Shown here piece after piece: positions 1 to 64,000 of a stretch of 64,000 bases of DNA (the first letter of the stretch is position 1; each line of letters starts with the position of its first letter). The notes under the pieces are model-generated. The model worked only from the letters and a program-made list of their open reading frames with translations. It ran no database searches and had not been told where the DNA came from. Source of the DNA: Faecalibacterium langellae. Its GTDB lineage: Bacteria > Bacillota > Clostridia > Oscillospirales > Ruminococcaceae. The position numbers and the translations under genes are program-made. The DNA lies in assembly GCF_002549775.1 (NCBI RefSeq), contig NZ_NMTR01000001.1, positions 1 through 64,000 of the forward strand. Direction: 5' to 3'.

Positions 1-138
1 CCCAGCTATTTCACTGACCCGGAAAAGCAGAAGGTTCTCCGCTTCGCAATGCAGAGGCCTGCTAACTACCTGACTGAAATCGAAACCTATCTGGAAAAGG
101 CTCTTGCAGAAGCCCTTGAAGGAGAAAAGACCGCATAA
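1..138 (+). CDS. C-terminal end of an unrecognised ICE protein (partial)
   Basis: Only the last 45 codons are in the window, in frame from base 1 to a TAA at 136-138. The visible part is helical and charged and ends in GEKTA. The codon use matches the ICE genes downstream, and the next small gene on the same strand (282) is of ICE type. The family cannot be named from this fragment. The following bases up to 267 hold no gene that I can support. Confidence 0.5.
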   Translation, partial: PSYFTDPEKQKVLRFAMQRPANYLTEIETYLEKALAEALEGEKTA

Positions 139-281
139 CGACAGGCACTTGTAAGCCATCAACGAGCCACCAGCCGCAAGTGCAGGGCGGAAAGCATCCG
201 CGCCCTTGCGCCTGATAAAAAATGGAACTTTGATTTTCTTGCCCGGCTTTGCTGCGGTAGGACGATCAAAGGAGCGTGCGT

Positions 282-458
282 TTGAACAAAAAGAAAAAGT
301 CCACAAATACTTCCCCTTATCCCGATGAAGTCATTGACCGTCTGGCGCGGGCATTCTACCCGGCCATCCTTGCCTGCTGGAACAGTGAGGAAGGTCAGCG
401 GTCACTTGTCGGGGCGAGGCCCCTCCATCTTGCTGCGCAAGACCGTTCGGTCGCTTAA
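282..458 (+). pseudogene. small ICE hypothetical gene, 3' end replaced
   Basis: A TTG start at 282 has an AAAGGAG ribosome-binding site at 268-274; an in-frame GTG at 276 is too close to it. The first 39 or so residues (a Lys-rich start, then YPDEVIDRLAR and a segment ending EEGQR) look like a small conserved protein of Tn1549-type elements. After about base 400 the frame runs into a GC-rich hairpin repeat and the remaining residues (to 458) look like read-through of that repeat. The gene therefore appears truncated by arrival of the metal/fumarate reductase cargo. Its function is unknown. Confidence 0.5.
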
Positions 459-525
459 AAGCCCCACTGGGGCTTTCATTGCTCCGCTGCGCTTCGCAAA
501 CGCGAGCTTGCCTATGGCAGGCGGA
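402..525 (-). repeat. hairpin-chain dispersed repeat, copy A
   Basis: Read on the minus strand, this stretch is a row of short perfect hairpins, including a palindrome at 458-476 (AAAGCCCC with its complement). The same order of hairpins occurs at 51,030-51,145 on the plus strand, with stems that differ in sequence but stay paired. It sits at the point where the small ICE gene is broken, so it may have come with the cargo or marks its edge. It is not a coding sequence. Confidence 0.55.
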
Positions 526-607
526 ACAGGCTCATATTGCAACCAAAGAAAAACAGGAAGTTCCCGCTGGGGAACTCCCTGCCTTACTTATCGTGTGTGG
601 ATTTTTG

Positions 608-643
608 CAGGGTGCGTCCTATTCAGGGGCGCACCCTGTTTTT
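608..643 (+). terminator. rho-independent terminator
   Basis: A 9-bp perfect stem (608-616 with 630-638) is followed by five T on the plus strand. It lies just beyond the 3' end of the metal ATPase gene on the other strand and would stop transcription entering from the left. Confidence 0.65.
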
Positions 644-651
644 GTTTGTGC

Positions 652-3468
652 TTATTTCTTCAGAATCCGCATTGCGTTCAGAACAGCGATGATCGTGACA
701 CCCACATCACCGAACACGGCTTCCCACATACCGGCCATGCCGAGTGCGCCCAGAACAAGGAACACGCTCTTGATGCCAAGAGCAATCACGATGTTCTGCA
801 TCACAATCCGTTTCGTAGCCTTTGCAACATCAATGGCTTCTACAAGTTTCGATGGTTCATCTGTCATCAGAACAACATCCGCAGCTTCAATCGCGGCATC
901 CGAGCCAAGACCTCCCATGGCAATGCCGACATCTGCACGGGCAAGAACAGGGGCATCGTTGATGCCATCGCCCACGAAGGCGAGTTTGCTGCCCTGCCGT
1001 TTCTGCTTATCCAGCATTTCCAGCTTTTCGACCTTCTGGTCGGGCAAGAGCTGTGCATAATACGCATCCAGACCAAGTTCGTCTGCCACCGACTTGCCGA
1101 TTCGCTCATCATCGCCGGTAAGCATAACAGTTTTTTCCACGCCAATCTTTTTCAGCTCTGCGATTGCGCACTTGCTGTCCGGCTTCACTTCATCTGCGAT
1201 CAGGATACAGCCTACATAGCTACCATCCGCTGCTACATAGCACTTTGTTCCGGCTGCATCGCAAGCGGCATAGGCAATCTTTTCAGATTCCATCAGCTTA
1301 CTGTTGCCAGCCAGTACCTTCTTTCCCTGCACCATAACGCTGATGCCGTGTCCTGAGATTTCCTCAAAGCCAGAGAACTGCTTCTGGTCGATTGGCTTTC
1401 CATAAGTCGCAAGAATCGACTTTGCGATCGGGTGGTTGGAATAACTCTCTGCCTGTGCAGCATACTCCAATACCTGCTCTTTCTGGTATCCGGCTGCCGG
1501 AATGATATTTGCGACCTCAAAAACACCCTTTGTTAAGGTGCCGGTCTTATCAAAGACCACCACGCTCACTTTGTTCAGTGCTTCCAGATAGTTGCTGCCC
1601 TTTACCAGCACACCGCGCTTGGATGCGGCACCAATACCGCCGAAGAAGGTCAGGGGAATAGAAATGACCAATGCACACGGGCAGGAAACGATCAGGAACA
1701 CAAAACCTCTGCGCAACCACTCAGACCAGCCGCCGCCAAGGACGAGCGGCGGAATGATCGCCAACACAGCCGCCATTCCAACAACGACCGGCGTATAGTA
1801 TCGTGCAAAGGTCGTGATGAAGTTCTCGGTGGGAGCTTTTCTTGCAGAAGCATTCTCCACAAGGTCAGTGATCTTCGATACCGTGGATTCCCCGAAGCTC
1901 TTTGTGACTTTCAGCGTCAGCAAACCGCTCTGGTTGATGCAGCCGGACAGGGCTTCATCGCCTTTGCGGATGCTTCTCGGCACAGATTCGCCGGTCAGTG
2001 CCTTGGTGTCCAGCATGGATTCGCCATCCACAACGATGCCATCCAGCGGGATTTTTTCACCGGGTTTTACCACGATGATCTCGCCCACCGCAACGCTTTC
2101 CGGAGAAACGACCTGCAATACGCCATTCCGCTTAACGGTCGCCGAATCCGGACAGATGTCCATAAGGTCAGAGATGGACTTTCTGGAACGCTTTACCGCC
2201 AGCGACTGGAAGAACTCTCCGACCTGATAGAACAGCATAACTGCAACAGCTTCCGGGTATTCCCCGATGGCAAATGCGCCGATCGTGGAAACACTCATCA
2301 GGAAATGCTCGTCAAACACCTGTCCTCTGGTGATATTTTTCACTGCCTGCCATACGACATCCCAGCCAAGAATCACATACGCCACAATCAGAAACGCCAG
2401 TTCCGCCAGAGTCGGCAGCTTTGCGAATACGGTCAATGCCATACCGATTGCATAGACCACAGCACCCACGGCAAGCCGTATCGTGCGCTTCTTATCCTCA
2501 TCGTTATAGACCGCCGCTTTTTCATCCTTTTTGACAGGTGCAGTCGCTTCCAGCTGCTTTTCCGACACTTCAACATCCGGCTCATGGCTGTGTACGATCG
2601 TGGTAACGGTATCCAGCAAGGAAGCAGCTACCGATGTTCCAGCCTGAACAGTCAGCGTCTGGTTCATCAGATTCACGGTCGAAGAAGTCACGCCATCCAG
2701 CTCACCGACTTCTTTCTCGATCTTTGCTGAGCAGTTCGGGCAGTCCAGACCTTTCAGGAGATAGACTTTCGTCACCGCAGGTTCGGTCTTTTCCGACACT
2801 TCAACATCTGGCTCGTGGCTGTGGACTATCGTGGTAACGGTGTCCAGCAGGGAGGTAGCCACCGATGTTCCTGCCTGAACAGTCAATGTCTGGTTCATCA
2901 GATTCACGGTCGAAGAAGCCACGCCACCCAGCTCACCGACTTCTTTCTCGATCTTTGCTGAGCAGTTCGGGCAGTCCAGACCTTTCAGGAGATAGACTTT
3001 CGTCACCGCAGGTTCGGTCTTTTCCGACACTTCAACATCTGGCTCGTGGCTGTGGACTATCGTGGTAACGGTGTCCAGCAGGGAGGTAGCCACCGATGTT
3101 CCTGCCTGAACAGTCAATGTCTGGTTCATCAGATTCACGGTCGAAGAAGCCACGCCACCCAGCTCACCGACTTCTTTCTCGATTTTTGCTGAGCAGTTCG
3201 GACAATCCAGACCTTTCAGGAGATAGACCTTCGTCACCGCAGGTTCGGTCTTTTCCGACACCTCAACATCCGGTTCATGGCTGTGAACGATCGTTTCGAC
3301 CTGTTCCGCCAGTGTTGCATCCGCAGACTTTTCTGACTGAACGGTCAGTGTCTGCTGCATTAAATTCACAACCGAGGATTCCACTCCCGGCAATGCTCCG
3401 ACCTCTTTTTCTATCTTGGCGGAACAATTCGGGCAATCCAGACCTTTCAGGATGAATACTCTTTTCAT
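652..3468 (-). CDS. heavy-metal-translocating P1B-type ATPase (Cd/Zn/Pb exporter type)
   Basis: This is a 938-residue inner-membrane ATPase that would pump divalent metal out of the cell. Four HMA metal-binding domains with GLDCPNC motifs occupy residues 1-79, 80-156, 157-233 and 234-310; most relatives have one or two. The core follows: TGES actuator motif, membrane CPC motif (SCPCALV), phosphorylated Asp in DKTGT near residue 640, a NHPIA nucleotide-binding motif and GDGINDAP. The ATG at 3,468 is preferred because GGAGG lies 5 bases upstream; the GTG at 3,480 has no such site. An operator-like inverted repeat lies upstream (3,496-3,510), and the ArsR gene follows on the same strand 73 bases upstream. 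The CPC motif fits the CadA/ZntA group, but the exact metal is inferred. Confidence 0.93.
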   Translation of the reverse strand: MKRVFILKGLDCPNCSAKIEKEVGALPGVESSVVNLMQQTLTVQSEKSADATLAEQVETIVHSHEPDVEVSEKTEPAVTKVYLLKGLDCPNCSAKIEKEVGELGGVASSTVNLMNQTLTVQAGTSVATSLLDTVTTIVHSHEPDVEVSEKTEPAVTKVYLLKGLDCPNCSAKIEKEVGELGGVASSTVNLMNQTLTVQAGTSVATSLLDTVTTIVHSHEPDVEVSEKTEPAVTKVYLLKGLDCPNCSAKIEKEVGELDGVTSSTVNLMNQTLTVQAGTSVAASLLDTVTTIVHSHEPDVEVSEKQLEATAPVKKDEKAAVYNDEDKKRTIRLAVGAVVYAIGMALTVFAKLPTLAELAFLIVAYVILGWDVVWQAVKNITRGQVFDEHFLMSVSTIGAFAIGEYPEAVAVMLFYQVGEFFQSLAVKRSRKSISDLMDICPDSATVKRNGVLQVVSPESVAVGEIIVVKPGEKIPLDGIVVDGESMLDTKALTGESVPRSIRKGDEALSGCINQSGLLTLKVTKSFGESTVSKITDLVENASARKAPTENFITTFARYYTPVVVGMAAVLAIIPPLVLGGGWSEWLRRGFVFLIVSCPCALVISIPLTFFGGIGAASKRGVLVKGSNYLEALNKVSVVVFDKTGTLTKGVFEVANIIPAAGYQKEQVLEYAAQAESYSNHPIAKSILATYGKPIDQKQFSGFEEISGHGISVMVQGKKVLAGNSKLMESEKIAYAACDAAGTKCYVAADGSYVGCILIADEVKPDSKCAIAELKKIGVEKTVMLTGDDERIGKSVADELGLDAYYAQLLPDQKVEKLEMLDKQKRQGSKLAFVGDGINDAPVLARADVGIAMGGLGSDAAIEAADVVLMTDEPSKLVEAIDVAKATKRIVMQNIVIALGIKSVFLVLGALGMAGMWEAVFGDVGVTIIAVLNAMRILKK
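2539..3231 (-). repeat. three tandem 231-bp repeats encoding HMA domains 2-4
   Basis: The units 3,001-3,231, 2,770-3,000 and 2,539-2,769 each encode a 77-residue HMA domain plus linker. The first two are almost identical at the DNA level; the third differs at more sites. Such recent exact duplication points to unequal crossing-over or slippage, and copy number may vary between strains. Confidence 0.9.
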
Positions 3469-3495
3469 TTTGACCTCCACTACGTTTTCTTAATT

Positions 3496-3510
3496 GTTCA
3501 ATCGCTCAAC
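3496..3510 (-). promoter_or_regulatory. probable ArsR/SmtB-type operator upstream of the metal ATPase
   Basis: An imperfect inverted repeat of GTTCA/TTGAG type resembles the two sites flanking the regulator gene (3,922-3,937 and 4,047-4,066). It lies 28 bases upstream of the ATPase start codon. Confidence 0.45.
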
Positions 3511-3541
3511 TTAAAAGACAAAAAGATAATCGCTTGCGCGA

Positions 3542-3898
3542 TCATCCTCTTAAATGCTCAAATCCCTTGTCGATGATCTCCTTTACATGATCATCCGCCA
3601 GCGAATAATACACGATCTGGGCCTCTCTGCGGAATTTGACCAGTCCGGCAAGCCGGAGTGCTTTCAGCTGGTGAGAGATCGCCGATTTGGTGACGCCCAG
3701 CAGAACCGCAAGGTCGCATACACACATCTCGCTCTGTTCCAGAGCATGAAGGATCTGCACTCTTGTGCCATCTCCGAACAGCTTGAAAAGCGATGCAAGC
3801 TGGATGTAGTCGTCTTTCGGCTGCATTTTGCCTTTTACATCGTTCACGATGTCCTCATGGATCACATCGCAATTACAGGTGTATAAAGAATTTGACAT
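3542..3898 (-). CDS. ArsR/SmtB-family metal-sensing repressor
   Basis: This 118-residue winged-helix protein has the ArsR-family metal motif in the form EMCVCDLAVLLGV, a recognition helix SAISHQLKALRLAGLV and a Cys-rich N-terminus (YTCNCD) like that of CadC-type sensors. Repressors of this family leave DNA when they bind metal through such Cys residues. ATG at 3,898 is chosen because AAGGAG precedes it by 8 bases; a longer upstream frame lacks such a site. It is transcribed with the ATPase from a strong promoter at 3,942-3,969 that has a perfect operator palindrome downstream of the -10 box. It probably controls both its own operon and the divergent operon starting at 4,131. Confidence 0.9.
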   Translation of the reverse strand: MSNSLYTCNCDVIHEDIVNDVKGKMQPKDDYIQLASLFKLFGDGTRVQILHALEQSEMCVCDLAVLLGVTKSAISHQLKALRLAGLVKFRREAQIVYYSLADDHVKEIIDKGFEHLRG

Positions 3899-3921
3899 CA
3901 GACGTTCTCCTTGTTTTGTAG

Positions 3922-3969
3922 TTGAACAACCGTTCAATCATATTATATCTGATCTTCCTCCGTTGTCAA
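3922..3969 (-). promoter_or_regulatory. promoter and operator of the arsR-type gene
   Basis: On the minus strand TTGACA (3,964-3,969) and TATAAT (3,942-3,947) are separated by 16 bases. The perfect palindrome TTGAAC-N4-GTTCAA at 3,922-3,937 covers the expected start of transcription, a typical repressor position. Confidence 0.8.
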
Positions 3970-4016
3970 GAGGAAAAGTTAGCATCTGCTTCCTGCGATT
4001 TGTCGTCTAACAGACC

Positions 4017-4066
4017 TTGACAGCCTCCTTATTTCGCATACAATATAGTTGAGCGTTTACTCAACT
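4017..4066 (+). promoter_or_regulatory. promoter and operator of the fumarate reductase-like operon
   Basis: TTGACA (4,017-4,022) and TACAAT (4,039-4,044) are 16 bases apart. An inverted repeat AGTTGAG-N6-CTCAACT at 4,047-4,066 overlaps the transcription start. It matches the half-sites near the metal sensor gene, which suggests shared control by that repressor. Confidence 0.7.
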
Positions 4067-4130
4067 GCCGTATTTTGCGCAGAAGATTTATCATTTGAAC
4101 AACCATGCAATAAATAAAAGAGGTCTGCCT

Positions 4131-4658
4131 GTGAAAGGAAAATTCATCACTCTGGTTCTGACATTGGGATTTCTTGCCGCGTTTGGCGTATTTATGCACT
4201 CGCCGCCCTCTATTCTGGATGGGCTGACCGGTGCGACCCCGAAAGCGAAACGTGCCGCACAGATGGCCGCACCGCTGGAGGGCAACTATCTGTTCTGCAT
4301 CAACCCTGCGCTGGAACCGTTTTCCGATGCGGATTTCCGGAATGATCTGAAAGCATTTGTTTCCGGTGAGACAGAAGTCCTTTCCGATGCCGGACTGCCG
4401 CACATGACGCTTTCGGTCTGCGAAACAGACTATCCCTTGCTTTGCTATGCAACGGCTCTTTGTGAACGCCTGACTGCTGCCGGAGCAGATGTCACGTTGA
4501 AGCAGTACAGCGAAACCATGCTGCGTTCCCGTGCAATCAATGGGCGGTATCAACTGCTGCTGATTTCGGAAAATACGCTTGATGCAACAGCATTGCCGGA
4601 TGCAGACATCCTTCTGCTTTCCGCAGAAGAAATGGAGGGCCCCTCATGCGAAAACTGA
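4131..4658 (+). CDS. membrane-anchored protein resembling a C-terminal piece of a family 5 solute-binding protein
   Basis: This 175-residue protein starts with Lys and a hydrophobic segment (about residues 4-22), suggesting an exported, membrane-tethered protein. The rest has short matches to peptide/nickel-type binding proteins of family 5, such as a PFSDADFRNDL segment and a stretch ending GRYQLLL, but it is far too short to be a complete binding protein. GTG at 4,131 is preferred because AGAGG lies 7 bases upstream; a TTG at 4,095 lacks one. It is the first gene of the operon and overlaps the cytochrome gene by 13 bases, so it may be an accessory subunit on the outer face. The function is inferred only from context. 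Confidence 0.6.
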   Translation: MKGKFITLVLTLGFLAAFGVFMHSPPSILDGLTGATPKAKRAAQMAAPLEGNYLFCINPALEPFSDADFRNDLKAFVSGETEVLSDAGLPHMTLSVCETDYPLLCYATALCERLTAAGADVTLKQYSETMLRSRAINGRYQLLLISENTLDATALPDADILLLSAEEMEGPSCEN

Positions 4659-5185
4659 ACACCATTCTCTCCGTTCTGCTACTTTTCATCTGTCTGCTTC
4701 ATGGGCTGATGGGCAGTTTTATGTTGCTGGGCATCAGTTCCGGGGCAGGAAAGTTTCTGGCATGGATCGGCGTTGGCATTCTGGCGGCGCACACCGTCCT
4801 TGGGCTTTTGCTGACCGCACAGACATTCCGGGCTTCCCGGTCCGGCGGAAAACTCTACGGAAAGCAGAATGCTCTGTTCTGGGCAAGGCGCACCAGTGGG
4901 CTTGCTATTTTGCTCATGCTCTTTTTCCATATTGGCGTGTTCGGCAGAGTGCAGGACGGCGTATACATTCTGTTTCCGTTCACAACGGTCCGGCTGCTGA
5001 CGCAGCTTTTACTGGTTGCTTCGGTATTTGTGCATCTTCTGCTCAATCTCCGACCCCTTCTGGTATCGCTGGGCATCGTCCGGGATAAGGAGCAGCGCGG
5101 CGACCTCTATCTGATTCTTTCTATACTGGTGCTGTTTGCTGCCGGTTCGATCATTCTATATTATATCGGGTGGAACAATGTATGA
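4646..5185 (+). CDS. membrane cytochrome b-like subunit of fumarate reductase/succinate dehydrogenase
   Basis: This 179-residue protein is almost wholly hydrophobic, with about five membrane segments. Four His residues lie in the membrane segments (LLHGLMG, AAHTVLG, FFHIGVFG, VFVHLLL), as expected for the haem ligands of a dihaem cytochrome b anchor. ATG at 4,646 has GGAGGG 6 bases upstream. Its stop overlaps the start of the flavoprotein gene (ATGA), so the two are probably translationally coupled. Identification as the anchor rests on the His pattern together with the two downstream catalytic subunits. It would exchange electrons with quinone at the membrane. Confidence 0.75.
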   Translation: MRKLNTILSVLLLFICLLHGLMGSFMLLGISSGAGKFLAWIGVGILAAHTVLGLLLTAQTFRASRSGGKLYGKQNALFWARRTSGLAILLMLFFHIGVFGRVQDGVYILFPFTTVRLLTQLLLVASVFVHLLLNLRPLLVSLGIVRDKEQRGDLYLILSILVLFAAGSIILYYIGWNNV

Positions 5186-6735
5186 AACACACTTTGGTGA
5201 TCGTGGGTGCAGGGCTGGCAGGGCTTTCCGCTGCTTTGACTGCTGTGAAAAACGGCTGGACGGTAAAGCTGGTGTCCTCCCTTGCCTCCGAGCGGGCGCA
5301 GTCTGTTATGGCAGAGGGCGGAATCAATGCAGCCTTGAATACCAAGGGAGAGGAGGATGGCCCGGAGCAGCATTATACAGATACCCTGACCGCTGCCTGC
5401 GGACTTGCTGACCCGAATGCAGTCTGGGGGATGACGCAGGCTGCGTCCGAACTGGTGCGCAGCCTGCACCATCTGGGAGTACAATTCAACGTGACAGATG
5501 ACGATGAACTCGACCTGCGGAATTTTGGCGGACAGAAGAAAAAGCGGACGGCCTTTGCACAAAGCGATACGGGAAAGCAGCTAATGACCGCTCTGATTGA
5601 TGCTGTGCGCCGGGAAGAAAGCGCAGGAACGGTCGAACGCTTTCCACACCATAAGTTCCGCACCCTGCTGCTTTCCGGGAACATCTGCGGTGGCTGCACA
5701 GTGCAGGACACCTATACTGGCGAACTGCTGCGGTTTGTATGCGATGCCGTCCTGATTGCCACAGGCGGGCTGCATGGCTTATTCGGTGATACGACCGGCT
5801 CTCTTGCCAATACCGGAGAAGTCACCGCAGAACTGTTCCGTCTGGGCGTTCCGATGGCAAATCTTGAAATGATCCAGTACCACCCTACCACGGTCGAACT
5901 GGGCGAAAAACGGATGCTTCTGAGTGAGGCCGCCCGTGGTGAGGGCGGGCGGCTGTTTGCATTACGGAACGGGAAGCCGTGGTATTTCATGGAAGAAAAA
6001 TATCCGGAACTCGGCAACCTGATGCCGCGTGACATCACCGCGCGGGAAGTCTGGACGGTCAGCCGTGACTATGAGGTGTTCCTTGATATGACAGAGCTTC
6101 CTAAAGAAGTCATGGAGCATAAACTTGCCGGACTGGTGGATGATTGTCAGACCTATCTGCACAAAGATATTCGCAAAGAACCCATTCCGATTTTGCCGGG
6201 TATCCACTACTTTATGGGAGGCATTCAGGTGGACGAGCGGCACCGCACTTCGATGCGGAATCTGTACGCTGCCGGTGAATGCTGCGCTCAGTACCATGGC
6301 GCAAACCGTCTGGGTGGAAATTCTCTTCTGGGTGCGATCTATGGAGGACAGATTGCTGCGGAAACTGCCTGCCGGGAAACAGTCAGTTCCCCCAATATGC
6401 CCTGTGCCGAAGAATCCCTTCTGCCCGAACTTTCCCCGGACGCTCAAATGCAGATGAATCGTATTCTGCTGAACGCACTCGGTGTCGTGCGGGATGCACA
6501 GACATTGGAAGCGGGCATTCAGGAAATCCGCAAACTGTCTGGCACCCTTCCGCTTCTGGGCTGTGCCATGCTGGAAAGTGCCCTCGCCCGAAAAGAAAGC
6601 CGGGGTGCGCACTGGCGGGCAGATTATCCCCAACACAACGATGCCGTTTACTGCAAAACCACCGTGGCACACTGGAACGGGCAGCATATCGCCATCAGCT
6701 TTGAATCCATCCCCGAAAGGCGGCATGATTTATGA
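5182..6735 (+). CDS. fumarate reductase/succinate dehydrogenase flavoprotein subunit
   Basis: This 517-residue FAD protein interconverts fumarate and succinate or acts on a related substrate. It has an N-terminal dinucleotide fold (GAGLAG, residues 9-14), an AEGGINA loop, the substrate-side segment with HPTT and SEAARGEGG, and the late FAD-binding motif ANRLGGNSLLG. The His that carries covalent FAD in typical FrdA/SdhA (in RSHT) aligns with Gln40 here, so FAD is probably not covalently bound. L-aspartate oxidase is a homologue of similar length, but the neighbouring cytochrome and iron-sulfur genes favour a respiratory complex. ATG at 5,182 overlaps the previous stop, and its own stop overlaps the next gene's start. 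Confidence 0.88.
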   Translation: MKHTLVIVGAGLAGLSAALTAVKNGWTVKLVSSLASERAQSVMAEGGINAALNTKGEEDGPEQHYTDTLTAACGLADPNAVWGMTQAASELVRSLHHLGVQFNVTDDDELDLRNFGGQKKKRTAFAQSDTGKQLMTALIDAVRREESAGTVERFPHHKFRTLLLSGNICGGCTVQDTYTGELLRFVCDAVLIATGGLHGLFGDTTGSLANTGEVTAELFRLGVPMANLEMIQYHPTTVELGEKRMLLSEAARGEGGRLFALRNGKPWYFMEEKYPELGNLMPRDITAREVWTVSRDYEVFLDMTELPKEVMEHKLAGLVDDCQTYLHKDIRKEPIPILPGIHYFMGGIQVDERHRTSMRNLYAAGECCAQYHGANRLGGNSLLGAIYGGQIAAETACRETVSSPNMPCAEESLLPELSPDAQMQMNRILLNALGVVRDAQTLEAGIQEIRKLSGTLPLLGCAMLESALARKESRGAHWRADYPQHNDAVYCKTTVAHWNGQHIAISFESIPERRHDL

Positions 6736-7433
6736 ACTACACCATCCGAATCAAACGACAGGAAAACCCGCAGGCTTCACCCTGCTGGCAGGAGTTTTCC
6801 TTTGAGGGAAGTGCGGACACCTCGATTGCTTCGGTGTTGAACGAGCTGAATCACCGCAGCCCTCTGTGCGAAAAGAGCGGAACGGTCGTTTCCCCCATTG
6901 CGTGGGAATGCGGCTGCATGATACGCAAGTGCGGTGCCTGTGCCATGCGGATCAATGGTCTGCCTCGTCTTGCCTGTTCCGTTTTTCTGCGGGACTGTAA
7001 GGGAAGCGTTGTTACTCTGGAGCCTTTGAGCAAATTCCCACTGGTGAAAGATCTGGTCGTAGACCGTTCCGTGATCTTTGAAGCACTGAAGCGGACAAAG
7101 CTGTGGCTGGAAGGAGATGCGTTCCAGACCAGCTATACGCACAGCCAGCGGTATCGATCTGCTAAGTGTCTGCTCTGTGGCTGCTGCTTGGAGGTCTGCC
7201 CGAACTTTGACCCGAACAGTGAATTTGCTGGAGCTGTTCTGCCCGTCAACGCTTACCGTATTCTGAACGAAGAACAGGATATTGCCCATCAGACAGAACT
7301 CGCAAATGCGTATCGTCAGCTTTATTTTGAAGGCTGCGGAAAATCTCTTGCGTGCCAGGACATCTGCCCAGCCGGAATCCCGGTCGAAGAACTGATGTCA
7401 CGTTCCAATGCCGCAGCGGTCTGGAAGCGATAA
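6732..7433 (+). CDS. iron-sulfur subunit of fumarate reductase/succinate dehydrogenase
   Basis: The 233-residue protein carries the electron path between flavin and cytochrome. C62, C67, C70 and C82 have exactly the 5-3-12 spacing of the FrdB [2Fe-2S] cluster. Two further groups, CLLCGCCLEVCP and CGKSLACQDICP, supply the cysteines of the other two clusters. The start ATG overlaps the flavoprotein stop (ATGA). It is the last gene of the operon and is followed after 7 bases by a strong terminator. Confidence 0.9.
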   Translation: MNYTIRIKRQENPQASPCWQEFSFEGSADTSIASVLNELNHRSPLCEKSGTVVSPIAWECGCMIRKCGACAMRINGLPRLACSVFLRDCKGSVVTLEPLSKFPLVKDLVVDRSVIFEALKRTKLWLEGDAFQTSYTHSQRYRSAKCLLCGCCLEVCPNFDPNSEFAGAVLPVNAYRILNEEQDIAHQTELANAYRQLYFEGCGKSLACQDICPAGIPVEELMSRSNAAAVWKR

Positions 7434-7440
7434 AGTGTAA

Positions 7441-7476
7441 AAGGGTATGCGGTTTATAGCCGCATACCCTTTTATG
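7441..7476 (+). terminator. terminator of the fumarate reductase-like operon
   Basis: A 12-bp stem (7,441-7,452 with 7,460-7,471) with a 7-base loop is followed by a short T-rich stretch. It also lies just past the 3' end of the gene on the opposite strand, so it may serve both. Confidence 0.8.
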
Positions 7477-7477
7477 C

Positions 7478-7729
7478 TTAATCTTCTAATCCGTGACTTC
7501 CCGCCACATTCTTCAGATACTCCTCTGGTTCGCCGTTCAGAATCAAGTCTGCATAGCCAAGCGGGTCATTGTAGATGAGATAATCTAACTCCAACCTCTG
7601 CGCCATGGTCACGTCCAATTCATCCTCGACCCCAGTGCAGTCAATGGAGATCATTCTCCCATCCCGGAGCAGCAGCTCCACGCAGCCGGTATCCATGTTG
7701 AAATGGCAGGCTCTTGCATCGTACTTCAT
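7478..7729 (-). CDS. DUF6061-like small ICE protein
   Basis: This 83-residue acidic protein has the look of a family often seen in Tn1549-type elements, with segments CHFNMDTGCVELLLRDG and LDYLIYNDPLGYADLILNGE. An AAAGGA site lies upstream of the ATG. No catalytic motif is visible and its role is unknown. Assignment to DUF6061 is from memory of the family pattern. Between 7,730 and 8,033 there is only a hairpin terminator and no gene. Confidence 0.65.
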   Translation of the reverse strand: MKYDARACHFNMDTGCVELLLRDGRMISIDCTGVEDELDVTMAQRLELDYLIYNDPLGYADLILNGEPEEYLKNVAGSHGLED

Positions 7730-7854
7730 GTTTGTGTCCTTTCTGCCTTACGGCACCTTTACAGTTGTGACTTTTGTTATACGGTTCTTCTGATAAGGTT
7801 TTGGACACACAGCCGTCGGGAAGGAGCCTTCATTTTGCTTTCCGAAGAAAACAA

Positions 7855-7896
7855 AAAATCCGAACCCTTCTCCTATCGAGAAAAGGTTCGGATTTT
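7855..7896. terminator. bidirectional hairpin terminator
   Basis: A 12-bp inverted repeat (AAAATCCGAACC with its complement) is flanked by A and T runs on both sides. Confidence 0.65.
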
Positions 7897-8033
7897 CATG
7901 GTTTGGTGCGAGTAGTGATACAGAACTTTTTGAAAACCATCGTAGTACAATTTGTTTTTGAGGTCATCGGATAGCAACTTGCTTGTATTAGTTTTCAATA
8001 GGCAGTTGTTTTTGAACAGCGACTGTCTTTTTA

Positions 8034-8759
8034 TTACTTGATTTCCATAAAGTATTCTTTTGCAGCTTGCTTGTGAGCTTTTATTCTATCGCTCGAGTAC
8101 TCCAAAACAATGGACTGTTTATCGCAATTATCGAAATACTGTTGTACTTTCTTCGCTAGTCTTTTTGTCGAGTCTTTGTTCCATGTAGACGGATCATGTA
8201 AAAACCACTTCCACCATTTGAAAAAAAGAGGGTTTTCTCCATCAGGGTGAAATGTTCTGGCAGACTCATGGATAAACACACCAAAAGGAGGTGCTTTTTG
8301 TTCTCCCGTAATTGCTTGTATCATAGGCAGCCCAATTAACAAGGAGTTTTTATAGCTTTCATCTGCTGCAAGGTTTGCATTGACTGAATTATCAATATCT
8401 TTTCCGTGAATCACTGGCCCATAGGCAATAGAAGCTTTTACAAGGAACTGGTGGTGAAAATCGTTTTCAGAAAGGAATAAATTTCCAAGTTCTGAAAAGA
8501 TATGGAACATCGCCGTTTGTAAATCGTTAACCGATTTTGATGTAATATACACCCCATCCATAACCGGATACACGTTTATGGCACACTTTTTCTTTTGGAT
8601 TGCTTCTAGTATTGCCGCATGAAACTTTAACATGAAAATTCCGCAGGTATTGACAGAGTGTTCCATCTTACTTTTAGTTCCCATAATATCAATCCAGCAG
8701 ACATATTCATTTTGGGTTTCAGGAAATGCCGAGTCGGTTACATAAGGCACAACAATCAT
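8034..8759 (-). CDS. hypothetical protein with nucleotide-cyclase-like fold pattern
   Basis: The 241-residue protein has a pattern reminiscent of class III nucleotidyl cyclase domains: CWIDIMGTKSK near residue 21 (the position of the metal-binding Asp), YPVMDGVYITS (the position of the second acidic turn) and KASIAYGPVIHG. This is a weak, motif-level resemblance and activity is unproven. The ATG at 8,759 directly abuts an AAGGAG site, so translation more likely starts at the in-frame GTG at 8,750. It is AT-richer than the conjugation genes and is flanked by terminators, which suggests an independently acquired gene. No partner effector gene is adjacent. Confidence 0.5.
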   Translation of the reverse strand: MIVVPYVTDSAFPETQNEYVCWIDIMGTKSKMEHSVNTCGIFMLKFHAAILEAIQKKKCAINVYPVMDGVYITSKSVNDLQTAMFHIFSELGNLFLSENDFHHQFLVKASIAYGPVIHGKDIDNSVNANLAADESYKNSLLIGLPMIQAITGEQKAPPFGVFIHESARTFHPDGENPLFFKWWKWFLHDPSTWNKDSTKRLAKKVQQYFDNCDKQSIVLEYSSDRIKAHKQAAKEYFMEIK

Positions 8760-8855
8760 CTCCTTTTATCTTATTCTATCTATTTTTTTCAATTATGCAA
8801 GTCTTTGTTGGAATGTACCATCAATACGGTTTATTCTAACCTATCTCAAGTACGC

Positions 8856-8905
8856 GCAGCGTTCACTTCTCCCATCACCGGGAGCAAATGAACGCTGCTT
8901 TTTTT
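8856..8905 (+). terminator. terminator/attenuator ahead of the replication-conjugation operon
   Basis: A 10-bp stem (8,856-8,865 with 8,889-8,898) is followed by seven T. It ends 12 bases before the ribosome-binding site of the repA-like gene, so it could act as an attenuator for that operon. Confidence 0.75.
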
Positions 8906-8933
8906 GTTTACAACGAAAGGAGGCATCCGTGAA

Positions 8934-9848
8934 ATGGCAGTGTTTCGGGTAGAAAAGAACAGCGGCTACACGGTCATGTCAAACCACCACCTGCGGAACC
9001 GGGCCTTGTCCCTGAAAGCCAAGGGCTTACTCTCCCAAATGCTCTCCCTGCCGGAAGATTGGGACTACACCCTGCAAGGACTGGCCCGTATCAACCGGGA
9101 AAGCATAGACGCGATACGGCAGGCCATCCGGGAACTGGAACAGACGGGCTACATCCAGCGTTCCAGAGAACGGGATGAGAAAGGGCGGCTGCGCGGCGCA
9201 GACTATGTAATCTTTGAGCTGCCGCAGCCCATTCCTGCATCGGTTTCACCTACATTGGAAAATCCAACGTTGGAGAATCCCACGCAGGAAAACCCTACGT
9301 TGGAAAATCCAATGCAATTAAATAAAGATAAACTAATTACAGAAAAACAAAAGAAAGAGGGATTAAATACCGATTCCATTTCTATCCATTCCCCAAACCC
9401 CTTGCCTTTGGACGAGGACGAGGCAGCGGCACCGCCGCCGGAACGGACAGGAAGCCGAAAGAAAACGGCCTATCAAATCTACCGGGACCTGATTTTGGAG
9501 AACATCGAGTATAACACCCTCATCCAAAATCCCCGGATAGACCGGGAGCAGCTGGACGAGATCGTGGACATCCTGCTGGAAACCGTCTGCACCAACCGCA
9601 AGTCCATCCGGGTGGCCGGGGACGATTACCCGGCAGAGTTGGTCAAGGCCAAGTTCCTGAAACTGGACAGCCATCACATCGAGTTCGTCATGGACTGCCT
9701 GCGGGACAACACCACCAAAGTCCGCAACATCAAGCAATACCTGCGGGCCATGCTGTTCAACGCCCCCAGCACCATCAACAGCTACTATGCGTCCCTTGTG
9801 GCGCACGATATGGCGCAGCCCGATTGGGGCCGCCCGCCCAACACCTGA
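8934..9848 (+). CDS. RepA-like replication initiator protein (DUF6017 type) of the ICE
   Basis: The 304-residue protein begins MAVFRVEKNSGYTVMSN, the standard start of replication initiator A proteins of Tn1549-type elements. Residues 1-95 form a winged-helix DNA-binding region. A Pro/Glu/Asn-rich repeat linker (TLENP units) follows, then a conserved helical C-terminal domain. ATG at 8,934 is preceded by AAAGGAGG. It would start replication of the excised circular form. It is the first gene of the conjugation operon. Confidence 0.85.
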   Translation: MAVFRVEKNSGYTVMSNHHLRNRALSLKAKGLLSQMLSLPEDWDYTLQGLARINRESIDAIRQAIRELEQTGYIQRSRERDEKGRLRGADYVIFELPQPIPASVSPTLENPTLENPTQENPTLENPMQLNKDKLITEKQKKEGLNTDSISIHSPNPLPLDEDEAAAPPPERTGSRKKTAYQIYRDLILENIEYNTLIQNPRIDREQLDEIVDILLETVCTNRKSIRVAGDDYPAELVKAKFLKLDSHHIEFVMDCLRDNTTKVRNIKQYLRAMLFNAPSTINSYYASLVAHDMAQPDWGRPPNT

Positions 9849-9948
9849 CCGAAAGGAGTACCCATCCATGAGAACACTTTACCTGCGGCGGCTGGTGGTT
9901 CCACCCTAGCTGCCGCTCTGAATTTTCTGCAACAAGGAGGGATTCATA

Positions 9949-10419
9949 TTGCAGGAAGAAGTCACCCAGAAAACTATTGCCCTGTCCATGAAAACGGGCA
10001 AGCTCACCGCCCAAGCGTTGCAAGCTGCCCTGAAAAAATATTTGCAGCACCGGGCCAAGGGGCCAAAGCTGCACCACGGCAAGCAAAGCCTGAAACAGCT
10101 GAAAGCCCACGGCGCGGCCCTGACCAACATTGAAATCACGGAAGCGAACATCGGGGCGTTCAAGCCCTGCGCCAAGAAGTACGGCGTGGACTTCACCTTG
10201 CGTAAGGACAAGACCACCCAGCCGCCCCACTACATCGTGATCTTCAAGGCCAAGGATACGGACAATCTGGAACAGGCGTTCCGGGAGTTCACAGCCAAAA
10301 CGCTCTCCAAGGAGCAGCGGCCCTCCATCCGCAAGGTGCTGACCGCAGCCAAGCAGAAAGCGGCCCAGCAGCCGAAACGTGCGAAAGAAAAAATCAAGCA
10401 AAGGGAGCTGGAACGATGA
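9949..10419 (+). CDS. PcfB-family protein (DUF3801)
   Basis: This 156-residue basic protein is encoded immediately before virD4, the place of PcfB in Gram-positive conjugation modules; PcfB links the relaxosome to the coupling protein. It starts at a TTG with AAGGAGG upstream. It has a compact N-terminal domain with a FTLRKDK segment and a Lys/Arg/Gln-rich C-terminal tail. Its stop overlaps the virD4 start (ATGA). Confidence 0.8.
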   Translation: MQEEVTQKTIALSMKTGKLTAQALQAALKKYLQHRAKGPKLHHGKQSLKQLKAHGAALTNIEITEANIGAFKPCAKKYGVDFTLRKDKTTQPPHYIVIFKAKDTDNLEQAFREFTAKTLSKEQRPSIRKVLTAAKQKAAQQPKRAKEKIKQRELER

Positions 10420-12035
10420 AGCCTGAACTAAAAAAACTGCTGGTGCTGAATCTGCCATATCTGCTGTTCGTGTACCTGTTTGCCAAATGCGGGCAGACGT
10501 ACCGTCTGTCGGCGGGCGCGGATGCTTCGGCCAAGCTGCTGCACCTAACGAGCGGCATCTCCGCCGCCTTTGCAAGCCCGCTGCCCAGCCTGCACCCGTT
10601 TGACCTGTGTGTGGGCGTTGTTGGGGCGGTGGCTGTCCGTCTCATTGTGTACAGCAAGGGCAAGAACGCCAAGAAGTACCGCAAGGGTGAAGAATACGGC
10701 TCTGCCCGGTGGGGCACCGCCAAGGATATTGCCCCCTACATCGACCCCAAGTTTGAAAACAACATCCTGCTGACCCAGACCGAACGCCTGACCATGACCG
10801 GGCGGCCCAAAGACCCCAAGACGGCCCGGAACAAGAATGTGCTGGTGATTGGCGGCTCCGGCAGCGGCAAGACGCGGTTTTACGTCAAGCCCAACCTCAT
10901 GCAATGCTTTCCCACGTCTGATTATCCCACCTCATTCGTAGTCACAGACCCGAAAGGCACACTGGTTCTCGAAACAGGCCAAATGTTCCAGCGGGCGGGC
11001 TACCGGGTGAAAATCCTGAACACGATAAACTTTTCCAAGTCCATGAAGTACAACCCCTTTGTCTATATCCACTCGGAAAAAGACGTGCTGAAGCTGGTGA
11101 ATACCCTTATCGCCAACACCAAGGGCGAGGGTGAAAAATCAGCAGAAGATTTTTGGGTGAAGTCGGAACGGCTGTTCTACACGGCTCTGATCGGCTACAT
11201 CTGGTACGAGGCCCCGGCAGAGGAAATGAACTTCACCACCCTGCTGGAAATGATAAATGCCAGTGAAGCCCGCGAGGATGACCCGGACTTTCAAAGCCCG
11301 GTGGACCTCATGTTTGAGCGGCTGGAACAGAAAGACCCGGACCACTTCGCTGTCCGGCAGTACAAAAAGTTCTTGCTGTCGGCGGGCAAGACCCGTTCCT
11401 CCATCCTGATAAGCTGCGGTGCCCGTTTAGCCCCGTTTGACATCCGGGAAGTGCGTGAACTGATGGAGGACGATGAAATGGAGCTGGACACCATCGGGGA
11501 TGAAAAGACGGTATTGTTCCTGATTATGAGCGACACGGACACCACCTTCAACTTCATTCTTGCCATGCTTCAAAGCCAGCTTATCAACCTGCTGTGTGAC
11601 CGTGCGGATGATAAATACGGTGGCCGACTGCCTGTCCATGTACGGCTGATTCTGGACGAGTTCGCCAACATTGGGCAGATTCCCAACTTCGACAAGCTGA
11701 TCGCCACCATCCGCAGCCGGGAAATCTCGGCATCCATCATTTTGCAGAGCCAGTCGCAGCTAAAAGCCATCTACAAGGATGCGGCCGAAATCATTTCGGA
11801 CAACTGCGATTCTGTTCTCTTTTTGAGTGGGCGGGGCAAGAATGCCAAAGAGATCTCCGATGCGCTGGGGAAAGAGACCATCGACAGTTTCAACACCAGC
11901 GAGAACCGGGGTTCTCAAACCTCCCACGGACTGAACTATCAAAAATTAGGAAAGTCTTTGCCACAATGTCAAGTGATGAATTGGTGTCAAATTATCTATC
12001 TTGAAGCTATAAGGGCAATTCAATATAATAAATAG
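10416..12035 (+). pseudogene. VirD4-like type IV coupling protein, 3' truncated
   Basis: This is the conjugative coupling ATPase that brings the relaxosome to the secretion channel. Two N-terminal membrane segments are followed by Walker A GGSGSGKT (residues 146-153) and Walker B ILDEFANIG (near residue 413). After LNYQKLGK, at base 11,954, the sequence leaves the family: the last 27 codons are low-GC read-through and the usual C-terminal segment is missing. The truncation coincides with the start of the ECF/ABC block, and the matching break on the other side is inside virB4. The remaining protein has most of its ATPase core but probably does not work in transfer. Confidence 0.85.
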
Positions 12036-12166
12036 GGATAAGCAATCTATCCGGAAAAAATTTTTATAAAAAATGAAGCCACACTATCTTTTTACAGTGT
12101 TCATTCGTTATACATGGTAGAAAGAGAAATGCGCATTGACTTTCAATAACGGGAAAGGAGGATTTC

Positions 12167-12691
12167 GTGAATATAGATTTTTTGTTGCTACAAAGAATGA
12201 AGCGTGGAGACGAAAATGCTTTTAATGTATTTGTTCGCAAATACTATAAGGAAATATTGAACTATTGTAACTATCATTGCCCTGATACATCAACCGCAGA
12301 AGATTTAACACAGGAAACTTTTTTGCGCTTTTTCGAGAAATTGTCTGACTACCGTTATATGGGAAAAACCAAAAATTATTTGTATACGATTGCTGGAAAT
12401 CTTTGCAGGGATTCCTATAAAAAAATCCGAGAAAGTTTGTTAGAGGAACAGTCTTTAGAAATTCAAGATTGTTTACATCCCCCTGAAACAGACGAGCTTC
12501 TTAACAGGCTGACGATTAAGGCAGCTCTGGATAGATTACCCGCCGAATTAAGGGAAGTTATTATCTTGTATTACTTTCAGGAACTGAAACTTACAGAAAT
12601 ATCCAGCACCTTACAAATAGGTTTGCCATTAGTAAAATACCGGGTAAAACAGGCAAAAACACATTTAGAAAGACTGCTAAGGGAGGAGTGA
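12167..12691 (+). CDS. ECF-type RNA polymerase sigma factor
   Basis: This 174-residue sigma factor has region 2 near residues 15-80 (including DLTQETFLRFFEKL) and region 4 near 115-170 (LPAELREVIILYYFQELKLTEIS). GTG at 12,167 is preceded by AAAGGAGG. The next gene starts 4 bases after its stop and encodes a membrane protein with a soluble N-terminus, the common place of a regulatory partner. It probably drives the ABC operon in answer to envelope stress or a peptide. Confidence 0.9.
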   Translation: MNIDFLLLQRMKRGDENAFNVFVRKYYKEILNYCNYHCPDTSTAEDLTQETFLRFFEKLSDYRYMGKTKNYLYTIAGNLCRDSYKKIRESLLEEQSLEIQDCLHPPETDELLNRLTIKAALDRLPAELREVIILYYFQELKLTEISSTLQIGLPLVKYRVKQAKTHLERLLREE

Positions 12692-12695
12692 TTTT

Positions 12696-13460
12696 GTGAA
12701 TATTGAAGAACAACTCAAAAGGTATCGGGAAAATCAGAATATTATTCCTGATGAACAGCACATAAAAGAAACCGTAAGAAAATCAATAGAAAGTTATTGC
12801 TCCGTTGAGCAGGAAAAGCAACTAACGTATTGGGAATTTTTATGGACAGAGTTACATCTTATACGCAAGCGGTGGTGGCTGCTGCAAATGCTTTTGTTAT
12901 GGACTGCTGCAACCCTTTTGCCAGATCTTTTAGACAATAGGTATGTGATAAGAATGTTAGGTATGATAGGGGTACTCTTTATTGTTCTGATGATACCGGA
13001 ATTTTGGAAAAACAAATCTTGTGACTGTATGCAGATAGAAGCGACCTGCCTTTATTCATTGCGACAGATATATGCAGCCAGAATCTTTCTATTTGGAATT
13101 GTCGATTTATTTATGATAAGCCTGTTTTGTATCACACTTAGAGGAAGTGTCAATCTCGCGCTATCAGAAATTGTCATCCAGTTTTTGTTTCCAGCCGTGG
13201 TGACTGCTTGCATTTGCTTTGGTACGTTGTGCAGCAATAGTCGTGTAAATGAGGGAACTTCTATTATTCTCTGCCTGTTATGGAGCGGAATATGGTGGTT
13301 CATTATCAATAACGAAACCATTTACGTTCTCATTACACTTCCGGTTTGGTATGCTTTGTTTGGAACTGCTGTTGTTTTTCTGATTGGTGCAATTTATAAA
13401 ACCATATTTGATTGTAATAAATTCTGGGAGGTGGATTTAAGTGGAACTACAATTAGTTAA
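12696..13460 (+). CDS. membrane protein, possible anti-sigma partner
   Basis: The 254-residue protein has a soluble N-terminus of about 60 residues and then about six membrane segments. It starts with GTG behind a GGAGG site and overlaps the following ABC ATPase gene by 20 bases. No catalytic motif is visible. A membrane protein directly after an ECF sigma gene suggests a role in holding or releasing it, but it could equally be part of the transporter. Confidence 0.65.
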   Translation: MNIEEQLKRYRENQNIIPDEQHIKETVRKSIESYCSVEQEKQLTYWEFLWTELHLIRKRWWLLQMLLLWTAATLLPDLLDNRYVIRMLGMIGVLFIVLMIPEFWKNKSCDCMQIEATCLYSLRQIYAARIFLFGIVDLFMISLFCITLRGSVNLALSEIVIQFLFPAVVTACICFGTLCSNSRVNEGTSIILCLLWSGIWWFIINNETIYVLITLPVWYALFGTAVVFLIGAIYKTIFDCNKFWEVDLSGTTIS

Positions 13461-14319
13461 TCTGACAAAAGAGTTTGGAAATTTTCGAGCAGTAAACAAC
13501 CTGAATCTTACGATTTCAAATGGTGTGTATGGTCTTTTAGGTGTCAATGGTGCTGGAAAAACCACTTTAATGAAAATGATATGCTCACTGCTGACCCCTA
13601 CAAGTGGAAAGATATTATGTGACGGGCAGGATATTGGGGGAATGGGCGGCGAGTACCGGAATCTTTTAGGATATTTGCCGCAGGAATTTGGATTTTATCC
13701 GGAATTTACGGTAAAGGATTATCTTTTATACATTGCAGCCTTAAAAGGGATTCGCCCGATTGTGGCAAAGAAAAAAGTAAACAAACTACTTGCACAGGTA
13801 GGACTTTCCAAAGCTGCTAATAAAAAAATGCGGAAATTATCCGGAGGCATGAAACGTCGGGCTGGCATTGCACAAGCGATACTGAATGACCCTAAAATTT
13901 TGATTTTGGATGAACCAACTGCCGGACTTGACCCCGCAGAAAGAATACGTTTTCGCAATCTAATCAGTGAACTGTCAGAAAACCGTATTGTTATATTATC
14001 TACTCACATTGTTTCGGATGTGGAGTATATTGCAAAGGATATTTGGCTTATGAAAGACGGTAAGATTTTGCAGCAAGGGAATTTAGATGAAATCGTATCT
14101 TCCATGCCGCAAAAAGTATGGGCTTGTCAGACTTCCCATGAAAAAGCAGCAAAGTTGATGAAACAATATAAAGTATCTAATATGAAATCAGAAAATGGTA
14201 CTGTTGAATTACGAATTATTTCTGCCAGGCAGCCGCTTGAACATGCAAGACTTGTGCGCCCTAATTTAGAAGACGTCTTTTTGTATTATTTTGGAGAAAA
14301 GGGTGGTGACATGGAATGA
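13441..14319 (+). CDS. ABC transporter ATP-binding protein
   Basis: This 292-residue ATPase has Walker A GVNGAGKT, the signature LSGGMKRRAGIAQ, and Walker B LILDEPTAGLD. It resembles ATPases of ABC-2 exporters and peptide self-protection systems. The start is GTG with GGGAGG upstream, and its stop overlaps the start of the permease gene. It works with the protein from 14,316. Confidence 0.9.
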   Translation: MELQLVNLTKEFGNFRAVNNLNLTISNGVYGLLGVNGAGKTTLMKMICSLLTPTSGKILCDGQDIGGMGGEYRNLLGYLPQEFGFYPEFTVKDYLLYIAALKGIRPIVAKKKVNKLLAQVGLSKAANKKMRKLSGGMKRRAGIAQAILNDPKILILDEPTAGLDPAERIRFRNLISELSENRIVILSTHIVSDVEYIAKDIWLMKDGKILQQGNLDEIVSSMPQKVWACQTSHEKAAKLMKQYKVSNMKSENGTVELRIISARQPLEHARLVRPNLEDVFLYYFGEKGGDME

Positions 14320-15539
14320 TTCGATTTGAAATAAAAAAGATATTTTCAAAAACTGCAAATAAAATCGGTCTGATCGTATTGCTGGCAGCCATCGCTGTTA
14401 CTTGCTATTTTGCAATATCTTCCATGGGCTATGTGGATGAGGAGGGGGATACACACACAGGAATTGCGGCAGCAAGGTACTTGCGTGATACAAAAGCGGA
14501 ATGGGAAGGCCTGATCACAGAAGATGTGCTTCGAGAGGTCATTCGGCAAAATCGGCTAATCAACGAAACCTATCCTGACAGCCCGACAGATATTAAAACC
14601 AGCAACATTGGCTATTCCAAAAAACAGGGATTTTCTGATATTAGGGATTTAATTAACTCTGGATTTTCCGAGTTCCGAGAACATAATTACTATCGGGCAG
14701 ACAGCTTATCAGAGGATGAGGTTGGAAAGCTTTATGATAACCGCATCTTAAATCTGGAGAAATGGCTTAATTCTGATGAAGCAAAAGACCAATTCAGTGA
14801 AAAGGAAAAAGCATTTCTGGTTAGTCAATATCAAAAACTGGAGACTCCTTTTTATTATGAATATGCAGGCGGTTTTACTGCTGCTTTGGACTATGCACCC
14901 ACAATCATTATGCTGACCGTTTTGATTATGAGTTTCTTTGTAGCAGGTATCTTTTCAAACGAATTTGGGTGGAAAGCGGATTCTGTTTTCTTTTCCGCAA
15001 GGTATGGCAGAAATAGGGGGACTTTTTCTAAAATAGCGGCTGGGTTGATTGTTATTACCGGAGTTTACTGGTTGGTAATTCTGATATATTCCGCAGTAGT
15101 ATTTAGTGTTGCAGGTATTGGCGGTGCAAATTGTGTTATTCAGACAAGCTGGGCTTTCTGGAAAAGTTTTTACAATATTACCTATTTGCAGGCATACCTC
15201 TTAACCGTGATTGGTGGATATGTGGGAGCATTATTCATTTTAGCTGTTTCCATGCTGGTATCTGCCAAGACACATACAACTGTTTTAGCTGTTACAATTC
15301 CATTTGTACTGTTATTCATTCAATCCTTTTTGGGTGGATTTTCAGTATTATCAGATGTATTAGGACTTTTGCCAGACCAGCTCTTGCAGATAAATATGGC
15401 AATTAAAACCTTTACTCTTTATGAAATTGGTGGGAAAGTGATAGGATCAGTTCCGATTATTTTAACAATTTATTCCGTTCTATTCCTTATTATTTTACCT
15501 GTTCTGTATCAGGTATATCGAAAAACAGAAATAAAGTAA
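14316..15539 (+). CDS. ABC-2 type permease
   Basis: The 407-residue protein has one N-terminal membrane segment, a soluble region of about 160 residues, then about five membrane segments. This is the layout of ABC-2 permeases of bacitracin- or lantibiotic-type protection systems. It overlaps the ATPase gene by 4 bases. The substrate is unknown. Bases 15,540-15,674 hold no recognised feature. Confidence 0.8.
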   Translation: MIRFEIKKIFSKTANKIGLIVLLAAIAVTCYFAISSMGYVDEEGDTHTGIAAARYLRDTKAEWEGLITEDVLREVIRQNRLINETYPDSPTDIKTSNIGYSKKQGFSDIRDLINSGFSEFREHNYYRADSLSEDEVGKLYDNRILNLEKWLNSDEAKDQFSEKEKAFLVSQYQKLETPFYYEYAGGFTAALDYAPTIIMLTVLIMSFFVAGIFSNEFGWKADSVFFSARYGRNRGTFSKIAAGLIVITGVYWLVILIYSAVVFSVAGIGGANCVIQTSWAFWKSFYNITYLQAYLLTVIGGYVGALFILAVSMLVSAKTHTTVLAVTIPFVLLFIQSFLGGFSVLSDVLGLLPDQLLQINMAIKTFTLYEIGGKVIGSVPIILTIYSVLFLIILPVLYQVYRKTEIK

Positions 15540-15674
15540 AAAGCGAGTGAAACGCCAACTTGAAACTCTAAGCAATTTATGAGGTATTGATAAGGAAAAG
15601 AAAATCAAACAAATATAATAAGCCCATCTGAAAGATAATCTGAACCGGTCCGTAAAAAGTAGACAATAGACAAA

Positions 15675-15798
15675 AAGCCTCCCCGTGTAGGATAATAGAA
15701 CTACACGAGGAGGTTTTGCTATGTCCAGAAATATATAAAGATCGACGAGTATGGCAAACAGATTTTAGAGATGAAAGCCCAAGGGAAAACCAGCCGTG
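15675..15798 (+). mobile_element. remnant of an IS3-family element (5' end of orfA)
   Basis: A 12-bp hairpin (around 15,680-15,715) precedes an ATG at 15,721. The following bases encode, with a frameshift near the start, DEYGKQILEMKAQGKTSRE, which resembles the helix-turn-helix start of an IS3-type OrfA. The reading stops at about 15,798, where virB4 sequence begins. The remnant marks the right edge of the replaced segment and may have taken part in the deletion. Confidence 0.6.
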
Positions 15799-16497
15799 AA
15801 AGCCATCTACCGCCCCTATCTGGCAAACCCCTGCCCAGAGAATATGCCGATTTTATCCGACCTCCACCAAGCCCTGCTCGACCAGCACTTGCCGGAAGCG
15901 GACCGGGTGGCGCAGGCATTAGACCTGTATGTGTCCGGCTCGCTGAATGTTTTTAATCACAAAACGAATGTAGACATCCACAACCGACTTGTGGCCTTTG
16001 ACATCAAAGAGTTAGGCAAGCAGTTAAAAAAATTGGGGATGCTCATTATCCAAGACCAGATATGGGGCCGCGTCACCCAGAACCGCAGCCAAGGCAGGGC
16101 TACATGGTATTTTGCAGACGAGTTCCATTTGCTCTTGAAAGAAGAACAGACCGCTGCTTATTCCGCAGAAATCTGGAAACGCTTCCGCAAATGGGGCGGT
16201 GTGCCCACGGGTGCCACCCAGAATGTGAAGGACCTTCTTTCTTCCCCGGAGATTGAGAACATTCTGGAAAACAGCGACTTCATCACGCTGCTGAATCAGG
16301 CATCCGGCGACCGCAAAATCCTTTCGGAACGGCTGAACCTCTCCGCAGACCAGCAGAAGTACATCGACAATTCGGAACCGGGCGAAGGACTGCTGATTTT
16401 TGAAAACGTGGTGCTTCCTTTTTCCAACCCCATCCCGAAAAACACACAGCTCTATAAGATCATGACCACCCGGCTCAGCGAGGTGGTGGAGCTATGA
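15796..16497 (+). pseudogene. VirB4-like conjugation ATPase, C-terminal fragment
   Basis: Only the C-terminal third remains (233 codons). It holds the Walker B motif WYFADEFHLLL and the GATQNVKDLLSS and SDFITLLNQ segments of the VirB4/TraE ATPases of these elements. The Walker A half is missing upstream. The GTG at 15,796 lies in the joined IS remnant and is not a natural start. Without Walker A it cannot hydrolyse ATP. Its end overlaps the methyltransferase start. Confidence 0.88.
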
Positions 16498-17390
16498 GCT
16501 TAACACATTTCAGCTTGTTTTCCGGCATCGGCGGCATCGACCTTGCCGCGGAAGCAGCGGGGTTTACCTCTGTCTGTCAATGCGAGTGGGCGGCATTTCC
16601 CGCCGCTGTGCTGGCAAGCCACTGGCCGGAAGTGCCCCGTTTTCAGGACATCACCACTGTAACAAAGGAGGCTTTCTTTGAAAAAACAGGACTTCGCACC
16701 GTCACCCTCATTTCAGGTGGCTTCCCGTGCCAGCCGTTCTCCACCGCAGGGCGGCAGCGCGGCTTCCACGATGAACGCTACCTGTGGTCCGAAATGCTGC
16801 GTGTTATCCGGGAATTGCAGCCCCGTTGGGTGCTTGGAGAAAATGTTGCTGGCTTCCTCCGTATGGGGCTCGACAAAACGCTCATTGACTTGGAGCAGGC
16901 AGGTTACGATGTTCGGGTTTTCGTATTACCTGCTGCTGCCGTTGGCGCGTGGCACGAACGGAAACGGGTATTCATCATCGGCTCCGCTGCTTCCCACACC
17001 CCTTGCCAGCGACACCGGGGATGTGGGCAAGGGGTTGGACATCCAAATCTCTGCGAACGGCAGCTATCGCAAGATGAACAAGGATGGCAAAGCATGGACG
17101 GCGCGGCTCTCTCATGTGGTCTACCGCATGACCCCCACCACGCTGGAAAGGCCCTACCTCAACCCGGACTGGGTAGAGTGGCTGATGGGTTTCCCGCGCA
17201 AATGGACGGACATTCCCTTTGGGCCGAAGAACCCGCCGACATTCCGCGCCTGACCGAAGAGGTGCCGAACCGCAGCAAGCGGATGAAAACACTGGGCAAT
17301 GCAGTTTCGCCGCCGCAGGTGTTCCCGATTCTCAAATACATTGCGGACATTGAAACGGGCCGCTGTCCGATGGGAGGTGAAGAACCTTGA
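16494..17390 (+). CDS. DNA (cytosine-5) methyltransferase
   Basis: The 298-residue frame has motif I FSGIGGIDLA, catalytic motif IV GGFPCQPFS, motif VI ENV and motif VIII ERKRVFIIG in its first 165 residues, and a motif X-like TLGNAVSPPQVFPI near the end. It would methylate cytosine to shield the element from restriction in new hosts. Between about 17,000 and 17,253 a second frame also reads like methyltransferase C-terminal sequence, so two compensating frameshifts are possible. ATG at 16,494 overlaps the virB4 stop. Confidence 0.85.
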   Translation: MSLTHFSLFSGIGGIDLAAEAAGFTSVCQCEWAAFPAAVLASHWPEVPRFQDITTVTKEAFFEKTGLRTVTLISGGFPCQPFSTAGRQRGFHDERYLWSEMLRVIRELQPRWVLGENVAGFLRMGLDKTLIDLEQAGYDVRVFVLPAAAVGAWHERKRVFIIGSAASHTPCQRHRGCGQGVGHPNLCERQLSQDEQGWQSMDGAALSCGLPHDPHHAGKALPQPGLGRVADGFPAQMDGHSLWAEEPADIPRLTEEVPNRSKRMKTLGNAVSPPQVFPILKYIADIETGRCPMGGEEP

Positions 17391-19372
17391 AAGAATTGCA
17401 GGCAAAAGCCAAAGTCACCCAGACCATGACCCGTGATGGTCTGGTGGTGGAAAATCAAGCGGACGGCACTGTAGAGAATGTTTCCAGTCGGGAAGCGGAA
17501 CAGGATTACTCAACGGATTCCGAGGGCAAGGCCGAAAAAATTCTGGAACGGGCCGAGGACATCAAGGACGGGCATAAAAATAAAAGGAAAGCGAAAAAGG
17601 CAGCAGAAACAGCGGCCACCGCCAAAAGTGAAGATGGTCTGCACCGTTCCGCCGCCCGTCTGGAACTGACCGAAGAAGAAAGGGCAGACCCGGCGTTGCA
17701 GCCGTACATCCAAAAGGCGGAAGCGAAAGCCGACAAGCTAGATGCGGCCCGCGCCGCTCTGCCGAAAAAGCGTGTCCCGGTCAAAGAAAAAGTCTACGAT
17801 GCAGCCAGCGGCAAGGCAAAATCCACCCTGCGGTTTGAGCAGCAGGACAAAGGCCCGCCCAGCCTGAAACCAAACCCGGCCAGCCGCCCGCTGTCGGAAG
17901 CATTGCTGTTCGCTCACGGAAAAATCCACGAGGTCGAACACGAAAATGTGGGCGTGGAGGGCGGCCACAAAGGTGAAGAACTGGTGGAGCGTCAGACCGC
18001 CAAAGCCATCCGCAGCGGCATCCGGCACCACAAGATGAAACCCTACAAGGCCGTGGAAAAGGCAGAGCGTCAGCTCATGTCTGCCAATGCAGAATACTTT
18101 TACCAGAAATCCTTGCGGGACAATCCGCAAATTGCACAGGCGGCCAGCAACCCCATTTCCCGGATGTGGCAGAAACGGCGTATCAAACAGCAGTATGCCA
18201 AAGCTGCACGGCAGGCCGGCCAAGCCGCCGCGCAGGGTGCAGCCGCCACCGCAGAGAACGGTTTCCGGGTAACGAAGCTGGCGGCCGAGGGCAGCGAACG
18301 GGTAGCCGAATTTGCGGCCCGGAACTGGAAAACCATTCTGATCGTGGCGGTGTTCGGTCTGCTGGCTCTGCTCCTGATAACGGGGTTGCAGTCCTGCACC
18401 GTGATGGCGGGCACAGCAGGAACCGGCGTGACGGCATCCTCTTACTTTTCCAAGGACAAGGATATGCTGGGTGCAGAGAAAGCCTACGCCAAGCTGGAAC
18501 AAAAACTGCAACGGTATCTCGACACCTACGAGGCCACCCACAACTACGATGAATACCATTTTTATCTGGACGAAATCGAGCATGACCCCTATGTGCTGAT
18601 CTCGATTTTGTCCGCGCCCCATGATGGCGTTTTTACATTGGCCGAGGTGCAGGGCGAACTTGAAATGCTCTTTGAAAAGCAGTACATCCTGACCGAGACT
18701 GTGACCATGCAGATACGTTACCGTACAAAAATGATGGTCATTATTGGCCCGTATGGTGTGCCGCAAGTTATCACCTACCAAGAACCGTATGAATACTACA
18801 TCTGCACGGTCAAGCTGAAGAACAAGGATTTATCTCATCTGCCTGTGGAAGTACTGACCGAGGAACAGCTTAGTGCCTATTCGCTCTATATGCGCACGCT
18901 GGGCAACCGGCCGGATTTGTTCGGGCAGGCACAGTACCCCAATGCGTCCACCATCAAGCAGCCCACCTACTACGATGTTCCCCCGGAAGCTCTCAAAGAT
19001 GATAAGTTCGCTGCCATGATGGAGGAAGCAACCAAGTACATTGGCTACCCGTATGTGTGGGGCGGCAGTTCACCCAGTACCAGCTTTGATTGCAGCGGCT
19101 ACATTTCGTGGGTTCTGAATCACTCCGGCTGGAACGTGGGCCGTCAGACCGCACAGGGCCTTTACAACTTCTGTACTCCTGTTTCGGCCGCACAGGTCAA
19201 ACCGGGCGACCTTGTGTTTTTCAAGGGAACCTACGATACCCCCGGCGTGAGCCATTGCGGTATCTATGTGGGCAATTCCATCATGCTGCACTGCGGCGAC
19301 CCTATCTCTTACACAAACCTCAACTCAAAATATTGGCAGGAACATTTTTACAGCTATGGGCGTTTACCGTGA
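17387..19372 (+). CDS. ICE NlpC/P60 cell-wall hydrolase (CD1108-type)
   Basis: The 661-residue protein has a highly charged Lys/Ala/Glu-rich N-terminus, a membrane segment near residues 315-335 (TILIVAVFGLLALLLI), an extracellular middle region, and a C-terminal NlpC/P60 peptidase with Cys569 (FDCSGYISWVL) and His623 (SHCGIYVG). It would open peptidoglycan for the conjugation channel, like the VirB1/Tn916 Orf14 group. It starts at TTG behind GGAGGTG and overlaps the methyltransferase stop. Confidence 0.9.
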   Translation: MKELQAKAKVTQTMTRDGLVVENQADGTVENVSSREAEQDYSTDSEGKAEKILERAEDIKDGHKNKRKAKKAAETAATAKSEDGLHRSAARLELTEEERADPALQPYIQKAEAKADKLDAARAALPKKRVPVKEKVYDAASGKAKSTLRFEQQDKGPPSLKPNPASRPLSEALLFAHGKIHEVEHENVGVEGGHKGEELVERQTAKAIRSGIRHHKMKPYKAVEKAERQLMSANAEYFYQKSLRDNPQIAQAASNPISRMWQKRRIKQQYAKAARQAGQAAAQGAAATAENGFRVTKLAAEGSERVAEFAARNWKTILIVAVFGLLALLLITGLQSCTVMAGTAGTGVTASSYFSKDKDMLGAEKAYAKLEQKLQRYLDTYEATHNYDEYHFYLDEIEHDPYVLISILSAPHDGVFTLAEVQGELEMLFEKQYILTETVTMQIRYRTKMMVIIGPYGVPQVITYQEPYEYYICTVKLKNKDLSHLPVEVLTEEQLSAYSLYMRTLGNRPDLFGQAQYPNASTIKQPTYYDVPPEALKDDKFAAMMEEATKYIGYPYVWGGSSPSTSFDCSGYISWVLNHSGWNVGRQTAQGLYNFCTPVSAAQVKPGDLVFFKGTYDTPGVSHCGIYVGNSIMLHCGDPISYTNLNSKYWQEHFYSYGRLP

Positions 19373-19390
19373 CGCCAGAAAGGATTTTGT

Positions 19391-19642
19391 ATGGCAAAAA
19401 GACTTTCCCGCATTGAGCGCGACATCGAACGGCTCAAAGAAAAAATCAGCGAATACCAGCAGCAGTTGAAAGAACTGGAAGCTGCAAAGACCGAACAGGA
19501 AAATCTGCAAATCATTCAGCTGGTGCGCAGCATGAATATGAAGCCGGACGAGTTTGCGGCCTTCCTGCGCAGCGGTGCGCTGAACGCTGCGCCCACCGTT
19601 ACCCCGTACCACAAACAGGAGGATGCCGCCGATGAAACCTGA
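19391..19642 (+). CDS. DUF4315-family ICE protein
   Basis: This 83-residue protein is mostly a coiled coil (heptad-like ERDIERLKEKISEYQQQ), followed by a short segment MKPDEFAAFLRSG. It lies in the usual place of DUF4315 proteins between the NlpC/P60 and DUF4366 genes. Its function is unknown. Confidence 0.85.
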   Translation: MAKRLSRIERDIERLKEKISEYQQQLKELEAAKTEQENLQIIQLVRSMNMKPDEFAAFLRSGALNAAPTVTPYHKQEDAADET

Positions 19643-20354
19643 TTGGAACCGCCGTTTTGCAGCTGGGCTGCTGGCTATCCTGCTCTGCCTCTGCTCCTTT
19701 TCCATGCCCGCTTTTGCAAGCGGCTCTGACCCTGCCCCGGAACCTCTGCCGGAGATTATCGAAGAAGAACCCACCACGGGCGGCATGGAGCCGGAGGGTG
19801 TGCCCATCACGCCCAAGGGCAATGCAACACTGGTGGATGATTTCTACGGGGACAAACAGCTTATCACAGTGACCACCAAGGCCGGGAATTATTTTTACAT
19901 TCTCATTGACCGTGCCAACGAGGACAAGGAAATGTCCGTTCACTTCCTGAACCAAGTGGACGATGCCGACTTGCTGGCCCTGCTGGATGAAGAACCGCAG
20001 GACACCGAGTTCTGCACCTGCACGGTGAAATGTGAGGCCGGAAGTGTCAACGAAAACTGCCCCTTGTGTGAAAAGAGCCTGCGCAACTGCACGACCCCGG
20101 AAGCAGTCAAAACCGATACCGAAACGCCGCAGGAAAAGCCGAAGTCCAACATGGGCAGTCTGATGATCCTGCTGGTGCTGGCTTTGGCTGGCGGTGGCGC
20201 GGCACTCTATTATTTCAAGTTCCGCAAGCCCAAGGCCGACACCACCGGGCACGATGATCTGGACGAATACGATTTTGGCGAGGACGAGGATGCAGACGAG
20301 GAACCGGCTGAAATCGAAATTCATTCGGAGAATGGACAGGAGGATGAAACATGA
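19632..20354 (+). CDS. DUF4366-family exported membrane protein
   Basis: The 240-residue protein has a signal peptide (LLAILLCLCSFSMPAFA), an extracellular domain with a Cys group (CTCTVKCEAG, CPLCEKS, NC) that may bind metal or form disulfides, a membrane segment (MILLVLALAGGGAALYYF) and an acidic cytoplasmic tail. ATG at 19,632 is preferred to 19,623 because GGAGG is then 9 bases upstream. It overlaps DUF4315 and topB, consistent with one operon. Confidence 0.85.
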   Translation: MKPDWNRRFAAGLLAILLCLCSFSMPAFASGSDPAPEPLPEIIEEEPTTGGMEPEGVPITPKGNATLVDDFYGDKQLITVTTKAGNYFYILIDRANEDKEMSVHFLNQVDDADLLALLDEEPQDTEFCTCTVKCEAGSVNENCPLCEKSLRNCTTPEAVKTDTETPQEKPKSNMGSLMILLVLALAGGGAALYYFKFRKPKADTTGHDDLDEYDFGEDEDADEEPAEIEIHSENGQEDET

Positions 20355-22429
20355 GCTTTCAGCTGGTGATCGCCGAAAAGCCCAGTGTGGCCCGTAGCAT
20401 CGCCGCCGTGATCGGGGCCACTGAAAAGCAAAACGGCTATTGGCAGGGCGGCGGGTATCTGGTCAGCTGGTGCATCGGGCATCTGGTGTCCTTTGCAGAG
20501 GCGGGCCAGTACGATGAAAAATACTGCAAGTGGCGGTATGAGGATTTGCCCATCCTGCCCCAGCCGTGGCAGTTCGTCGTCCCGGACGAAAAGAAACAGC
20601 AGTTTGAAGTTCTGCGTGCCCTGCTCAACCGCCCGGATGTGGACAGTGTGACCGCCGCAACCGACGCAGGCCGGGAGGGAGAACTGATTTTCCGTCTTGT
20701 CTACCAAATGGCCGGCTGCACGAAACCTGTGAAGCGGCTCTGGATTTCCAGCATGGAGGATGCTGCTATCCGGGAGGGCTTCGCAAACCTGCGCCCGGAT
20801 TCGGACTACGATGCGCTATACCAATCGGCCCTCTGCCGCGCAAAGGCGGATTGGCTGGTGGGCATCAATGCAACACGGCTGTTTTCGGTGCTGTACCATA
20901 AGACCCTGACCGTGGGCCGGGTGCAGACCCCGACACTGAAAATGCTGGTGGACCGGGATGCAAAAATCCTGCGCTTCCAGAAAGAAAAGTATTATACGGT
21001 CGGCATCCAGTCCGGCAGCCTGAAAGCGGACAGCGGACGCATTGCGGATGCAGAAACCGCAAATTCTCTCAAAGAAAAATGCACAGGTGCAAATGCAGTC
21101 TGCACGTCCATTCGGCGAGAGAAAAAGGCGGAACAGCCGCCCAAACTCTATGACCTGACCACCTTGCAGCGGGAGGCAAACCGCCTGTTCGGCTTCACGG
21201 CAAAGCAGACCCTTGACTATGCCCAGCAGCTTTATGAAAAGAAACTGCTGACCTATCCCCGCACGGACAGCCAATATCTGACCGAGGACATGGGCCAGAC
21301 GGTACAACATCTTGTGTCTGATCTGCTGGGGCTGCTGCCCTTTGCCCAAGGACTTGCGCTGACTGCGGAAGTGGGCCGGGTACTGAACAGCAAAAAGGTA
21401 TCGGACCACCACGCCATCCTTCCCACAGCCGAATTTGTAAAACAGGGCTTCACCGGCCTTGCCGAGAGTGAATGCAAGCTGATGAACCTTGTCTGCTCCA
21501 AGCTGCTCTGCGCCGTGGCTGCACCCCATGAGTACGAAACTGTGACTGCTGTGTTCTCCTGTGCAGGAAACGAGTTCACCGCCAAGGGAAAGACCGTGCT
21601 TGTCCCCGGCTGGAAAGAGATCGACCAACGGTTCCGCTCCACCATGAAAGCAGACGGCGAAGAAGAAGCGGAAAGCCTGAACACCCTGCCGGAACTGGCC
21701 GAGGGGCAGAGTTTTTCCGTGACGGCTAACGTTTCGGAACGCTTCACGTCCCCGCCGAAAGCCTACACCGAAGATACGCTCCTGTCAGCAATGGAGCGGG
21801 CCGGAGCCGAGGATATGCCGGAAAACTCAGAACGCAAGGGGCTGGGTACTCCGGCCACCCGTGCGGCGATTCTGGAAAAGCTGGTGCAAATGGGCTTTGT
21901 GCAGCGCAAGGGCAAACAGCTTGTCCCCACCAAGGACGGCATCAATCTGGCGGTGGTTCTGCCGGAAAGCCTGACCTCTCCCGCCCTGACCGCCGAATGG
22001 GAAAACCGCCTGACCGAGATTGCCAAAGGCAAGGCAGACCCGGACGAGTTCATGGCCGAAATTGAAGCGCAGGTGCGCCAGCTGGTCAAGACCTATTCTT
22101 GTATCAGTACAGATAAGCAAAACTTGTTCCAGTCAGAACGGGTTATTATCGGCAAGTGTCCCCGGTGTAGTGAAAACGTCTACGAGGGCAAGAAAAACTT
22201 CTACTGCGGAAATCGTGGCTGTCAGTTCGTAATGTGGAAGAATGACCGCTTCTTTGAGCAGCGCAAAAAGGCGTTCACACCGAAGATCGCCGCTGCTCTG
22301 CTCAAAAACGGTAAGGCAAAGGTCAAGAGCCTCTATTCCGAAAAGACAGGCAAAACCTATGATGCAACGGTGCTTCTGGCAGATACGGGAGGCAAGTACG
22401 TCAATTACCGGGTAGAGCGCAAAGAGTAA
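20351..22429 (+). CDS. topB: DNA topoisomerase III
   Basis: The 692-residue type IA topoisomerase has the Toprim start VIAEKPSVARSIA, the acidic DAGREGELIF motif, the active-site Tyr302 in TYPRTDSQYL, and a C-terminal zinc-ribbon-like CPRC/CGNRGC segment. Such copies are standard in Tn1549-type elements and untangle DNA during transfer or replication. The start overlaps the previous stop. Confidence 0.95.
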   Translation: MSFQLVIAEKPSVARSIAAVIGATEKQNGYWQGGGYLVSWCIGHLVSFAEAGQYDEKYCKWRYEDLPILPQPWQFVVPDEKKQQFEVLRALLNRPDVDSVTAATDAGREGELIFRLVYQMAGCTKPVKRLWISSMEDAAIREGFANLRPDSDYDALYQSALCRAKADWLVGINATRLFSVLYHKTLTVGRVQTPTLKMLVDRDAKILRFQKEKYYTVGIQSGSLKADSGRIADAETANSLKEKCTGANAVCTSIRREKKAEQPPKLYDLTTLQREANRLFGFTAKQTLDYAQQLYEKKLLTYPRTDSQYLTEDMGQTVQHLVSDLLGLLPFAQGLALTAEVGRVLNSKKVSDHHAILPTAEFVKQGFTGLAESECKLMNLVCSKLLCAVAAPHEYETVTAVFSCAGNEFTAKGKTVLVPGWKEIDQRFRSTMKADGEEEAESLNTLPELAEGQSFSVTANVSERFTSPPKAYTEDTLLSAMERAGAEDMPENSERKGLGTPATRAAILEKLVQMGFVQRKGKQLVPTKDGINLAVVLPESLTSPALTAEWENRLTEIAKGKADPDEFMAEIEAQVRQLVKTYSCISTDKQNLFQSERVIIGKCPRCSENVYEGKKNFYCGNRGCQFVMWKNDRFFEQRKKAFTPKIAAALLKNGKAKVKSLYSEKTGKTYDATVLLADTGGKYVNYRVERKE

Positions 22430-22444
22430 GGCAAAAATACGAGG

Positions 22445-22487
22445 GCCGGTTATGGTAAGGTGAAGCATTCATTTTGCCATAACCGGC
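22445..22487 (+). promoter_or_regulatory. intercistronic hairpin
   Basis: An 11-bp perfect stem (GCCGGTTATGG with its complement) with a 21-base loop lies between topB and the next gene. No T run follows, so it is more likely an mRNA processing or stability element than a terminator. Confidence 0.5.
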
Positions 22488-22527
22488 TCTCTCTATCCGT
22501 AGGATAGCAAAAAAGGAGTGTGACCAA

Positions 22528-25500
22528 ATGAGCGAATTGTTTTCCATCCAGCTGCAAAATCGGCAGCAGCAAGGCAGGGATGGCATCTGGCTGGACCTGC
22601 CCACTACAACCGAACAGGTACAAGCGGCCCTGCGGCAAATCGGCATTTCGTCCGATAATCCGCAGGGCCTTTTCATTTCCGGCTATTTTGCCGAGGAAGA
22701 AAAGCGTTTTGCCATCCCCTACAACATGGTGCTGGCATCCAATGTGGACGAACTGAACTTTCTGGCATCACGACTGGAAACACTCTCTACCGGGGAACGC
22801 GCAGAACTGAACGCCGCCTTGCAAGCCCCGCAGAGTGAGCTTTTCAGCATCGGGAGAATCACCGACTTTCCCGAAAATGTGGACTACTATGTGCATCTGC
22901 CGGATGTGCACGGGCCTGCCCAGCTAGGAGATTACTACCTGAATCGCTCCGGCATGGTGGATATGCCGGAAGAATGGAAAGGCGGCATCGACACGGCACA
23001 GTTTGGCCGGTATGTGGCTCAGCAGGAACAGGGTGCGTTCACCCAGTACGGCTACCTTGTCAAAAGCGGGGACGAGTGGCAGAAAGTCCACGAGGGCCAG
23101 CCCGTGCCGGAGGAATACCGGGTACTGTCCTTTCCTGTGCCGGAAGTCATGCGGGATGCAGCCAATATCCCGCCGCCTGTTCAACCTGAAACAGAACCGC
23201 AGAAAGTTATTCCCATTATCCTGAACGGTAAGGACAGCGCAGAACGGATGAAAGAAATCACGGACCGGCTGGAAACAGGGATTCAGCAGTTGTTCGACAG
23301 CGACCGCTACAAAGCCTACCTCACCACGATGGCAAAATTCCACAATTACAGCTTCAACAACACCTTGCTGATCGCCATGCAGGGCGGGCAGCTGGTGGCG
23401 GGCTTCAACAAGTGGAAAGACACGTTCCATCGCACCGTGAAAAAGGGCGAAAAAGGCATCAAGATTCTTGCTCCTGCGCCGTACAAGGTCAAGCAGAAGA
23501 TGGAAAAGCTGGACGAACAGGGCAAGCCGATTCTGGACAAGGACGGCAAGCCGCTGACGGAAGAAAAGACCGTGCAGATTCCGGCGTTCAAGGTGGTGTC
23601 TGTGTTCGATGTCAGCCAGACCGAGGGCGAGCCGCTGCCGTCCATTGCCGTGGATGAACTGTCCGGCAGCGTGCAGGACTACCAAGATTTTTTCAAGGCG
23701 TTGGAGCAGGCATCCCCGGTGCCCATCGGGTTTGAGGACATCGAGGGCGGCGCGCATGGGTACTTTCATCTGCTCGACAACCGCATTGCCATCCAAGAGG
23801 GCATGAGCCAGTTACAGACCATCAAGACGGCCATCCATGAGATTGCCCATGCCAAGCTGCACACCATCGACCCGAACACCCCGGAACAGAGCAACCGCCC
23901 GGACAGCCGCACCCGCGAGGTGCAGGCCGAAAGCGTGGCCTATGCCGTCTGCCAGCACTACGGGCTGGACACATCCGAGTATTCCTTTGGCTATGTGGCT
24001 GGGTGGAGTTCTGGTCGGGAACTGGCGGAGCTGAAAGCCTCTCTGGAAGTTATCCGTAGCGCGGCCCATGAGCTGATCTCTGCGCTGGACGAACATCTGG
24101 CAGAACTGCGCCAGCAGCGGGAAGCAGACCTTTCCAACGCACAGGAAGCCGCATTTGCATTGGATAACGGCAACACCTTGTTTATCCAGACCTGCGATTC
24201 CGGCTATGACTACACCCTGTATGGCCCGGATAATAAGGCTCTGGACGGCGGCCAACTGGACGCACCCGGTCTGACCCTGCCGGATGCCGGAGAGGAAGCT
24301 CTTGCTCTGCTGGGGCAGACAGTCAAGGTGTCGGAAGTTTTGTTGGGCGACAAGCTGGCAGCGTTCCAAGAGGCAGCAGAAAAAGCGAATGAAATTCCCG
24401 CACCCGTTAAAATTCCAGACCCCGCCGCAGAGCCCACGGTCACAATTCTGTGGAGTGAAAGTGACAAGCTGCAGGACGGCGAAACCATGCCACTGTCCGT
24501 GGCAAACCGCGTCTTTGAAGAACTGGACACCGCCCAGCACACGGAACGGGAAAAGGATGGTTACGAGGGCGGCTGGTACGACAAGACCGCGTTCCGCATT
24601 GACTTTACCCTGAACGGCCAGCCCGACAACTACGAGGGGCGGCAGGATTTTGGTGACGGGGACGGCTCCCTGATTCAGCACATCCGGAGCTACCACGAAT
24701 ACTACGCCAAAGACGAGAACTGGAAAAATTTTGTTCTGCACAACAAGGGCCCGGAAGCATGGGTACAGGACAAGGCAGAGCGGGAAATGGTGCTGACCGA
24801 GTTTATCCCGTACCTCAAACAGCATTGCAATCTTTCCGCTATGGAGCAGACCGCCACCACTGCTTTGCGGGAGGAACAGAACATTTCGCCGGAACAGACC
24901 GTCTATTACAACGCGGTTGTGACCTATGTGCAGGACTGCCGCCCGCTGCTCAACCAAGGCCAATACAACTTGCCGGAACCGCCCAAGCTGGCTGACTTTG
25001 ACCAGAGCTTGCAGGACTACAAGGCACAGGTGCAGGCCGAGATCGCGCAGGAAGCGGCCGCTGCCGGAATGACCGTAGAGAAATACGCGGCAGCAGGATT
25101 TGAAGCACCGCAGCAGGACAGCTTTTCCATCTACCAGCTGCGCAATGAGGATTCCACTCACGATTACCGTTTTGAGCCATACGACCGCCTGCAGGCCGCT
25201 GGCCGGACTGTGGACAAGGCCAACTACGCAGAAGTTTACTCTGCGCCGCTGACTGCTGGCACCACGTTGGAGGACATCTACCGCACATTCAATGTTGACT
25301 ATCCGGCAGATTTCAAGGGACACTCACTGTCTGTTTCGGATGTGGTGGTGCTGCACCAGAATGGGCAGGACACCGCCCATTACTGCGACAGTGTGGGCTT
25401 CCAGCAGGTGCCGGAGTTCTTACGGGAAAATCCGCTGCGCACCGCAGAACTTTCCACCGAACAGAACGAAAATATGATTGACAGTGTGCTGAACAATGCG

Positions 25501-25722
25501 CCCTCTTTAGGTGAGTTGGAAGCCAAAGCAAAGGCCGGAGAACAAATTTCTCTGACGGACCTTGCCGCCGCAGTCAAGGCCGAGGAAAAGGCACCGAAAG
25601 CCAAGAAGTCCCGCGCCGCAAAAACGAAAAAACCGTCCATCCGGGCACAGCTGGATGCCGCAAAAAAGGAGCAGAGCAAGCAAACGCCGCCACGGGAAAA
25701 GACAAAGGAATTGGAGGTATAA
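22528..25722 (+). CDS. large ArdA/ArdC-like antirestriction protein with YodL-type C-terminus
   Basis: This is a 1,064-residue multidomain protein. The N-terminus (about 1-150) resembles the antirestriction ArdA-like domain of ICE proteins. Residues of about 235-330 resemble the ArdC N-terminal ssDNA-binding domain (FNNTLLIAMQGG, VAGFNKWKD). A zincin motif AIHEIAHA lies near residues 435-442. The C-terminal part is of YodL/DUF4316 type and ends in a Lys-rich tail. It starts with ATG behind AAGGAG. The protein probably protects or prepares incoming single-stranded DNA in the recipient. Confidence 0.85.
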   Translation: MSELFSIQLQNRQQQGRDGIWLDLPTTTEQVQAALRQIGISSDNPQGLFISGYFAEEEKRFAIPYNMVLASNVDELNFLASRLETLSTGERAELNAALQAPQSELFSIGRITDFPENVDYYVHLPDVHGPAQLGDYYLNRSGMVDMPEEWKGGIDTAQFGRYVAQQEQGAFTQYGYLVKSGDEWQKVHEGQPVPEEYRVLSFPVPEVMRDAANIPPPVQPETEPQKVIPIILNGKDSAERMKEITDRLETGIQQLFDSDRYKAYLTTMAKFHNYSFNNTLLIAMQGGQLVAGFNKWKDTFHRTVKKGEKGIKILAPAPYKVKQKMEKLDEQGKPILDKDGKPLTEEKTVQIPAFKVVSVFDVSQTEGEPLPSIAVDELSGSVQDYQDFFKALEQASPVPIGFEDIEGGAHGYFHLLDNRIAIQEGMSQLQTIKTAIHEIAHAKLHTIDPNTPEQSNRPDSRTREVQAESVAYAVCQHYGLDTSEYSFGYVAGWSSGRELAELKASLEVIRSAAHELISALDEHLAELRQQREADLSNAQEAAFALDNGNTLFIQTCDSGYDYTLYGPDNKALDGGQLDAPGLTLPDAGEEALALLGQTVKVSEVLLGDKLAAFQEAAEKANEIPAPVKIPDPAAEPTVTILWSESDKLQDGETMPLSVANRVFEELDTAQHTEREKDGYEGGWYDKTAFRIDFTLNGQPDNYEGRQDFGDGDGSLIQHIRSYHEYYAKDENWKNFVLHNKGPEAWVQDKAEREMVLTEFIPYLKQHCNLSAMEQTATTALREEQNISPEQTVYYNAVVTYVQDCRPLLNQGQYNLPEPPKLADFDQSLQDYKAQVQAEIAQEAAAAGMTVEKYAAAGFEAPQQDSFSIYQLRNEDSTHDYRFEPYDRLQAAGRTVDKANYAEVYSAPLTAGTTLEDIYRTFNVDYPADFKGHSLSVSDVVVLHQNGQDTAHYCDSVGFQQVPEFLRENPLRTAELSTEQNENMIDSVLNNAPSLGELEAKAKAGEQISLTDLAAAVKAEEKAPKAKKSRAAKTKKPSIRAQLDAAKKEQSKQTPPREKTKELEV

Positions 25723-25725
25723 GCC

Positions 25726-26670
25726 GTGCAAAAATTTGAAAATGTGGATGTGATCGCTGCGCTGGAAGCCATTATGCACCAGAACACCGCATACTATCAG
25801 AGCGATTTTGCCTTTGACATCAAGATGCTGCGGAAAGCAACCCGCAGCGACCAGCCGGAAGATAAGCTGCTGTTGTGGCTGTCCCGGCCTTCTGGAACAT
25901 TCTGCTTCCGGGAACGGGACGTGCTGCTCAAAGACACCCAAACCTACAACACATGGAAATTCTGCGGCGAGCAGACCCACGACAGGATTCTTGCCTATGC
26001 GGTGGAGCTGACCGGCGCAGCCAACGGAACCGTGCAAGGCAATCTGTATGAATTGGACTATCAGCAGCATTTCCAGCACATCCGGGAAGCCGCCCTGCCC
26101 GTGGGTGCCAACCGTCTGATCTACGAAAGCGGGATGCGGGAGATTGACCCGAAAGAGCATTTCGACAGTCGCCCGGACAAATATTTCGGAGAGTTCGTGC
26201 GGTATGAAATGCAGCCCCGTGACCCGGAACTTCTGCAAGCGGCCATCCGTCAGGAGCAACGCAGCCGGGAACCTGCACGGCCCAGTGATTTCAAAGAACA
26301 TCTTGCAGCACTACACGCAGGGCTGATCGAGGCCGAGGCCCAGCGTATCGCAACCGATATAAAGCGGTTGGCGGCTCCCAACAGCCCGGACAAGAATCAT
26401 TTTATGGTGGAGGTATCGCCCTATTTCACCAAGCTGGCATCCAGCCGGGACACGGATCGGCTGATTGCCATGCTGCCGTACAAATCCCTGCACCTGTCCG
26501 GCGTGAAGGACCGCTTCGGTATCTACGCGCTGGTTGACAAAAACGAGAACCGGGACAAGGGCATCTGCAAGCCCCGCACTTCCGTCCGCAAGCAGCTTTC
26601 CGAAACAAAACAGGCCGCCAGCCCGAAAAAGGCAGCGGCCCGCAGCAAGCAACACGAAATGGAGGTCTGA
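25726..26670 (+). CDS. ICE hypothetical protein (DUF3849-like)
   Basis: This 314-residue protein starts at GTG with GGAGG upstream, 4 bases after the previous stop. It lies between the ArdA/ArdC-type and TTRAP genes, where related elements carry a conserved protein of unknown role. No catalytic motif is obvious, and the end is Lys/Ala-rich. The family label is tentative. Confidence 0.7.
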   Translation: MQKFENVDVIAALEAIMHQNTAYYQSDFAFDIKMLRKATRSDQPEDKLLLWLSRPSGTFCFRERDVLLKDTQTYNTWKFCGEQTHDRILAYAVELTGAANGTVQGNLYELDYQQHFQHIREAALPVGANRLIYESGMREIDPKEHFDSRPDKYFGEFVRYEMQPRDPELLQAAIRQEQRSREPARPSDFKEHLAALHAGLIEAEAQRIATDIKRLAAPNSPDKNHFMVEVSPYFTKLASSRDTDRLIAMLPYKSLHLSGVKDRFGIYALVDKNENRDKGICKPRTSVRKQLSETKQAASPKKAAARSKQHEMEV

Positions 26671-26673
26671 CGC

Positions 26674-26874
26674 ATGAATTTCAGCGTAGAAGAAGAAAAT
26701 TTGATTTGTATGTACCACGCTTCTGACCGCCGCCGGACGATGGCGCGGATGCTGGCCGCCCTGCCGGATATGGACACGGAAATGCGGCGGCTGGCAAACG
26801 GTGTTATTGCAAAGTTGGAGCACATGACCGATGCTGACTTTGACGGACAGAGGTTTGATTTCACGGGTGAATAA
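26674..26874 (+). CDS. transposon-transfer assisting protein (TTRAP family)
   Basis: The 66-residue acidic protein has the family pattern MNFSVEEENLICMY, RMLAALPDMD and KLEHMTDADFD. It is the last gene of the long conjugation operon. A GGAGG site precedes the ATG. The biochemical role is unknown. Confidence 0.8.
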   Translation: MNFSVEEENLICMYHASDRRRTMARMLAALPDMDTEMRRLANGVIAKLEHMTDADFDGQRFDFTGE

Positions 26875-26884
26875 TACCGCCAGC

Positions 26885-26931
26885 TTGACAGCCACACATT
26901 ATTTTTAATCAAAGTAATGTGCCGTTGTCAA
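26885..26931. repeat. 47-bp palindromic element, copy 1
   Basis: The element has TTGACA/TGTCAA ends and inner arms CACATTA/TAATGTG. Two more copies of the same length lie at 31,001-31,047 and 31,055-31,101. Copies 1 and 3 agree at about 38 of 47 positions. It bounds the defence block on the left. Confidence 0.7.
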
Positions 26932-26940
26932 CACAGAAAC

Positions 26941-26985
26941 AGCCGGACACGGTAGCCTTGTGGCTGCTGTGTCCGGCTTCTTATA
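26941..26985 (+). terminator. terminator of the conjugation operon
   Basis: A 10-bp perfect stem (26,941-26,950 with 26,969-26,978) is followed by a T-rich stretch. Confidence 0.7.
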
Positions 26986-27044
26986 TTCACCCTTTTATTT
27001 TATACACAATTATGGTAAACTAAACAAAGAAAGGGTGTGATCAT

Positions 27045-29492
27045 GTGTATCTTTCGTTAAAACAGCATGATTTATTTCGTACTCTCTTAATGGGGTTTGA
27101 AGTTCCGTTTAGATCGTATATTGCTGATGTTGTAATATCTCATTACCCTGCATATATAGATTTTTCAACGGAATTAAACAACCGTAAGGCCACACTATCA
27201 TCAGCAGACCCAATTTTTTTGCGAGATAAACTTCCCAACAGCTGCACAGAAAAGAATTGTGCAAAATTATATGCTCGCTTTGTTACAGCTAATCAAAATC
27301 GCCATGTAGATGTCATTACTTCTGATAATGATGTGCCAATGGTGGGACATCTAAATATTGTCACGTTTGCATTTCAAAACCTTTTTGCTGACCTTTATCT
27401 TTTATTTGGTGAGTATCATGACTATTGTGTTTTGGCTGAAAAATATAGATATGCCCGGAACAAACTTGATCACCCGGATTGCAAAACACTCGAAGACACT
27501 GATTTGATTCCCGTTTTGGCTTTTACGAAAGATATTATCAATTTCTTGGACAACGGTTACTTTTCTCGAAAGACCAAGGAACAACTTCTTGTTGAAATAA
27601 GTGTCTTACAAAACAGGAAAATTGAAATTCCTGTAAAATGCCATAACTTTTCCAGTATGCCGTATACTGAATCTCGTATCGTCTGTCGTGAAAATGAAAT
27701 TGAACGTCTCAAAAAATTTATCTGCGGAAATCCCGGAGATTTGCGTAAGCAACACTCTTGTTGTGTGTACGGGTATGGTGGTGTAGGAAAAACCGCGCTG
27801 GTACTAGAAGTTGTAAAGCGAATCGTTCAGGATATTTGGGATGAAAACACATTAAATGATTATCTTCCTTCTTATATTCTGTTCTTTTCAGCTAAAAAAC
27901 AAAAATTGGAGATTGCATCGGCAAACGGCAGGATAATCGAAAGCCCTATACACAAACGCTTTGAAAACTTAGATGACTTAAGGAATCTCATTCTAAACAA
28001 TCTTCAAATTTCCGATTTCAAGAATTTCCATGACGAGGGAATCATTATTGTTGATAACCTCGAAGCAATATCAGAAGATGAGCGAATAAACATCAAACAT
28101 TTTATTGATGCTCAAACACCAGCCGAAATGCAATTTCTTCTTACCTCCCGTAATAGTGAAGACTATGAGGTGAATTTTAAACTCTCTGGATTTGAAAAAG
28201 AGAGTGGAATAACCTTTGTAAAGGAATATATATCGGAAAACTGTTTAGACCTAAATTTAGACGCTTGTGAAATTGAAGAACTTCTAACATTAGCTAAAGG
28301 AAACACACTCGTTTTGGTTCTTTGTCTACGCAGACTTAGTCAAAATTTGTCAAGTATAAGTGGCCTTCAAACTGAATTTTCAAGTATAAATGCTTGGAAG
28401 AACATCCGAAATGGGTTGAAACGTTTTCCGGGTAACGCTTATGAAGTTATTAGTGAATTTATGTTCAAAGATACCTTCGAGGAAATTGAGAAAGTTTTTT
28501 CTAACGACTGTGAATTGTTTTATCGAATCTTAAAAATATTTGCAGTTAGCCAAAATGATGGCATAGACCTGAACACAATCTGTCTGTTGTCTAATGAACC
28601 CTATCCACGTGTTGAGGCTGTTGCAGATACTCTCTGCAATTATCTAATTCTTGAAAAAAGTGGTGACCAATATAGTTTAAATAATTTTGCGGAAAAGTAT
28701 ATTATAAATCGCTTTATGCCCGATGCCACTACTTTTGACTCTGTATCAACGGAAATACGCCAGCGTGAAACTCAAGTTCAGCAAGAACTTGATGAACTAA
28801 ACCGTGATATAAATAGTCGAAATGAACTAGCTAAAATTTTAAATGACTGGCATATAGTTTCGGGCAGCGATCGAATTGCTGCAGCAAGATTGTATAGGCT
28901 ATATGGCGAAGCTGACTATGAGTGTAAGAAAGACAGCAGATTTAAAGCTCAATCTATCCTCGAAGATGTTATTAGAGAAAGCAAAAATGCAGAGGCGATA
29001 ACGGCTCATCCTTATATTAAATTTCAAAAATCAAGAATTTTGCAGGTAATTGATCGCGCAGGTGTTTTACCCGAACGTCATACAGATGAAATTATTGATG
29101 GTTTTAGAAATGCAATATTTGTCATTAAAACGGTTGAGCAATTTTCAGATATACAAAATACGAAGTCATACGCTTCGTTACTATGGCTGTTCGGACAATA
29201 TTTGGCTGAAATAAATAAAAATTTAGAAGCCATTCGCTATTTGGAAGAAGGTGTTGACGCTTTTGAGGCTATGAAAATCTTCGACAAAGAATATTATCAA
29301 TGCCTTTCTAAACTTGGTAGTGTTTACCTTGATTATTTTGAGGAAGATAAACTTGCTCGAACAAAGTATTTGGTACTGGCAAGGACTATAAACAAAAAAC
29401 TTCAACCATCTTTTAAGAACTTGGGTGAATCTAAAGTTTTCGCAACGATGCTAAGAAAGCGTGTTGAAAAATATAACAAATTAAGCGTATAA
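27045..29492 (+). CDS. HEPN-STAND (NB-ARC-like) NTPase, candidate anti-phage defence protein
   Basis: The 815-residue protein is AT-rich compared with the ICE backbone. Residues of about 95-175 are helical and contain R138-N-K-L-D-H143, the Rx4H motif of HEPN RNases. A P-loop NTPase follows: Walker A GYGGVGKT (243-250), Walker B GIIIVDN (332-338) and an NB-ARC-like LLTSRN (365-370). The C-terminal 400 residues are helical, like a TPR-type sensor. This effector-STAND-sensor layout is that of Avs-like and related immune NTPases. It starts with GTG at 27,045 behind AAAGGGTG. The defence role is inferred from architecture and from the adjacent AbiE genes. Confidence 0.75.
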   Translation: MYLSLKQHDLFRTLLMGFEVPFRSYIADVVISHYPAYIDFSTELNNRKATLSSADPIFLRDKLPNSCTEKNCAKLYARFVTANQNRHVDVITSDNDVPMVGHLNIVTFAFQNLFADLYLLFGEYHDYCVLAEKYRYARNKLDHPDCKTLEDTDLIPVLAFTKDIINFLDNGYFSRKTKEQLLVEISVLQNRKIEIPVKCHNFSSMPYTESRIVCRENEIERLKKFICGNPGDLRKQHSCCVYGYGGVGKTALVLEVVKRIVQDIWDENTLNDYLPSYILFFSAKKQKLEIASANGRIIESPIHKRFENLDDLRNLILNNLQISDFKNFHDEGIIIVDNLEAISEDERINIKHFIDAQTPAEMQFLLTSRNSEDYEVNFKLSGFEKESGITFVKEYISENCLDLNLDACEIEELLTLAKGNTLVLVLCLRRLSQNLSSISGLQTEFSSINAWKNIRNGLKRFPGNAYEVISEFMFKDTFEEIEKVFSNDCELFYRILKIFAVSQNDGIDLNTICLLSNEPYPRVEAVADTLCNYLILEKSGDQYSLNNFAEKYIINRFMPDATTFDSVSTEIRQRETQVQQELDELNRDINSRNELAKILNDWHIVSGSDRIAAARLYRLYGEADYECKKDSRFKAQSILEDVIRESKNAEAITAHPYIKFQKSRILQVIDRAGVLPERHTDEIIDGFRNAIFVIKTVEQFSDIQNTKSYASLLWLFGQYLAEINKNLEAIRYLEEGVDAFEAMKIFDKEYYQCLSKLGSVYLDYFEEDKLARTKYLVLARTINKKLQPSFKNLGESKVFATMLRKRVEKYNKLSV

Positions 29493-29497
29493 TACAG

Positions 29498-29536
29498 AAT
29501 CCCCACTCTGGTGTTTATCCAGAAGTGGGGATTTTT
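29498..29536 (+). terminator. terminator of the STAND NTPase gene
   Basis: A 10-bp stem (29,498-29,507 with 29,524-29,533) is followed by a T run. It also separates the gene from the convergent abiE pair. Confidence 0.8.
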
Positions 29537-29551
29537 CATGTCAACAACTTA

Positions 29552-30397
29552 TTACATCATTACTTTTTGCATAATCGAATAGATAGCATTGCAGGTATCA
29601 TCAAAAGAAATATCCTTTGCATAGTCGTATTCCCTGCTATACTTGTTCCATTGCTTACGGAGTATATCGCTCCCCCGGATTTCCTGCATAATCTCCGGGT
29701 ACTGCGTTAAGATTTTAGAACTGCCGCGTTTTCCCGTTGTCCGTTCCAGTGCCCGCCGCAGCGTTGCCTTATCGCACTCGGCTCCGCGCAGGGCGTACAG
29801 AATATAGATGTCGTAGTAATCTCTCGGACGGGTGTTTGCAATGTTGCGGGACAACACGGTTTCCAGCTTTTCAGCCAGAACTGTTTCAAGATTGTAGGCC
29901 AGAACGCTGATCGTGCGGTCATCGAACAGCATTGAAAAGGTGTACTCGATTTCGCGGGGCGTTATCATATCGCCAGTGGTGATATCCACCGTCAGCGGAA
30001 CGCTGATCGGCGGGTAGTTGGCTTTCAGTGATACCCGGATTCCGGGATAATCGTCTGTTTCCCGAATATCCGCAACGCCCACCACTTCAAACTGCACATC
30101 ATCGTCAATCTGGACTGCACACACATCTTTGAAAATAGAAAGGATAGCTTCATGGGTCAGTGTAAAGCCCTTGATAGTCGTATCCAAATCCATAGTGGCC
30201 CGTGTGTCCAGACCAACGATAGCCGAAACCAGAAAACCGCCTTTGATGATGAAGTTATGCTTATACGGTGAAAGCGAAATGCGTTCCAGCAGTCTTTCCA
30301 GCATATAGTTCTGCATCACAAGCTGCGCGGAAATATGCTTCTCGGCTGCTTTCTTCTTGATATAGGCTTTTAACTGCATCGGATTTTTTGTAATCAT
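29552..30397 (-). CDS. abiEii: AbiEii-type nucleotidyltransferase toxin
   Basis: This 281-residue toxin has the polymerase-beta-like motif IKGGFLVS (residues 51-58) with Asp70 and Asp72 in MDLDTT, and the later EKLETVLSR and RPRDYYDIY motifs of the AbiEii/DUF1814 family. AbiE is an abortive-infection toxin-antitoxin system. The ATG overlaps the antitoxin stop by 4 bases. The toxin is encoded downstream of the antitoxin, the normal order. Confidence 0.92.
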   Translation of the reverse strand: MITKNPMQLKAYIKKKAAEKHISAQLVMQNYMLERLLERISLSPYKHNFIIKGGFLVSAIVGLDTRATMDLDTTIKGFTLTHEAILSIFKDVCAVQIDDDVQFEVVGVADIRETDDYPGIRVSLKANYPPISVPLTVDITTGDMITPREIEYTFSMLFDDRTISVLAYNLETVLAEKLETVLSRNIANTRPRDYYDIYILYALRGAECDKATLRRALERTTGKRGSSKILTQYPEIMQEIRGSDILRKQWNKYSREYDYAKDISFDDTCNAIYSIMQKVMM

Positions 30398-30987
30398 AGT
30401 AAAATCTCCATGTAGCGCAGAACCTTGGGCTTCACACGAAGTCGTTCTGCGTACTGCATCAATTTGTGAATGTCTTTGTCTTTGGATGCGGCGTAACGTT
30501 TCATGGCCGCGCCCACAATTTGAATATCACTCCCGCTGCCGCGCAGGATGTCGCACAGCGTCCGTTCCAAATCGTAAACACGAATGGGATTGCCGGATGG
30601 CGATTGGATTTCAATAATACCGAAGTCATAATTTTCTGGAATAGCTCGTTTGACGATCAAATCTTCCTGCTTCAAGGACAGTGCATTGTAGCCCTTGGGA
30701 AAAGTCATCGTGTACCTTGCCGGAGTGCGGTCAGAATAGCCCAGCAGATAGAGTGCGGTATCATGCGAGTAGATACCTCTGCTGTACTTCCGCTGCAACA
30801 GGTAAAAATCATCTTCCCATGCGCTGCTCTGTACATACAGACCACGCCCGAAACGGTACAGTTCCCCGCTCTCGACAAAATCATGCAGATAGCCCCGATG
30901 TAAGCCGGCTTTCGTCAGCTGTGCGGCCGTAATGATGCCATTGGGGGCAGACTGCACCATTTTTTCTACTTTGCCCATGTTGTTCAT
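30394..30987 (-). CDS. abiEi: AbiEi-type antitoxin and autoregulator
   Basis: The 197-residue protein has an N-terminal winged-helix domain (ITAAQLTKAGLHRGYLHDFVESGEL) and the AbiEi C-terminal domain (YSHDTALYLLGYSDRTP, YDLERTLCDILR). Characterised relatives neutralise AbiEii and repress their own promoter by binding inverted repeats. Here the promoter lies inside a 47-bp palindrome at 31,001-31,047. GAGGTG precedes the ATG. Confidence 0.92.
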   Translation of the reverse strand: MNNMGKVEKMVQSAPNGIITAAQLTKAGLHRGYLHDFVESGELYRFGRGLYVQSSAWEDDFYLLQRKYSRGIYSHDTALYLLGYSDRTPARYTMTFPKGYNALSLKQEDLIVKRAIPENYDFGIIEIQSPSGNPIRVYDLERTLCDILRGSGSDIQIVGAAMKRYAASKDKDIHKLMQYAERLRVKPKVLRYMEILL

Positions 30988-31000
30988 GCTATCACCTCAC

Positions 31001-31047
31001 TTGACATTCACACATTATATTATAGAGAAATAATGTGTGTTCGTCAA
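31001..31047 (-). promoter_or_regulatory. abiE promoter within 47-bp palindrome, copy 2
   Basis: On the minus strand TTGACG (31,042-31,047) and TATAAT (31,019-31,024) are 17 bases apart. Arms ACACATTAT (31,010-31,018) and ATAATGTGT (31,030-31,038) overlap the -10 box and the spacer, an ideal operator for the autoregulator AbiEi. Confidence 0.75.
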
Positions 31048-31054
31048 CAGTGAA

Positions 31055-31101
31055 TTGACAGTCGCACATTATTTTGGTTAAAAGTAATGCGTCATTGTCA
31101 A
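31055..31101. repeat. 47-bp palindromic element, copy 3
   Basis: It is separated from copy 2 by 7 bases and has TTGACA/TGTCAA ends. It is about 81% identical to copy 1 at 26,885 and lies just past the 3' end of mobA. Copies 1 and 3 bracket the defence block. Confidence 0.7.
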
Positions 31102-31108
31102 GCAATGC

Positions 31109-32437
31109 TCACAGGGTCTTGTCCCTCTCCTGCCTATGATTCGAGAACAGAACACCGTCCACATTCTGCTTGATGATGCCATACTCCTGCATCTGGCGTT
31201 TGGCTTCGGTGTACTGTCGTTGCAGCTGGTCTTTCTGCTCGGCCAACTGCTTATATTCGGCTTTCAGTGCGTAAAGGTCGGGCAGCTTTTGGAAGCCCTG
31301 CTCTTTCAGGGCCTTGGCTGCGGCTTCATAGAGAATCAGGGAGCCCTCGTGCTTGCGCCGGAACTGCTTTTTGTCAGCGGCCCGTTGGTACTCCTGCACC
31401 AGTGGACGCAGCTCCTTACAGGTGGTGAAATCCTTTATTAGTACGGCCATTTCAGCAAGTCGGCGCTCTGCTGCTTTCAATGCGGCGGCAGCTTCGGTGC
31501 TGGCGGCGGTGATCTCGGCCACCCGGCTTTCCAAATCCGGGTAGCTTTCGATTTCATGCTCGGTCAGGAAGTTCAGCGTCCGGGCCGCCTGTTTCAGATT
31601 GTGGAGTTTTGCCCACTTCTCATACCCTGCGGACTGCTGGGCCTTGATGCTGTTCTCCAAATCAATCCGCAGCGAAATTTTGCGGTTTTCTTTGGGCTTC
31701 CGCTCCACGAACCGCCCTTTGATGCGTTCGATGATGGCTTCCTCGGTGTAGGCTTCGCCCAGCGTTTTGCAGCGGGTGAACCGTTCCTGTCCGGGCGCAC
31801 GGAACGAAACATACTTGCCACGCTTGGCCTCGTAGCCCTGCTCCTGCAGGAGCCGCAGAAAATCGTCAAAATCCTTGGCCTGCGGGATGGCTGCATCTAT
31901 GGCAGCTTTCAGCTTCGCCTTCCAGCTTGTACCCTTGCGGTGTGCGTCCCACTCGGCATAGCTCTTGCCCCGGTCTTGACCGGGCATCACCACGGACAGG
32001 CCGTATTCCTTGCATAGCCGATCGCTAGTGCGCCGGATGTAGGCATAACTTTGTCGGTTGGAAACATACTTCCGCTGGTTCACCATGTCCACTGCACAAA
32101 AGATAATGTGGTTGTGGACGTGCCCCTTGTCAATGTGCGTGGTCAGTACATACGGGTATTTGCCTTGCAGGACTTCATCTGCAAGCTGCCGACCAATCTC
32201 GTGGGCTTGCTCCGGTGTGGTTTCGCCCGGCGCAAAAGACTGTATCAGGTGGTGGGCCAGATTGTTGCCTTTCTGCATGGCCTGCGAGAGCAGTAGTTCA
32301 AACTCGATGTCGGCGGTTTCGTAGGAGCAGGCAAAGGAGGACACCAGCATTTTTTCGTCCGTCTTGGCCGGATTCTCGATGTAGTCCAATGCCTTTTTCA
32401 GCGTTGACTTGATAGGATGTATCTTTGTAACTGCCAT
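31109..32437 (-). CDS. mobA: MobA/VirD2-family relaxase (MOBP type)
   Basis: The 442-residue relaxase nicks the ICE at oriT and leads the strand into the recipient. Tyr19 (ALDYIENP) is the likely catalytic residue, and H101, H106, H108 and H110 in THIDKGHVHNHIIF form the metal-binding site. The C-terminal half is helical and charged. ATG at 32,437 has a GGAG-type site; an upstream in-frame extension lacks one. It overlaps mobC by 40 bases. Confidence 0.93.
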   Translation of the reverse strand: MAVTKIHPIKSTLKKALDYIENPAKTDEKMLVSSFACSYETADIEFELLLSQAMQKGNNLAHHLIQSFAPGETTPEQAHEIGRQLADEVLQGKYPYVLTTHIDKGHVHNHIIFCAVDMVNQRKYVSNRQSYAYIRRTSDRLCKEYGLSVVMPGQDRGKSYAEWDAHRKGTSWKAKLKAAIDAAIPQAKDFDDFLRLLQEQGYEAKRGKYVSFRAPGQERFTRCKTLGEAYTEEAIIERIKGRFVERKPKENRKISLRIDLENSIKAQQSAGYEKWAKLHNLKQAARTLNFLTEHEIESYPDLESRVAEITAASTEAAAALKAAERRLAEMAVLIKDFTTCKELRPLVQEYQRAADKKQFRRKHEGSLILYEAAAKALKEQGFQKLPDLYALKAEYKQLAEQKDQLQRQYTEAKRQMQEYGIIKQNVDGVLFSNHRQERDKTL

Positions 32438-32727
32438 ATCTGCGCCAATGCTCCCTTGATGTCCGCAACGTCTTGTGTGTACAGCGGCCCCATGCTGTTC
32501 AGCCACCGCGCAATCTGATTGACGTTGACGCCAATCTTCTGCAATTCGGCGGTCTGCGCCCGGATGTCGGTGGTGTCGATGTGGACAACATAACCATCTA
32601 TCAGCATCTTCCGGGCGTAGGCAGAAAAATTCCGTGTGTGCAGCAAAGCCATCTTCTGCCGGATAAGTTCCTGTTCCTCCGGCGTCACGGGAACACGCAG
32701 AACAATTTTTCGGGTTCGGTTCGTCAT
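32398..32727 (-). CDS. mobC: MobC-like relaxosome protein
   Basis: The 109-residue protein has an N-terminal ribbon-helix-helix-like region (KIVLRVPVTPEE) and the MobC pattern GVNVNQIARWLNSMG. It binds oriT and helps the relaxase. ATG at 32,727 has GAGGTG upstream; the open frame extends further upstream but crosses the probable oriT. Confidence 0.88.
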   Translation of the reverse strand: MTNRTRKIVLRVPVTPEEQELIRQKMALLHTRNFSAYARKMLIDGYVVHIDTTDIRAQTAELQKIGVNVNQIARWLNSMGPLYTQDVADIKGALAQIWQLQRYILSSQR

Positions 32728-32751
32728 AGTTTCACCTCGTTTCTTGGGGGT

Positions 32752-32808
32752 CTGGGGTACTCCCCAGCAAGCATTTCTGCCGGGAGTGGCTACACTCCCT
32801 ATGCTTGC
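32752..32808 (-). other. probable origin of transfer (oriT)
   Basis: Just upstream of mobC are nested perfect inverted repeats: CTGGGG/CCCCAG (32,752-32,767), then GCAAGCAT/ATGCTTGC (32,767-32,774 with 32,801-32,808) enclosing GGGAG/CTCCC. Position next to mobC-mobA and this structure fit an oriT. The nick site was not assigned. Confidence 0.55.
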
Positions 32809-32922
32809 TACGTTACATCTCCCCACTACTATGACACCACAACACCCCCGTTTTGCCCGCAAAATGCAAAAAAAAAAAATAAGAGGACGCTTTTGCATCC
32901 TCTCAATGACCGTGCATGACAA

Positions 32923-33291
32923 TCAGACACACACGGGCTCTTTTTCCTGTTCATGGATTCGTAAGGCACCGTCAATGGCACCTTCTACGATAGGTAAGTA
33001 TTCTTCCGGGCAAAGCTGCAGCTTGTGGCTGACCCGCTGACGTTCCGCACTTTCTTCCCGCATGAGTTCCGGGTTGAAGTACCGCTCCACGGGCAGACCA
33101 CATATTTTTATCAGCTGAATCACCACCGGCAGGCTGGGCAGCGTGCCTTCGTTTTCGATGTTCGCAAGATACCGGCTGTCACAATGTATCATGTCAGCCA
33201 GCGCACTGCGGGAAAGTTGTTTTGCCTTTCGAGCTGCCTTGACATCCGCTCCGAACGTTTCAAAGCCGGGACAGTCCTCAATTTTCGCCAT
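32923..33291 (-). CDS. XRE-family helix-turn-helix regulator
   Basis: This 122-residue protein has an N-terminal HTH_3 domain (ALADMIHCDSRYLANIENEGTLPSL) and a short C-terminal tail. It lies upstream of mobC on the same strand and is a standard ICE regulator. Two direct repeats upstream (33,307 and 33,360) could be its binding sites. A GGTGATG sequence serves as ribosome-binding site. Confidence 0.88.
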   Translation of the reverse strand: MAKIEDCPGFETFGADVKAARKAKQLSRSALADMIHCDSRYLANIENEGTLPSLPVVIQLIKICGLPVERYFNPELMREESAERQRVSHKLQLCPEEYLPIVEGAIDGALRIHEQEKEPVCV

Positions 33292-33306
33292 TCTGCATCA
33301 CCCATA

Positions 33307-33378
33307 TACATTTTATAGTTCATGAGCGATTGGCGAAATGTTGCTATGTCCGTTCTGTCTACATTTTATAATTCATAA
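33307..33378. promoter_or_regulatory. pair of 19-bp direct repeats upstream of the XRE gene
   Basis: Near-identical copies (33,307-33,325 and 33,360-33,378, beginning TACATTTTATA) lie 53 bases apart in the promoter region of the XRE gene. They are candidate operators. Confidence 0.5.
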
Positions 33379-33433
33379 TCCGGGGCTGCGCACCTAGTTT
33401 ATCAGATACCAAGCAGCTTTCAACAGTTGGTCA

Positions 33434-33952
33434 TTACAATATTGCATGAATCAAACTCTCAGTACCTGCAATTTCTGCTTCAACAATATATTTAGTTCGT
33501 TCAATATTAGCTTTTGCAATGGAAGGTATGTCGTCTTTTATGACTGTTATCTGCTGCTCAATTCCCTCAAGATAGCTATTTAATATTTTCAAACGCTGTG
33601 AAAGCAGACTTTGCGGATCATCTAACGCATCAATAAAAAATGCGGCAATCGAGAAAATGTTGGTATCATAGTCGAAGGACAAAATTGATTGCTGTAATGT
33701 TGCCACAAATTCTTGTTTCCCTTTGTCTGTAAGCGAGTAAATCGTCTTGTCGGGCATATTTCCATCCTTTTCAACGCTGCCATAAATATATTCTTTTTTC
33801 TCTAAGACTTTTAGTGTAGCGTAGACTGTCGAATTGGCGATGTTGTACCAACGATGAACATTCATGATTTGTAGTTGCTTGATAATTTCATATGGATTAA
33901 GCGGTCTTTGATTGATCAGACCCAATAACATAGTAGCAGATTTCGAGAGCAT
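33434..33952 (-). CDS. PadR-family transcriptional regulator (first)
   Basis: The 172-residue protein has a PadR winged helix (LLGLINQRPLNPYEIIKQL, STVYATLKVLEKKEYI) and a C-terminal dimerisation helix. It is divergent from the gene at 34,064. A perfect 32-bp palindrome between the two (33,981-34,012) is its probable operator. PadR regulators usually sense small aromatic molecules or drugs. Confidence 0.88.
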   Translation of the reverse strand: MLSKSATMLLGLINQRPLNPYEIIKQLQIMNVHRWYNIANSTVYATLKVLEKKEYIYGSVEKDGNMPDKTIYSLTDKGKQEFVATLQQSILSFDYDTNIFSIAAFFIDALDDPQSLLSQRLKILNSYLEGIEQQITVIKDDIPSIAKANIERTKYIVEAEIAGTESLIHAIL

Positions 33953-33980
33953 AACGCATACCCCTTGACTTTAGTTTCAA

Positions 33981-34041
33981 GTTGTAGTACTCTATATATA
34001 GAGTACTACAACATTATATTATAACTGTACCACAGTTATAA
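33981..34041. promoter_or_regulatory. divergent operator region with two palindromes
   Basis: Bases 33,981-34,012 form a perfect 32-bp palindrome with the core TACTCTATATATAGAGTA. A second inverted repeat has 9-base arms at 34,019-34,027 and 34,033-34,041. A TTGACT at 33,965 may be the plus-strand -35 box. The larger one is probably bound by the PadR protein. Confidence 0.75.
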
Positions 34042-34063
34042 TCAAAATACAAGGGGGAGTAAA

Positions 34064-34552
34064 ATGCCGCAACTAAATAAGGGTGGAAAATATGTATTTG
34101 GACTTTCTGCCATCAGCAATAGGCGAGAAATACTTTTTCCGGCAGAGACTCTTGAACAATATCCCGTTCAAAAAGAAGGACGCATTATTATTTTCACGGG
34201 GAGCAAAATCACGGGCGGATTTTGCGTGACCAGCAAACAATTACTTGGGCAATCAAAATTGAAGCATATATTAGATGATTGTCCCGCATTGTCACAGTAC
34301 ACGATTGATGAAGGAGAATTCGTTCGCTATAAAGGACGAGGCTATACTTGGCTGCATATTTCTCAAAACGGTGTTGTGAGGCTGCCCGAAAACACGATGC
34401 GATATTTGAATCTTTCCTGTGGGGATATTCTCATGTCGATTAAAAGCAGTGACATCGCATTTACAATGGGAGCAAGAGGGCCGCTTATGGACAAAGTACA
34501 TTCTTACCCCGGTCATATCAAGGAATATCGGGTTACTTGCTGCGGGCAATAA
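34064..34552 (+). CDS. hypothetical protein, possible AbrB-like fold
   Basis: This 162-residue protein has a strong AAGGGGGAG site before the ATG. Segments such as HISQNGVVRLPENTMRYLNLSCGDIL have the beta-strand and turn pattern of AbrB/SpoVT swapped-hairpin domains, but this is weak. It is divergent from a PadR gene and shares its operator, and is followed 4 bases later by a KTR gene. The function is unknown. Confidence 0.6.
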   Translation: MPQLNKGGKYVFGLSAISNRREILFPAETLEQYPVQKEGRIIIFTGSKITGGFCVTSKQLLGQSKLKHILDDCPALSQYTIDEGEFVRYKGRGYTWLHISQNGVVRLPENTMRYLNLSCGDILMSIKSSDIAFTMGARGPLMDKVHSYPGHIKEYRVTCCGQ

Positions 34553-34556
34553 GGAT

Positions 34557-34745
34557 ATGAGTCATATTGAGTGGGTATTATGTCCTGTCTGCGGCAGTAA
34601 AACACGATTAAGAATCCGCAGCGATACCATTCTTGAAAATTTCCCATTGTTTTGTCCCAAATGCAAGCATGAAACTTTAATCGCAGTTCGACAACTAAAT
34701 CTATCCATCGTGCAAGAGCCAGACGCTAAGACGCAGAGCCGATAA
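34557..34745 (+). CDS. cysteine-rich KTR domain protein (first copy)
   Basis: The 62-residue protein has two CxxC pairs (CPVCGSKTR and CPKCKHETL), a small zinc ribbon. The KTR family is common on mobile elements with antibiotic resistance. It is closely similar to the protein at 35,895, differing at about a dozen residues. The gene ends inside the stem of its terminator. Confidence 0.85.
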   Translation: MSHIEWVLCPVCGSKTRLRIRSDTILENFPLFCPKCKHETLIAVRQLNLSIVQEPDAKTQSR

Positions 34746-34782
34746 CACAGAGAAAAAACTCCGATGTTATCGGCTCTGTTTT
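34735..34782 (+). terminator. terminator of the first KTR cassette
   Basis: A 13-bp stem (34,735-34,747 with 34,765-34,777) is followed by GTTTT. The stop codon of the KTR gene lies in the left arm. Confidence 0.85.
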
Positions 34783-34915
34783 CACTTTTTCTGTGATTCC
34801 CTCGGTGGAAGAAAAGGAAAATGCTACTGGGTAGATGGCTTAATAAGAGGGCCAACGAAAAAAGTTTTGAAGTTCATTTTTGGTCAGTTGCCTTGACTTT
34901 TGCTATCATTAATAG

Positions 34916-34932
34916 TACTATTGACAATAGTA
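34916..34932 (+). promoter_or_regulatory. operator palindrome of the second PadR gene
   Basis: A perfect palindrome, TACTATTG-A-CAATAGTA, lies 17 bases upstream of the PadR start codon, overlapping the expected transcription start. Confidence 0.65.
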
Positions 34933-34949
34933 AAAGTGGAGGTGTCGTT

Positions 34950-35474
34950 ATGTCATCAATCGATTTAGTTATACTTGGCATTGTTTTGGAGAAACCTCAA
35001 AGCGCCTATGACATTCAAAAGGATGTGGAGTACCACCATCTTTCTCGCTGGACAAAAATAAGTGTACCTTCTATTTATAGAAAAGTACTCCAGCTGAGCG
35101 ATAAGGGCTATCTTCAAAGCGATATTGTCAAGGGCGATAAGTTTGCGGATAAGGCCATTTATTCCATTACCGATCAGGGCAGAGCGTATTTCAAGGAGCT
35201 GATGGCCTCTTGTGCCGCTGGCACAGTACCCTTGCTATTCGATTTCAATGTGGTCATTACCAATTTGAACAAGATGGACAAAGCCGAAGCGTTGGAGCTG
35301 GTTTCGACTTTGCGCCGGAGCATACAGTCCTCGGCTGAATCGAACGAGGGCTATGCGCGGGAATTTGCAGACATTCCTTTGGTTGGGAGAACGATTTTTG
35401 AGCAGCAGCAGCTTCTCTATCGAGCCCTTCTAGAATGGCTGGATCACTTTGAAGGGCAGTTCTTAGAAGAATGA
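34950..35474 (+). CDS. PadR-family transcriptional regulator (second)
   Basis: The 174-residue protein starts MSSIDLVILGIVLEKPQSAYDI and has the PadR winged helix (SIYRKVLQLSDKGYL) and a helical C-terminal half. ATG at 34,950 is preceded by GGAGG. It is the first gene of a PadR-YjdF-KTR operon and overlaps yjdF by 4 bases. It probably represses this operon through the palindrome at 34,916. Confidence 0.9.
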   Translation: MSSIDLVILGIVLEKPQSAYDIQKDVEYHHLSRWTKISVPSIYRKVLQLSDKGYLQSDIVKGDKFADKAIYSITDQGRAYFKELMASCAAGTVPLLFDFNVVITNLNKMDKAEALELVSTLRRSIQSSAESNEGYAREFADIPLVGRTIFEQQQLLYRALLEWLDHFEGQFLEE

Positions 35475-35893
35475 GTACAGGCCCCCAAAGCAGTTTGACC
35501 ATCCTGTTCGAAGCTCCGTTTTGGATCGGTCTATATGAAAGAACGGATAACGGTAAGTACGAGGTATGCAAAATCACTTTTGGCTCAGAGCCCAAAGATT
35601 ACGAGGTCTATGAGTTTCTGCTGAAGAATTGGCACAAGTTGAAATTTAGTCCCCCAATCCAGGCCGAAGTAGCCATGGAGCGAAAAATCAATCCCAAACG
35701 TATGCAGCGCGAAATTCAAAGCCAACTGCAGGATAAAGGCATTGGAACAAAGGCGCAGCAGGCGTTGAAACTCCAGCATGAGCAATGTAAGCTGGAACGA
35801 CAAACCAAGAGTCGTGAGCAGAAAGATGCGGAGAAAGACCGCCAGTTTGCCATACGGCAGGAAAAAAAGAAAGCCAAGCACAGAGGAAGATAA
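35471..35893 (+). CDS. YjdF-family protein (DUF2992)
   Basis: The 140-residue protein has the family start LTILFEAPFWIGLYER and a long Lys/Arg/Gln-rich helical C-terminus (QEKKKAKHRGR). In other Firmicutes yjdF follows an RNA element that senses azaaromatic compounds. Here it is instead placed behind a PadR repressor, which would give a similar drug response. Confidence 0.88.
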   Translation: MSTGPQSSLTILFEAPFWIGLYERTDNGKYEVCKITFGSEPKDYEVYEFLLKNWHKLKFSPPIQAEVAMERKINPKRMQREIQSQLQDKGIGTKAQQALKLQHEQCKLERQTKSREQKDAEKDRQFAIRQEKKKAKHRGR

Positions 35894-35894
35894 C

Positions 35895-36080
35895 ATGAAG
35901 ATAGAATGGATTTTATGCCCCTTTTGCGGCAGCAAAACGCGATTGAAAATTCGCGATGATACAATATTGGATAATTTTCCGTTATATTGTCCTAAATGCA
36001 AACATGAAACCCTGATTGCGGTAAGAAAACTAAATTTATCTATCATCCAAGAGCCAGACGCACAGACGCAGAGCCGATAA
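35895..36080 (+). CDS. cysteine-rich KTR domain protein (second copy)
   Basis: The 61-residue zinc-ribbon protein (CPFCGSKTR, CPKCKHETL) starts at an ATG one base after the yjdF stop and is a near twin of the protein at 34,557. The duplication includes the 3' end of the gene and the terminator arm, but not the upstream genes. Confidence 0.85.
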   Translation: MKIEWILCPFCGSKTRLKIRDDTILDNFPLYCPKCKHETLIAVRKLNLSIIQEPDAQTQSR

Positions 36081-36122
36081 TGCACAAGGTAAATTCACTT
36101 GTGATTATCGGCTCTTTTTTAT
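36070..36122 (+). terminator. terminator of the second KTR cassette
   Basis: A 12-bp stem (36,070-36,081 with 36,104-36,115), extended by an inner CACAAG/CTTGTG pairing, is followed by a T run. Confidence 0.85.
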
Positions 36123-36210
36123 TTTAGTATACGATAAGAGCCTGCCCCGCCCAACGGGGAAAGAAAAAAACCGTTGGTTTGAGCAGGTGACTCTTTGCGC
36201 CCATTTTGAA

Positions 36211-36250
36211 CCGGCGGCTTTTGAGAAAATCAAGGTCGCCGGCTCTTTTT
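36211..36250 (+). terminator. hairpin terminator
   Basis: A CCGGCG/CGCCGG stem is followed by CTCTTTTT. It lies in a gene-poor stretch (36,123-36,606) with another hairpin plus T run at 36,430-36,466. Confidence 0.55.
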
Positions 36251-36302
36251 GCTTATCAGAGCATACCATTGTTTGTATGGCGGCCACTAGGAGGATGCCG
36301 CC

Positions 36303-36404
36303 ATGCGCCTGATATTCTATCGAACGCCTAGCTTTGAACTGTCAAAAAAAGCCTTGCTCCCGCACAGGGTCAGCAGGGCTTTTGCTATGTACTATACGAT
36401 GTAG
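36303..36404 (+). CDS. possible 33-codon leader peptide
   Basis: An ATG preceded by AGGAGG opens a 33-codon frame (starting MRLIFYRTPSFEL) that ends within a hairpin region upstream of the sigma-like gene. It may be translated as a leader, but nothing else supports it and it has no known family. Confidence 0.25.
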   Translation: MRLIFYRTPSFELSKKALLPHRVSRAFAMYYTM

Positions 36405-36606
36405 CTTCTGCGCGCTTCGTGCTGTCATTATGCCCGGTTGGCCGTTTTCGGTCTGCCGGGCTTTTCTATTGCCGCCTGAAAATCTACCTGCTTCAAAAAT
36501 TTTTGGGGAAATTTTCAAAAAAGCGGGCAGAATCGGGTGTTTCAGGTGTCATATTAGCGGAAAGGGAAAAATCCACCCGACATCCCCACGGAAAGGGGGT
36601 GAGAAG

Positions 36607-37038
36607 ATGGAAGCTATCCCTCGCAACGATGGCGAACAGTACCGATTCGATGCGTTCTGCAAAGCGGTGCTGCGAAATGAGGCCCGGAACTATTACCGAA
36701 ATAAGAAACGTCTGCTTGACCGTGAAAAGTCATTCAGCGTTCTTTCGTTGGAAGAACTGGGGCAGCTCACGAGTGTAGACCATTATCCAAGTGAAGAATT
36801 TGTATTTTCATCCTACGGCTGTGATCTGCACATCGACAATGAACTTGTTGCCAATGCGTTTGCCGCTCTGCCAAAGCAAGAACAAAGCATTCTGATTCTG
36901 TTTTGCGTTCTGGAACTGGGCGACGGTGAGATTGGCGACCTCATGGGAATGTCCCGGAGTGCTGTACAGCGCCACCGGACAAAAACGCTGAACGAGCTGC
37001 AAAAAAAGCTAAAGGCGCACTTGCCGGAGGGAGGTTAG
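36607..37038 (+). CDS. sigma-70 region 4-like ICE regulator
   Basis: The 143-residue protein has a C-terminal sigma region 4 helix-turn-helix (LPKQEQSILILFCVLELGDGEIGDLMGMS). It corresponds to the sigma-like protein that precedes the HTH_16 gene in Tn916/Tn1549 elements. ATG at 36,607 has AAAGGGGGTG upstream; the frame is open further but without a start signal. Confidence 0.85.
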   Translation: MEAIPRNDGEQYRFDAFCKAVLRNEARNYYRNKKRLLDREKSFSVLSLEELGQLTSVDHYPSEEFVFSSYGCDLHIDNELVANAFAALPKQEQSILILFCVLELGDGEIGDLMGMSRSAVQRHRTKTLNELQKKLKAHLPEGG

Positions 37039-37044
37039 GCGTAA

Positions 37045-37290
37045 ATGAACTCCTATGAACACACGAGCAGAGAGTTTTTGCCGCTCTCGGTGATTCGCTC
37101 TGCCTGTGCCGGGGACACCGATGCCGTTGAACAGGTTTTGCATCATTACAGAGGATACATCAACAAGCTCTGTACGGGCATTCTCTATGACAAGCACGGT
37201 CAGCCTCATGTGTGCATAGACGAGTACATGAAACGCCATCTGGAAATCAAACTGATTTCTTCTATTGTAACCAAAGCCGAAACGGGCTGA
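37045..37290 (+). CDS. conjugative transposon helix-turn-helix protein (HTH_16 type)
   Basis: The 81-residue protein begins 6 bases after the sigma-like gene and has the HTH_16 pattern (LPLSVIRSACAGDTDAVEQVLHHYRGYI, CIDEYMKRHLEIKLI). In Tn916-type elements this pair helps control excision and transfer. Confidence 0.85.
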   Translation: MNSYEHTSREFLPLSVIRSACAGDTDAVEQVLHHYRGYINKLCTGILYDKHGQPHVCIDEYMKRHLEIKLISSIVTKAETG

Positions 37291-37339
37291 CCCTTTCCAC
37301 GTTTCGGGACAGCACCTTGAAAAATATGCCCGCAGGACA

Positions 37340-37495
37340 ATGGCGGTGCATCATAGGGCAAACGGATACGTTGCTGTCTGTATCGAGCCAGACGGCGGGT
37401 GCGCCACGATGCTTTTCTTTGAAAAGTGGAGCGATCACTACCACGCCGCAATGCAAGCGCGGCTGCTTGCGGGCCATGACATACAGACAGGCTGA
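37340..37495 (+). CDS. possible 51-codon ICE protein, start uncertain
   Basis: The frame from ATG 37,340 encodes MAVHHRANGYVAVCIEP and continues plausibly (LFFEKWSDHYHAAMQARLL). In-frame codons upstream also look protein-like (HVSGQHLEKYA) but have no start codon, so the gene may be 5'-truncated. No ribosome-binding site is obvious. Confidence 0.35.
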   Translation: MAVHHRANGYVAVCIEPDGGCATMLFFEKWSDHYHAAMQARLLAGHDIQTG

Positions 37496-37539
37496 TACTC
37501 CCTTACCGTCAAAGTCCGAGCGTTCAGAGCGTCGCAGGC

Positions 37540-37617
37540 AATGAGTAGGGCTGCATGAGGAATGCAGGGGTGAGATTCCCGTGGGCTGCTGCCAGCAGCC
37601 ATCCGTTGGCTCATTTT
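37540..37617 (+). ncRNA. candidate structured RNA/attenuator upstream of tnpW
   Basis: An outer stem AATGAG/CTCATT (37,540-37,545 with 37,610-37,615) encloses perfect hairpins at 37,551-37,567 (CTGCAT/ATGCAG), 37,584-37,600 (GGCTGCT/AGCAGCC) and a weaker GGG/CCC one. A T run follows the outer stem. It could be a multi-branched leader or terminator controlling tnpW and the recombinase. Confidence 0.4.
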
Positions 37618-37645
37618 TTGATTTTTAAGAAAGGGGATTTTTACG

Positions 37646-37825
37646 ATGCAAGCGAAAAAGACAAACCCTGAAAAAACAAAAAATCCAGAGATGCTTACTC
37701 TGGATTCGACTTATCGTATTGGCAATCGCTCCTTTATCGTTGAGCCGGTGTTCAAAGAAGAAAGCTCTCAGACCTTAGGAGAAGTTCTTCTCCGGCTGAT
37801 GAAATCCGAAAGCGAAAAATTATAA
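37646..37825 (+). CDS. transposon-encoded protein TnpW-like
   Basis: This 59-residue protein has a Lys-rich start, then LDSTYRIGNRSFIVEPVFKEESSQTL, the pattern of small TnpW proteins. It lies immediately upstream of the recombinase, with AAGGGG upstream of the ATG. Its role is unknown, possibly in excision. Confidence 0.75.
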   Translation: MQAKKTNPEKTKNPEMLTLDSTYRIGNRSFIVEPVFKEESSQTLGEVLLRLMKSESEKL

Positions 37826-37923
37826 TGACCTTTCGGGAGGCAGCGGACAGAGAAAGCGGATTGTGTTATAATATAGGTGTACAAGTGAATTTGCTATTCG
37901 ACTGTCCCAAGAAAGGAGCGAGT

Positions 37924-39633
37924 ATGAAACAGTCGAGTAACAAGAAATCCCGTGAAGCAACCGCTTTTCTCTATGAGCGTCTTTCCCGTGATGATAATTT
38001 GGAGGGCGAGAGTTACAGCATCGGCAACCAAAAGAAACTGCTCACCAAAGTTGCAAAGGAAAAAGGCTATACCAATCTGGTTCACTTTCTGGATGATGGC
38101 ATTTCCGGCGTGACCATGAACCGTCCCGGTTTCGTTGAAATGATGCAGCAGCTTGAACAAGGAAAAGCCTCTGCTGTGTTCGTCAAAGACCTTTCCCGTC
38201 TGGGCCGAAACTATATCGAGGTCGGGCGGCTGACAGAAGAATTTTTCCCAGACCATGACATCCGACTTGTTGCCGTTTCGGACAACATCGACACGGCCGA
38301 GGGAGAAAACGAACTGGCACCCATCCGAAACCTGTTCAATGAGTGGTATGCCCGTGACATCAGCAAGAAACGCCGTATCAGTAATAAAATCAAAGGCAAC
38401 TCCGGCGAACCGATGGGACTTCCTCCCTATGGATATATCAAGGACCCGAACAATCCCAAGCATTGGGTCATTGATGAAGAAGCTGCACAAGTTGTCCGGC
38501 GCATTTTTGATATGACGTTGGAGGGCTTTGGCACGGAACAGATTGCCACCCAGTTTGAAAAGGAAGGCATCCTGACGCCGCAGGCCTACTGGATTCAGAA
38601 AGGCATCGGCCGTCCCGGAAGGAGCAAGATACGGCCCGCTACCAAGTGGAATGGCTCCACGATTACCCATCTTCTGTATCAGCAGGAGTATTGCGGGGAT
38701 ATTCTGAACTTCAAAACCTACTCCAAGTCCTACAAGAACAAAAAGCGGATTCATAACGACCCGGAAAATTGGGTAGTGTTCCAAGATGTTCACGAACCCA
38801 TTATTGAACGTGCCGTGTTTGAACAGGTGCAGCAGAAGCGCGGAAAAATGCGCAAACGCTGTACCAGCAACGGAGAACACAATATGTTCTCTGGCTTACT
38901 TGTCTGTGCAGACTGCGGCTGCAATCTGCACTTCCACTTCAATCAGGGCAACCCGGAAATCAAGTATTTCAACTGCTCCAACTACAAGGGCAACCGTGGT
39001 ACCTGCCAATCCACCCATTACATCCGTGTAGACTTTCTGGAAGAAGTGGTGCTGGGCGAGATTCGGCGGCTGACCAAGTTTGCCAGCCTCTATGAGGACG
39101 ACTTTTTGAAGGCTGTTATCGGGCACTCCCTGCAGGCGGACGAAGCCGGCCGCAAGCTGAAAGAGAAAGAGTTGAAAGCACTCCTTGCCCGTGATGAAGA
39201 ACTGGACGGCCTTTTTGAGCGCATCTATGAGGACAATGTTTCCGGCAAGATCTCTGACGAACGCTTTTCCAGAATGTCCCGAAGATACGAGGACGAGCAA
39301 AAGGAGCTGACCGAGAAAATCAAACAGCTCCGCTCCGAAATCGAAAAGCAGAGCAGCCGAACTATGACAACGGATATGTTTATCAGTCTGGTTCGCAAGT
39401 ACACCAGAGCAAAAAAGCTGACACCCCGGATGCTGAATGAACTGGTGGAAAAAATCGAAGTGTTCGATGCAGAAAAGGTCAACGGCGTGTGGGAGCAGCG
39501 GCTCCGCATTCACTACAACTGCGTGGGCACCATCGAGATTCCAAGCGCACTTCCTTTGCCGACACCCGATGTATCGGTGAATACAAGAAAAGGCGTAGTT
39601 GTGAACTACGCCCCCTGTGATGTCGCTATTTAG
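37924..39633 (+). CDS. large serine recombinase (TnpX-type) of the ICE
   Basis: The 569-residue recombinase integrates and excises the element. The N-terminal resolvase domain has YERLSRDD and the catalytic Ser in GESYSIGNQ (Ser30 or Ser32), followed by RLGRNYIEVG. A recombinase domain follows (GYIKDPNNPKHWVIDEEAAQ), then a zinc ribbon (CADCGC, CSNYKGNRGTC), a coiled coil and a DUF4368-like C-terminus. ATG at 37,924 has AAAGGAG upstream. It is the last gene before the tRNA-Leu junction, as expected at an ICE end. Confidence 0.95.
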   Translation: MKQSSNKKSREATAFLYERLSRDDNLEGESYSIGNQKKLLTKVAKEKGYTNLVHFLDDGISGVTMNRPGFVEMMQQLEQGKASAVFVKDLSRLGRNYIEVGRLTEEFFPDHDIRLVAVSDNIDTAEGENELAPIRNLFNEWYARDISKKRRISNKIKGNSGEPMGLPPYGYIKDPNNPKHWVIDEEAAQVVRRIFDMTLEGFGTEQIATQFEKEGILTPQAYWIQKGIGRPGRSKIRPATKWNGSTITHLLYQQEYCGDILNFKTYSKSYKNKKRIHNDPENWVVFQDVHEPIIERAVFEQVQQKRGKMRKRCTSNGEHNMFSGLLVCADCGCNLHFHFNQGNPEIKYFNCSNYKGNRGTCQSTHYIRVDFLEEVVLGEIRRLTKFASLYEDDFLKAVIGHSLQADEAGRKLKEKELKALLARDEELDGLFERIYEDNVSGKISDERFSRMSRRYEDEQKELTEKIKQLRSEIEKQSSRTMTTDMFISLVRKYTRAKKLTPRMLNELVEKIEVFDAEKVNGVWEQRLRIHYNCVGTIEIPSALPLPTPDVSVNTRKGVVVNYAPCDVAI

Positions 39634-39643
39634 CAAATAAAAA

Positions 39644-39690
39644 ATGACGAATGTTCTTTGACAGCTAAATGCTGTAAGAACATTCGTCAT
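39644..39690 (-). terminator. terminator of tRNA-Leu
   Basis: A perfect 15-bp stem (39,644-39,658 with 39,676-39,690) is followed on the minus strand by six T, so it ends the tRNA transcript. It also lies 10 bases after the recombinase stop and may block read-through from the ICE. Confidence 0.85.
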
Positions 39691-39692
39691 GG

Positions 39693-39776
39693 TGCGGATA
39701 AGAGGACTTGAACCTCCACCGAGTTGCCCCGATTAGAACCTGAATCTAACGCGTCTGCCAATTCCGCCATATCCGC
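39693..39776 (-). tRNA. tRNA-Leu (anticodon CAG)
   Basis: On the minus strand the acceptor stem GCGGATA/TATCCGC closes an 84-nt type II tRNA with a long variable arm. The anticodon loop reads TTCAGGT, giving CAG. The T arm GGTTCAAGTCC is intact. The element lies on its 3' side and the gene appears complete. A promoter lies at 39,821-39,848. Confidence 0.95.
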
Positions 39777-39820
39777 ATATTCTGTTTTGTTCGTGAGCCG
39801 TGTCGCTCGGAACGATAGTA

Positions 39821-39848
39821 ATTATACCAGATATGCGGGAATTGTCAA
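39821..39848 (-). promoter_or_regulatory. promoter of tRNA-Leu
   Basis: On the minus strand TTGACA (39,843-39,848) and TATAAT (39,821-39,826) are 16 bases apart, about 45 bases upstream of the mature tRNA. Confidence 0.8.
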
Positions 39849-40001
39849 GCATTATTTTCAATTTTTTCTGACAAATTTTTCCCGCAAAATTGTTGCACTC
39901 TGAATGGGCGCTGCAGGGCGAAATTTCGCCCAAAGTGTGATACAATAGACGAAACGCGCTGGAACGCTTCCCGGCGCAAAACCGAGAAATGAGGGAAAAC
40001 A

Positions 40002-40376
40002 ATGCTGAATGTTATCATCTTCCTGCTGGGGGCCGGGCTCATGTTCTTCATGGCGCTGCGCAGCATGCTGGCCCGGCGGCGGCTGTGCACCCGGGGCGAA
40101 AAGGTGGAAGCCACCGTGGAGGGTATCGTCCAGAGCCGGGACGGCGCGGCCTATGTGCTGGCCTTTGCCACGGCAGGCGGCAGCCACCGGCTGCAGTACC
40201 CGAAACCGGCCAAGGCCAAAGCCTTTGCCACGGGCAGCACCGTCACCCTGTATTACGACCCGGAGGACCCGGAGAAGATGTATGTGGAGGGCGACCACTC
40301 CGTGCTGGGCGCAGAGGTGCTGTACGCCGTGGTGGGCGCAGCGCTGCTGGTGCTAACGGTGGGCATCGCCCGCTGA
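40002..40376 (+). CDS. DUF3592-like membrane protein
   Basis: The 124-residue protein has one N-terminal and one C-terminal membrane segment and a small beta-rich domain between them (VEATVEGIV, TVTLYYDPEDPEKMYVEG), the DUF3592 pattern. A TACAAT -10 box lies upstream at about 39,950. The next gene follows after 16 bases. Its role is unknown. Confidence 0.75.
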   Translation: MLNVIIFLLGAGLMFFMALRSMLARRRLCTRGEKVEATVEGIVQSRDGAAYVLAFATAGGSHRLQYPKPAKAKAFATGSTVTLYYDPEDPEKMYVEGDHSVLGAEVLYAVVGAALLVLTVGIAR

Positions 40377-40392
40377 ACGGAGGGAGAACACG

Positions 40393-41340
40393 ATGAAGTT
40401 AGAGCATTTTGGTATGGCGGAGCCGGGGGACTGCAGGCTGGTCTTTCGGGCAGGCGCCGAGGAACTGGCGGCTGCCATTGCCGCCGAGCAGACAGCCGAA
40501 AACGCCCCGCAGGAGGAAGAAGACCTGCTGACGGTGGCCGTGAACCGCACCATTCTGGAAGGCTTCTCGCCGCTGTATGAGCAGCTGGTGCGCGAGTACG
40601 GCCTTGTGCCGGTGTCGGACCCGGATTTCCAGCTGCTGGCCGTGAACCGGGCCGAGGGCTTCCGGGCGGGCGCGCAGTTCTTTGCGCTGCCGCCGCTGGA
40701 GCTGGGGGCGTACACCGGCTTTGTGCAGGCGGTGGAGCCCCACCCCATCCGGCAGCTGACCGTGGAACTGGAGATCAACCGCAACCACGGCGACGAGGAC
40801 CGTGCCGCCGACGCGGCAGGCAAGGCGGCCCTGCGCAAGCAGGTGACGGCGGACATCTACGCAAAGCGCTGTGCCCAGGCGAGGGACCGGGCCGCGAAGG
40901 AGCTGGTCTGGCAGCTGGGCGACCGGGTGACCGGCCCGCTGCCGAGGCAGCTGGTAGCAGGCAACTACTTTGCCGAGCAGCGGCAGTTCAACCTGCGCCT
41001 GCAGGCAAACGGCGTCAACTTCGACCAATTCCTCAAGGTGCGGGGCCAGACCGTGGAGGAGTTCCGCGTCTGGCTGCACCAGCAGGCCGAGCGCAAGCTG
41101 CGCAGCTGGCTGGGCCTTTTGCTGGTGGCCGAAAAGGAAGACCTGCAGCCCGCTGAAGCCGAGGTGACCGCCGCGCTGGAAAACTGGAACGAGAAACTGG
41201 ACGGGGAACGCACCTTCCCCGCCAACGACGCCCGCAAGGTGCGCCAGCGGCTGGCCCGGGAGCGGGCAGAGCAGTTCATCGTGGCGCACTCCACCCTGAC
41301 CCCGCCGCCCGCCGAACCGGTGGTGCAGCAATTGAGCTAA
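40393..41340 (+). CDS. trigger factor-like peptide-binding protein
   Basis: The 315-residue protein aligns with the C-terminal chaperone domain of trigger factor: a segment QANGVNFDQFLKVRGQTVEEFR followed by AERKLRSWLGLLLVAEKEDLQPAEAEV. Neither the usual ribosome-binding FRK loop nor a peptidyl-prolyl isomerase domain is evident. GGAGGGAG precedes the ATG. A divergent, reduced trigger factor relative is the best call; the client proteins are unknown. Confidence 0.7.
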   Translation: MKLEHFGMAEPGDCRLVFRAGAEELAAAIAAEQTAENAPQEEEDLLTVAVNRTILEGFSPLYEQLVREYGLVPVSDPDFQLLAVNRAEGFRAGAQFFALPPLELGAYTGFVQAVEPHPIRQLTVELEINRNHGDEDRAADAAGKAALRKQVTADIYAKRCAQARDRAAKELVWQLGDRVTGPLPRQLVAGNYFAEQRQFNLRLQANGVNFDQFLKVRGQTVEEFRVWLHQQAERKLRSWLGLLLVAEKEDLQPAEAEVTAALENWNEKLDGERTFPANDARKVRQRLARERAEQFIVAHSTLTPPPAEPVVQQLS

Positions 41341-41385
41341 AAACAAAGAGGAGAGATGCAACGCATCTCTCCTCTTTGTTTTTAA
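41341..41385. terminator. bidirectional terminator
   Basis: A long perfect stem (about 19 bp) with a 3-base loop is flanked by an A run and a T run, serving the convergent genes on both sides. Confidence 0.9.
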
Positions 41386-41392
41386 TGGGCGC

Positions 41393-43168
41393 TCAGGTCT
41401 CCACGCCCTCGAACTGGCTGTTATACAGTTTCGCGTAGAAGCCGTTCGCGGCCAGCAGTTCGTCGTGGTTGCCCTGCTCCACGATGTGGCCGTCCTTCAT
41501 CACGAGGATGACGTCCGCTTCCCGGATGGTGGACAGGCGGTGGGCCACGATGAAACTGGTGCGGCCCTGCATCATGCGGGCGAAGGCTTTCTGGATGCGC
41601 ACCTCGGTGCGGGTGTCGATGGAGGACGTGGCTTCGTCCAGGATCAGCATCGGCGGCAGGCAGAGCATCACGCGGGCGATGCACAGCAGCTGCTTCTGGC
41701 CCTGGCTGATGTTGCCGCCGTCCTCAGCGATCACCGTGTCGTAGCCCTCGGGCAGGCGGCGGATGAAGCTGTCCGCATGGGCGGCTTTGGCCGCAGCCAC
41801 CACTTCTTCCGGGCTGGCGTCCGGCTTGCCGTAGGCGATGTTCTCCCGCACGGTACCGGCACGCAGCCAGGTATCCTGCAGCACCATGCCGTAGCTGCCG
41901 CGCAGGGAAGCACGGGTCACATCCCGGATATCGGTGCCGGAGACTTTGATATCGCCGCCGTTCACGTCGTAGAAGCGCATCAGCAGGTTGATGAGGGTGG
42001 TCTTGCCGCAGCCCGTGGGGCCCACGATGGCGATGCGCTGGCCGGGCTTCACGTCGAGGGAAAGGCCCTCGATCAGCGGGCGGTCGGGCAGGTAGCGGAA
42101 GGAGACATCCTCCAGCTGCACATGGCCGTCCGGCTGCAGCACTTTGGCGTTCTCGGCTTCCGGCACCTGATCGTCGGCGTCCAGCAGCTCGAACACGCGG
42201 GCGGCGCAGGCCAGAGCGTTCTGCAGCTCGGTGACCACGCCGGAAATTTCATTAAAGGGTTTCGTGTACTGGTTGGCGTAGCTGAGGAACACGCTCAGCT
42301 GGCCGATGGTGATGCCGCCGCGCACGGTGTACAGTGCGCCCACAAGGCCCACGCCTGCGTAGACGATGTTGTTCACAAAGCGGGTGGCGGGGTTCGTCAT
42401 GCTGGAGAAGAAGATGGCCTTTAGGCTCACGTCCTGCAGGCGGCTGTTCACCTCGTCAAAGGCGGCAAGGCTCTCGGCTTCGTGGCCGAAGGCCTGCACC
42501 ACCTTCTGGCCCTCGATCATCTCGTTGACAAGGGCCGTCTGCTCGCCGCGCACGGTGCTCTGGCCCTGGAAGTATTTGTAGCTGCGCTTGGCAAGGAAGC
42601 TTGCCACCAGAAGGCTCAGCGGGGTGATGCACACCACCACCAGCGTGATGGGCACGTTCTCGCTCAGCATGAACAGCAGGGTGCCCAGAATGGTCAGCAC
42701 GCCGCTGAACAGCTGAGTAAAGCCCATCAGCAGGCCGTCCGCAAAGGTGTCCACGTCCGCCACCATGCGGCTGACGATATCGCCGGAGGGGTGGCTGTCG
42801 AGGTAAGAAAGCGGCAGGGTCTGGATCTTGCGCAGGGCTTCGTTGCGCAGATCGCGGCTGACAAGGAAGGTGATGCGGTTGTTGCACACGCTCAGCAGCC
42901 ACTGGGCCAGCGCGGCGGCACCCGCCACCACCAGCACCTTGACGATGATGCCCATCACGCCGGAGAAATCCACGGCACCCTTGCCCAGCATCATATCAAT
43001 GGCGCTGCCGCACAGGATGGGGATATACAGCTGGGCCCCCACGCTCACGGCGGCCACCACCAGGCTGCACACCACGAACAGGGAGTAGGGGCGTATCTTG
43101 CCCAGAACACGGGTCAGGGTGGCCTTGCGCTGTTCAGGGGTCAGCTTTGTTTTTGCTTTTGCACTCAT
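41393..43168 (-). CDS. ABC exporter half-transporter, catalytic subunit
   Basis: The 591-residue protein has six membrane segments followed by an ATPase domain with Walker A VGPTGCGKTT and Walker B LILDEATSSID, so it has the catalytic Glu. Its signature is ISQGQKQL rather than LSGGQ, as in heterodimeric exporters. Its ATG overlaps the stop of the partner gene upstream (43,165). Such pairs export drugs or lipid-like compounds; the substrate is unknown. Confidence 0.93.
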   Translation of the reverse strand: MSAKAKTKLTPEQRKATLTRVLGKIRPYSLFVVCSLVVAAVSVGAQLYIPILCGSAIDMMLGKGAVDFSGVMGIIVKVLVVAGAAALAQWLLSVCNNRITFLVSRDLRNEALRKIQTLPLSYLDSHPSGDIVSRMVADVDTFADGLLMGFTQLFSGVLTILGTLLFMLSENVPITLVVVCITPLSLLVASFLAKRSYKYFQGQSTVRGEQTALVNEMIEGQKVVQAFGHEAESLAAFDEVNSRLQDVSLKAIFFSSMTNPATRFVNNIVYAGVGLVGALYTVRGGITIGQLSVFLSYANQYTKPFNEISGVVTELQNALACAARVFELLDADDQVPEAENAKVLQPDGHVQLEDVSFRYLPDRPLIEGLSLDVKPGQRIAIVGPTGCGKTTLINLLMRFYDVNGGDIKVSGTDIRDVTRASLRGSYGMVLQDTWLRAGTVRENIAYGKPDASPEEVVAAAKAAHADSFIRRLPEGYDTVIAEDGGNISQGQKQLLCIARVMLCLPPMLILDEATSSIDTRTEVRIQKAFARMMQGRTSFIVAHRLSTIREADVILVMKDGHIVEQGNHDELLAANGFYAKLYNSQFEGVET

Positions 43169-44904
43169 TTCTGCGCATCCCCTTTCTTGAACTGGCTCTC
43201 GTAAATTTCCTCGTAGACGGGGCAATTCTGGCGCAGCGCGTCGTGGCGGCCAAGGCCCACCAGTCTGCCGTCGTCCAGAACAATGATCTGGTCGGCGTGC
43301 TGCAGGCTGGCGGCGCGCTGGCTGACGATGAACACGGTCAAATCACCCGGCAGAGCCGCCAGTGCCTTGCGCAGGGCGGCGTCGGTGGCGTAGTCCAGTG
43401 CGCTGGCGCTGTCGTCCAGAATGAGGATGTCCGGCTTGCCCACAAGGGCGCGGGCGATGGTCAGGCGCTGCTTCTGGCCGCCGGAGAGGTTGCGTCCGCC
43501 CTGCTCCACGGGCTCGTCCAGCCCGAGGGGCTTCGCCTTGACGAACTCTGCCGCCTGTGCGGTCTCGAGGGCAGCCCAGAGCTCCGCATCGGAAGCGTTC
43601 TTGTTGCCCCAGAGCAGGTTCGAGCGGATGGTGCCGCCGAACAGCTGGGCCTTCTGCATGACCATGGCCACCTTGCCGCGCAGCGCTTCGCGGGGGTAGC
43701 TGCGGGCGTCGCGGCCCATAATTTCCACGGTGCCCTCGGTGGCGTCGTAGAAGCGGGGGATGAGGTTCACCAGGCTGGATTTGCCGCTGCCGGTGCCGCC
43801 GATGACGCCGATGGTCTGGCCGCGCTTGGCGGTAAAGCTGATGTCGGAAAGGCTGGGTGCACCGGCCCCGGCGTAGGTGAGGGACACATGGTCAAAGCGC
43901 ACGGCGTCGGCTGCCTTGTCGGCGGCCACCTCGCCCAGAACTTTAGCCGGGAAAGCCATGCCGGGTTTCGTGTCCAGCACAGCCTGCACGCGGCCTGCGC
44001 AGGCGATGCCTTTGCTCACCTGCACGATGAGGTTGGCCAGCTTGACCAGCTCCACCAAGATCTGGTTCATGTAGTTCACCAGAGCGATGACGTCGCCGGA
44101 AGCCATGCCGCCCACGTTGATCTGGATGCTGCCCACATACAGCAGTGCCACGATGGCGATGTTGATGAGCACATAGGTCACAGGGTTCATCAGGGCGGAG
44201 ATATGGCCCACGTGCAGCTGCATGTCGGTGAGCAGGGCGTTGGCGTTCTCAAAGCGCGATACCTCGTCCTTTTCCTTGTCAAAGGCACGCACGACGCGCA
44301 CGCCGGTCAGGTTTTCGCGGGTCAGGCCCAGCACACGGTCCAGACGGTTCTGCACCGTCTTATACATGGGCCGGGTGGCGGCCATGATACCGAACACGAC
44401 AACGCTCAGCAGCGGGATGGTCACCACGAAGATCAGCGCGGCTTTCACGTTGACCGTGAAGGCCATGACCATGGCACCGATCACCACGAACGGGCTGCGC
44501 AGGAACAGGCGCAAAAACAGGTTCAGGCCGCTCTGCACCTGGTTCACGTCGCTGGTCATGCGGGTGATGAGGGTGCTGGTGCCCAGGGTGTCCATCTCGG
44601 AAAAGCTCAGGCTCTGGATGTGGGCAAACAGGGCGTGGCGCAAGGCCGTGGAATAGCCCACAGCCGCCTTTGCGGAGAAATACTGAGCCGTCAGGCTGCA
44701 GGCAAGGCCGATGGCCGCGAGCAGCAGCAGCAGGCCGCACCGCACGAGGATGTAGTGGAAATCGCGGGCAGCAATGCCAACGTTCACGATGTCCGCCATG
44801 ACCAGCGGCACGAACAGGTCGAACGTGGCTTCCAGCATCTTGAAAAGCGGCGCAAGCACGCTTTCGCGCCTGTAGCCGTTCAGATAGCCTAGCATCTTGT
44901 TCAA
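43165..44904 (-). CDS. ABC exporter half-transporter, degenerate subunit
   Basis: The 580-residue partner has six membrane segments and an ATPase domain with GGTGSGKSS and a canonical LSGGQKQR signature, but Walker B is LILDDSASALD: Asp replaces the catalytic Glu, typical of the degenerate half of BmrCD/LmrCD-like exporters. TTG at 44,904 is chosen because AAGGAG lies 7 bases upstream; ATG at 44,895 is the alternative. It is the first gene of the two-gene operon. Confidence 0.92.
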   Translation of the reverse strand: MNKMLGYLNGYRRESVLAPLFKMLEATFDLFVPLVMADIVNVGIAARDFHYILVRCGLLLLLAAIGLACSLTAQYFSAKAAVGYSTALRHALFAHIQSLSFSEMDTLGTSTLITRMTSDVNQVQSGLNLFLRLFLRSPFVVIGAMVMAFTVNVKAALIFVVTIPLLSVVVFGIMAATRPMYKTVQNRLDRVLGLTRENLTGVRVVRAFDKEKDEVSRFENANALLTDMQLHVGHISALMNPVTYVLINIAIVALLYVGSIQINVGGMASGDVIALVNYMNQILVELVKLANLIVQVSKGIACAGRVQAVLDTKPGMAFPAKVLGEVAADKAADAVRFDHVSLTYAGAGAPSLSDISFTAKRGQTIGVIGGTGSGKSSLVNLIPRFYDATEGTVEIMGRDARSYPREALRGKVAMVMQKAQLFGGTIRSNLLWGNKNASDAELWAALETAQAAEFVKAKPLGLDEPVEQGGRNLSGGQKQRLTIARALVGKPDILILDDSASALDYATDAALRKALAALPGDLTVFIVSQRAASLQHADQIIVLDDGRLVGLGRHDALRQNCPVYEEIYESQFKKGDAQK

Positions 44905-45002
44905 GGCGATACTCCTTCTTTCGTACATTATAATGGTTACGGAATCTTATTTATTATAGCGCAGAAAGCGGCGAAATGCTATAGGAAAAGAGGAAAACAG
45001 CG

Positions 45003-45197
45003 CCCTCTCCGTCATTGCTTCGCAATGCCGCCTTGTCCCCTTTTTGTCGCTACGCGACATCTTCCCCCGGCCGGGGGACGTCTTTCAAAGGGAGAGGCAA
45101 GAAACGCTCCCGTTATGCTCTTGGCTCCTCCCCTCGGGGGAGCTGGCAAACCCGCAGGGTTTGACTGAGAGAGTTTTAACTGCAATGACGGAGAGGG
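45003..45197. repeat. 195-bp MITE-like element with 16-bp terminal inverted repeats
   Basis: The ends CCCTCTCCGTCATTGC (45,003-45,018) and its exact complement (45,182-45,197) bracket a non-coding stretch made of short hairpins, for example around CATTGCTTCGCAATG and TGTCGCTACGCGACA. No transposase is present. It ends 8 bases before the -35 box of the next gene. Confidence 0.8.
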
Positions 45198-45205
45198 TTT
45201 CCCCG

Positions 45206-45234
45206 TTGAGAAAATTTCCATTTCCTGTTATACT
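45206..45234 (+). promoter_or_regulatory. promoter of the SseB/Sel1 gene
   Basis: TTGAGA (45,206-45,211) and TATACT (45,229-45,234) are 17 bases apart, directly downstream of the MITE-like repeat. Confidence 0.7.
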
Positions 45235-45271
45235 AAAAGCTGATTACAGCAATGGGAAGAATGGTGAGCAG

Positions 45272-46372
45272 ATGGCAAGACGAACAGATGGCGGCATCCG
45301 GTTCCGCCCGGTGGGCAGCGCGCGGCGCGCCCGCACCGCACCGGCCTACAGCCCCGCAGGCACGGGCTGCCCCGCGATCGAGCGGGCCGTGGAAAACCTC
45401 TACAAAGCCCAGAACGAGGAAGGCTTCTGGACCCTGATGGGCGCGCTGAACTATGCGCTGGAGCTGGAGACCCATGTTCTGGTGCCGCTGCAGACGGCTC
45501 TGACCGTGCACGGCGCTCCTGCGCCCTGGGCAGAGCACCCGGTGCCCACCGAAAAGGCCGACGGCCTCAAGCTGTGGACTCTGCGCAACGACAAAGGCCG
45601 CACCTGGCTGCCGCTGTTCACGTCCAGCGCCGCCGCCTGCGGCGACCGCAGCACTGCCGCCCGGCCCATGGCGGACTACACGCTGGAAGACGCCATGGAG
45701 CTGGCCCTTTCCACCCCGGGCATCGACGGTGTGGTGCTGGACCCGTGGAGCCACTCGGCCACGCTGGACGGGGCCCTGCTCAACGGCTTGCTCCACGCGG
45801 GCCACACCCCCGAGGCCCCCGGCGACGAGGAAGCGGACGCCGGAAAGGAAGCCGCCCGCAATGGCAATTGGGAGCAGGCGGCGGAGTGCTTTGAGAAAGC
45901 CGCCGAGCTGGGCAGCGCCATGGGGCTTTCGCTGCTGGCCGACTGCCTGTACAAGGGCCGGGGCGTGAAGCCCAGCCGCGCCGAGGCCCGCCGTATGTGG
46001 AAGCAGGCCGCCGAAAGCGGCGAAGTGCTGGCCCACATCGCGCTGGGCGACGACTGCGCCGCCCGGGGCGACAACGGCAAGGCCCTTATCTGGTACCGCC
46101 GCGCGCGGCAGAACGCCGCCCACATGCCGGATATCGAGTACACCCCGCAGGTGTGTTTGCGCGTGGCCCAGTATGAGACCCGCTACACCTCCCGCAAAAA
46201 GGCGCTGGCGCTGGCCGCCGAAGCAAAGCAGGGCTTTGGCATCCGCGCGCGGGAAAACGAGCCGGACGCCGCCCAGTGGCTGGCCGAGACCGAGCAGCTG
46301 CTGCAGGAGCTGACCGCACCGCAGCCCGCGGCCCCGGCGGCCTACGACATGGAATCTTTACAATTGGACTAA
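45272..46372 (+). CDS. SseB-like N-terminal domain protein with Sel1 repeats
   Basis: The 366-residue protein has an SseB-type N-terminal region (about 30-180, with LPLFTS and [11 protein letters not shown]) and a C-terminal helical part with Sel1/TPR repeats ([27 protein letters not shown], then [22 protein letters not shown]). Such proteins usually act as scaffolds. ATG at 45,272 is chosen from the promoter position. It precedes dnaK by 79 bases. Confidence 0.72.
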
Positions 46373-46451
46373 AAAAGCGTCATACAGATACGCTACAATA
46401 GACCGTGAAAAAGCAGTGGCGGTGCGTCCGCAAAGAGAGGAAACAGACAGT

Positions 46452-48266
<1,815 letters not shown>

Positions 48267-48274
48267 CAGAAAAA

Positions 48275-48308
48275 ACTCCGCTGTGTTTTGCACAGCGGAG
48301 TTTTTTTG
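48275..48308. terminator. terminator shared by dnaK and the amino-acid transporter operon
   Basis: An 11-bp perfect stem (48,275-48,285 with 48,291-48,301) is flanked by an A run and a T run. Confidence 0.9.
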
Positions 48309-48321
48309 TTGTGGAAAAATA

Positions 48322-49086
48322 TTACAGCATTTTGGACAGGAACGCTTTCAGGCGCGGGTGCTTCGGGTTGGAGAACAGCTCCTGCGGCGGCTCGTCTTCC
48401 TGAATCTTGCCGTCGTCGATGAAGATGACGCGGTTGGACACCTCGCGGGCAAAGCCCATCTCGTGGGTGACCACCAGCATGGTGATGCCGGTGTGGGCCA
48501 GCTCCTTCATCAGTTCCAGAACTTCGCCCACCATCTCGGGGTCCAGGGCGCTGGTGGGCTCGTCGAACAGGATGACGTCCGGGTCCATGGCCAGGGCGCG
48601 GGCAATGGCGATGCGCTGCTGTTGGCCGCCGGAAAGGCTCTTGGGGTAGACGTCAGCCTTGTCGGAAAGACCCACGCGGGCCAGCAGTTCGTCGGCCTTG
48701 TCGGAGATGGCCTGCTTGTCCTTGAGCTTGAGCAGGGTGGGGGCCAGCTCAAGGTTCTTCTTCACGGTCAGGTGGGGGAACAGATTGAAGTGCTGGAACA
48801 CCATGCCCATCTTCTGGCGCACAGCGTCGATGTGGGCATCGTCCACCTCCACCCCTTCAAACTTGATGGAGCCGGAAGTGGGGATTTCCAAGCGGTTCAG
48901 GCACCGCAGAAAGGTGGACTTGCCGCAGCCGGAGGGTCCGATCAGGCACACCACGTCGCCGCGGTAGATGTCGATGTCGATGCCCTTGAGCACGTCCAGG
49001 GTGGGGGTGGGCTGCTTTGCGCCCTTTTTCTTCACGCCGCCGTAGGTCTTGGTCAGACCACGGACTTCCAGGATCTTATCGGTCAC
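48322..49086 (-). CDS. polar amino-acid ABC transporter ATPase
   Basis: The 254-residue protein has [17 protein letters not shown] and [11 protein letters not shown], and closely follows the GlnQ/ArtP pattern ([12 protein letters not shown]). The GTG at 49,086 has GGAGG upstream and the gene overlaps the permease gene by 11 bases. It powers uptake by the permease and binding protein of the same operon. Confidence 0.93.
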
Positions 49087-49840
49087 TTTGTGCCAGCCTC
49101 CTCTCAAACATTGCCAGCAGCCGGGTGAACAGCATGACCAGCACAAGGTAGATCAGTGCAACGCCCAGCAGCGGGTACATGGCTTCGTAGGTACGGTTCA
49201 TGATGCCCTGCCCCGCATACAGCAGCTCCTTGCCGCCAATGACCGTGATCAGGGAGGTATCCTTCAGCAGCATGATGAACTCGTTGCCCAGAGCAGGCAG
49301 CACCGCGCGGATAGCCTGCGGGATGATGATGACCACCATGGTGGTCATGTAGTTCAGGCCAAGGCTGCGTCCGGCCTCCATCTGGCCGGGGTCCACGGCC
49401 ATCAGGCCGCCGCGGATGATCTCGGACACATAGGCACCGGAGTTGATGCCCAGCGTCAGTGCACCCACCATGGTAAAGTTGCGGCTGTTGGCAAAGATGA
49501 CCATGCTCATGATGAGCAGCTGCACCATCATGGGGGTGCCGCGGATAATAGTGGTGTAGATCTCGCAGATCACATTGAAGAAGCCCAGCACCGGGTTTTT
49601 GTGCCCGGGGCGCTGCTGGTCGTGGGCCACACGCACCAGCGCCACCACGCTGCCCAGCACGATGCCCAGCGCCAGTGCCAGGGCGGTGACCAGCAGGGTG
49701 GTGCCCACGCCGCCGACGTACTGGAGCCAGCGGTCCTTCAGCAGAAAGGCCTGATAAAATTTGAAGAAAAACTCCTGCCCGAAGTTCAGCTTTGTGCCGC
49801 TGTTGAGCAGCTCTTTGAGCAGTTCGTATTGAGCAGCCAT
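49076..49840 (-). CDS. polar amino-acid ABC transporter permease
   Basis: The 254-residue protein has an N-terminal soluble stretch, then about five membrane segments. The family segment [20 protein letters not shown] contacts the ATPase. ATG at 49,840 has GAGG upstream. Confidence 0.92.
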
Positions 49841-49956
49841 TCGCATCCTCGCTTTCCATTTTTTGTTAGAATTTTGTAACCTTATTTTCCCAAAAAAGAG
49901 GAGACGTCCCTGTCCGGGGCCGCCTCCCCCTGTTTTGTACCGGGTCCGCCGACCGA

Positions 49957-50796
49957 TCAGTCTGCGGTGATGTACTTGTCCACGATGGACTGCAGGGTGC
50001 CGTCTGCCTTCAGCTCTTCCAGAGCAGCGTTGACGGCCTCCACCAGAGCGGTGTTGTCCTTATTCATGCCGATGGCGTAATCCTCCTCGGCATAGCTGGT
50101 CTCCAGCACCTTCAGGCCGGGGTTGGCAGCCACATACTCCTTGGCGGGAGCGTTGTCGATGACCACGGCGTCCACCTGACCATTGTTCAGGGCCTGCACA
50201 GCGGTCAGACCGTTGTCGTAAGCCACCACAGAGTCCTCGCCGAAGTCGTCGGTGCAGTAGATGTAGCCGGTGGTGCCGCGTTGGGTACCGATCTTCTTGC
50301 CTGCCAGATCATCGGGAGATGCGATGTCGGAGCCTTCCGGCACGATGATGGACTGGATGCCGGTGGCGTAGCTGTCGGAGAATGCCATCACGGCCTTGCG
50401 CTCATCGGTGACGGTGATGCCGGCCATGGCGATGTCGGCCTTGCCCTGCTGCACGCTCAGCAGTGCGGCGTCAAACTCCATGTCGTCCACCTGCAGCTCC
50501 AGACCCAGCTTCTCGGCAATGGCCTTGGCGGTGTCCACATCGATGCCCTCGATGTCGCCGCCGTCGGTGGTCATCTCATACGGAGGGAAGGTGGCGTTGG
50601 TCGCCATGGTCAGCTTGCCAGCCATCACAGTAGTCAGCTCACCGGCGGCAGCGCTGGTGGAAGCAGCCTCAGAAGAAGCAGAGCTTGCCACAGAGGAAGC
50701 CACGCTGGAAGAAGAACCACCGCAGGCGGTCAGAGCCAGAGCGGCAACGGACAGACCGGCAGCAGCCAGGAAGCTGCGACGAGAGATCTTTTTCAT
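49957..50796 (-). CDS. amino-acid-binding lipoprotein of the ABC transporter
   Basis: The 279-residue lipoprotein starts MKKISRRSFLAAAG and has the lipobox LTACG, a Ser/Ala-rich linker and a family 3 binding domain (TNATFPPYEM, GIDVDTAKAIAEKLG). The paired Arg resembles a Tat motif. The ligand is probably a polar amino acid such as glutamine or cystine, from family membership only. It is the first gene of the operon, with GAGGAG before the ATG. Confidence 0.92.
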   Translation of the reverse strand: MKKISRRSFLAAAGLSVAALALTACGGSSSSVASSVASSASSEAASTSAAAGELTTVMAGKLTMATNATFPPYEMTTDGGDIEGIDVDTAKAIAEKLGLELQVDDMEFDAALLSVQQGKADIAMAGITVTDERKAVMAFSDSYATGIQSIIVPEGSDIASPDDLAGKKIGTQRGTTGYIYCTDDFGEDSVVAYDNGLTAVQALNNGQVDAVVIDNAPAKEYVAANPGLKVLETSYAEEDYAIGMNKDNTALVEAVNAALEELKADGTLQSIVDKYITAD

Positions 50797-50878
50797 ATTC
50801 AAACACTCCTCAAATGTACTGTATAATTTTCGGCCCGTCGGGACGATGCGCTTCATCAGACCTCCGGCGAACGGATTT

Positions 50879-50907
50879 AGTATAGATTGTACAAAATGAA
50901 AAGTCAA
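50879..50907 (-). promoter_or_regulatory. promoter of the amino-acid transporter operon
   Basis: On the minus strand TTGACT (50,902-50,907) and TATACT (50,879-50,884) are 17 bases apart, about 80 bases upstream of the binding-protein gene. Confidence 0.75.
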
Positions 50908-51029
50908 TACTTGTGCAAAAAATCCGACGATTTGAAACCGAATTGAAAACAATTATGCAGCAGAATGGTTGAATAGAATGTATATATGCAGGACGGCGGG
51001 GAATGTTCTCTTTTTGCCGCCCAAAAGAA

Positions 51030-51145
51030 AACCAGAAAGGACGGCTGTGCCCGGAGGGCATGAAAGCCCCAGTGGGGCTTTCAAGCAGGCGAGCGGTCTG
51101 CGATAGCAGATGGAAGGACTTTGTCCTGACAAGCGTCGGGGGCGC
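51030..51145 (+). repeat. hairpin-chain dispersed repeat, copy B
   Basis: The stretch is a chain of small hairpins: TGCCC/GGGCA, AAAGCCCC/GGGGCTTT (51,063-51,081), TCTGC/GCAGA and AGGAC/GTCCT. It has the same order as copy A near 402-525 (reversed), with compensating stem changes. The region 50,908-51,222 holds no gene. Confidence 0.6.
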
Positions 51146-51222
51146 TCCAAACGCGAAATTAAAAATAATTTTTCCGCTGATATTGTCAGAGCGAAGCGGA
51201 GACAATTCTAAATCATCCGGTG

Positions 51223-51798
51223 TTACAAATACCGTGCGATCTCCTCTTTGCTGCGCTTCGGCACGCAGTAATCCCGGTTCTCATCCAGATAATACTTCAC
51301 GCCGGTCTCGGCGGTCAGCGGCACGATGTGCGATTTGTGGCTCGGATAGCCGAAGGCCACCATGTAGACCAGCTGCTGCGGCGCTTCAATGCCCAGCAGT
51401 TCGGTCAGCACCGGCTTGTTGATGGCCCCCATGATGCAGCTGCCCACGCCCTTGTCCCAGGCGGCAAGGGTCATGTTGGCCAGCGCGATGCCGATGTCGG
51501 TGGCCGGGTCGCCGGGGATGGCAGTATTCTTCACCACGGCAACAAACAAGGTGGGCAGCTCGTCGGCCTTTGGGGTGCCCTGCTCCGGCGGCAGGTAGGC
51601 GGCCCACTTCACCAGTGGTTGCACCCTGGCCACGTCTGTGGGCTGGTTCACCACCACCAGCCGCACGGCCTGCCGATTGGCCCCGCTGGAAGAAAGCCGC
51701 ACGGCTTCAATGATGTCGTCCACCACATCCTGCGGCACAGGCTTCTGCTCGAACCGGCGGTAGGTGCGGCGGGTGGCGAGGGTATCCATGACAGACAT
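51223..51798 (-). CDS. nitroreductase-family FMN protein
   Basis: The 191-residue protein has the N-terminal TRRTYRRFEQKPVP motif and the SSSGANRQ and DIGIALANMTLAAWDKGVGSC segments of FMN-dependent nitroreductases. AAGGAG precedes the ATG at 51,798. The natural substrate is unknown. Bases 51,799-52,033 upstream show no further gene. Confidence 0.9.
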   Translation of the reverse strand: MSVMDTLATRRTYRRFEQKPVPQDVVDDIIEAVRLSSSGANRQAVRLVVVNQPTDVARVQPLVKWAAYLPPEQGTPKADELPTLFVAVVKNTAIPGDPATDIGIALANMTLAAWDKGVGSCIMGAINKPVLTELLGIEAPQQLVYMVAFGYPSHKSHIVPLTAETGVKYYLDENRDYCVPKRSKEEIARYL

Positions 51799-52033
51799 GT
51801 AAAACAACTCCTTATATAGTATGGAATGGGGTCCTGCTTTCCTGCAGTATACCAGATGCGGCCGTGCCCCGCAAGCACCGCGCCGGGAAGCGGGCAGAGA
51901 ACGGCGGGAAAAGAGCGGCCGGAACAGCGGCGCTGGCCCGCGCCGGACGGTGAAAGAAAAACACCTCTGAGATGAACGAAAAGCAACACACTTGTGCTGA
52001 AAAGTTGCGATGAATTAACTTCATGTGAAAAAC

Positions 52034-52062
52034 TTGACAAGCAGCGCAAGACGTGATATCTT
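52034..52062 (+). promoter_or_regulatory. promoter of the lipoprotein gene
   Basis: TTGACA (52,034-52,039) and TATCTT (52,057-52,062) are 17 bases apart. Confidence 0.6.
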
Positions 52063-52151
52063 ACGGTTTGCCGAGACAAACTGGCGGGAATATTCCGGGC
52101 TGGTTTGCTTTGCTATGGGAAGAAAGTGCAAAACGATCAGGAGGAAAAACG

Positions 52152-52967
52152 ATGTCTAAAATTTCTCGTCGCAACTTTATGAAGTGTGCCGGTGCTGCAG
52201 CGCTGGCTGTGGCTGCTGCGGGCGCACTGTCCGGCTGCGGCCCGATGCTGGATGTGGATGTCTATTTTTATGCGAATGGCGCAAAGCTGGAGCTGACCGG
52301 CAAGGGCAAGGTCCAGACCGGCGCAGACGAAATGGACACAGCGACCATTGAACTGCCCGCTGAGTACAAAGCAGCATATGAGATCGCGGACGCAAAGGCC
52401 AAGGTCATTCGTGAGAACGGCAAGCGCTATGCGAACGTGAACCTGGTTGCAAAAGAGGTGACCTATCAGGTCTATTATCAGCTGGACGGCACCACAGTGC
52501 TGTCCGGTGAAGTCACGGCATCCGCTGTGAACCCCACCATCACGGTTAATGATCTGGACCAGGATGAGCTGAAGGCGCTGGCCAAGCTGTTCTACGAGAC
52601 CACCGGTGATGTTCAGCTGAGCAACAACACCGTGATTGTTCCGGTGAAGAAGGTCATGGGCGAGGTCGAAGTGAAGTATACCAAGTATTCCAGCTTCTGG
52701 TCTGAGAATCCTGAAAAGGATAGTCCTGTTGACAATGGAAGCTATGATGAAAAGGTTCCGCTTTGGAAGGGGCAGAATACGATTTCCACTAGCGAGATGA
52801 AGAACCTGAACAGTGCGTGCACGATGGGCTACAGATATGTAATGCAGCGCATTGGAACGACGCCCAATGCTGGCAGTAAAAACTTTGAGGAAACAAATAT
52901 CTTTGCTGTTGATTGGAGCAATCCGATTGTCAAAGTTTACCTGAGCGATACGAAGAACTTCTACTAA
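52152..52967 (+). CDS. hypothetical lipoprotein
   Basis: The 271-residue protein starts MSKISRRNFMKCAGAAAL with a lipobox ALSGCG and a paired-Arg start. The mature part has no recognised domain and is rich in beta-type, Tyr/Lys/Thr segments. CAGGAGG precedes the ATG. It is a single gene with its own promoter and terminator. The function is unknown. Confidence 0.8.
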   Translation: MSKISRRNFMKCAGAAALAVAAAGALSGCGPMLDVDVYFYANGAKLELTGKGKVQTGADEMDTATIELPAEYKAAYEIADAKAKVIRENGKRYANVNLVAKEVTYQVYYQLDGTTVLSGEVTASAVNPTITVNDLDQDELKALAKLFYETTGDVQLSNNTVIVPVKKVMGEVEVKYTKYSSFWSENPEKDSPVDNGSYDEKVPLWKGQNTISTSEMKNLNSACTMGYRYVMQRIGTTPNAGSKNFEETNIFAVDWSNPIVKVYLSDTKNFY

Positions 52968-52995
52968 GAAGCGGAAAATTTCAAGAATACCTAAT

Positions 52996-53033
52996 AAAGC
53001 GGCTGTCCCTCACATGGGGCAGCCGCTTTTGCG
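52996..53033 (+). terminator. terminator of the lipoprotein gene
   Basis: A 10-bp stem (52,996-53,005 with 53,020-53,029) ends in a short T run. Confidence 0.8.
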
Positions 53034-53045
53034 CAGAAAAAGAAC

Positions 53046-53504
53046 TTACATCTTATTCTGGTGCCTTTTCGGGATGGGCACGCTCAGCACCAGCGAGATG
53101 CCCACGGCCAGCGCCACCGCAACCTTAAAGGTACTGATGCCGTGGGAGAGGGCCAGCGCGTTGTTGCCCTGGATGAAATAGTAGGCGCAGTAGTAGATGC
53201 CCGCGCCGGGCACCAGCGGGAAGATGCCGGAGAGCAAAAACACCGTCACCGGCATTTTGAGCACGATGGCAAACACCCGGGTGAGCAGGGTGAGCGGGAT
53301 GACCGCCAGCAGGGAAGCGGCGGCGGCGTCCATGCCCAGCAGGACGGCCAGCTCGTAGACGAACCAGCCCACGGCCCCCACCAGCCCGCAGAAGGGCAGG
53401 CTCTTGCGCGGGCAGCCGAACAGGATGGCAAAGCTCAGGGTGCCCGCCCCGGCAATGAAGAACTGGGCGGCCAGCTCCCCGATCTGTGTACTGGTAAGCA
53501 TCAT
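53046..53504 (-). CDS. ThrE-type exporter, C-terminal half subunit (DUF3815-like)
   Basis: The 152-residue protein has about four membrane segments and matches the second half of threonine/serine exporters (FGCPRKSLPFCGLVGAVGWFVYEL, GIFPLVPGAGIYY). The ATG overlaps the stop of the DUF1212-type gene (ATGA), so the two halves are coupled. The pair probably exports small amino acids or related metabolites. Confidence 0.85.
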   Translation of the reverse strand: MMLTSTQIGELAAQFFIAGAGTLSFAILFGCPRKSLPFCGLVGAVGWFVYELAVLLGMDAAAASLLAVIPLTLLTRVFAIVLKMPVTVFLLSGIFPLVPGAGIYYCAYYFIQGNNALALSHGISTFKVAVALAVGISLVLSVPIPKRHQNKM

Positions 53505-54292
53505 GCGACCACCACCCCCGTAAAGAATGTATAAAGGCTCAGCACAAGGCCGGTGCCGATGGCGATGCTGGCTGCAATGAGCAGCGCGTCGATCATGCGG
53601 ATGGTGCCGGAAAGATAGTCGCCGTGCACGAAGTCCCGGATGCCCATGGTGAAGGCGATGCCCGGCGTCAGGATCATCAGCGCGCCGATGATGGCGTGGC
53701 TGGCGGGCGTGCCCAGCAGATTGCAGCCCAGGATGCACACCAGTGTGATGAGGGCTGCGCAGCTGATCTTGCGGAAGCCGCCCGGCAGCTCGTGCCGCTC
53801 GCACAGCAGCAGATACCAGCTGGCGGCCAGGCCCGCCGCCGCCGCCGCCAGCGCGCTGCGCAGCGTGCCGCCGAAGATGAGCGCAAAGCAGAACGCGCCG
53901 CACAGGCCGCTCACCAGCTGCACCCAGTCCTTGGGGAAAGGGATGCGCCGGGCCAGCACCAGGCGGCTCTCGGCTTCGTCCAGCGTCATATTGCCCTCGG
54001 CGATCTCGCGGGAGAGGGCGTTCACCGCCGCCACCCGGCCCAGATGGGTGGTGCGGGTGGGCACATTGCGCACCTCGCTGATCTCGGCGGTGCCTGCGCT
54101 GGCAAAAATGCCGTTGGTCAGCACATAAATGTGGAACTCCCGCAAATGGAAACTGCGTGCCATGATCTCCATGGTCTGCTCCACCCGGAACACCTCGGCA
54201 CCGTTTTCCAGCAGCGTCTGCCCCGCCGCCATGATGAAATCCATGATGCGGCGGCGCAGTTCCTCGTCGGGGTAGATTTCTCTGCCGTTCAT
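53501..54292 (-). CDS. ThrE-type exporter, N-terminal half subunit (DUF1212)
   Basis: The 263-residue protein has a soluble N-terminus with the family pattern GAEVFRVEQTMEIMARSF and about five membrane segments (MILTPGIAFTMGIRD). AAGGAGGTG precedes the ATG. It works with the 53,046 protein. Its mRNA carries a long structured leader. Confidence 0.88.
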   Translation of the reverse strand: MNGREIYPDEELRRRIMDFIMAAGQTLLENGAEVFRVEQTMEIMARSFHLREFHIYVLTNGIFASAGTAEISEVRNVPTRTTHLGRVAAVNALSREIAEGNMTLDEAESRLVLARRIPFPKDWVQLVSGLCGAFCFALIFGGTLRSALAAAAAGLAASWYLLLCERHELPGGFRKISCAALITLVCILGCNLLGTPASHAIIGALMILTPGIAFTMGIRDFVHGDYLSGTIRMIDALLIAASIAIGTGLVLSLYTFFTGVVVA

Positions 54293-54488
54293 TGCCGCAC
54301 CTCCTTACAATAAAGTTGATTTCACCAGCGTGTCGGTAATTTCTCCTCGGACACGAAACGGGCCATTCCATCGCCCGCCCTATTGCCCTTCGGGCAACAG
54401 GGTCCCACCCCAGCGGACGGTCCTCGGAGAAACTCCCGGCCCACTGGTCGGATACGTTTATTCTATCATGTCCGCGGCTGGCGCACAA
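54293..54488 (-). promoter_or_regulatory. promoter and structured leader of the ThrE-type operon
   Basis: On the minus strand TTGTGC (54,483-54,488) and TAGAAT (54,460-54,465) are 17 bases apart. The approximately 160-base leader folds into a rod: TTTCTCC with GGAGAAA, a GA/GA internal loop, GGAC with GTCC, then an apical 11-bp hairpin around GTTGCCC-GAA-GGGCAAT. No known riboswitch class was recognised. Confidence 0.45.
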
Positions 54489-54505
54489 GAGGAAAATGAT
54501 CCTGC

Positions 54506-54534
54506 TTGACAAAAGCGGAAAAAATCACTATACT
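54506..54534 (+). promoter_or_regulatory. promoter of the antitoxin-like RNA
   Basis: TTGACA (54,506-54,511) and TATACT (54,529-54,534) are 17 bases apart. The transcript would start near 54,541 and end at a terminator about 90 bases on. Confidence 0.75.
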
Positions 54535-54540
54535 ACAAGC

Positions 54541-54632
54541 AGAAGGGGCGCTGACTGCATTGGGCCAGCTTTCCATCCTGCTAGTCAAAAGATTGACCGC
54601 TCGGCTGGTAACTGGGGCGGTCAATCTTTTTT
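54541..54632 (+). ncRNA. candidate type I antitoxin RNA
   Basis: This short transcript runs from a strong promoter to a terminator (stem 54,587-54,600 with 54,617-54,630, then T). It converges on the small hydrophobic peptide gene and overlaps its 3' end. No good reading frame is present. Confidence 0.6.
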
Positions 54633-54758
54633 GTTATCATCGTCTTTCTTCTGGGAAAACTTTGCCATGACCTCAACGGTCAGACGGATCACATCCACGA
54701 TCAGGCTCAACAGAGTGAGAACGAACGTGAGCAGTGCGAGAGTCTCCAAAAGAGTCAT
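54621..54758 (-). CDS. small hydrophobic peptide, candidate type I toxin
   Basis: The 45-residue peptide has one membrane segment (LLTFVLTLLSLIVDVI, about residues 9-24) and a charged, Lys/Asp-rich tail (KKDDDNKKD), the build of holin-like type I toxins. The ATG has GGGAGGG 8 bases upstream, and a promoter lies at 54,914-54,942. The stop codon falls in the shared terminator stem with the convergent RNA. It was found by reading the sequence; no family name is certain. Confidence 0.6.
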   Translation of the reverse strand: MTLLETLALLTFVLTLLSLIVDVIRLTVEVMAKFSQKKDDDNKKD

Positions 54759-54913
54759 CCGACATCCCTCCCTTCGCCTTCAAGGCTCCGGGCAGGGTAC
54801 TTCCAAAAAAAGTTTCCTCCCGGAACCTCTGCTTCGTTCTATGTAATAATAGAAGAATCAGCGATGCGGGATGGAAAGCATGACCACCGATATGCAATCA
54901 GCGCCTTATCACC

Positions 54914-54942
54914 AGTGTAACACAAAGCTTGACGTAAGACAA
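54914..54942 (-). promoter_or_regulatory. promoter of the toxin-like gene
   Basis: On the minus strand TTGTCT (54,937-54,942) and TACACT (54,914-54,919) are 17 bases apart. The leader of about 150 bases contains segments similar to the 5' end of the convergent RNA. Confidence 0.55.
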
Positions 54943-54983
54943 GAAAAACCGCAATTCCCTACTAAAAAACTTCGTTTTAGGTG

Positions 54984-55012
54984 TTGACAAATCCCGTCGA
55001 TTGGATTATTAT
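54984..55012 (+). promoter_or_regulatory. promoter of the T-box/met operon
   Basis: TTGACA (54,984-54,989) and TATTAT (55,007-55,012) are 17 bases apart, just ahead of the T-box leader. Confidence 0.8.
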
Positions 55013-55029
55013 AAATGCAATATCACAAA

Positions 55030-55329
55030 AATGGCTGTGATGAGGAGAGTAAGCTTTCGCATTGATCCTTACCAGAGAGCCCGGGCGGTGGAAAAGGGCA
55101 GGAAACAGGAAGCTGAAAATGGCCTCGGAGCTGTGCGGGCGAGGTGCATGAGCGCTAAGTTCGCAACGGGATGCGCCCCGTTACAGCGTCCGGCTGTAAG
55201 CAGCAAAGCTGCCGCAGCATCGAGGCTGTGCCCGTGAGGGTGCGGTAAACCAAGGTGGTACCACGGAAGTATGTTCTGCTCCCGTCCTTGTCTGAGCGTT
55301 GGCTCAAAGGCAGGGACGGGAGCTTTTTT
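55030..55329 (+). promoter_or_regulatory. methionine T-box leader with terminator
   Basis: The T-box sequence AAGGTGGTACCACGG lies at 55,252-55,266. A stem I region with GAGGAGAGTAAGC lies upstream, and the terminator stem pairs 55,278-55,290 with 55,311-55,323, followed by T. The likely specifier is ATG in GAAAATGGCCTC (about 55,118). Uncharged tRNA-Met would switch on metQNI. Confidence 0.9.
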
Positions 55330-55418
55330 CATGCATCCGTTCCAAGGCCCTTGCACGGAACTGTGCCGTGCGGGCCGCTGTACATTTGTAATAAGCAAAA
55401 TAGAGAGGGAACAAAACT

Positions 55419-56330
55419 ATGATTACTCGTCGCGATTTTCTGAAAGTTACCGGTGTGGCTGCTGCAGCCGCTGCCCTGACCGCATGCGGCGGATCTTCTT
55501 CCACCGCATCTTCCGGCACTGCTTCTTCTGCAGCTGCTTCCACCGCAGCCAAGCTGGATAAGATCAAGGTGGCTGTGCCCAACGACACCACCAACGAGGC
55601 CCGCGCCCTGACCCTGCTGGAGAAGAACGGCTTCTTCAAGCTGAAGGCTGACGCCGGCCTGACCGCCACCGCAAAGGACATCGAGGAAAACCCCCTGAAC
55701 GTCACCGTCGATGAGGTCGAGGCTGCTCAGGTGCCCAACGTCCTGCAGGACGAGGACTACGCCGTCATCAACTCCAACTACGCCATCTCCGCCGGCCTGG
55801 ACCCCATCAACGATGCTCTGGCCATGGAGGACGGCACCTCTGCTTACGTCAACGTTCTGGTCTGCAAGGAAGGCAACGAGGAGGAGCCCAAGATCAAGGC
55901 TCTGGTGGCCGCTCTGCAGAGCCAGCAGGTGAAGGACTTCATGGAGGAAAACTACAAGGGTGCTGTGGTCTCCGTTGTCGAGAACCCCACCGACGGCTAC
56001 GACTCCTCCATTGATTACGACGCACTGAACGGCGAGACCGTCAGCTGCGCTGCTACCCCGGCTCCCCACTGCGAGGTGCTGGAGATCTGCAAGGACATTC
56101 TGGCTGCCAAGGGCATCACCCTGGACATCCAGGAGTTCGACGACTACATCCAGCCCAACAACGTGGTTGAGGACGGCCAGATCGACACCAACTACTTCCA
56201 GCATCAGCCGTATCTGGACGACTTCAATGCAGAGCACGGCACCCACCTGGTGACCGTTGCCGGCATCCACGTGGAGCCCATGGGCATCTACGGCGGCAAG
56301 CAGGACAGCCTGGCACCGATCGAGGGCTAA
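55419..56330 (+). CDS. metQ: methionine-binding lipoprotein MetQ, circularly permuted
   Basis: The 303-residue lipoprotein (signal TRRDFLKVTG, lipobox LTACG with Cys23) has all NlpA/MetQ segments but in swapped order. Residues 50-187 (VAVPNDTTNEARAL to YKGAVVSVV) match the second half of normal MetQ; residues 206-303 (PAPHCEVLEICKDIL, FDDYIQPNNVV, FQHQPYLDDF, VEPMGIYGGKQDSL) match the first half. A linker (188-205) joins the old C- and N-termini. Context (T-box, metN, metI) supports methionine uptake. Confidence 0.92.
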   Translation: MITRRDFLKVTGVAAAAAALTACGGSSSTASSGTASSAAASTAAKLDKIKVAVPNDTTNEARALTLLEKNGFFKLKADAGLTATAKDIEENPLNVTVDEVEAAQVPNVLQDEDYAVINSNYAISAGLDPINDALAMEDGTSAYVNVLVCKEGNEEEPKIKALVAALQSQQVKDFMEENYKGAVVSVVENPTDGYDSSIDYDALNGETVSCAATPAPHCEVLEICKDILAAKGITLDIQEFDDYIQPNNVVEDGQIDTNYFQHQPYLDDFNAEHGTHLVTVAGIHVEPMGIYGGKQDSLAPIEG

Positions 56331-56351
56331 GCCTAAAAAGGAGCAATTTCT

Positions 56352-57365
56352 GTGATTGAGATCAAACACCTTTCCAAGACCTTCCAGATGAAGGACGGCG
56401 CGGTGAACGCGCTGCACGACATCAACCTCACCATCCCGGATGGTTCCATCTACGGCATCATCGGCATGTCCGGTGCAGGCAAATCCACGCTGGTGCGCTG
56501 CATCAACCTGTTGGAGCGCCCAACCGAGGGCAGCGTCGTCATCGATGGCACCGCCATGGAGACCCTCAGCGCAGCCCAGCTGCGTGAGCGCCGCCGCGAC
56601 ATCACCATGATCTTCCAGCAGTTCAACCTGCTCATGCAGCGCAGCTGCCTGAAGAACATCTGCTTCCCCATGGAACTGGCCGGTGTGAAGAAGGCGGATG
56701 CCGAAAAGCGCGCCAAGGAGCTGCTGGACGTGGTGGGCCTGCCCGATAAGGCCAACGCCTACCCGGCCCAGCTTTCCGGCGGCCAGAAGCAGCGCATCGC
56801 CATCGCCCGCGCGCTGGCAACGGACCCGAAGGTCCTGCTGTGCGACGAGGCCACCAGTGCGCTGGACCCCAACACCACCCATGCCATCCTGACCCTGATC
56901 AAGGACATCAACAAGAAGCTGGGTATCACGGTGGTGGTCATCACCCACCAGATGAGCGTCGTGGAGGAGATCTGCGATCAGGTTGCCATTCTGGACGGCG
57001 GTGTGGTCGTGGAACAGGGCGCGGTCGCAGAAATTTTCTCGAACCCCAAGACGGCGGCGGCAAAGCGTCTGGTGGCCCCCAACGGCGGCAGCGCTGCCCG
57101 CGATCTTTCCAGCTTTGCCCCGGACGACCATGTGGTGCGCGTCACCTTCAACGGTTCGTCCACTGCAAAGCCGCTGGTGGCAAGCCTTGCGGCTGAAAAA
57201 GGCATTCTGGTGTCGGTGCTCAGTGCCGACACCCGTGATCTGAACGGCCAGTGCTACGGCTCCATGCTGCTCAAGCTGCCTGCCGATGTGGAGCAGGCAA
57301 AGCAGGCGGCCGCCTACATGCGCGGCCAGCCCGGTGTGACGGTGGAGGAGGTGACCGGCGAATGA
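56352..57365 (+). CDS. metN: methionine ABC transporter ATPase MetN
   Basis: The 337-residue protein has GMSGAGKST, LSGGQKQR, LLCDEATSALD and a C-terminal NIL domain (about 265-335), which in MetN binds methionine and inhibits transport. GTG at 56,352 has GGAG upstream. The stop overlaps metI (ATGA). Confidence 0.95.
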   Translation: MIEIKHLSKTFQMKDGAVNALHDINLTIPDGSIYGIIGMSGAGKSTLVRCINLLERPTEGSVVIDGTAMETLSAAQLRERRRDITMIFQQFNLLMQRSCLKNICFPMELAGVKKADAEKRAKELLDVVGLPDKANAYPAQLSGGQKQRIAIARALATDPKVLLCDEATSALDPNTTHAILTLIKDINKKLGITVVVITHQMSVVEEICDQVAILDGGVVVEQGAVAEIFSNPKTAAAKRLVAPNGGSAARDLSSFAPDDHVVRVTFNGSSTAKPLVASLAAEKGILVSVLSADTRDLNGQCYGSMLLKLPADVEQAKQAAAYMRGQPGVTVEEVTGE

Positions 57366-58018
57366 GCATTGCAGATTACGGCTTTGCCATCTGGGAGACC
57401 TTCTATGTGACGGCGCTCTCCACCGCCTTTGCGCTGGTGCTGGGCCTGCCGCTGGGTGTGCTGCTGGTGGCCGGTGACAAGGACGGCGTTCTGCCGCTGC
57501 CTTCCTGGCTGATGCACATCCTGAACATCGTCATCAACATTCTGCGCAGCGTGCCCTTCCTGATCCTGATGATCTGCGTCTTCCCGCTCACCCGTGCCAT
57601 CGTGGGCACCACGGTGGGCACCAAGGCCACCATCGTTCCGCTGGTGGTGGCGGCCTTCCCCTTCGTGGCACGTCTGGTGGAGACCAGCCTGCGCGAGCTG
57701 GACGAGGGCGTGGTGGAAGCTGCCCAGAGCATGGGCGCTACCCCCTTCCAGATCATCACCAAGGTGATGATCCCCGAGTGCCTGCCCGGCCTGATCTCCA
57801 GCATGACCACCGCCCTGACCACCATTCTGGGCTACTCGGCCATGTCCGGCGTCATTGGCGGCGGCGGCCTGGGCAAAATTGCGTTGTCCTACGGCTACTA
57901 CCGCTACCAGACCGATATCATGATCGTCTGCGTGGTGCTGCTGGTGCTCATGGTGCAGGTGTTCCAGAGCGTGGGCACCTGGTGGGCCAACAAGAGTGAT
58001 AAGAGACTGCGGAAGTAA
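57362..58018 (+). CDS. metI: methionine ABC transporter permease MetI
   Basis: The 218-residue permease has five membrane segments and the EAA-like loop (GVVEAAQSMGATPFQIITKVMIPE). The start ATG overlaps the metN stop; the frame upstream is antisense-like noise within metN. It pairs with MetN. Confidence 0.95.
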   Translation: MSIADYGFAIWETFYVTALSTAFALVLGLPLGVLLVAGDKDGVLPLPSWLMHILNIVINILRSVPFLILMICVFPLTRAIVGTTVGTKATIVPLVVAAFPFVARLVETSLRELDEGVVEAAQSMGATPFQIITKVMIPECLPGLISSMTTALTTILGYSAMSGVIGGGGLGKIALSYGYYRYQTDIMIVCVVLLVLMVQVFQSVGTWWANKSDKRLRK

Positions 58019-58057
58019 CCCCTAGCCCCCGGTCGGGAAGCAAAATTTAACGTTTCA

Positions 58058-58098
58058 ATTCCCCGCCGGAGGCATCTGCACTCCTGCGGGGAATTGTG
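58058..58098 (+). promoter_or_regulatory. hairpin between metI and metY
   Basis: An 11-bp perfect stem (58,058-58,068 with 58,088-58,098) encloses a smaller GGAG/CTCC pairing. No T run follows, so it may be an mRNA stability or partial-termination element. Confidence 0.5.
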
Positions 58099-58132
58099 CT
58101 ATATGGACAAACCCAGCAAAGGAGTATGTAGT

Positions 58133-59407
58133 ATGAATCGTGATACCATCTGCGTGCAGGGCGGTTACACCCCCGGCAACGGCGAACCCCGCCAGATCCC
58201 CATCGTGCAGTCCACCACCTTCAAGTATGCCACCAGCGAGGATATGGGCAAGCTGTTCGACCTGGAAGCCGACGGCTACTTCTATTCCCGCCTGCAGAAC
58301 CCCACCTGCGACCTGGTGGCGAAAAAGATTTGCGAGCTGGAAGGCGGCACTGCCGCCATGCTCACCTCCAGCGGTCAGGCCGCAAACTTCTTCGCGCTGT
58401 TCAACCTCTGCGAAGCAGGCGACCACATCGTGGCATCCAGCACCATCTACGGCGGCACCTTCAACCTCATCTCCGTCACCATGAAGAAGATGGGCATTGA
58501 CGCCACCTTCGTGGACCCGCTGTGCACCGAGGAAGAACTGAACGCCGCCTTCCGGCCCAACACCAAGGTCGTGTTCGGCGAGACCATCGCAAACCCGGCC
58601 CTCACCGTGCTGGACATTGAAAAGTTTGCCACGGCCGCCCACGCCCACGGCGTGCCGCTCATCGTGGACAACACCTTCCCCACGCCGGTCAACTGCCGCC
58701 CCTTTGAGTGGGGCGCGGACATCGTCACCCACTCCACCACCAAGTACATGGACGGCCACGGCGCTGTGCTGGGCGGAGCCATCGTGGACAGTGGCAAGTT
58801 CGACTGGATGGCCCACGCTGAAAAGTTCCCCGGCCTGTGCACCCCGGACGACAGCTACCACGGCATCACCTACGCCGAGCGCTTCGGCAAAGAGGGAGCT
58901 TTCATCACCAAGGCTACTGCCCAGCTCATGCGCGACTTCGGCTCCATGCAGTCCCCCATGAACGCTTACATGCTGAACCTCGGCCTCGAAAGCCTGCATG
59001 TCCGGATGCAGCGCCACTGCGAAAACGGCATGGCCGTGGCAAAGTTCCTGGAAGCACACCCCAAGGTGGCTTACGTCAACTACTGCGGTCTGGAAAACAG
59101 CCCCTACCACGCACTGGCCGAAAAGTACCTGCCGAACGGCAGCTGCGGCGTGGTGAGCTTTGGTCTGGCCGGCGGCCGCGAAGCTGCCAGCACTTTCATG
59201 AAGGAGCTGAAGCTGGCTGCCATCGAGACCCATGTGGCCGATGCCCGCACCTGCTGCCTGAACCCCGCATCCAGCACCCACCGCCAGATGAACGACGAGC
59301 AGCTGAAAGCCGCCGGTGTGCCCGCAGAGCTGGTGCGCATGAGCTGCGGCCTGGAAAGCAGCGAAGACCTCATCGCCGATATCGCGCAGGCGCTGGATAA
59401 GATCTAA
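58133..59407 (+). CDS. metY: O-acetylhomoserine sulfhydrylase
   Basis: The 424-residue PLP enzyme makes homocysteine from O-acetylhomoserine and sulfide. It has [25 protein letters not shown] and the PLP-lysine motif [18 protein letters not shown] precedes the ATG at 58,133. Length fits MetY (about 425) rather than the shorter cystathionine enzymes. It works with the downstream MetA. Confidence 0.93.
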
Positions 59408-59433
59408 AAACTTCCCCAAAGGAGTACGACACT

Positions 59434-60366
59434 ATGCCGCTGATCATCCCCAAGACCCTGCCCGCTTACGATGCCCTCTACAACGAAAATGTCTTCGTCA
59501 TGCACCGTGAGCGCGCCCTTGCCCAGCACATCCGCCCGCTGGAAATTCTCATCCTCAACCTGATGCCCACCAAGATCACCACCGAGACCCAGATCGCCCG
59601 CCTGCTGGCCAATACCCCCATTCAGGTGCACATGACCCTGATGCAGACGGCCAGCCACGCAGCCACCCATGTCTCGGCGGCACACCTCGAGTCCTTCTAT
59701 AAGACCTTCGACGAGGTGAAGAATAACCGCTACGACGGCATGATCATCACGGGGGCACCCATCGAGACCATGGACTTCGAGCAGGTGGACTACTGGGACG
59801 AGCTGTGCGAGATCATGGATTTCAGCGAGACGAATGTCTACTCCACCCTCCATGTGTGCTGGGGCGCGCAGGCGGGCCTGTACTACCACTACGGCGTGCA
59901 CAAACAGCTGCTGCCGGAGAAGATGTTCGGCGTGTTCGAGCACCGGGTCACCCGCCCGGCAAACCCGCTGGTGCGCGGCTTCGACGAGGTGTTCTATGCG
60001 CCCCACAGCCGCCATACCGGCATCAGCCGCGAGGATGTGGACAACTGTAAGGCACTGCGCATCCTTGCCGAGAGTGACGTGGCCGGCCCCTTCCTCATGA
60101 GCACCGAGAACGGACGGCAAATTTTCGTCACCGGCCACCCGGAGTACGACAAGTACACGTTGGATTCCGAGTACCGCCGCGACGTGGACAAGGGCCTGCC
60201 CATCCATGTGCCGGTGAACTACTACCCGGACGACGACCCCGCGAAGCCGCCGCTGTTCCGCTGGCGTGCCCACGCCCACCTGCTGTATGAGAACTGGCTG
60301 AACTACTACGTCTACCAGAACACCCCCTACGATCTGGGCGAAATCCAGCGCGTGAAGCACGAATAA
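59434..60366 (+). CDS. metA: homoserine O-acetyltransferase (MetA family)
   Basis: The 310-residue protein has the nucleophile Cys142 in HVCWGAQAG, the TGHPEYD motif, and Glu111 in GAPIETMDF. Known work on MetA shows that Glu at 111 favours acetyl-CoA over succinyl-CoA, which agrees with an O-acetylhomoserine-using MetY next door. AAAGGAG precedes the ATG. A terminator follows at 60,371-60,415. Confidence 0.95.
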
Positions 60367-60370
60367 ATGC

Positions 60371-60415
60371 ACAAAAACCGGTATTGCGTCAAAATTGCGC
60401 GATACCGGTTTTTAT
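60371..60415 (+). terminator. terminator of the met genes
   Basis: A 12-bp stem around AAAACCGGTAT and its complement is followed by a T run. The right arm lies between the -35 and -10 boxes of the next promoter. Confidence 0.8.
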
Positions 60416-60423
60416 GCTATACT
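60395..60423 (+). promoter_or_regulatory. promoter of the Fst-like toxin gene
   Basis: TTGCGC (60,395-60,400) and TATACT (60,418-60,423) are 17 bases apart, overlapping the met terminator. Confidence 0.6.
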
Positions 60424-60475
60424 GTTCCTGCGGCCCTTCTCCATTCCCCTAACCGCGGAAAGGAGGTGGTAACCA

Positions 60476-60580
60476 ATGGAAGTCTTCGTCTCATTTATAC
60501 AGACTGTCGGAGCAGAGGTAGTTGCCTACTATCTGTGCAAGTGGCTTGACAGCCTGTTCTTCAAGGGCAGCAAGCACTAA
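60476..60580 (+). CDS. 34-residue Fst/Ldr-like hydrophobic peptide, candidate type I toxin
   Basis: The peptide (MEVFVSFIQTVGAEVVAYYL, then CKWLDSLFF and a basic end) is one membrane helix with a Trp-Leu-Asp turn, as in Fst-family toxins. A very strong AAAGGAGGTGG site precedes the ATG. The gene ends 6 bases before a terminator shared with a convergent small RNA. Direct repeats around its start and beyond the terminator match the Fst/RNAII layout. Confidence 0.7.
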   Translation: MEVFVSFIQTVGAEVVAYYLCKWLDSLFFKGSKH

Positions 60581-60586
60581 CCCAAG

Positions 60587-60626
60587 AAGCCCCCCGGTAC
60601 TGACACTACCGGGGGGCTTTTGGTTT
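60587..60626. terminator. bidirectional terminator of the toxin/antitoxin pair
   Basis: A 13-bp perfect stem (60,587-60,599 with 60,607-60,619) has a 7-base loop and a T-rich tail on the plus strand. Confidence 0.85.
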
Positions 60627-60667
60627 TTTCGTGGTAACCACGGAACAGGCCTTCATCTCATTGCCTA
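60587..60667 (-). ncRNA. candidate antitoxin RNA (RNAII-like)
   Basis: A minus-strand promoter (TTGACT at 60,695-60,700, TATACT at 60,673-60,678, 16 bases apart) would start an RNA near 60,667 ending at the shared terminator. It carries complements of GTGGTAACCA and CTTCRTCTCATT, which occur at the toxin ribosome-binding site and early codons. Confidence 0.65.
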
Positions 60668-60672
60668 TCTTT

Positions 60673-60700
60673 AGTATATGCAGTTTTAAGCAAAAGTCAA
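60673..60700 (-). promoter_or_regulatory. promoter of the candidate antitoxin RNA
   Basis: On the minus strand TTGACT and TATACT are spaced by 16 bases, between the flavin reductase 3' end and the toxin locus. Confidence 0.7.
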
Positions 60701-60715
60701 GCGATGAAATGTAAA

Positions 60716-61300
60716 TTATTTTTTACGCCTTACCGGCTTTTTCTTCCGCACACTGTAGCCAAAGGTGCCCAGCTTTTTGCCCAGGGCCAGATACTCGCCG
60801 TGGCTGTAGACGATGAGCTTGGCTTTATCAAGGCAGAGCTTGCCGGTCTCATCCAGCAGGCTTTCGTCCACATCGCAGGCCACAACTTCGGCCAGGAACA
60901 GATCATGGCTGCCCAGCGGGATCACCTGAGTCACTTTGCACTCGAGGTTCACCGGGCTTTCTTCCAGCACCGGGCAGTCGGTCAGCACGCTGCCGGGGGC
61001 GGCATGCAGGCCGCAGGCGGCGAACTTATCCACGTCGCGGCCGCTTTTCACGCCGCACCAGTCGATGGAGTGCACCAGCGCTTCGGTGGGCAGGTTGATG
61101 GCAAACTGCCCGCTCTCCTGGATAAGGTGGTGGCTGTAGCGCTCCGGCCGCACGCTGATGCTCACCATGCTGGGCTGGGTGCAGATGGTGCCCGTCCAGC
61201 CGATGGTGATGAGGTTGGGCTTATCCAGCCCGCCGCAGGAGACCAGCACCGGCGGTTCCGGGTTCAGCAGGGTGCTGCCCCGCCAGCTCTGTTTGCTCAT
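60716..61300 (-). CDS. flavin reductase-like FMN-binding split-barrel protein
   Basis: The 194-residue protein has the family pattern GGLDKPNLITIGWTGTICTQPSMVSISVRPERYS and a basic C-terminus (KKKPVRRKK). AAAGGAAG precedes the ATG. The start overlaps the glycosyltransferase stop (ATGA), so they form an operon. The substrate is unknown. Confidence 0.88.
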   Translation of the reverse strand: MSKQSWRGSTLLNPEPPVLVSCGGLDKPNLITIGWTGTICTQPSMVSISVRPERYSHHLIQESGQFAINLPTEALVHSIDWCGVKSGRDVDKFAACGLHAAPGSVLTDCPVLEESPVNLECKVTQVIPLGSHDLFLAEVVACDVDESLLDETGKLCLDKAKLIVYSHGEYLALGKKLGTFGYSVRKKKPVRRKK

Positions 61301-62277
61301 CCGTGATACTTCCTTTCATAGGGGGCCCAGGTGCGCTCGGAGATGATGTAGCGCGGGCGGGCTTTCGTTTCCATATAAATTTTGCCGATATACTCACCGA
61401 TGACGCCCAGGCACACCAGCTGTACGCCACCCACAAAGCAGACGATGCAGATGGTGGAGGCCCAGCCTGCCACCACACTGCCTAGGATGGCATCAATGAT
61501 GGCCCAGATCACGCCGATGAAGCTGATCAGGCTCACCACGATGCCCGCGCCCGTGATGATGCGGATGGGCTTGTTGGAAAGGCTGGTGATGCCGTCAAAG
61601 GCCAGTGCCAGCATCTTGCTCAGGGGGTAGTGGCTCTCACCGGCCAGACGCTCGTGGCGCTCGTAGGTGACAACTTCGCTCTTAAAGCCCACCAGCGGCA
61701 CCATGCCGCGCAGGAAGATGTTCACCTCTTTGTAGTCCGCAAAGCTCTCCAGCACCCGGGTGCTGATGAGCCGGTAGTCGGCGTGGTTGAACACGATGTC
61801 CGCGCCCAGAGCGTTCATCACGTGATAGAAACCCTCGGCGGTGAACCGCTTGAAGAAGGTGTCGGTATCCCGGCGGCTGCGCACGCCGTACACCACCTCG
61901 GCACCGGCTAGGTACTTTTTCACCATCTCATCCATGGCGTTGATGTCGTCCTGGCCGTCGCAGTCGATGGAGATGGTGATATCACAGGTGCCGCTGTGCA
62001 GCGCTTCCATCAGGCCCGCCAGTACGGCGTTCTGGTGGCCGCGGTTGCGGCTCTGCGAGATGCCGATGAAGTGCTCATCCTGCGCGGCAAAGCCCTGAAT
62101 GAGCTCCCAGGTCTTGTCGCGGGAGCCGTCGTTTACGAACAGCACCCGGCTTTTCTCGCTCACAAGGCCCTGTGCGGCCAGGCTGTTGATCTTTTCCAGA
62201 AACATGGGTGCCGTGATGGGCAGCACCTGCTCCTCGTTGTAGCAGGGGATCACGATCCAGAGGATAGGTTTTGACAT
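61297..62277 (-). CDS. family 2 glycosyltransferase (GtrB/dolichol-phosphate mannosyltransferase-like)
   Basis: The 326-residue protein has a GT-A domain with the CYNEEQVLP start, NDGSRDKTW, and SIDCDGQDD (metal-binding DxD type), and two C-terminal membrane segments. Relatives transfer a sugar to a polyprenyl phosphate at the membrane. ATG at 62,277 has AAGGAG upstream. Confidence 0.92.
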   Translation of the reverse strand: MSKPILWIVIPCYNEEQVLPITAPMFLEKINSLAAQGLVSEKSRVLFVNDGSRDKTWELIQGFAAQDEHFIGISQSRNRGHQNAVLAGLMEALHSGTCDITISIDCDGQDDINAMDEMVKKYLAGAEVVYGVRSRRDTDTFFKRFTAEGFYHVMNALGADIVFNHADYRLISTRVLESFADYKEVNIFLRGMVPLVGFKSEVVTYERHERLAGESHYPLSKMLALAFDGITSLSNKPIRIITGAGIVVSLISFIGVIWAIIDAILGSVVAGWASTICIVCFVGGVQLVCLGVIGEYIGKIYMETKARPRYIISERTWAPYERKYHG

Positions 62278-62346
62278 GATAAAAAAGCTCCTTATAATAA
62301 ACAGCAAAAAGGATGCCGTTGAAGTTATGGCCCTTCCCGTGAAAAA

Positions 62347-62382
62347 GAGTTTTAGAAAAATCCGCAGATTTTTCTAAAACTC
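62347..62382. terminator. perfect inverted repeat between crp-like and glycosyltransferase genes
   Basis: Two 16-base arms (62,347-62,362 and 62,367-62,382) with a 4-base loop lie downstream of the Crp-like gene. The stem is AT-rich, so terminator strength is uncertain. Confidence 0.6.
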
Positions 62383-62451
62383 AAATATAAAAATAAAATT
62401 TCCGATGAGAATGGCCAAAGCGCACGCGGCGGCCATTTTAAATGGTCCGGC

Positions 62452-63132
62452 TCACTGCACCATTTGCTTCAAAGTCTCCGGTTCCAGAAGCTTGAAGCTG
62501 CTCTTGTAAGTGTCCAGCAGGCCGTCCCGCTGCATCTGGCTCAGCTCACGGCTGAGGGCGCTGCGGTCGCAGTTCAGGTAATCCGCCAGCTGGATGCGGG
62601 AGAACGGGATGCTGAAGGTCAGGCTGCCCGCCCGCTCGGCTTCGCTGAGCAGGTAAGCGCACACCTTGGCCCGCAGGCTTTTCAGCACCAGCAGGTCGAT
62701 GCGGCGGGAAAGCGAAAAATACTTGTCGCTGATGGTGCGCACCAGGTTCTGCAGTGCGCGCTGGTGCGCCGGGCTGCCGTCCGAAAGCAGCAGCCGCTCG
62801 TAGGGGATGAGCAGCACTTCGCAGGGTGCGGCGGCCAGCACCGTCACCGGGCTGGCAAGGCTGGACCCGCCCAGCACGTCGCCGAACACGCCGCCCGGCT
62901 CCATGTGGGTGATGGGGATGCGCGCCCCGCCCGGGGCCGGGCGGTAGGCTTCCAGCATGCCGGTGAGCACCACGCCCACCCGGCGGTTGGGTTCCCCGGC
63001 CAGCACGAGGGCCTCGCCCTTGCCGTAACTGCGCACCACAGCACCCAGCTGGGCCAGCAGCACCTGCAGCTGGTCGGTGGGGATGCCGGTGAACAAAGAG
63101 GTGGATTGTAACAGCGGAAGATAGTTTTTCAT
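62452..63132 (-). CDS. Crp/Fnr-family transcriptional regulator
   Basis: The 226-residue protein has an N-terminal cyclic-nucleotide-binding-like barrel (GVVLTGMLEAYRP, PGGVFGDVLGG) and a C-terminal helix-turn-helix (SRIQLADYLNCDRSALSRELSQMQ). No Fnr-type Cys cluster is visible, so an iron-sulfur sensor is unlikely. ATG at 63,132 is preferred to a longer frame from 63,177. It is divergent from a solute-binding protein gene that it may control. Confidence 0.9.
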   Translation of the reverse strand: MKNYLPLLQSTSLFTGIPTDQLQVLLAQLGAVVRSYGKGEALVLAGEPNRRVGVVLTGMLEAYRPAPGGARIPITHMEPGGVFGDVLGGSSLASPVTVLAAAPCEVLLIPYERLLLSDGSPAHQRALQNLVRTISDKYFSLSRRIDLLVLKSLRAKVCAYLLSEAERAGSLTFSIPFSRIQLADYLNCDRSALSRELSQMQRDGLLDTYKSSFKLLEPETLKQMVQ

Positions 63133-63210
63133 CACAAATCCGTGGGAAAGAGACAGGCTCCCACAGCCCTCCTGCAATTCTGTTGCACACGCAACGGTAT
63201 TTTTACCCCT

Positions 63211-63239
63211 ATTATAGTAAACTTAGACGCGCAAAGCAA
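63211..63239 (-). promoter_or_regulatory. promoter of the Crp/Fnr-like gene
   Basis: On the minus strand TTGCTT (63,234-63,239) and TATAAT (63,211-63,216) are 17 bases apart. Confidence 0.65.
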
Positions 63240-63356
63240 ATGATTTTGCAAATTTGCTTTGTAAAATTTTGAAAAAGACCGACCCATTCCGCAAACGATG
63301 CGGCCCCGGCGGGGGAAAGGGCGCGGTCTTGCGCGGAAAGAGGAAGGTATCCACAC

Positions 63357-64000
63357 ATGAAAAAGATCGTATCCCTGCTGCTGGCGCTGACCATGGCACT
63401 GAGCCTGGCTGCCTGCGGCGGTGCAGCATCCGAAGCTGCTTCCAGCGAGGCTGTCTCCGAGGCAGCATCCGAAGCTGCTTCCAGTGAAGAAGCAAAAGAA
63501 CTGTCCACCACTGATGCCCTGCGCATTGCCGGGCTGAAGGGCCCCACCACCATGGGCCTTGTCAACCTGCTGAGTATGGAAGAAGACGGCACCGCCGCCA
63601 TGGACTATGACCTGCAGCTCTACGGCGCGGCCGACGAGATCGTGCCTCTGCTGATGAAGGGCGAGCTGGACATGGCTGCCATCCCGGCAAACCTGGCCGC
63701 GACCCTCTACCAGAAGACGAACGGCGGCATTCAGGCCGTGGCCGTCAACACGCTGGGCGTGCTGTATGTGGTGGAAAAAGGCGGCGACACCGTCCAGTCC
63801 ATGGCTGACCTGAAGGGCCGCACCATCCTGTCCACCGGCAAGGGCACCACGCCGGAGTACGTCCTACGCTATCTGCTGAATGCCAACGGCATCGACCCGG
63901 ACAAGGACGTGACCATTGAATACTACAGCGAGGCCACCGAGGTCACCGCCCAGATGGCCAACACCGACAACGCCATTGCCGTGCTGCCCCAGCCCTATGT
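63357..64000 (+). CDS. ABC transporter solute-binding lipoprotein, NMT1/SsuA-like (partial)
   Basis: The gene starts at 63,357 (AGGAAGG upstream) and runs off the window. It encodes a lipoprotein signal (LSLAACGG), a Ser/Ala/Glu-rich linker built of EAAS-type repeats, and a family segment (RIAGLKGPTTMGLVNLL, LKGRTILSTGKGTTPEYVLRYLL) typical of NMT1/SsuA-type binding proteins. A permease and ATPase would be expected beyond the window. The ligand is unknown. Confidence 0.88.
   Translation, partial: MKKIVSLLLALTMALSLAACGGAASEAASSEAVSEAASEAASSEEAKELSTTDALRIAGLKGPTTMGLVNLLSMEEDGTAAMDYDLQLYGAADEIVPLLMKGELDMAAIPANLAATLYQKTNGGIQAVAVNTLGVLYVVEKGGDTVQSMADLKGRTILSTGKGTTPEYVLRYLLNANGIDPDKDVTIEYYSEATEVTAQMANTDNAIAVLPQPY

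Follow-up and report, generated by a model that had tools for sequence, protein, structure and literature searches.

A circularly permuted MetQ lipoprotein in Faecalibacterium and other lineages, probably born by tandem gene duplication and fusion

Natural circular permutations are usually visible only as end products. In proteins of the MetQ/NlpA family (PF03180) the order is collinear, from N-lobe to C-lobe. In NmMetQ, methionine is contacted by R156, N213 and N238 on one lobe and by Y81, F98, H100 and Y103 on the other, according to the excerpts of the source used here (PMC6739813). Naturally permuted solute-binding proteins have a precedent in another family and fold cluster: TpMglB-2 (Tp0684), the Type Ic glucose-binding lipoprotein of Treponema pallidum, is described in excerpts of its report as a natural circular permutation with its N-terminal strands moved to the C-terminus, tethered, and with relatives in Gram-positive gut bacteria (PMC4990184). 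The same excerpts state that it binds its sugar and changes shape, which supports the view that permutation is tolerated, that its permuted part is poorly conserved, and that acquisition of this part from another gene is left open by the authors. As for MetQ/NlpA itself, titles and abstract starts in the open-licence PMC literature yielded no permuted member, which is weak negative evidence. A permuted relationship of OpuAC and ProX was considered as well and dropped, as passages of two papers searched for it contain no such statement.

We analyzed a locus in the first 64,000 nucleotides of a Faecalibacterium langellae contig (this whole stretch is hereafter the window). The forward-strand frame at 55419-56330 is open over 303 codons, and the region around it is organized as follows.

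55028..55292, forward strand: T-box leader 5' of the metQNI operon (Rfam RF00230, 84.9 bits, E 4.3e-19, full model length)
55419..55487, forward strand: signal peptide with the twin-arginine motif TRRDFLK (Pfam TAT_signal 29.2 bits, cut-off 22.7)
55485-55487, within the preceding feature, forward strand: codon of the lipobox Cys23, read from the sequence
55488..55559, forward strand: Ser/Ala-rich spacer from the lipidated Cys to the C-lobe, from the sequence
55560..55973, forward strand: MetQ C-lobe (Pfam, profile 97-234), now first, with ligand positions R62, N118/N120 and N145
55974..56027, forward strand: linker from the old C-terminus to the old N-terminus, of which the part NPTDGYDSSIDYDALN matches a spacer in the genus g55
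56028..56321, forward strand: MetQ N-lobe, now last (profile 3-94 at 56046-56321), with ligand positions Y243, F260, H262 and Y265
56352..57365, forward strand: metN, ABC ATPase with NIL domain (Pfam ABC_tran and NIL; best NCBIfam ABC_MetN, 371.5 bits, cut-off 499.7)
57362..58018, forward strand: metI, permease (Pfam BPD_transp_1; NCBIfam MetI 209.2 bits, cut-off 212), its start chosen as the ATG that overlaps the metN stop
58133..59407, forward strand: O-acetylhomoserine sulfhydrylase family enzyme of methionine synthesis (NCBIfam TIGR01326, 557.6 bits, cut-off 495.1)
59434..60366, forward strand: metA, homoserine O-acetyltransferase (NCBIfam NF047918, 488.7 bits, cut-off 460.5)

The original prediction, made from the letters alone, was that this gene encodes a MetQ with its C-lobe first and its N-lobe last, whose two ends join as inside normal family members; a continuous family match only after rotation was named as what would support it. 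The unrotated protein belongs to PF03180 (254.2 bits, gathering score 27) and matches Pfam Lipoprotein_9 in two stretches in inverted order, with residues 48-185 on profile 97-234 and the N-lobe behind them, and so lacks the collinear order of the family. When the sequence was rotated at residue 204, a single stretch (7-241) covered profile 3-234 with 268.0 bits, and a control rotation at residue 120 again gave two stretches (246.3 bits). The predicted order, joinable ends, and signal peptide and lipobox ahead of the new order were all borne out, and the linker, expected at about 18 residues, measures 17 between the lobe models. All 22 distinct PDB sequences listed in a query-to-PDB comparison match the protein in two stretches, so none of these 22 has its lobe order.

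The AF2 model of the window MetQ (pLDDT 88.9, pTM 0.81) had MetQ-family chains as its five best Foldseek matches, with MetQ chains aligned over 82-153 columns in an alignment that follows chain order. Non-MetQ proteins aligned nearly end to end at an rmsd of about 5.6-9.5, which is expected and no proof. The NCBIfam cut-offs were missed (TIGR00363, 165.4 against 228.85; PRK11063, 164.6 against 374); the permutation was dropped as the reason, because two of three canonical MetQ controls also fell below the TIGR00363 cut-off and all three below that of PRK11063, so the miss is not from the permutation alone. With a Tat-type signal, and TatC encoded in the same genome, the protein may cross the membrane in a folded state. 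An upstream frame (52053-52967) has another twin-arginine, lipobox-like start (SRRNFMK ... LSGCG).

The gene adjoins metN and metI, the partners of MetQ/NlpA proteins. The score of the T-box leader was obtained with permissive settings on a short stretch and lies below the RF00230 gathering threshold of 93; at gathering thresholds Rfam found nothing within 50000-64000 of the window, and listed no leader 5' of metQ in 11 further permuted loci. In our reading of the alignment, AUG appears at the expected specifier codon position, and a Faecalibacterium relative (L122) also has a T-box (83.2 bits) with the AUG kept. T-box leaders were also seen about 2 kb behind permuted metQ in Merdimonas (L137, 8637-8884) and Lachnoclostridium (L141, 8645-8889).

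Whether the permutation is general in Faecalibacterium had been left as an open question, and an assembly rearrangement had been named as a possible refutation. Of 31 genomes of the genus searched, 30 gave a match, and for 29 of these a script recovered the C-then-N order within a single open frame; finished chromosomes (L126 and L145) carry the gene as well. We give next to no weight to an assembly or annotation artefact, which is refuted for the genus by the recurrence of the same order in many separate genomes, cultured and finished ones among them. The permuted gene is the sole match in 29 of the 30 matching genomes; only the window's own genome has a second one, a canonical, divergent MetQ (C11:179905-180588). 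The dN/dS of the window metQ against seven Faecalibacterium relatives is 0.10-0.17, indicating purifying selection. In the remaining genome, G028, the permuted metQ is split over two frames (L032, C1:783608-784371), as a pseudogene or through a sequence error.

The permutation is much wider than the genus. Counting from the matches listed, in genome samples that overlap, the C-lobe precedes the N-lobe in at least 23 of 297 genomes of the family (129 with a match; frames checked by script), and one-piece matches to the permuted protein occur in at least 32 of 394 genomes of the order (122 with any match), at least 18 of 391 of the class (171) and at least 3 of 398 of the phylum (217). Faecalibacterium, Lachnoclostridium An138/An131, Merdimonas, Gemmiger, Fournierella and Slackia are among the best 80 of 538 confirmed stretches in a collection of named genomes. 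In the Slackia family, at least 17 of 109 genomes (72 with a match) have permuted copies among the matches listed, most others being canonical. One permuted MetQ of the Slackia type (L198) lies in a MAG labelled Neisseriaceae, for which a mislabelled bin or transfer seems likelier than a true host.

Fetched frames were scored with two lobe models by script, giving 185 with C-N order, 162 with N-C, 2 with N-C-N and 1 fragment. Some frames are one gene fetched twice, and the distinct ones number 114 in clade A, 2 in A2, 19 in B, 18 in C, 4 in E and 156 canonical. Clade A holds the window MetQ and many Clostridia. Clade B (Gemmiger/Fournierella/Subdoligranulum) adjoins the canonical L266 and L208, and clade C (Slackia and kin, Actinomycetota) adjoins the canonical L319. 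Clade E is a divergent permuted group (L372, L373, L374, L375), in which L374, L209 and L359 are one gene and the linker is some 30-50 residues long. A2 consists of two almost identical genes, L168 and L169, taken from separate MAGs of uncultured Clostridia, with the order N-lobe 48-95, C-lobe, clade-A linker, N-lobe 1-49.

Trees were built on lobes rearranged to the canonical order. Before the 106-row set was made, L001, L081, L203 and L032 were dropped, together with near-identical rows and any row having under 170 filled columns; the 102-row tree leaves out the four clade E rows, and the 67-row set a further 35 (17 canonical outliers or long rows, 13 A, 1 A2 and 4 C). L204 is one of these 17: it adjoined C in the first tree, moved away once more canonical rows were added, and was dropped as a long branch. 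In the 67-row tree the grouping of C with L319 is firm (100/99), and C without L319 is weak (58/76). L168 stands beside clade A with weak support (92/48), A being alone in 93% of 200 bootstrap trees, and falls inside clade A in a 166-row quick tree. Single-lobe trees recover B as one clade and A and C not (2 changes each).

These trees bear on the possibility of one ancient permutation, with the canonical order regained by re-permutation in L319, L266 and L208. The hinge cut is identical across all permuted clades, as this explanation would have it, and AU tests on the 67-row set, with clade E left out, reject neither A+C (38.2 log units, p 0.125) nor A+B (51.8 log units, p 0.056). Against it, uniting A, A2, B and C as one clade costs 84.9 log units (p-AU 0.010) and B+C costs 66.7 (p 0.005), both rejected, with p-values that are optimistic because the groups were named after earlier trees had been seen. 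The linkers also differ, that of A being unlike those of B and C. Gene order fits a split of A from B and C: metQ-metN-metI was found in 137 of 140 A frames (3 unscored), as in the canonical g55 kin of A, and metN-metI-metQ in 19 of 21 B, 16 of 18 C and 5 of 6 E frames (the rest unscored), as in the scored canonical kin of B and C (L262-L266, L319, L322 and L328; L208 is unscored). Among canonical frames, metN-metI-metQ accounts for 125 of 162 and metQ-metN-metI for 19, with 18 unscored; the latter order is not confined to g55, as 12 of the 19 come from others, mostly the Slackia family. The NIL domain is present in the MetN of the window and of L169, and none was found in the two B/C MetNs scanned (L170 and L171). 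A single permutation event thus appears unlikely to us, and the evidence supports multiple origins, numbering three in the best tree and two as the floor, since A+C and A+B are not rejected.

The methionine-contact positions were traced through the rearrangement. By motif and spacing, without superposition, NmMetQ Y81, F98, H100, Y103, R156, N213 and N238 correspond to Y243, F260, H262, Y265, R62, N120 and N145 of the window MetQ, with spacings (17/19/22 and 25) identical to those in NmMetQ and an R-N distance of 58 against 57. All seven are kept in 139 of 139 A, 2 of 2 A2, 21 of 21 B and 18 of 18 C frames, counts that omit the broken L032 and include 114, 2, 19 and 18 distinct frames, respectively. 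Among the six frames of clade E, which include one gene three times, five have T at the N213 position and three have F at the Y103 position; these ligand positions are changed, perhaps for another substrate.

Given its conserved contact positions and its place at the head of a metQ-metN-metI operon, the window MetQ is most likely an ordinary methionine-binding lipoprotein. The permutation is probably neutral for methionine binding. That the permuted protein lost methionine binding and took another role is very improbable in our view. Such a loss could be entertained because the window's genome has its second, canonical MetQ; it sits poorly with ligand positions that are invariant in A, B and C, an operon with metN and metI next to other methionine genes and behind a Met-type T-box, the low dN/dS, and the status of the permuted gene as the sole match in most genomes of the genus.

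The linker points to how the permutation arose. The original prediction called it new; it does join the old termini, and in clade A it is not new, having a counterpart in the spacer at the N-terminus of canonical MetQ. In g55, a genus of the same family, the linker of clade A (window NPTDGYDSSIDYDALN) turns up again in canonical MetQ, where it lies between the lipobox and the N-lobe, for example as TGDGFDSSVDYEALK in L217. This A-type spacer was found in 14 of 27 g55 loci scanned, the other 13 being shorter and of the type DLAGTT. A profile of the 16 linker residues, without any lobe residue, scored 24-32 bits in 19 spacer entries, all canonical g55 (some genomes twice), and below 3 bits in all the rest of the 234 spacer or linker segments, including the B, C and E linkers; shuffled sequences, 4680 in all, reached 5.5 bits at most. 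In g55 the matches end 0-1 residues from the N-lobe, the same abutment as in clade A. The simplest reading is a fused tandem pair whose second copy contributed its mature N-terminus as the A linker. The reverse direction, with canonical g55 genes derived from the fusion, would be the alternative.

A2 adds a second cut site. Its genes keep the canonical-type hinge DGAKIGVPND, and L169 carries a lipoprotein signal, with intact metN and metI behind it. The A2 model (AF2, pLDDT 86.5, pTM 0.82) matches MetQ chains over about 163-204 columns in Foldseek. No further A2 case appeared among the matches listed for 98 genomes of its family. One fusion trimmed in two ways would account for both A and A2; alternatively, A2 may be a re-permuted A protein.

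A model of the starting point of such a fusion may be seen in two genomes of the phylum, at L205 (864-2555, reverse strand) and L206 (828-2585, reverse strand), where two canonical metQ lie in tandem in one frame, separated by just one TAA; neither pair is closely related to A. None of the loci examined contained an open MetQ-MetQ fusion, including long frames of 518-586 aa, which were tried as candidates and rejected: L202 is an SBP_bac_3-MetQ protein, L205 and L206 are stop-separated, and the others contain one MetQ. L202 (1449-3188, reverse strand, genome G770) is a 580-residue lipoprotein frame with SBP_bac_3 ahead of a canonical MetQ, and L203 (g64) seems, by eye, to be built alike, with a MetQ part that continues into other sequence.

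The lack of a whole tandem fusion in these loci leaves some room for fission followed by fusion, in which separate N-lobe and C-lobe genes were joined in swapped order with no tandem duplication, and which would give the same lobe order. We consider it quite unlikely, given that the mature spacer of a MetQ with its N-lobe first is present in the linker, that the A2 N-lobe is cut in two with the canonical-type hinge kept, and that the scored frames, from searches that favour whole matches, include no free half-lobe gene except the broken one of G028.

Under duplication and fusion, an ancestral metQ would have duplicated in tandem and the copies fused, so that the C-terminus of the first copy ran into the mature N-terminal spacer of the second. 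Loss of the outer halves and re-attachment of a signal peptide would have left C1-spacer-N2; trimmed a second way, that fusion would have given N1b-C1-spacer-N2a (L168/L169). At least one other lineage, and probably two or more (B, C and perhaps E), would also have been permuted at this hinge. By analogy with canonical MetQ, the lipid-anchored protein, exported by Tat or Sec, would close on L-Met between its lobes and hand it to MetNI, in an operon that a Met T-box probably switches in Faecalibacterium. With the permutation, the lipid tether would no longer sit on the N-lobe but at the hinge, where the C-lobe begins.

Overall, we propose with a probability of roughly 0.8 that the window MetQ is a working methionine-binding lipoprotein of MetNI, with an ordinary MetQ fold opened at the first lobe-to-lobe crossing and its ends joined by a linker, that it was born by tandem duplication and fusion, and that permutation at this hinge also arose in other lineages. 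We lean slightly towards a broader reading, in which natural permutation of MetQ is a recurring event: the same crossing would have been cut independently, through tandem duplication and fusion, in no fewer than three lineages (A, B, C and probably E), with the clade A fusion trimmed in two ways and its fossil linker shared by both permutants. If this is true, the tether moved to the hinge may be the gain.

Several origins are likely, the mechanism is unusually legible, and the function is probably ordinary. Canonical kin, permutants cut at two sites with one linker, and a canonical lineage with that linker as its spacer stand side by side, and this coexistence makes the duplication-fusion route readable from sequence and testable. 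The separate clades amount to repeated natural experiments on lobe order, on one covalent hinge strand and on the tether site in a Venus-flytrap protein.

With canonical MetQ/NlpA proteins (NmMetQ 6DZX/6OJA, TpN32 1XS5 and R. gnavus 4IB2), the window MetQ has in common the sequence family, the lobes, the ligand positions, the lipoprotein signal and the metN/metI partners, and it differs from them in its inverted lobes, its extra linker and a lipid tether on the C-lobe side at the hinge. The SBP_bac_3-MetQ lipoprotein L202 resembles its proposed history in that a head-to-tail fusion at the MetQ N-terminus is tolerated, but places an amino-acid-binding domain before a canonical MetQ without permutation. 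TpMglB-2, as far as the excerpts of its report describe it, is a Type I/cluster B sugar binder with another cut position, whereas the window MetQ belongs to Lipoprotein_9 rather than Type Ic, both of its lobes are clearly homologous to those of its canonical relatives, and its linker can be traced.
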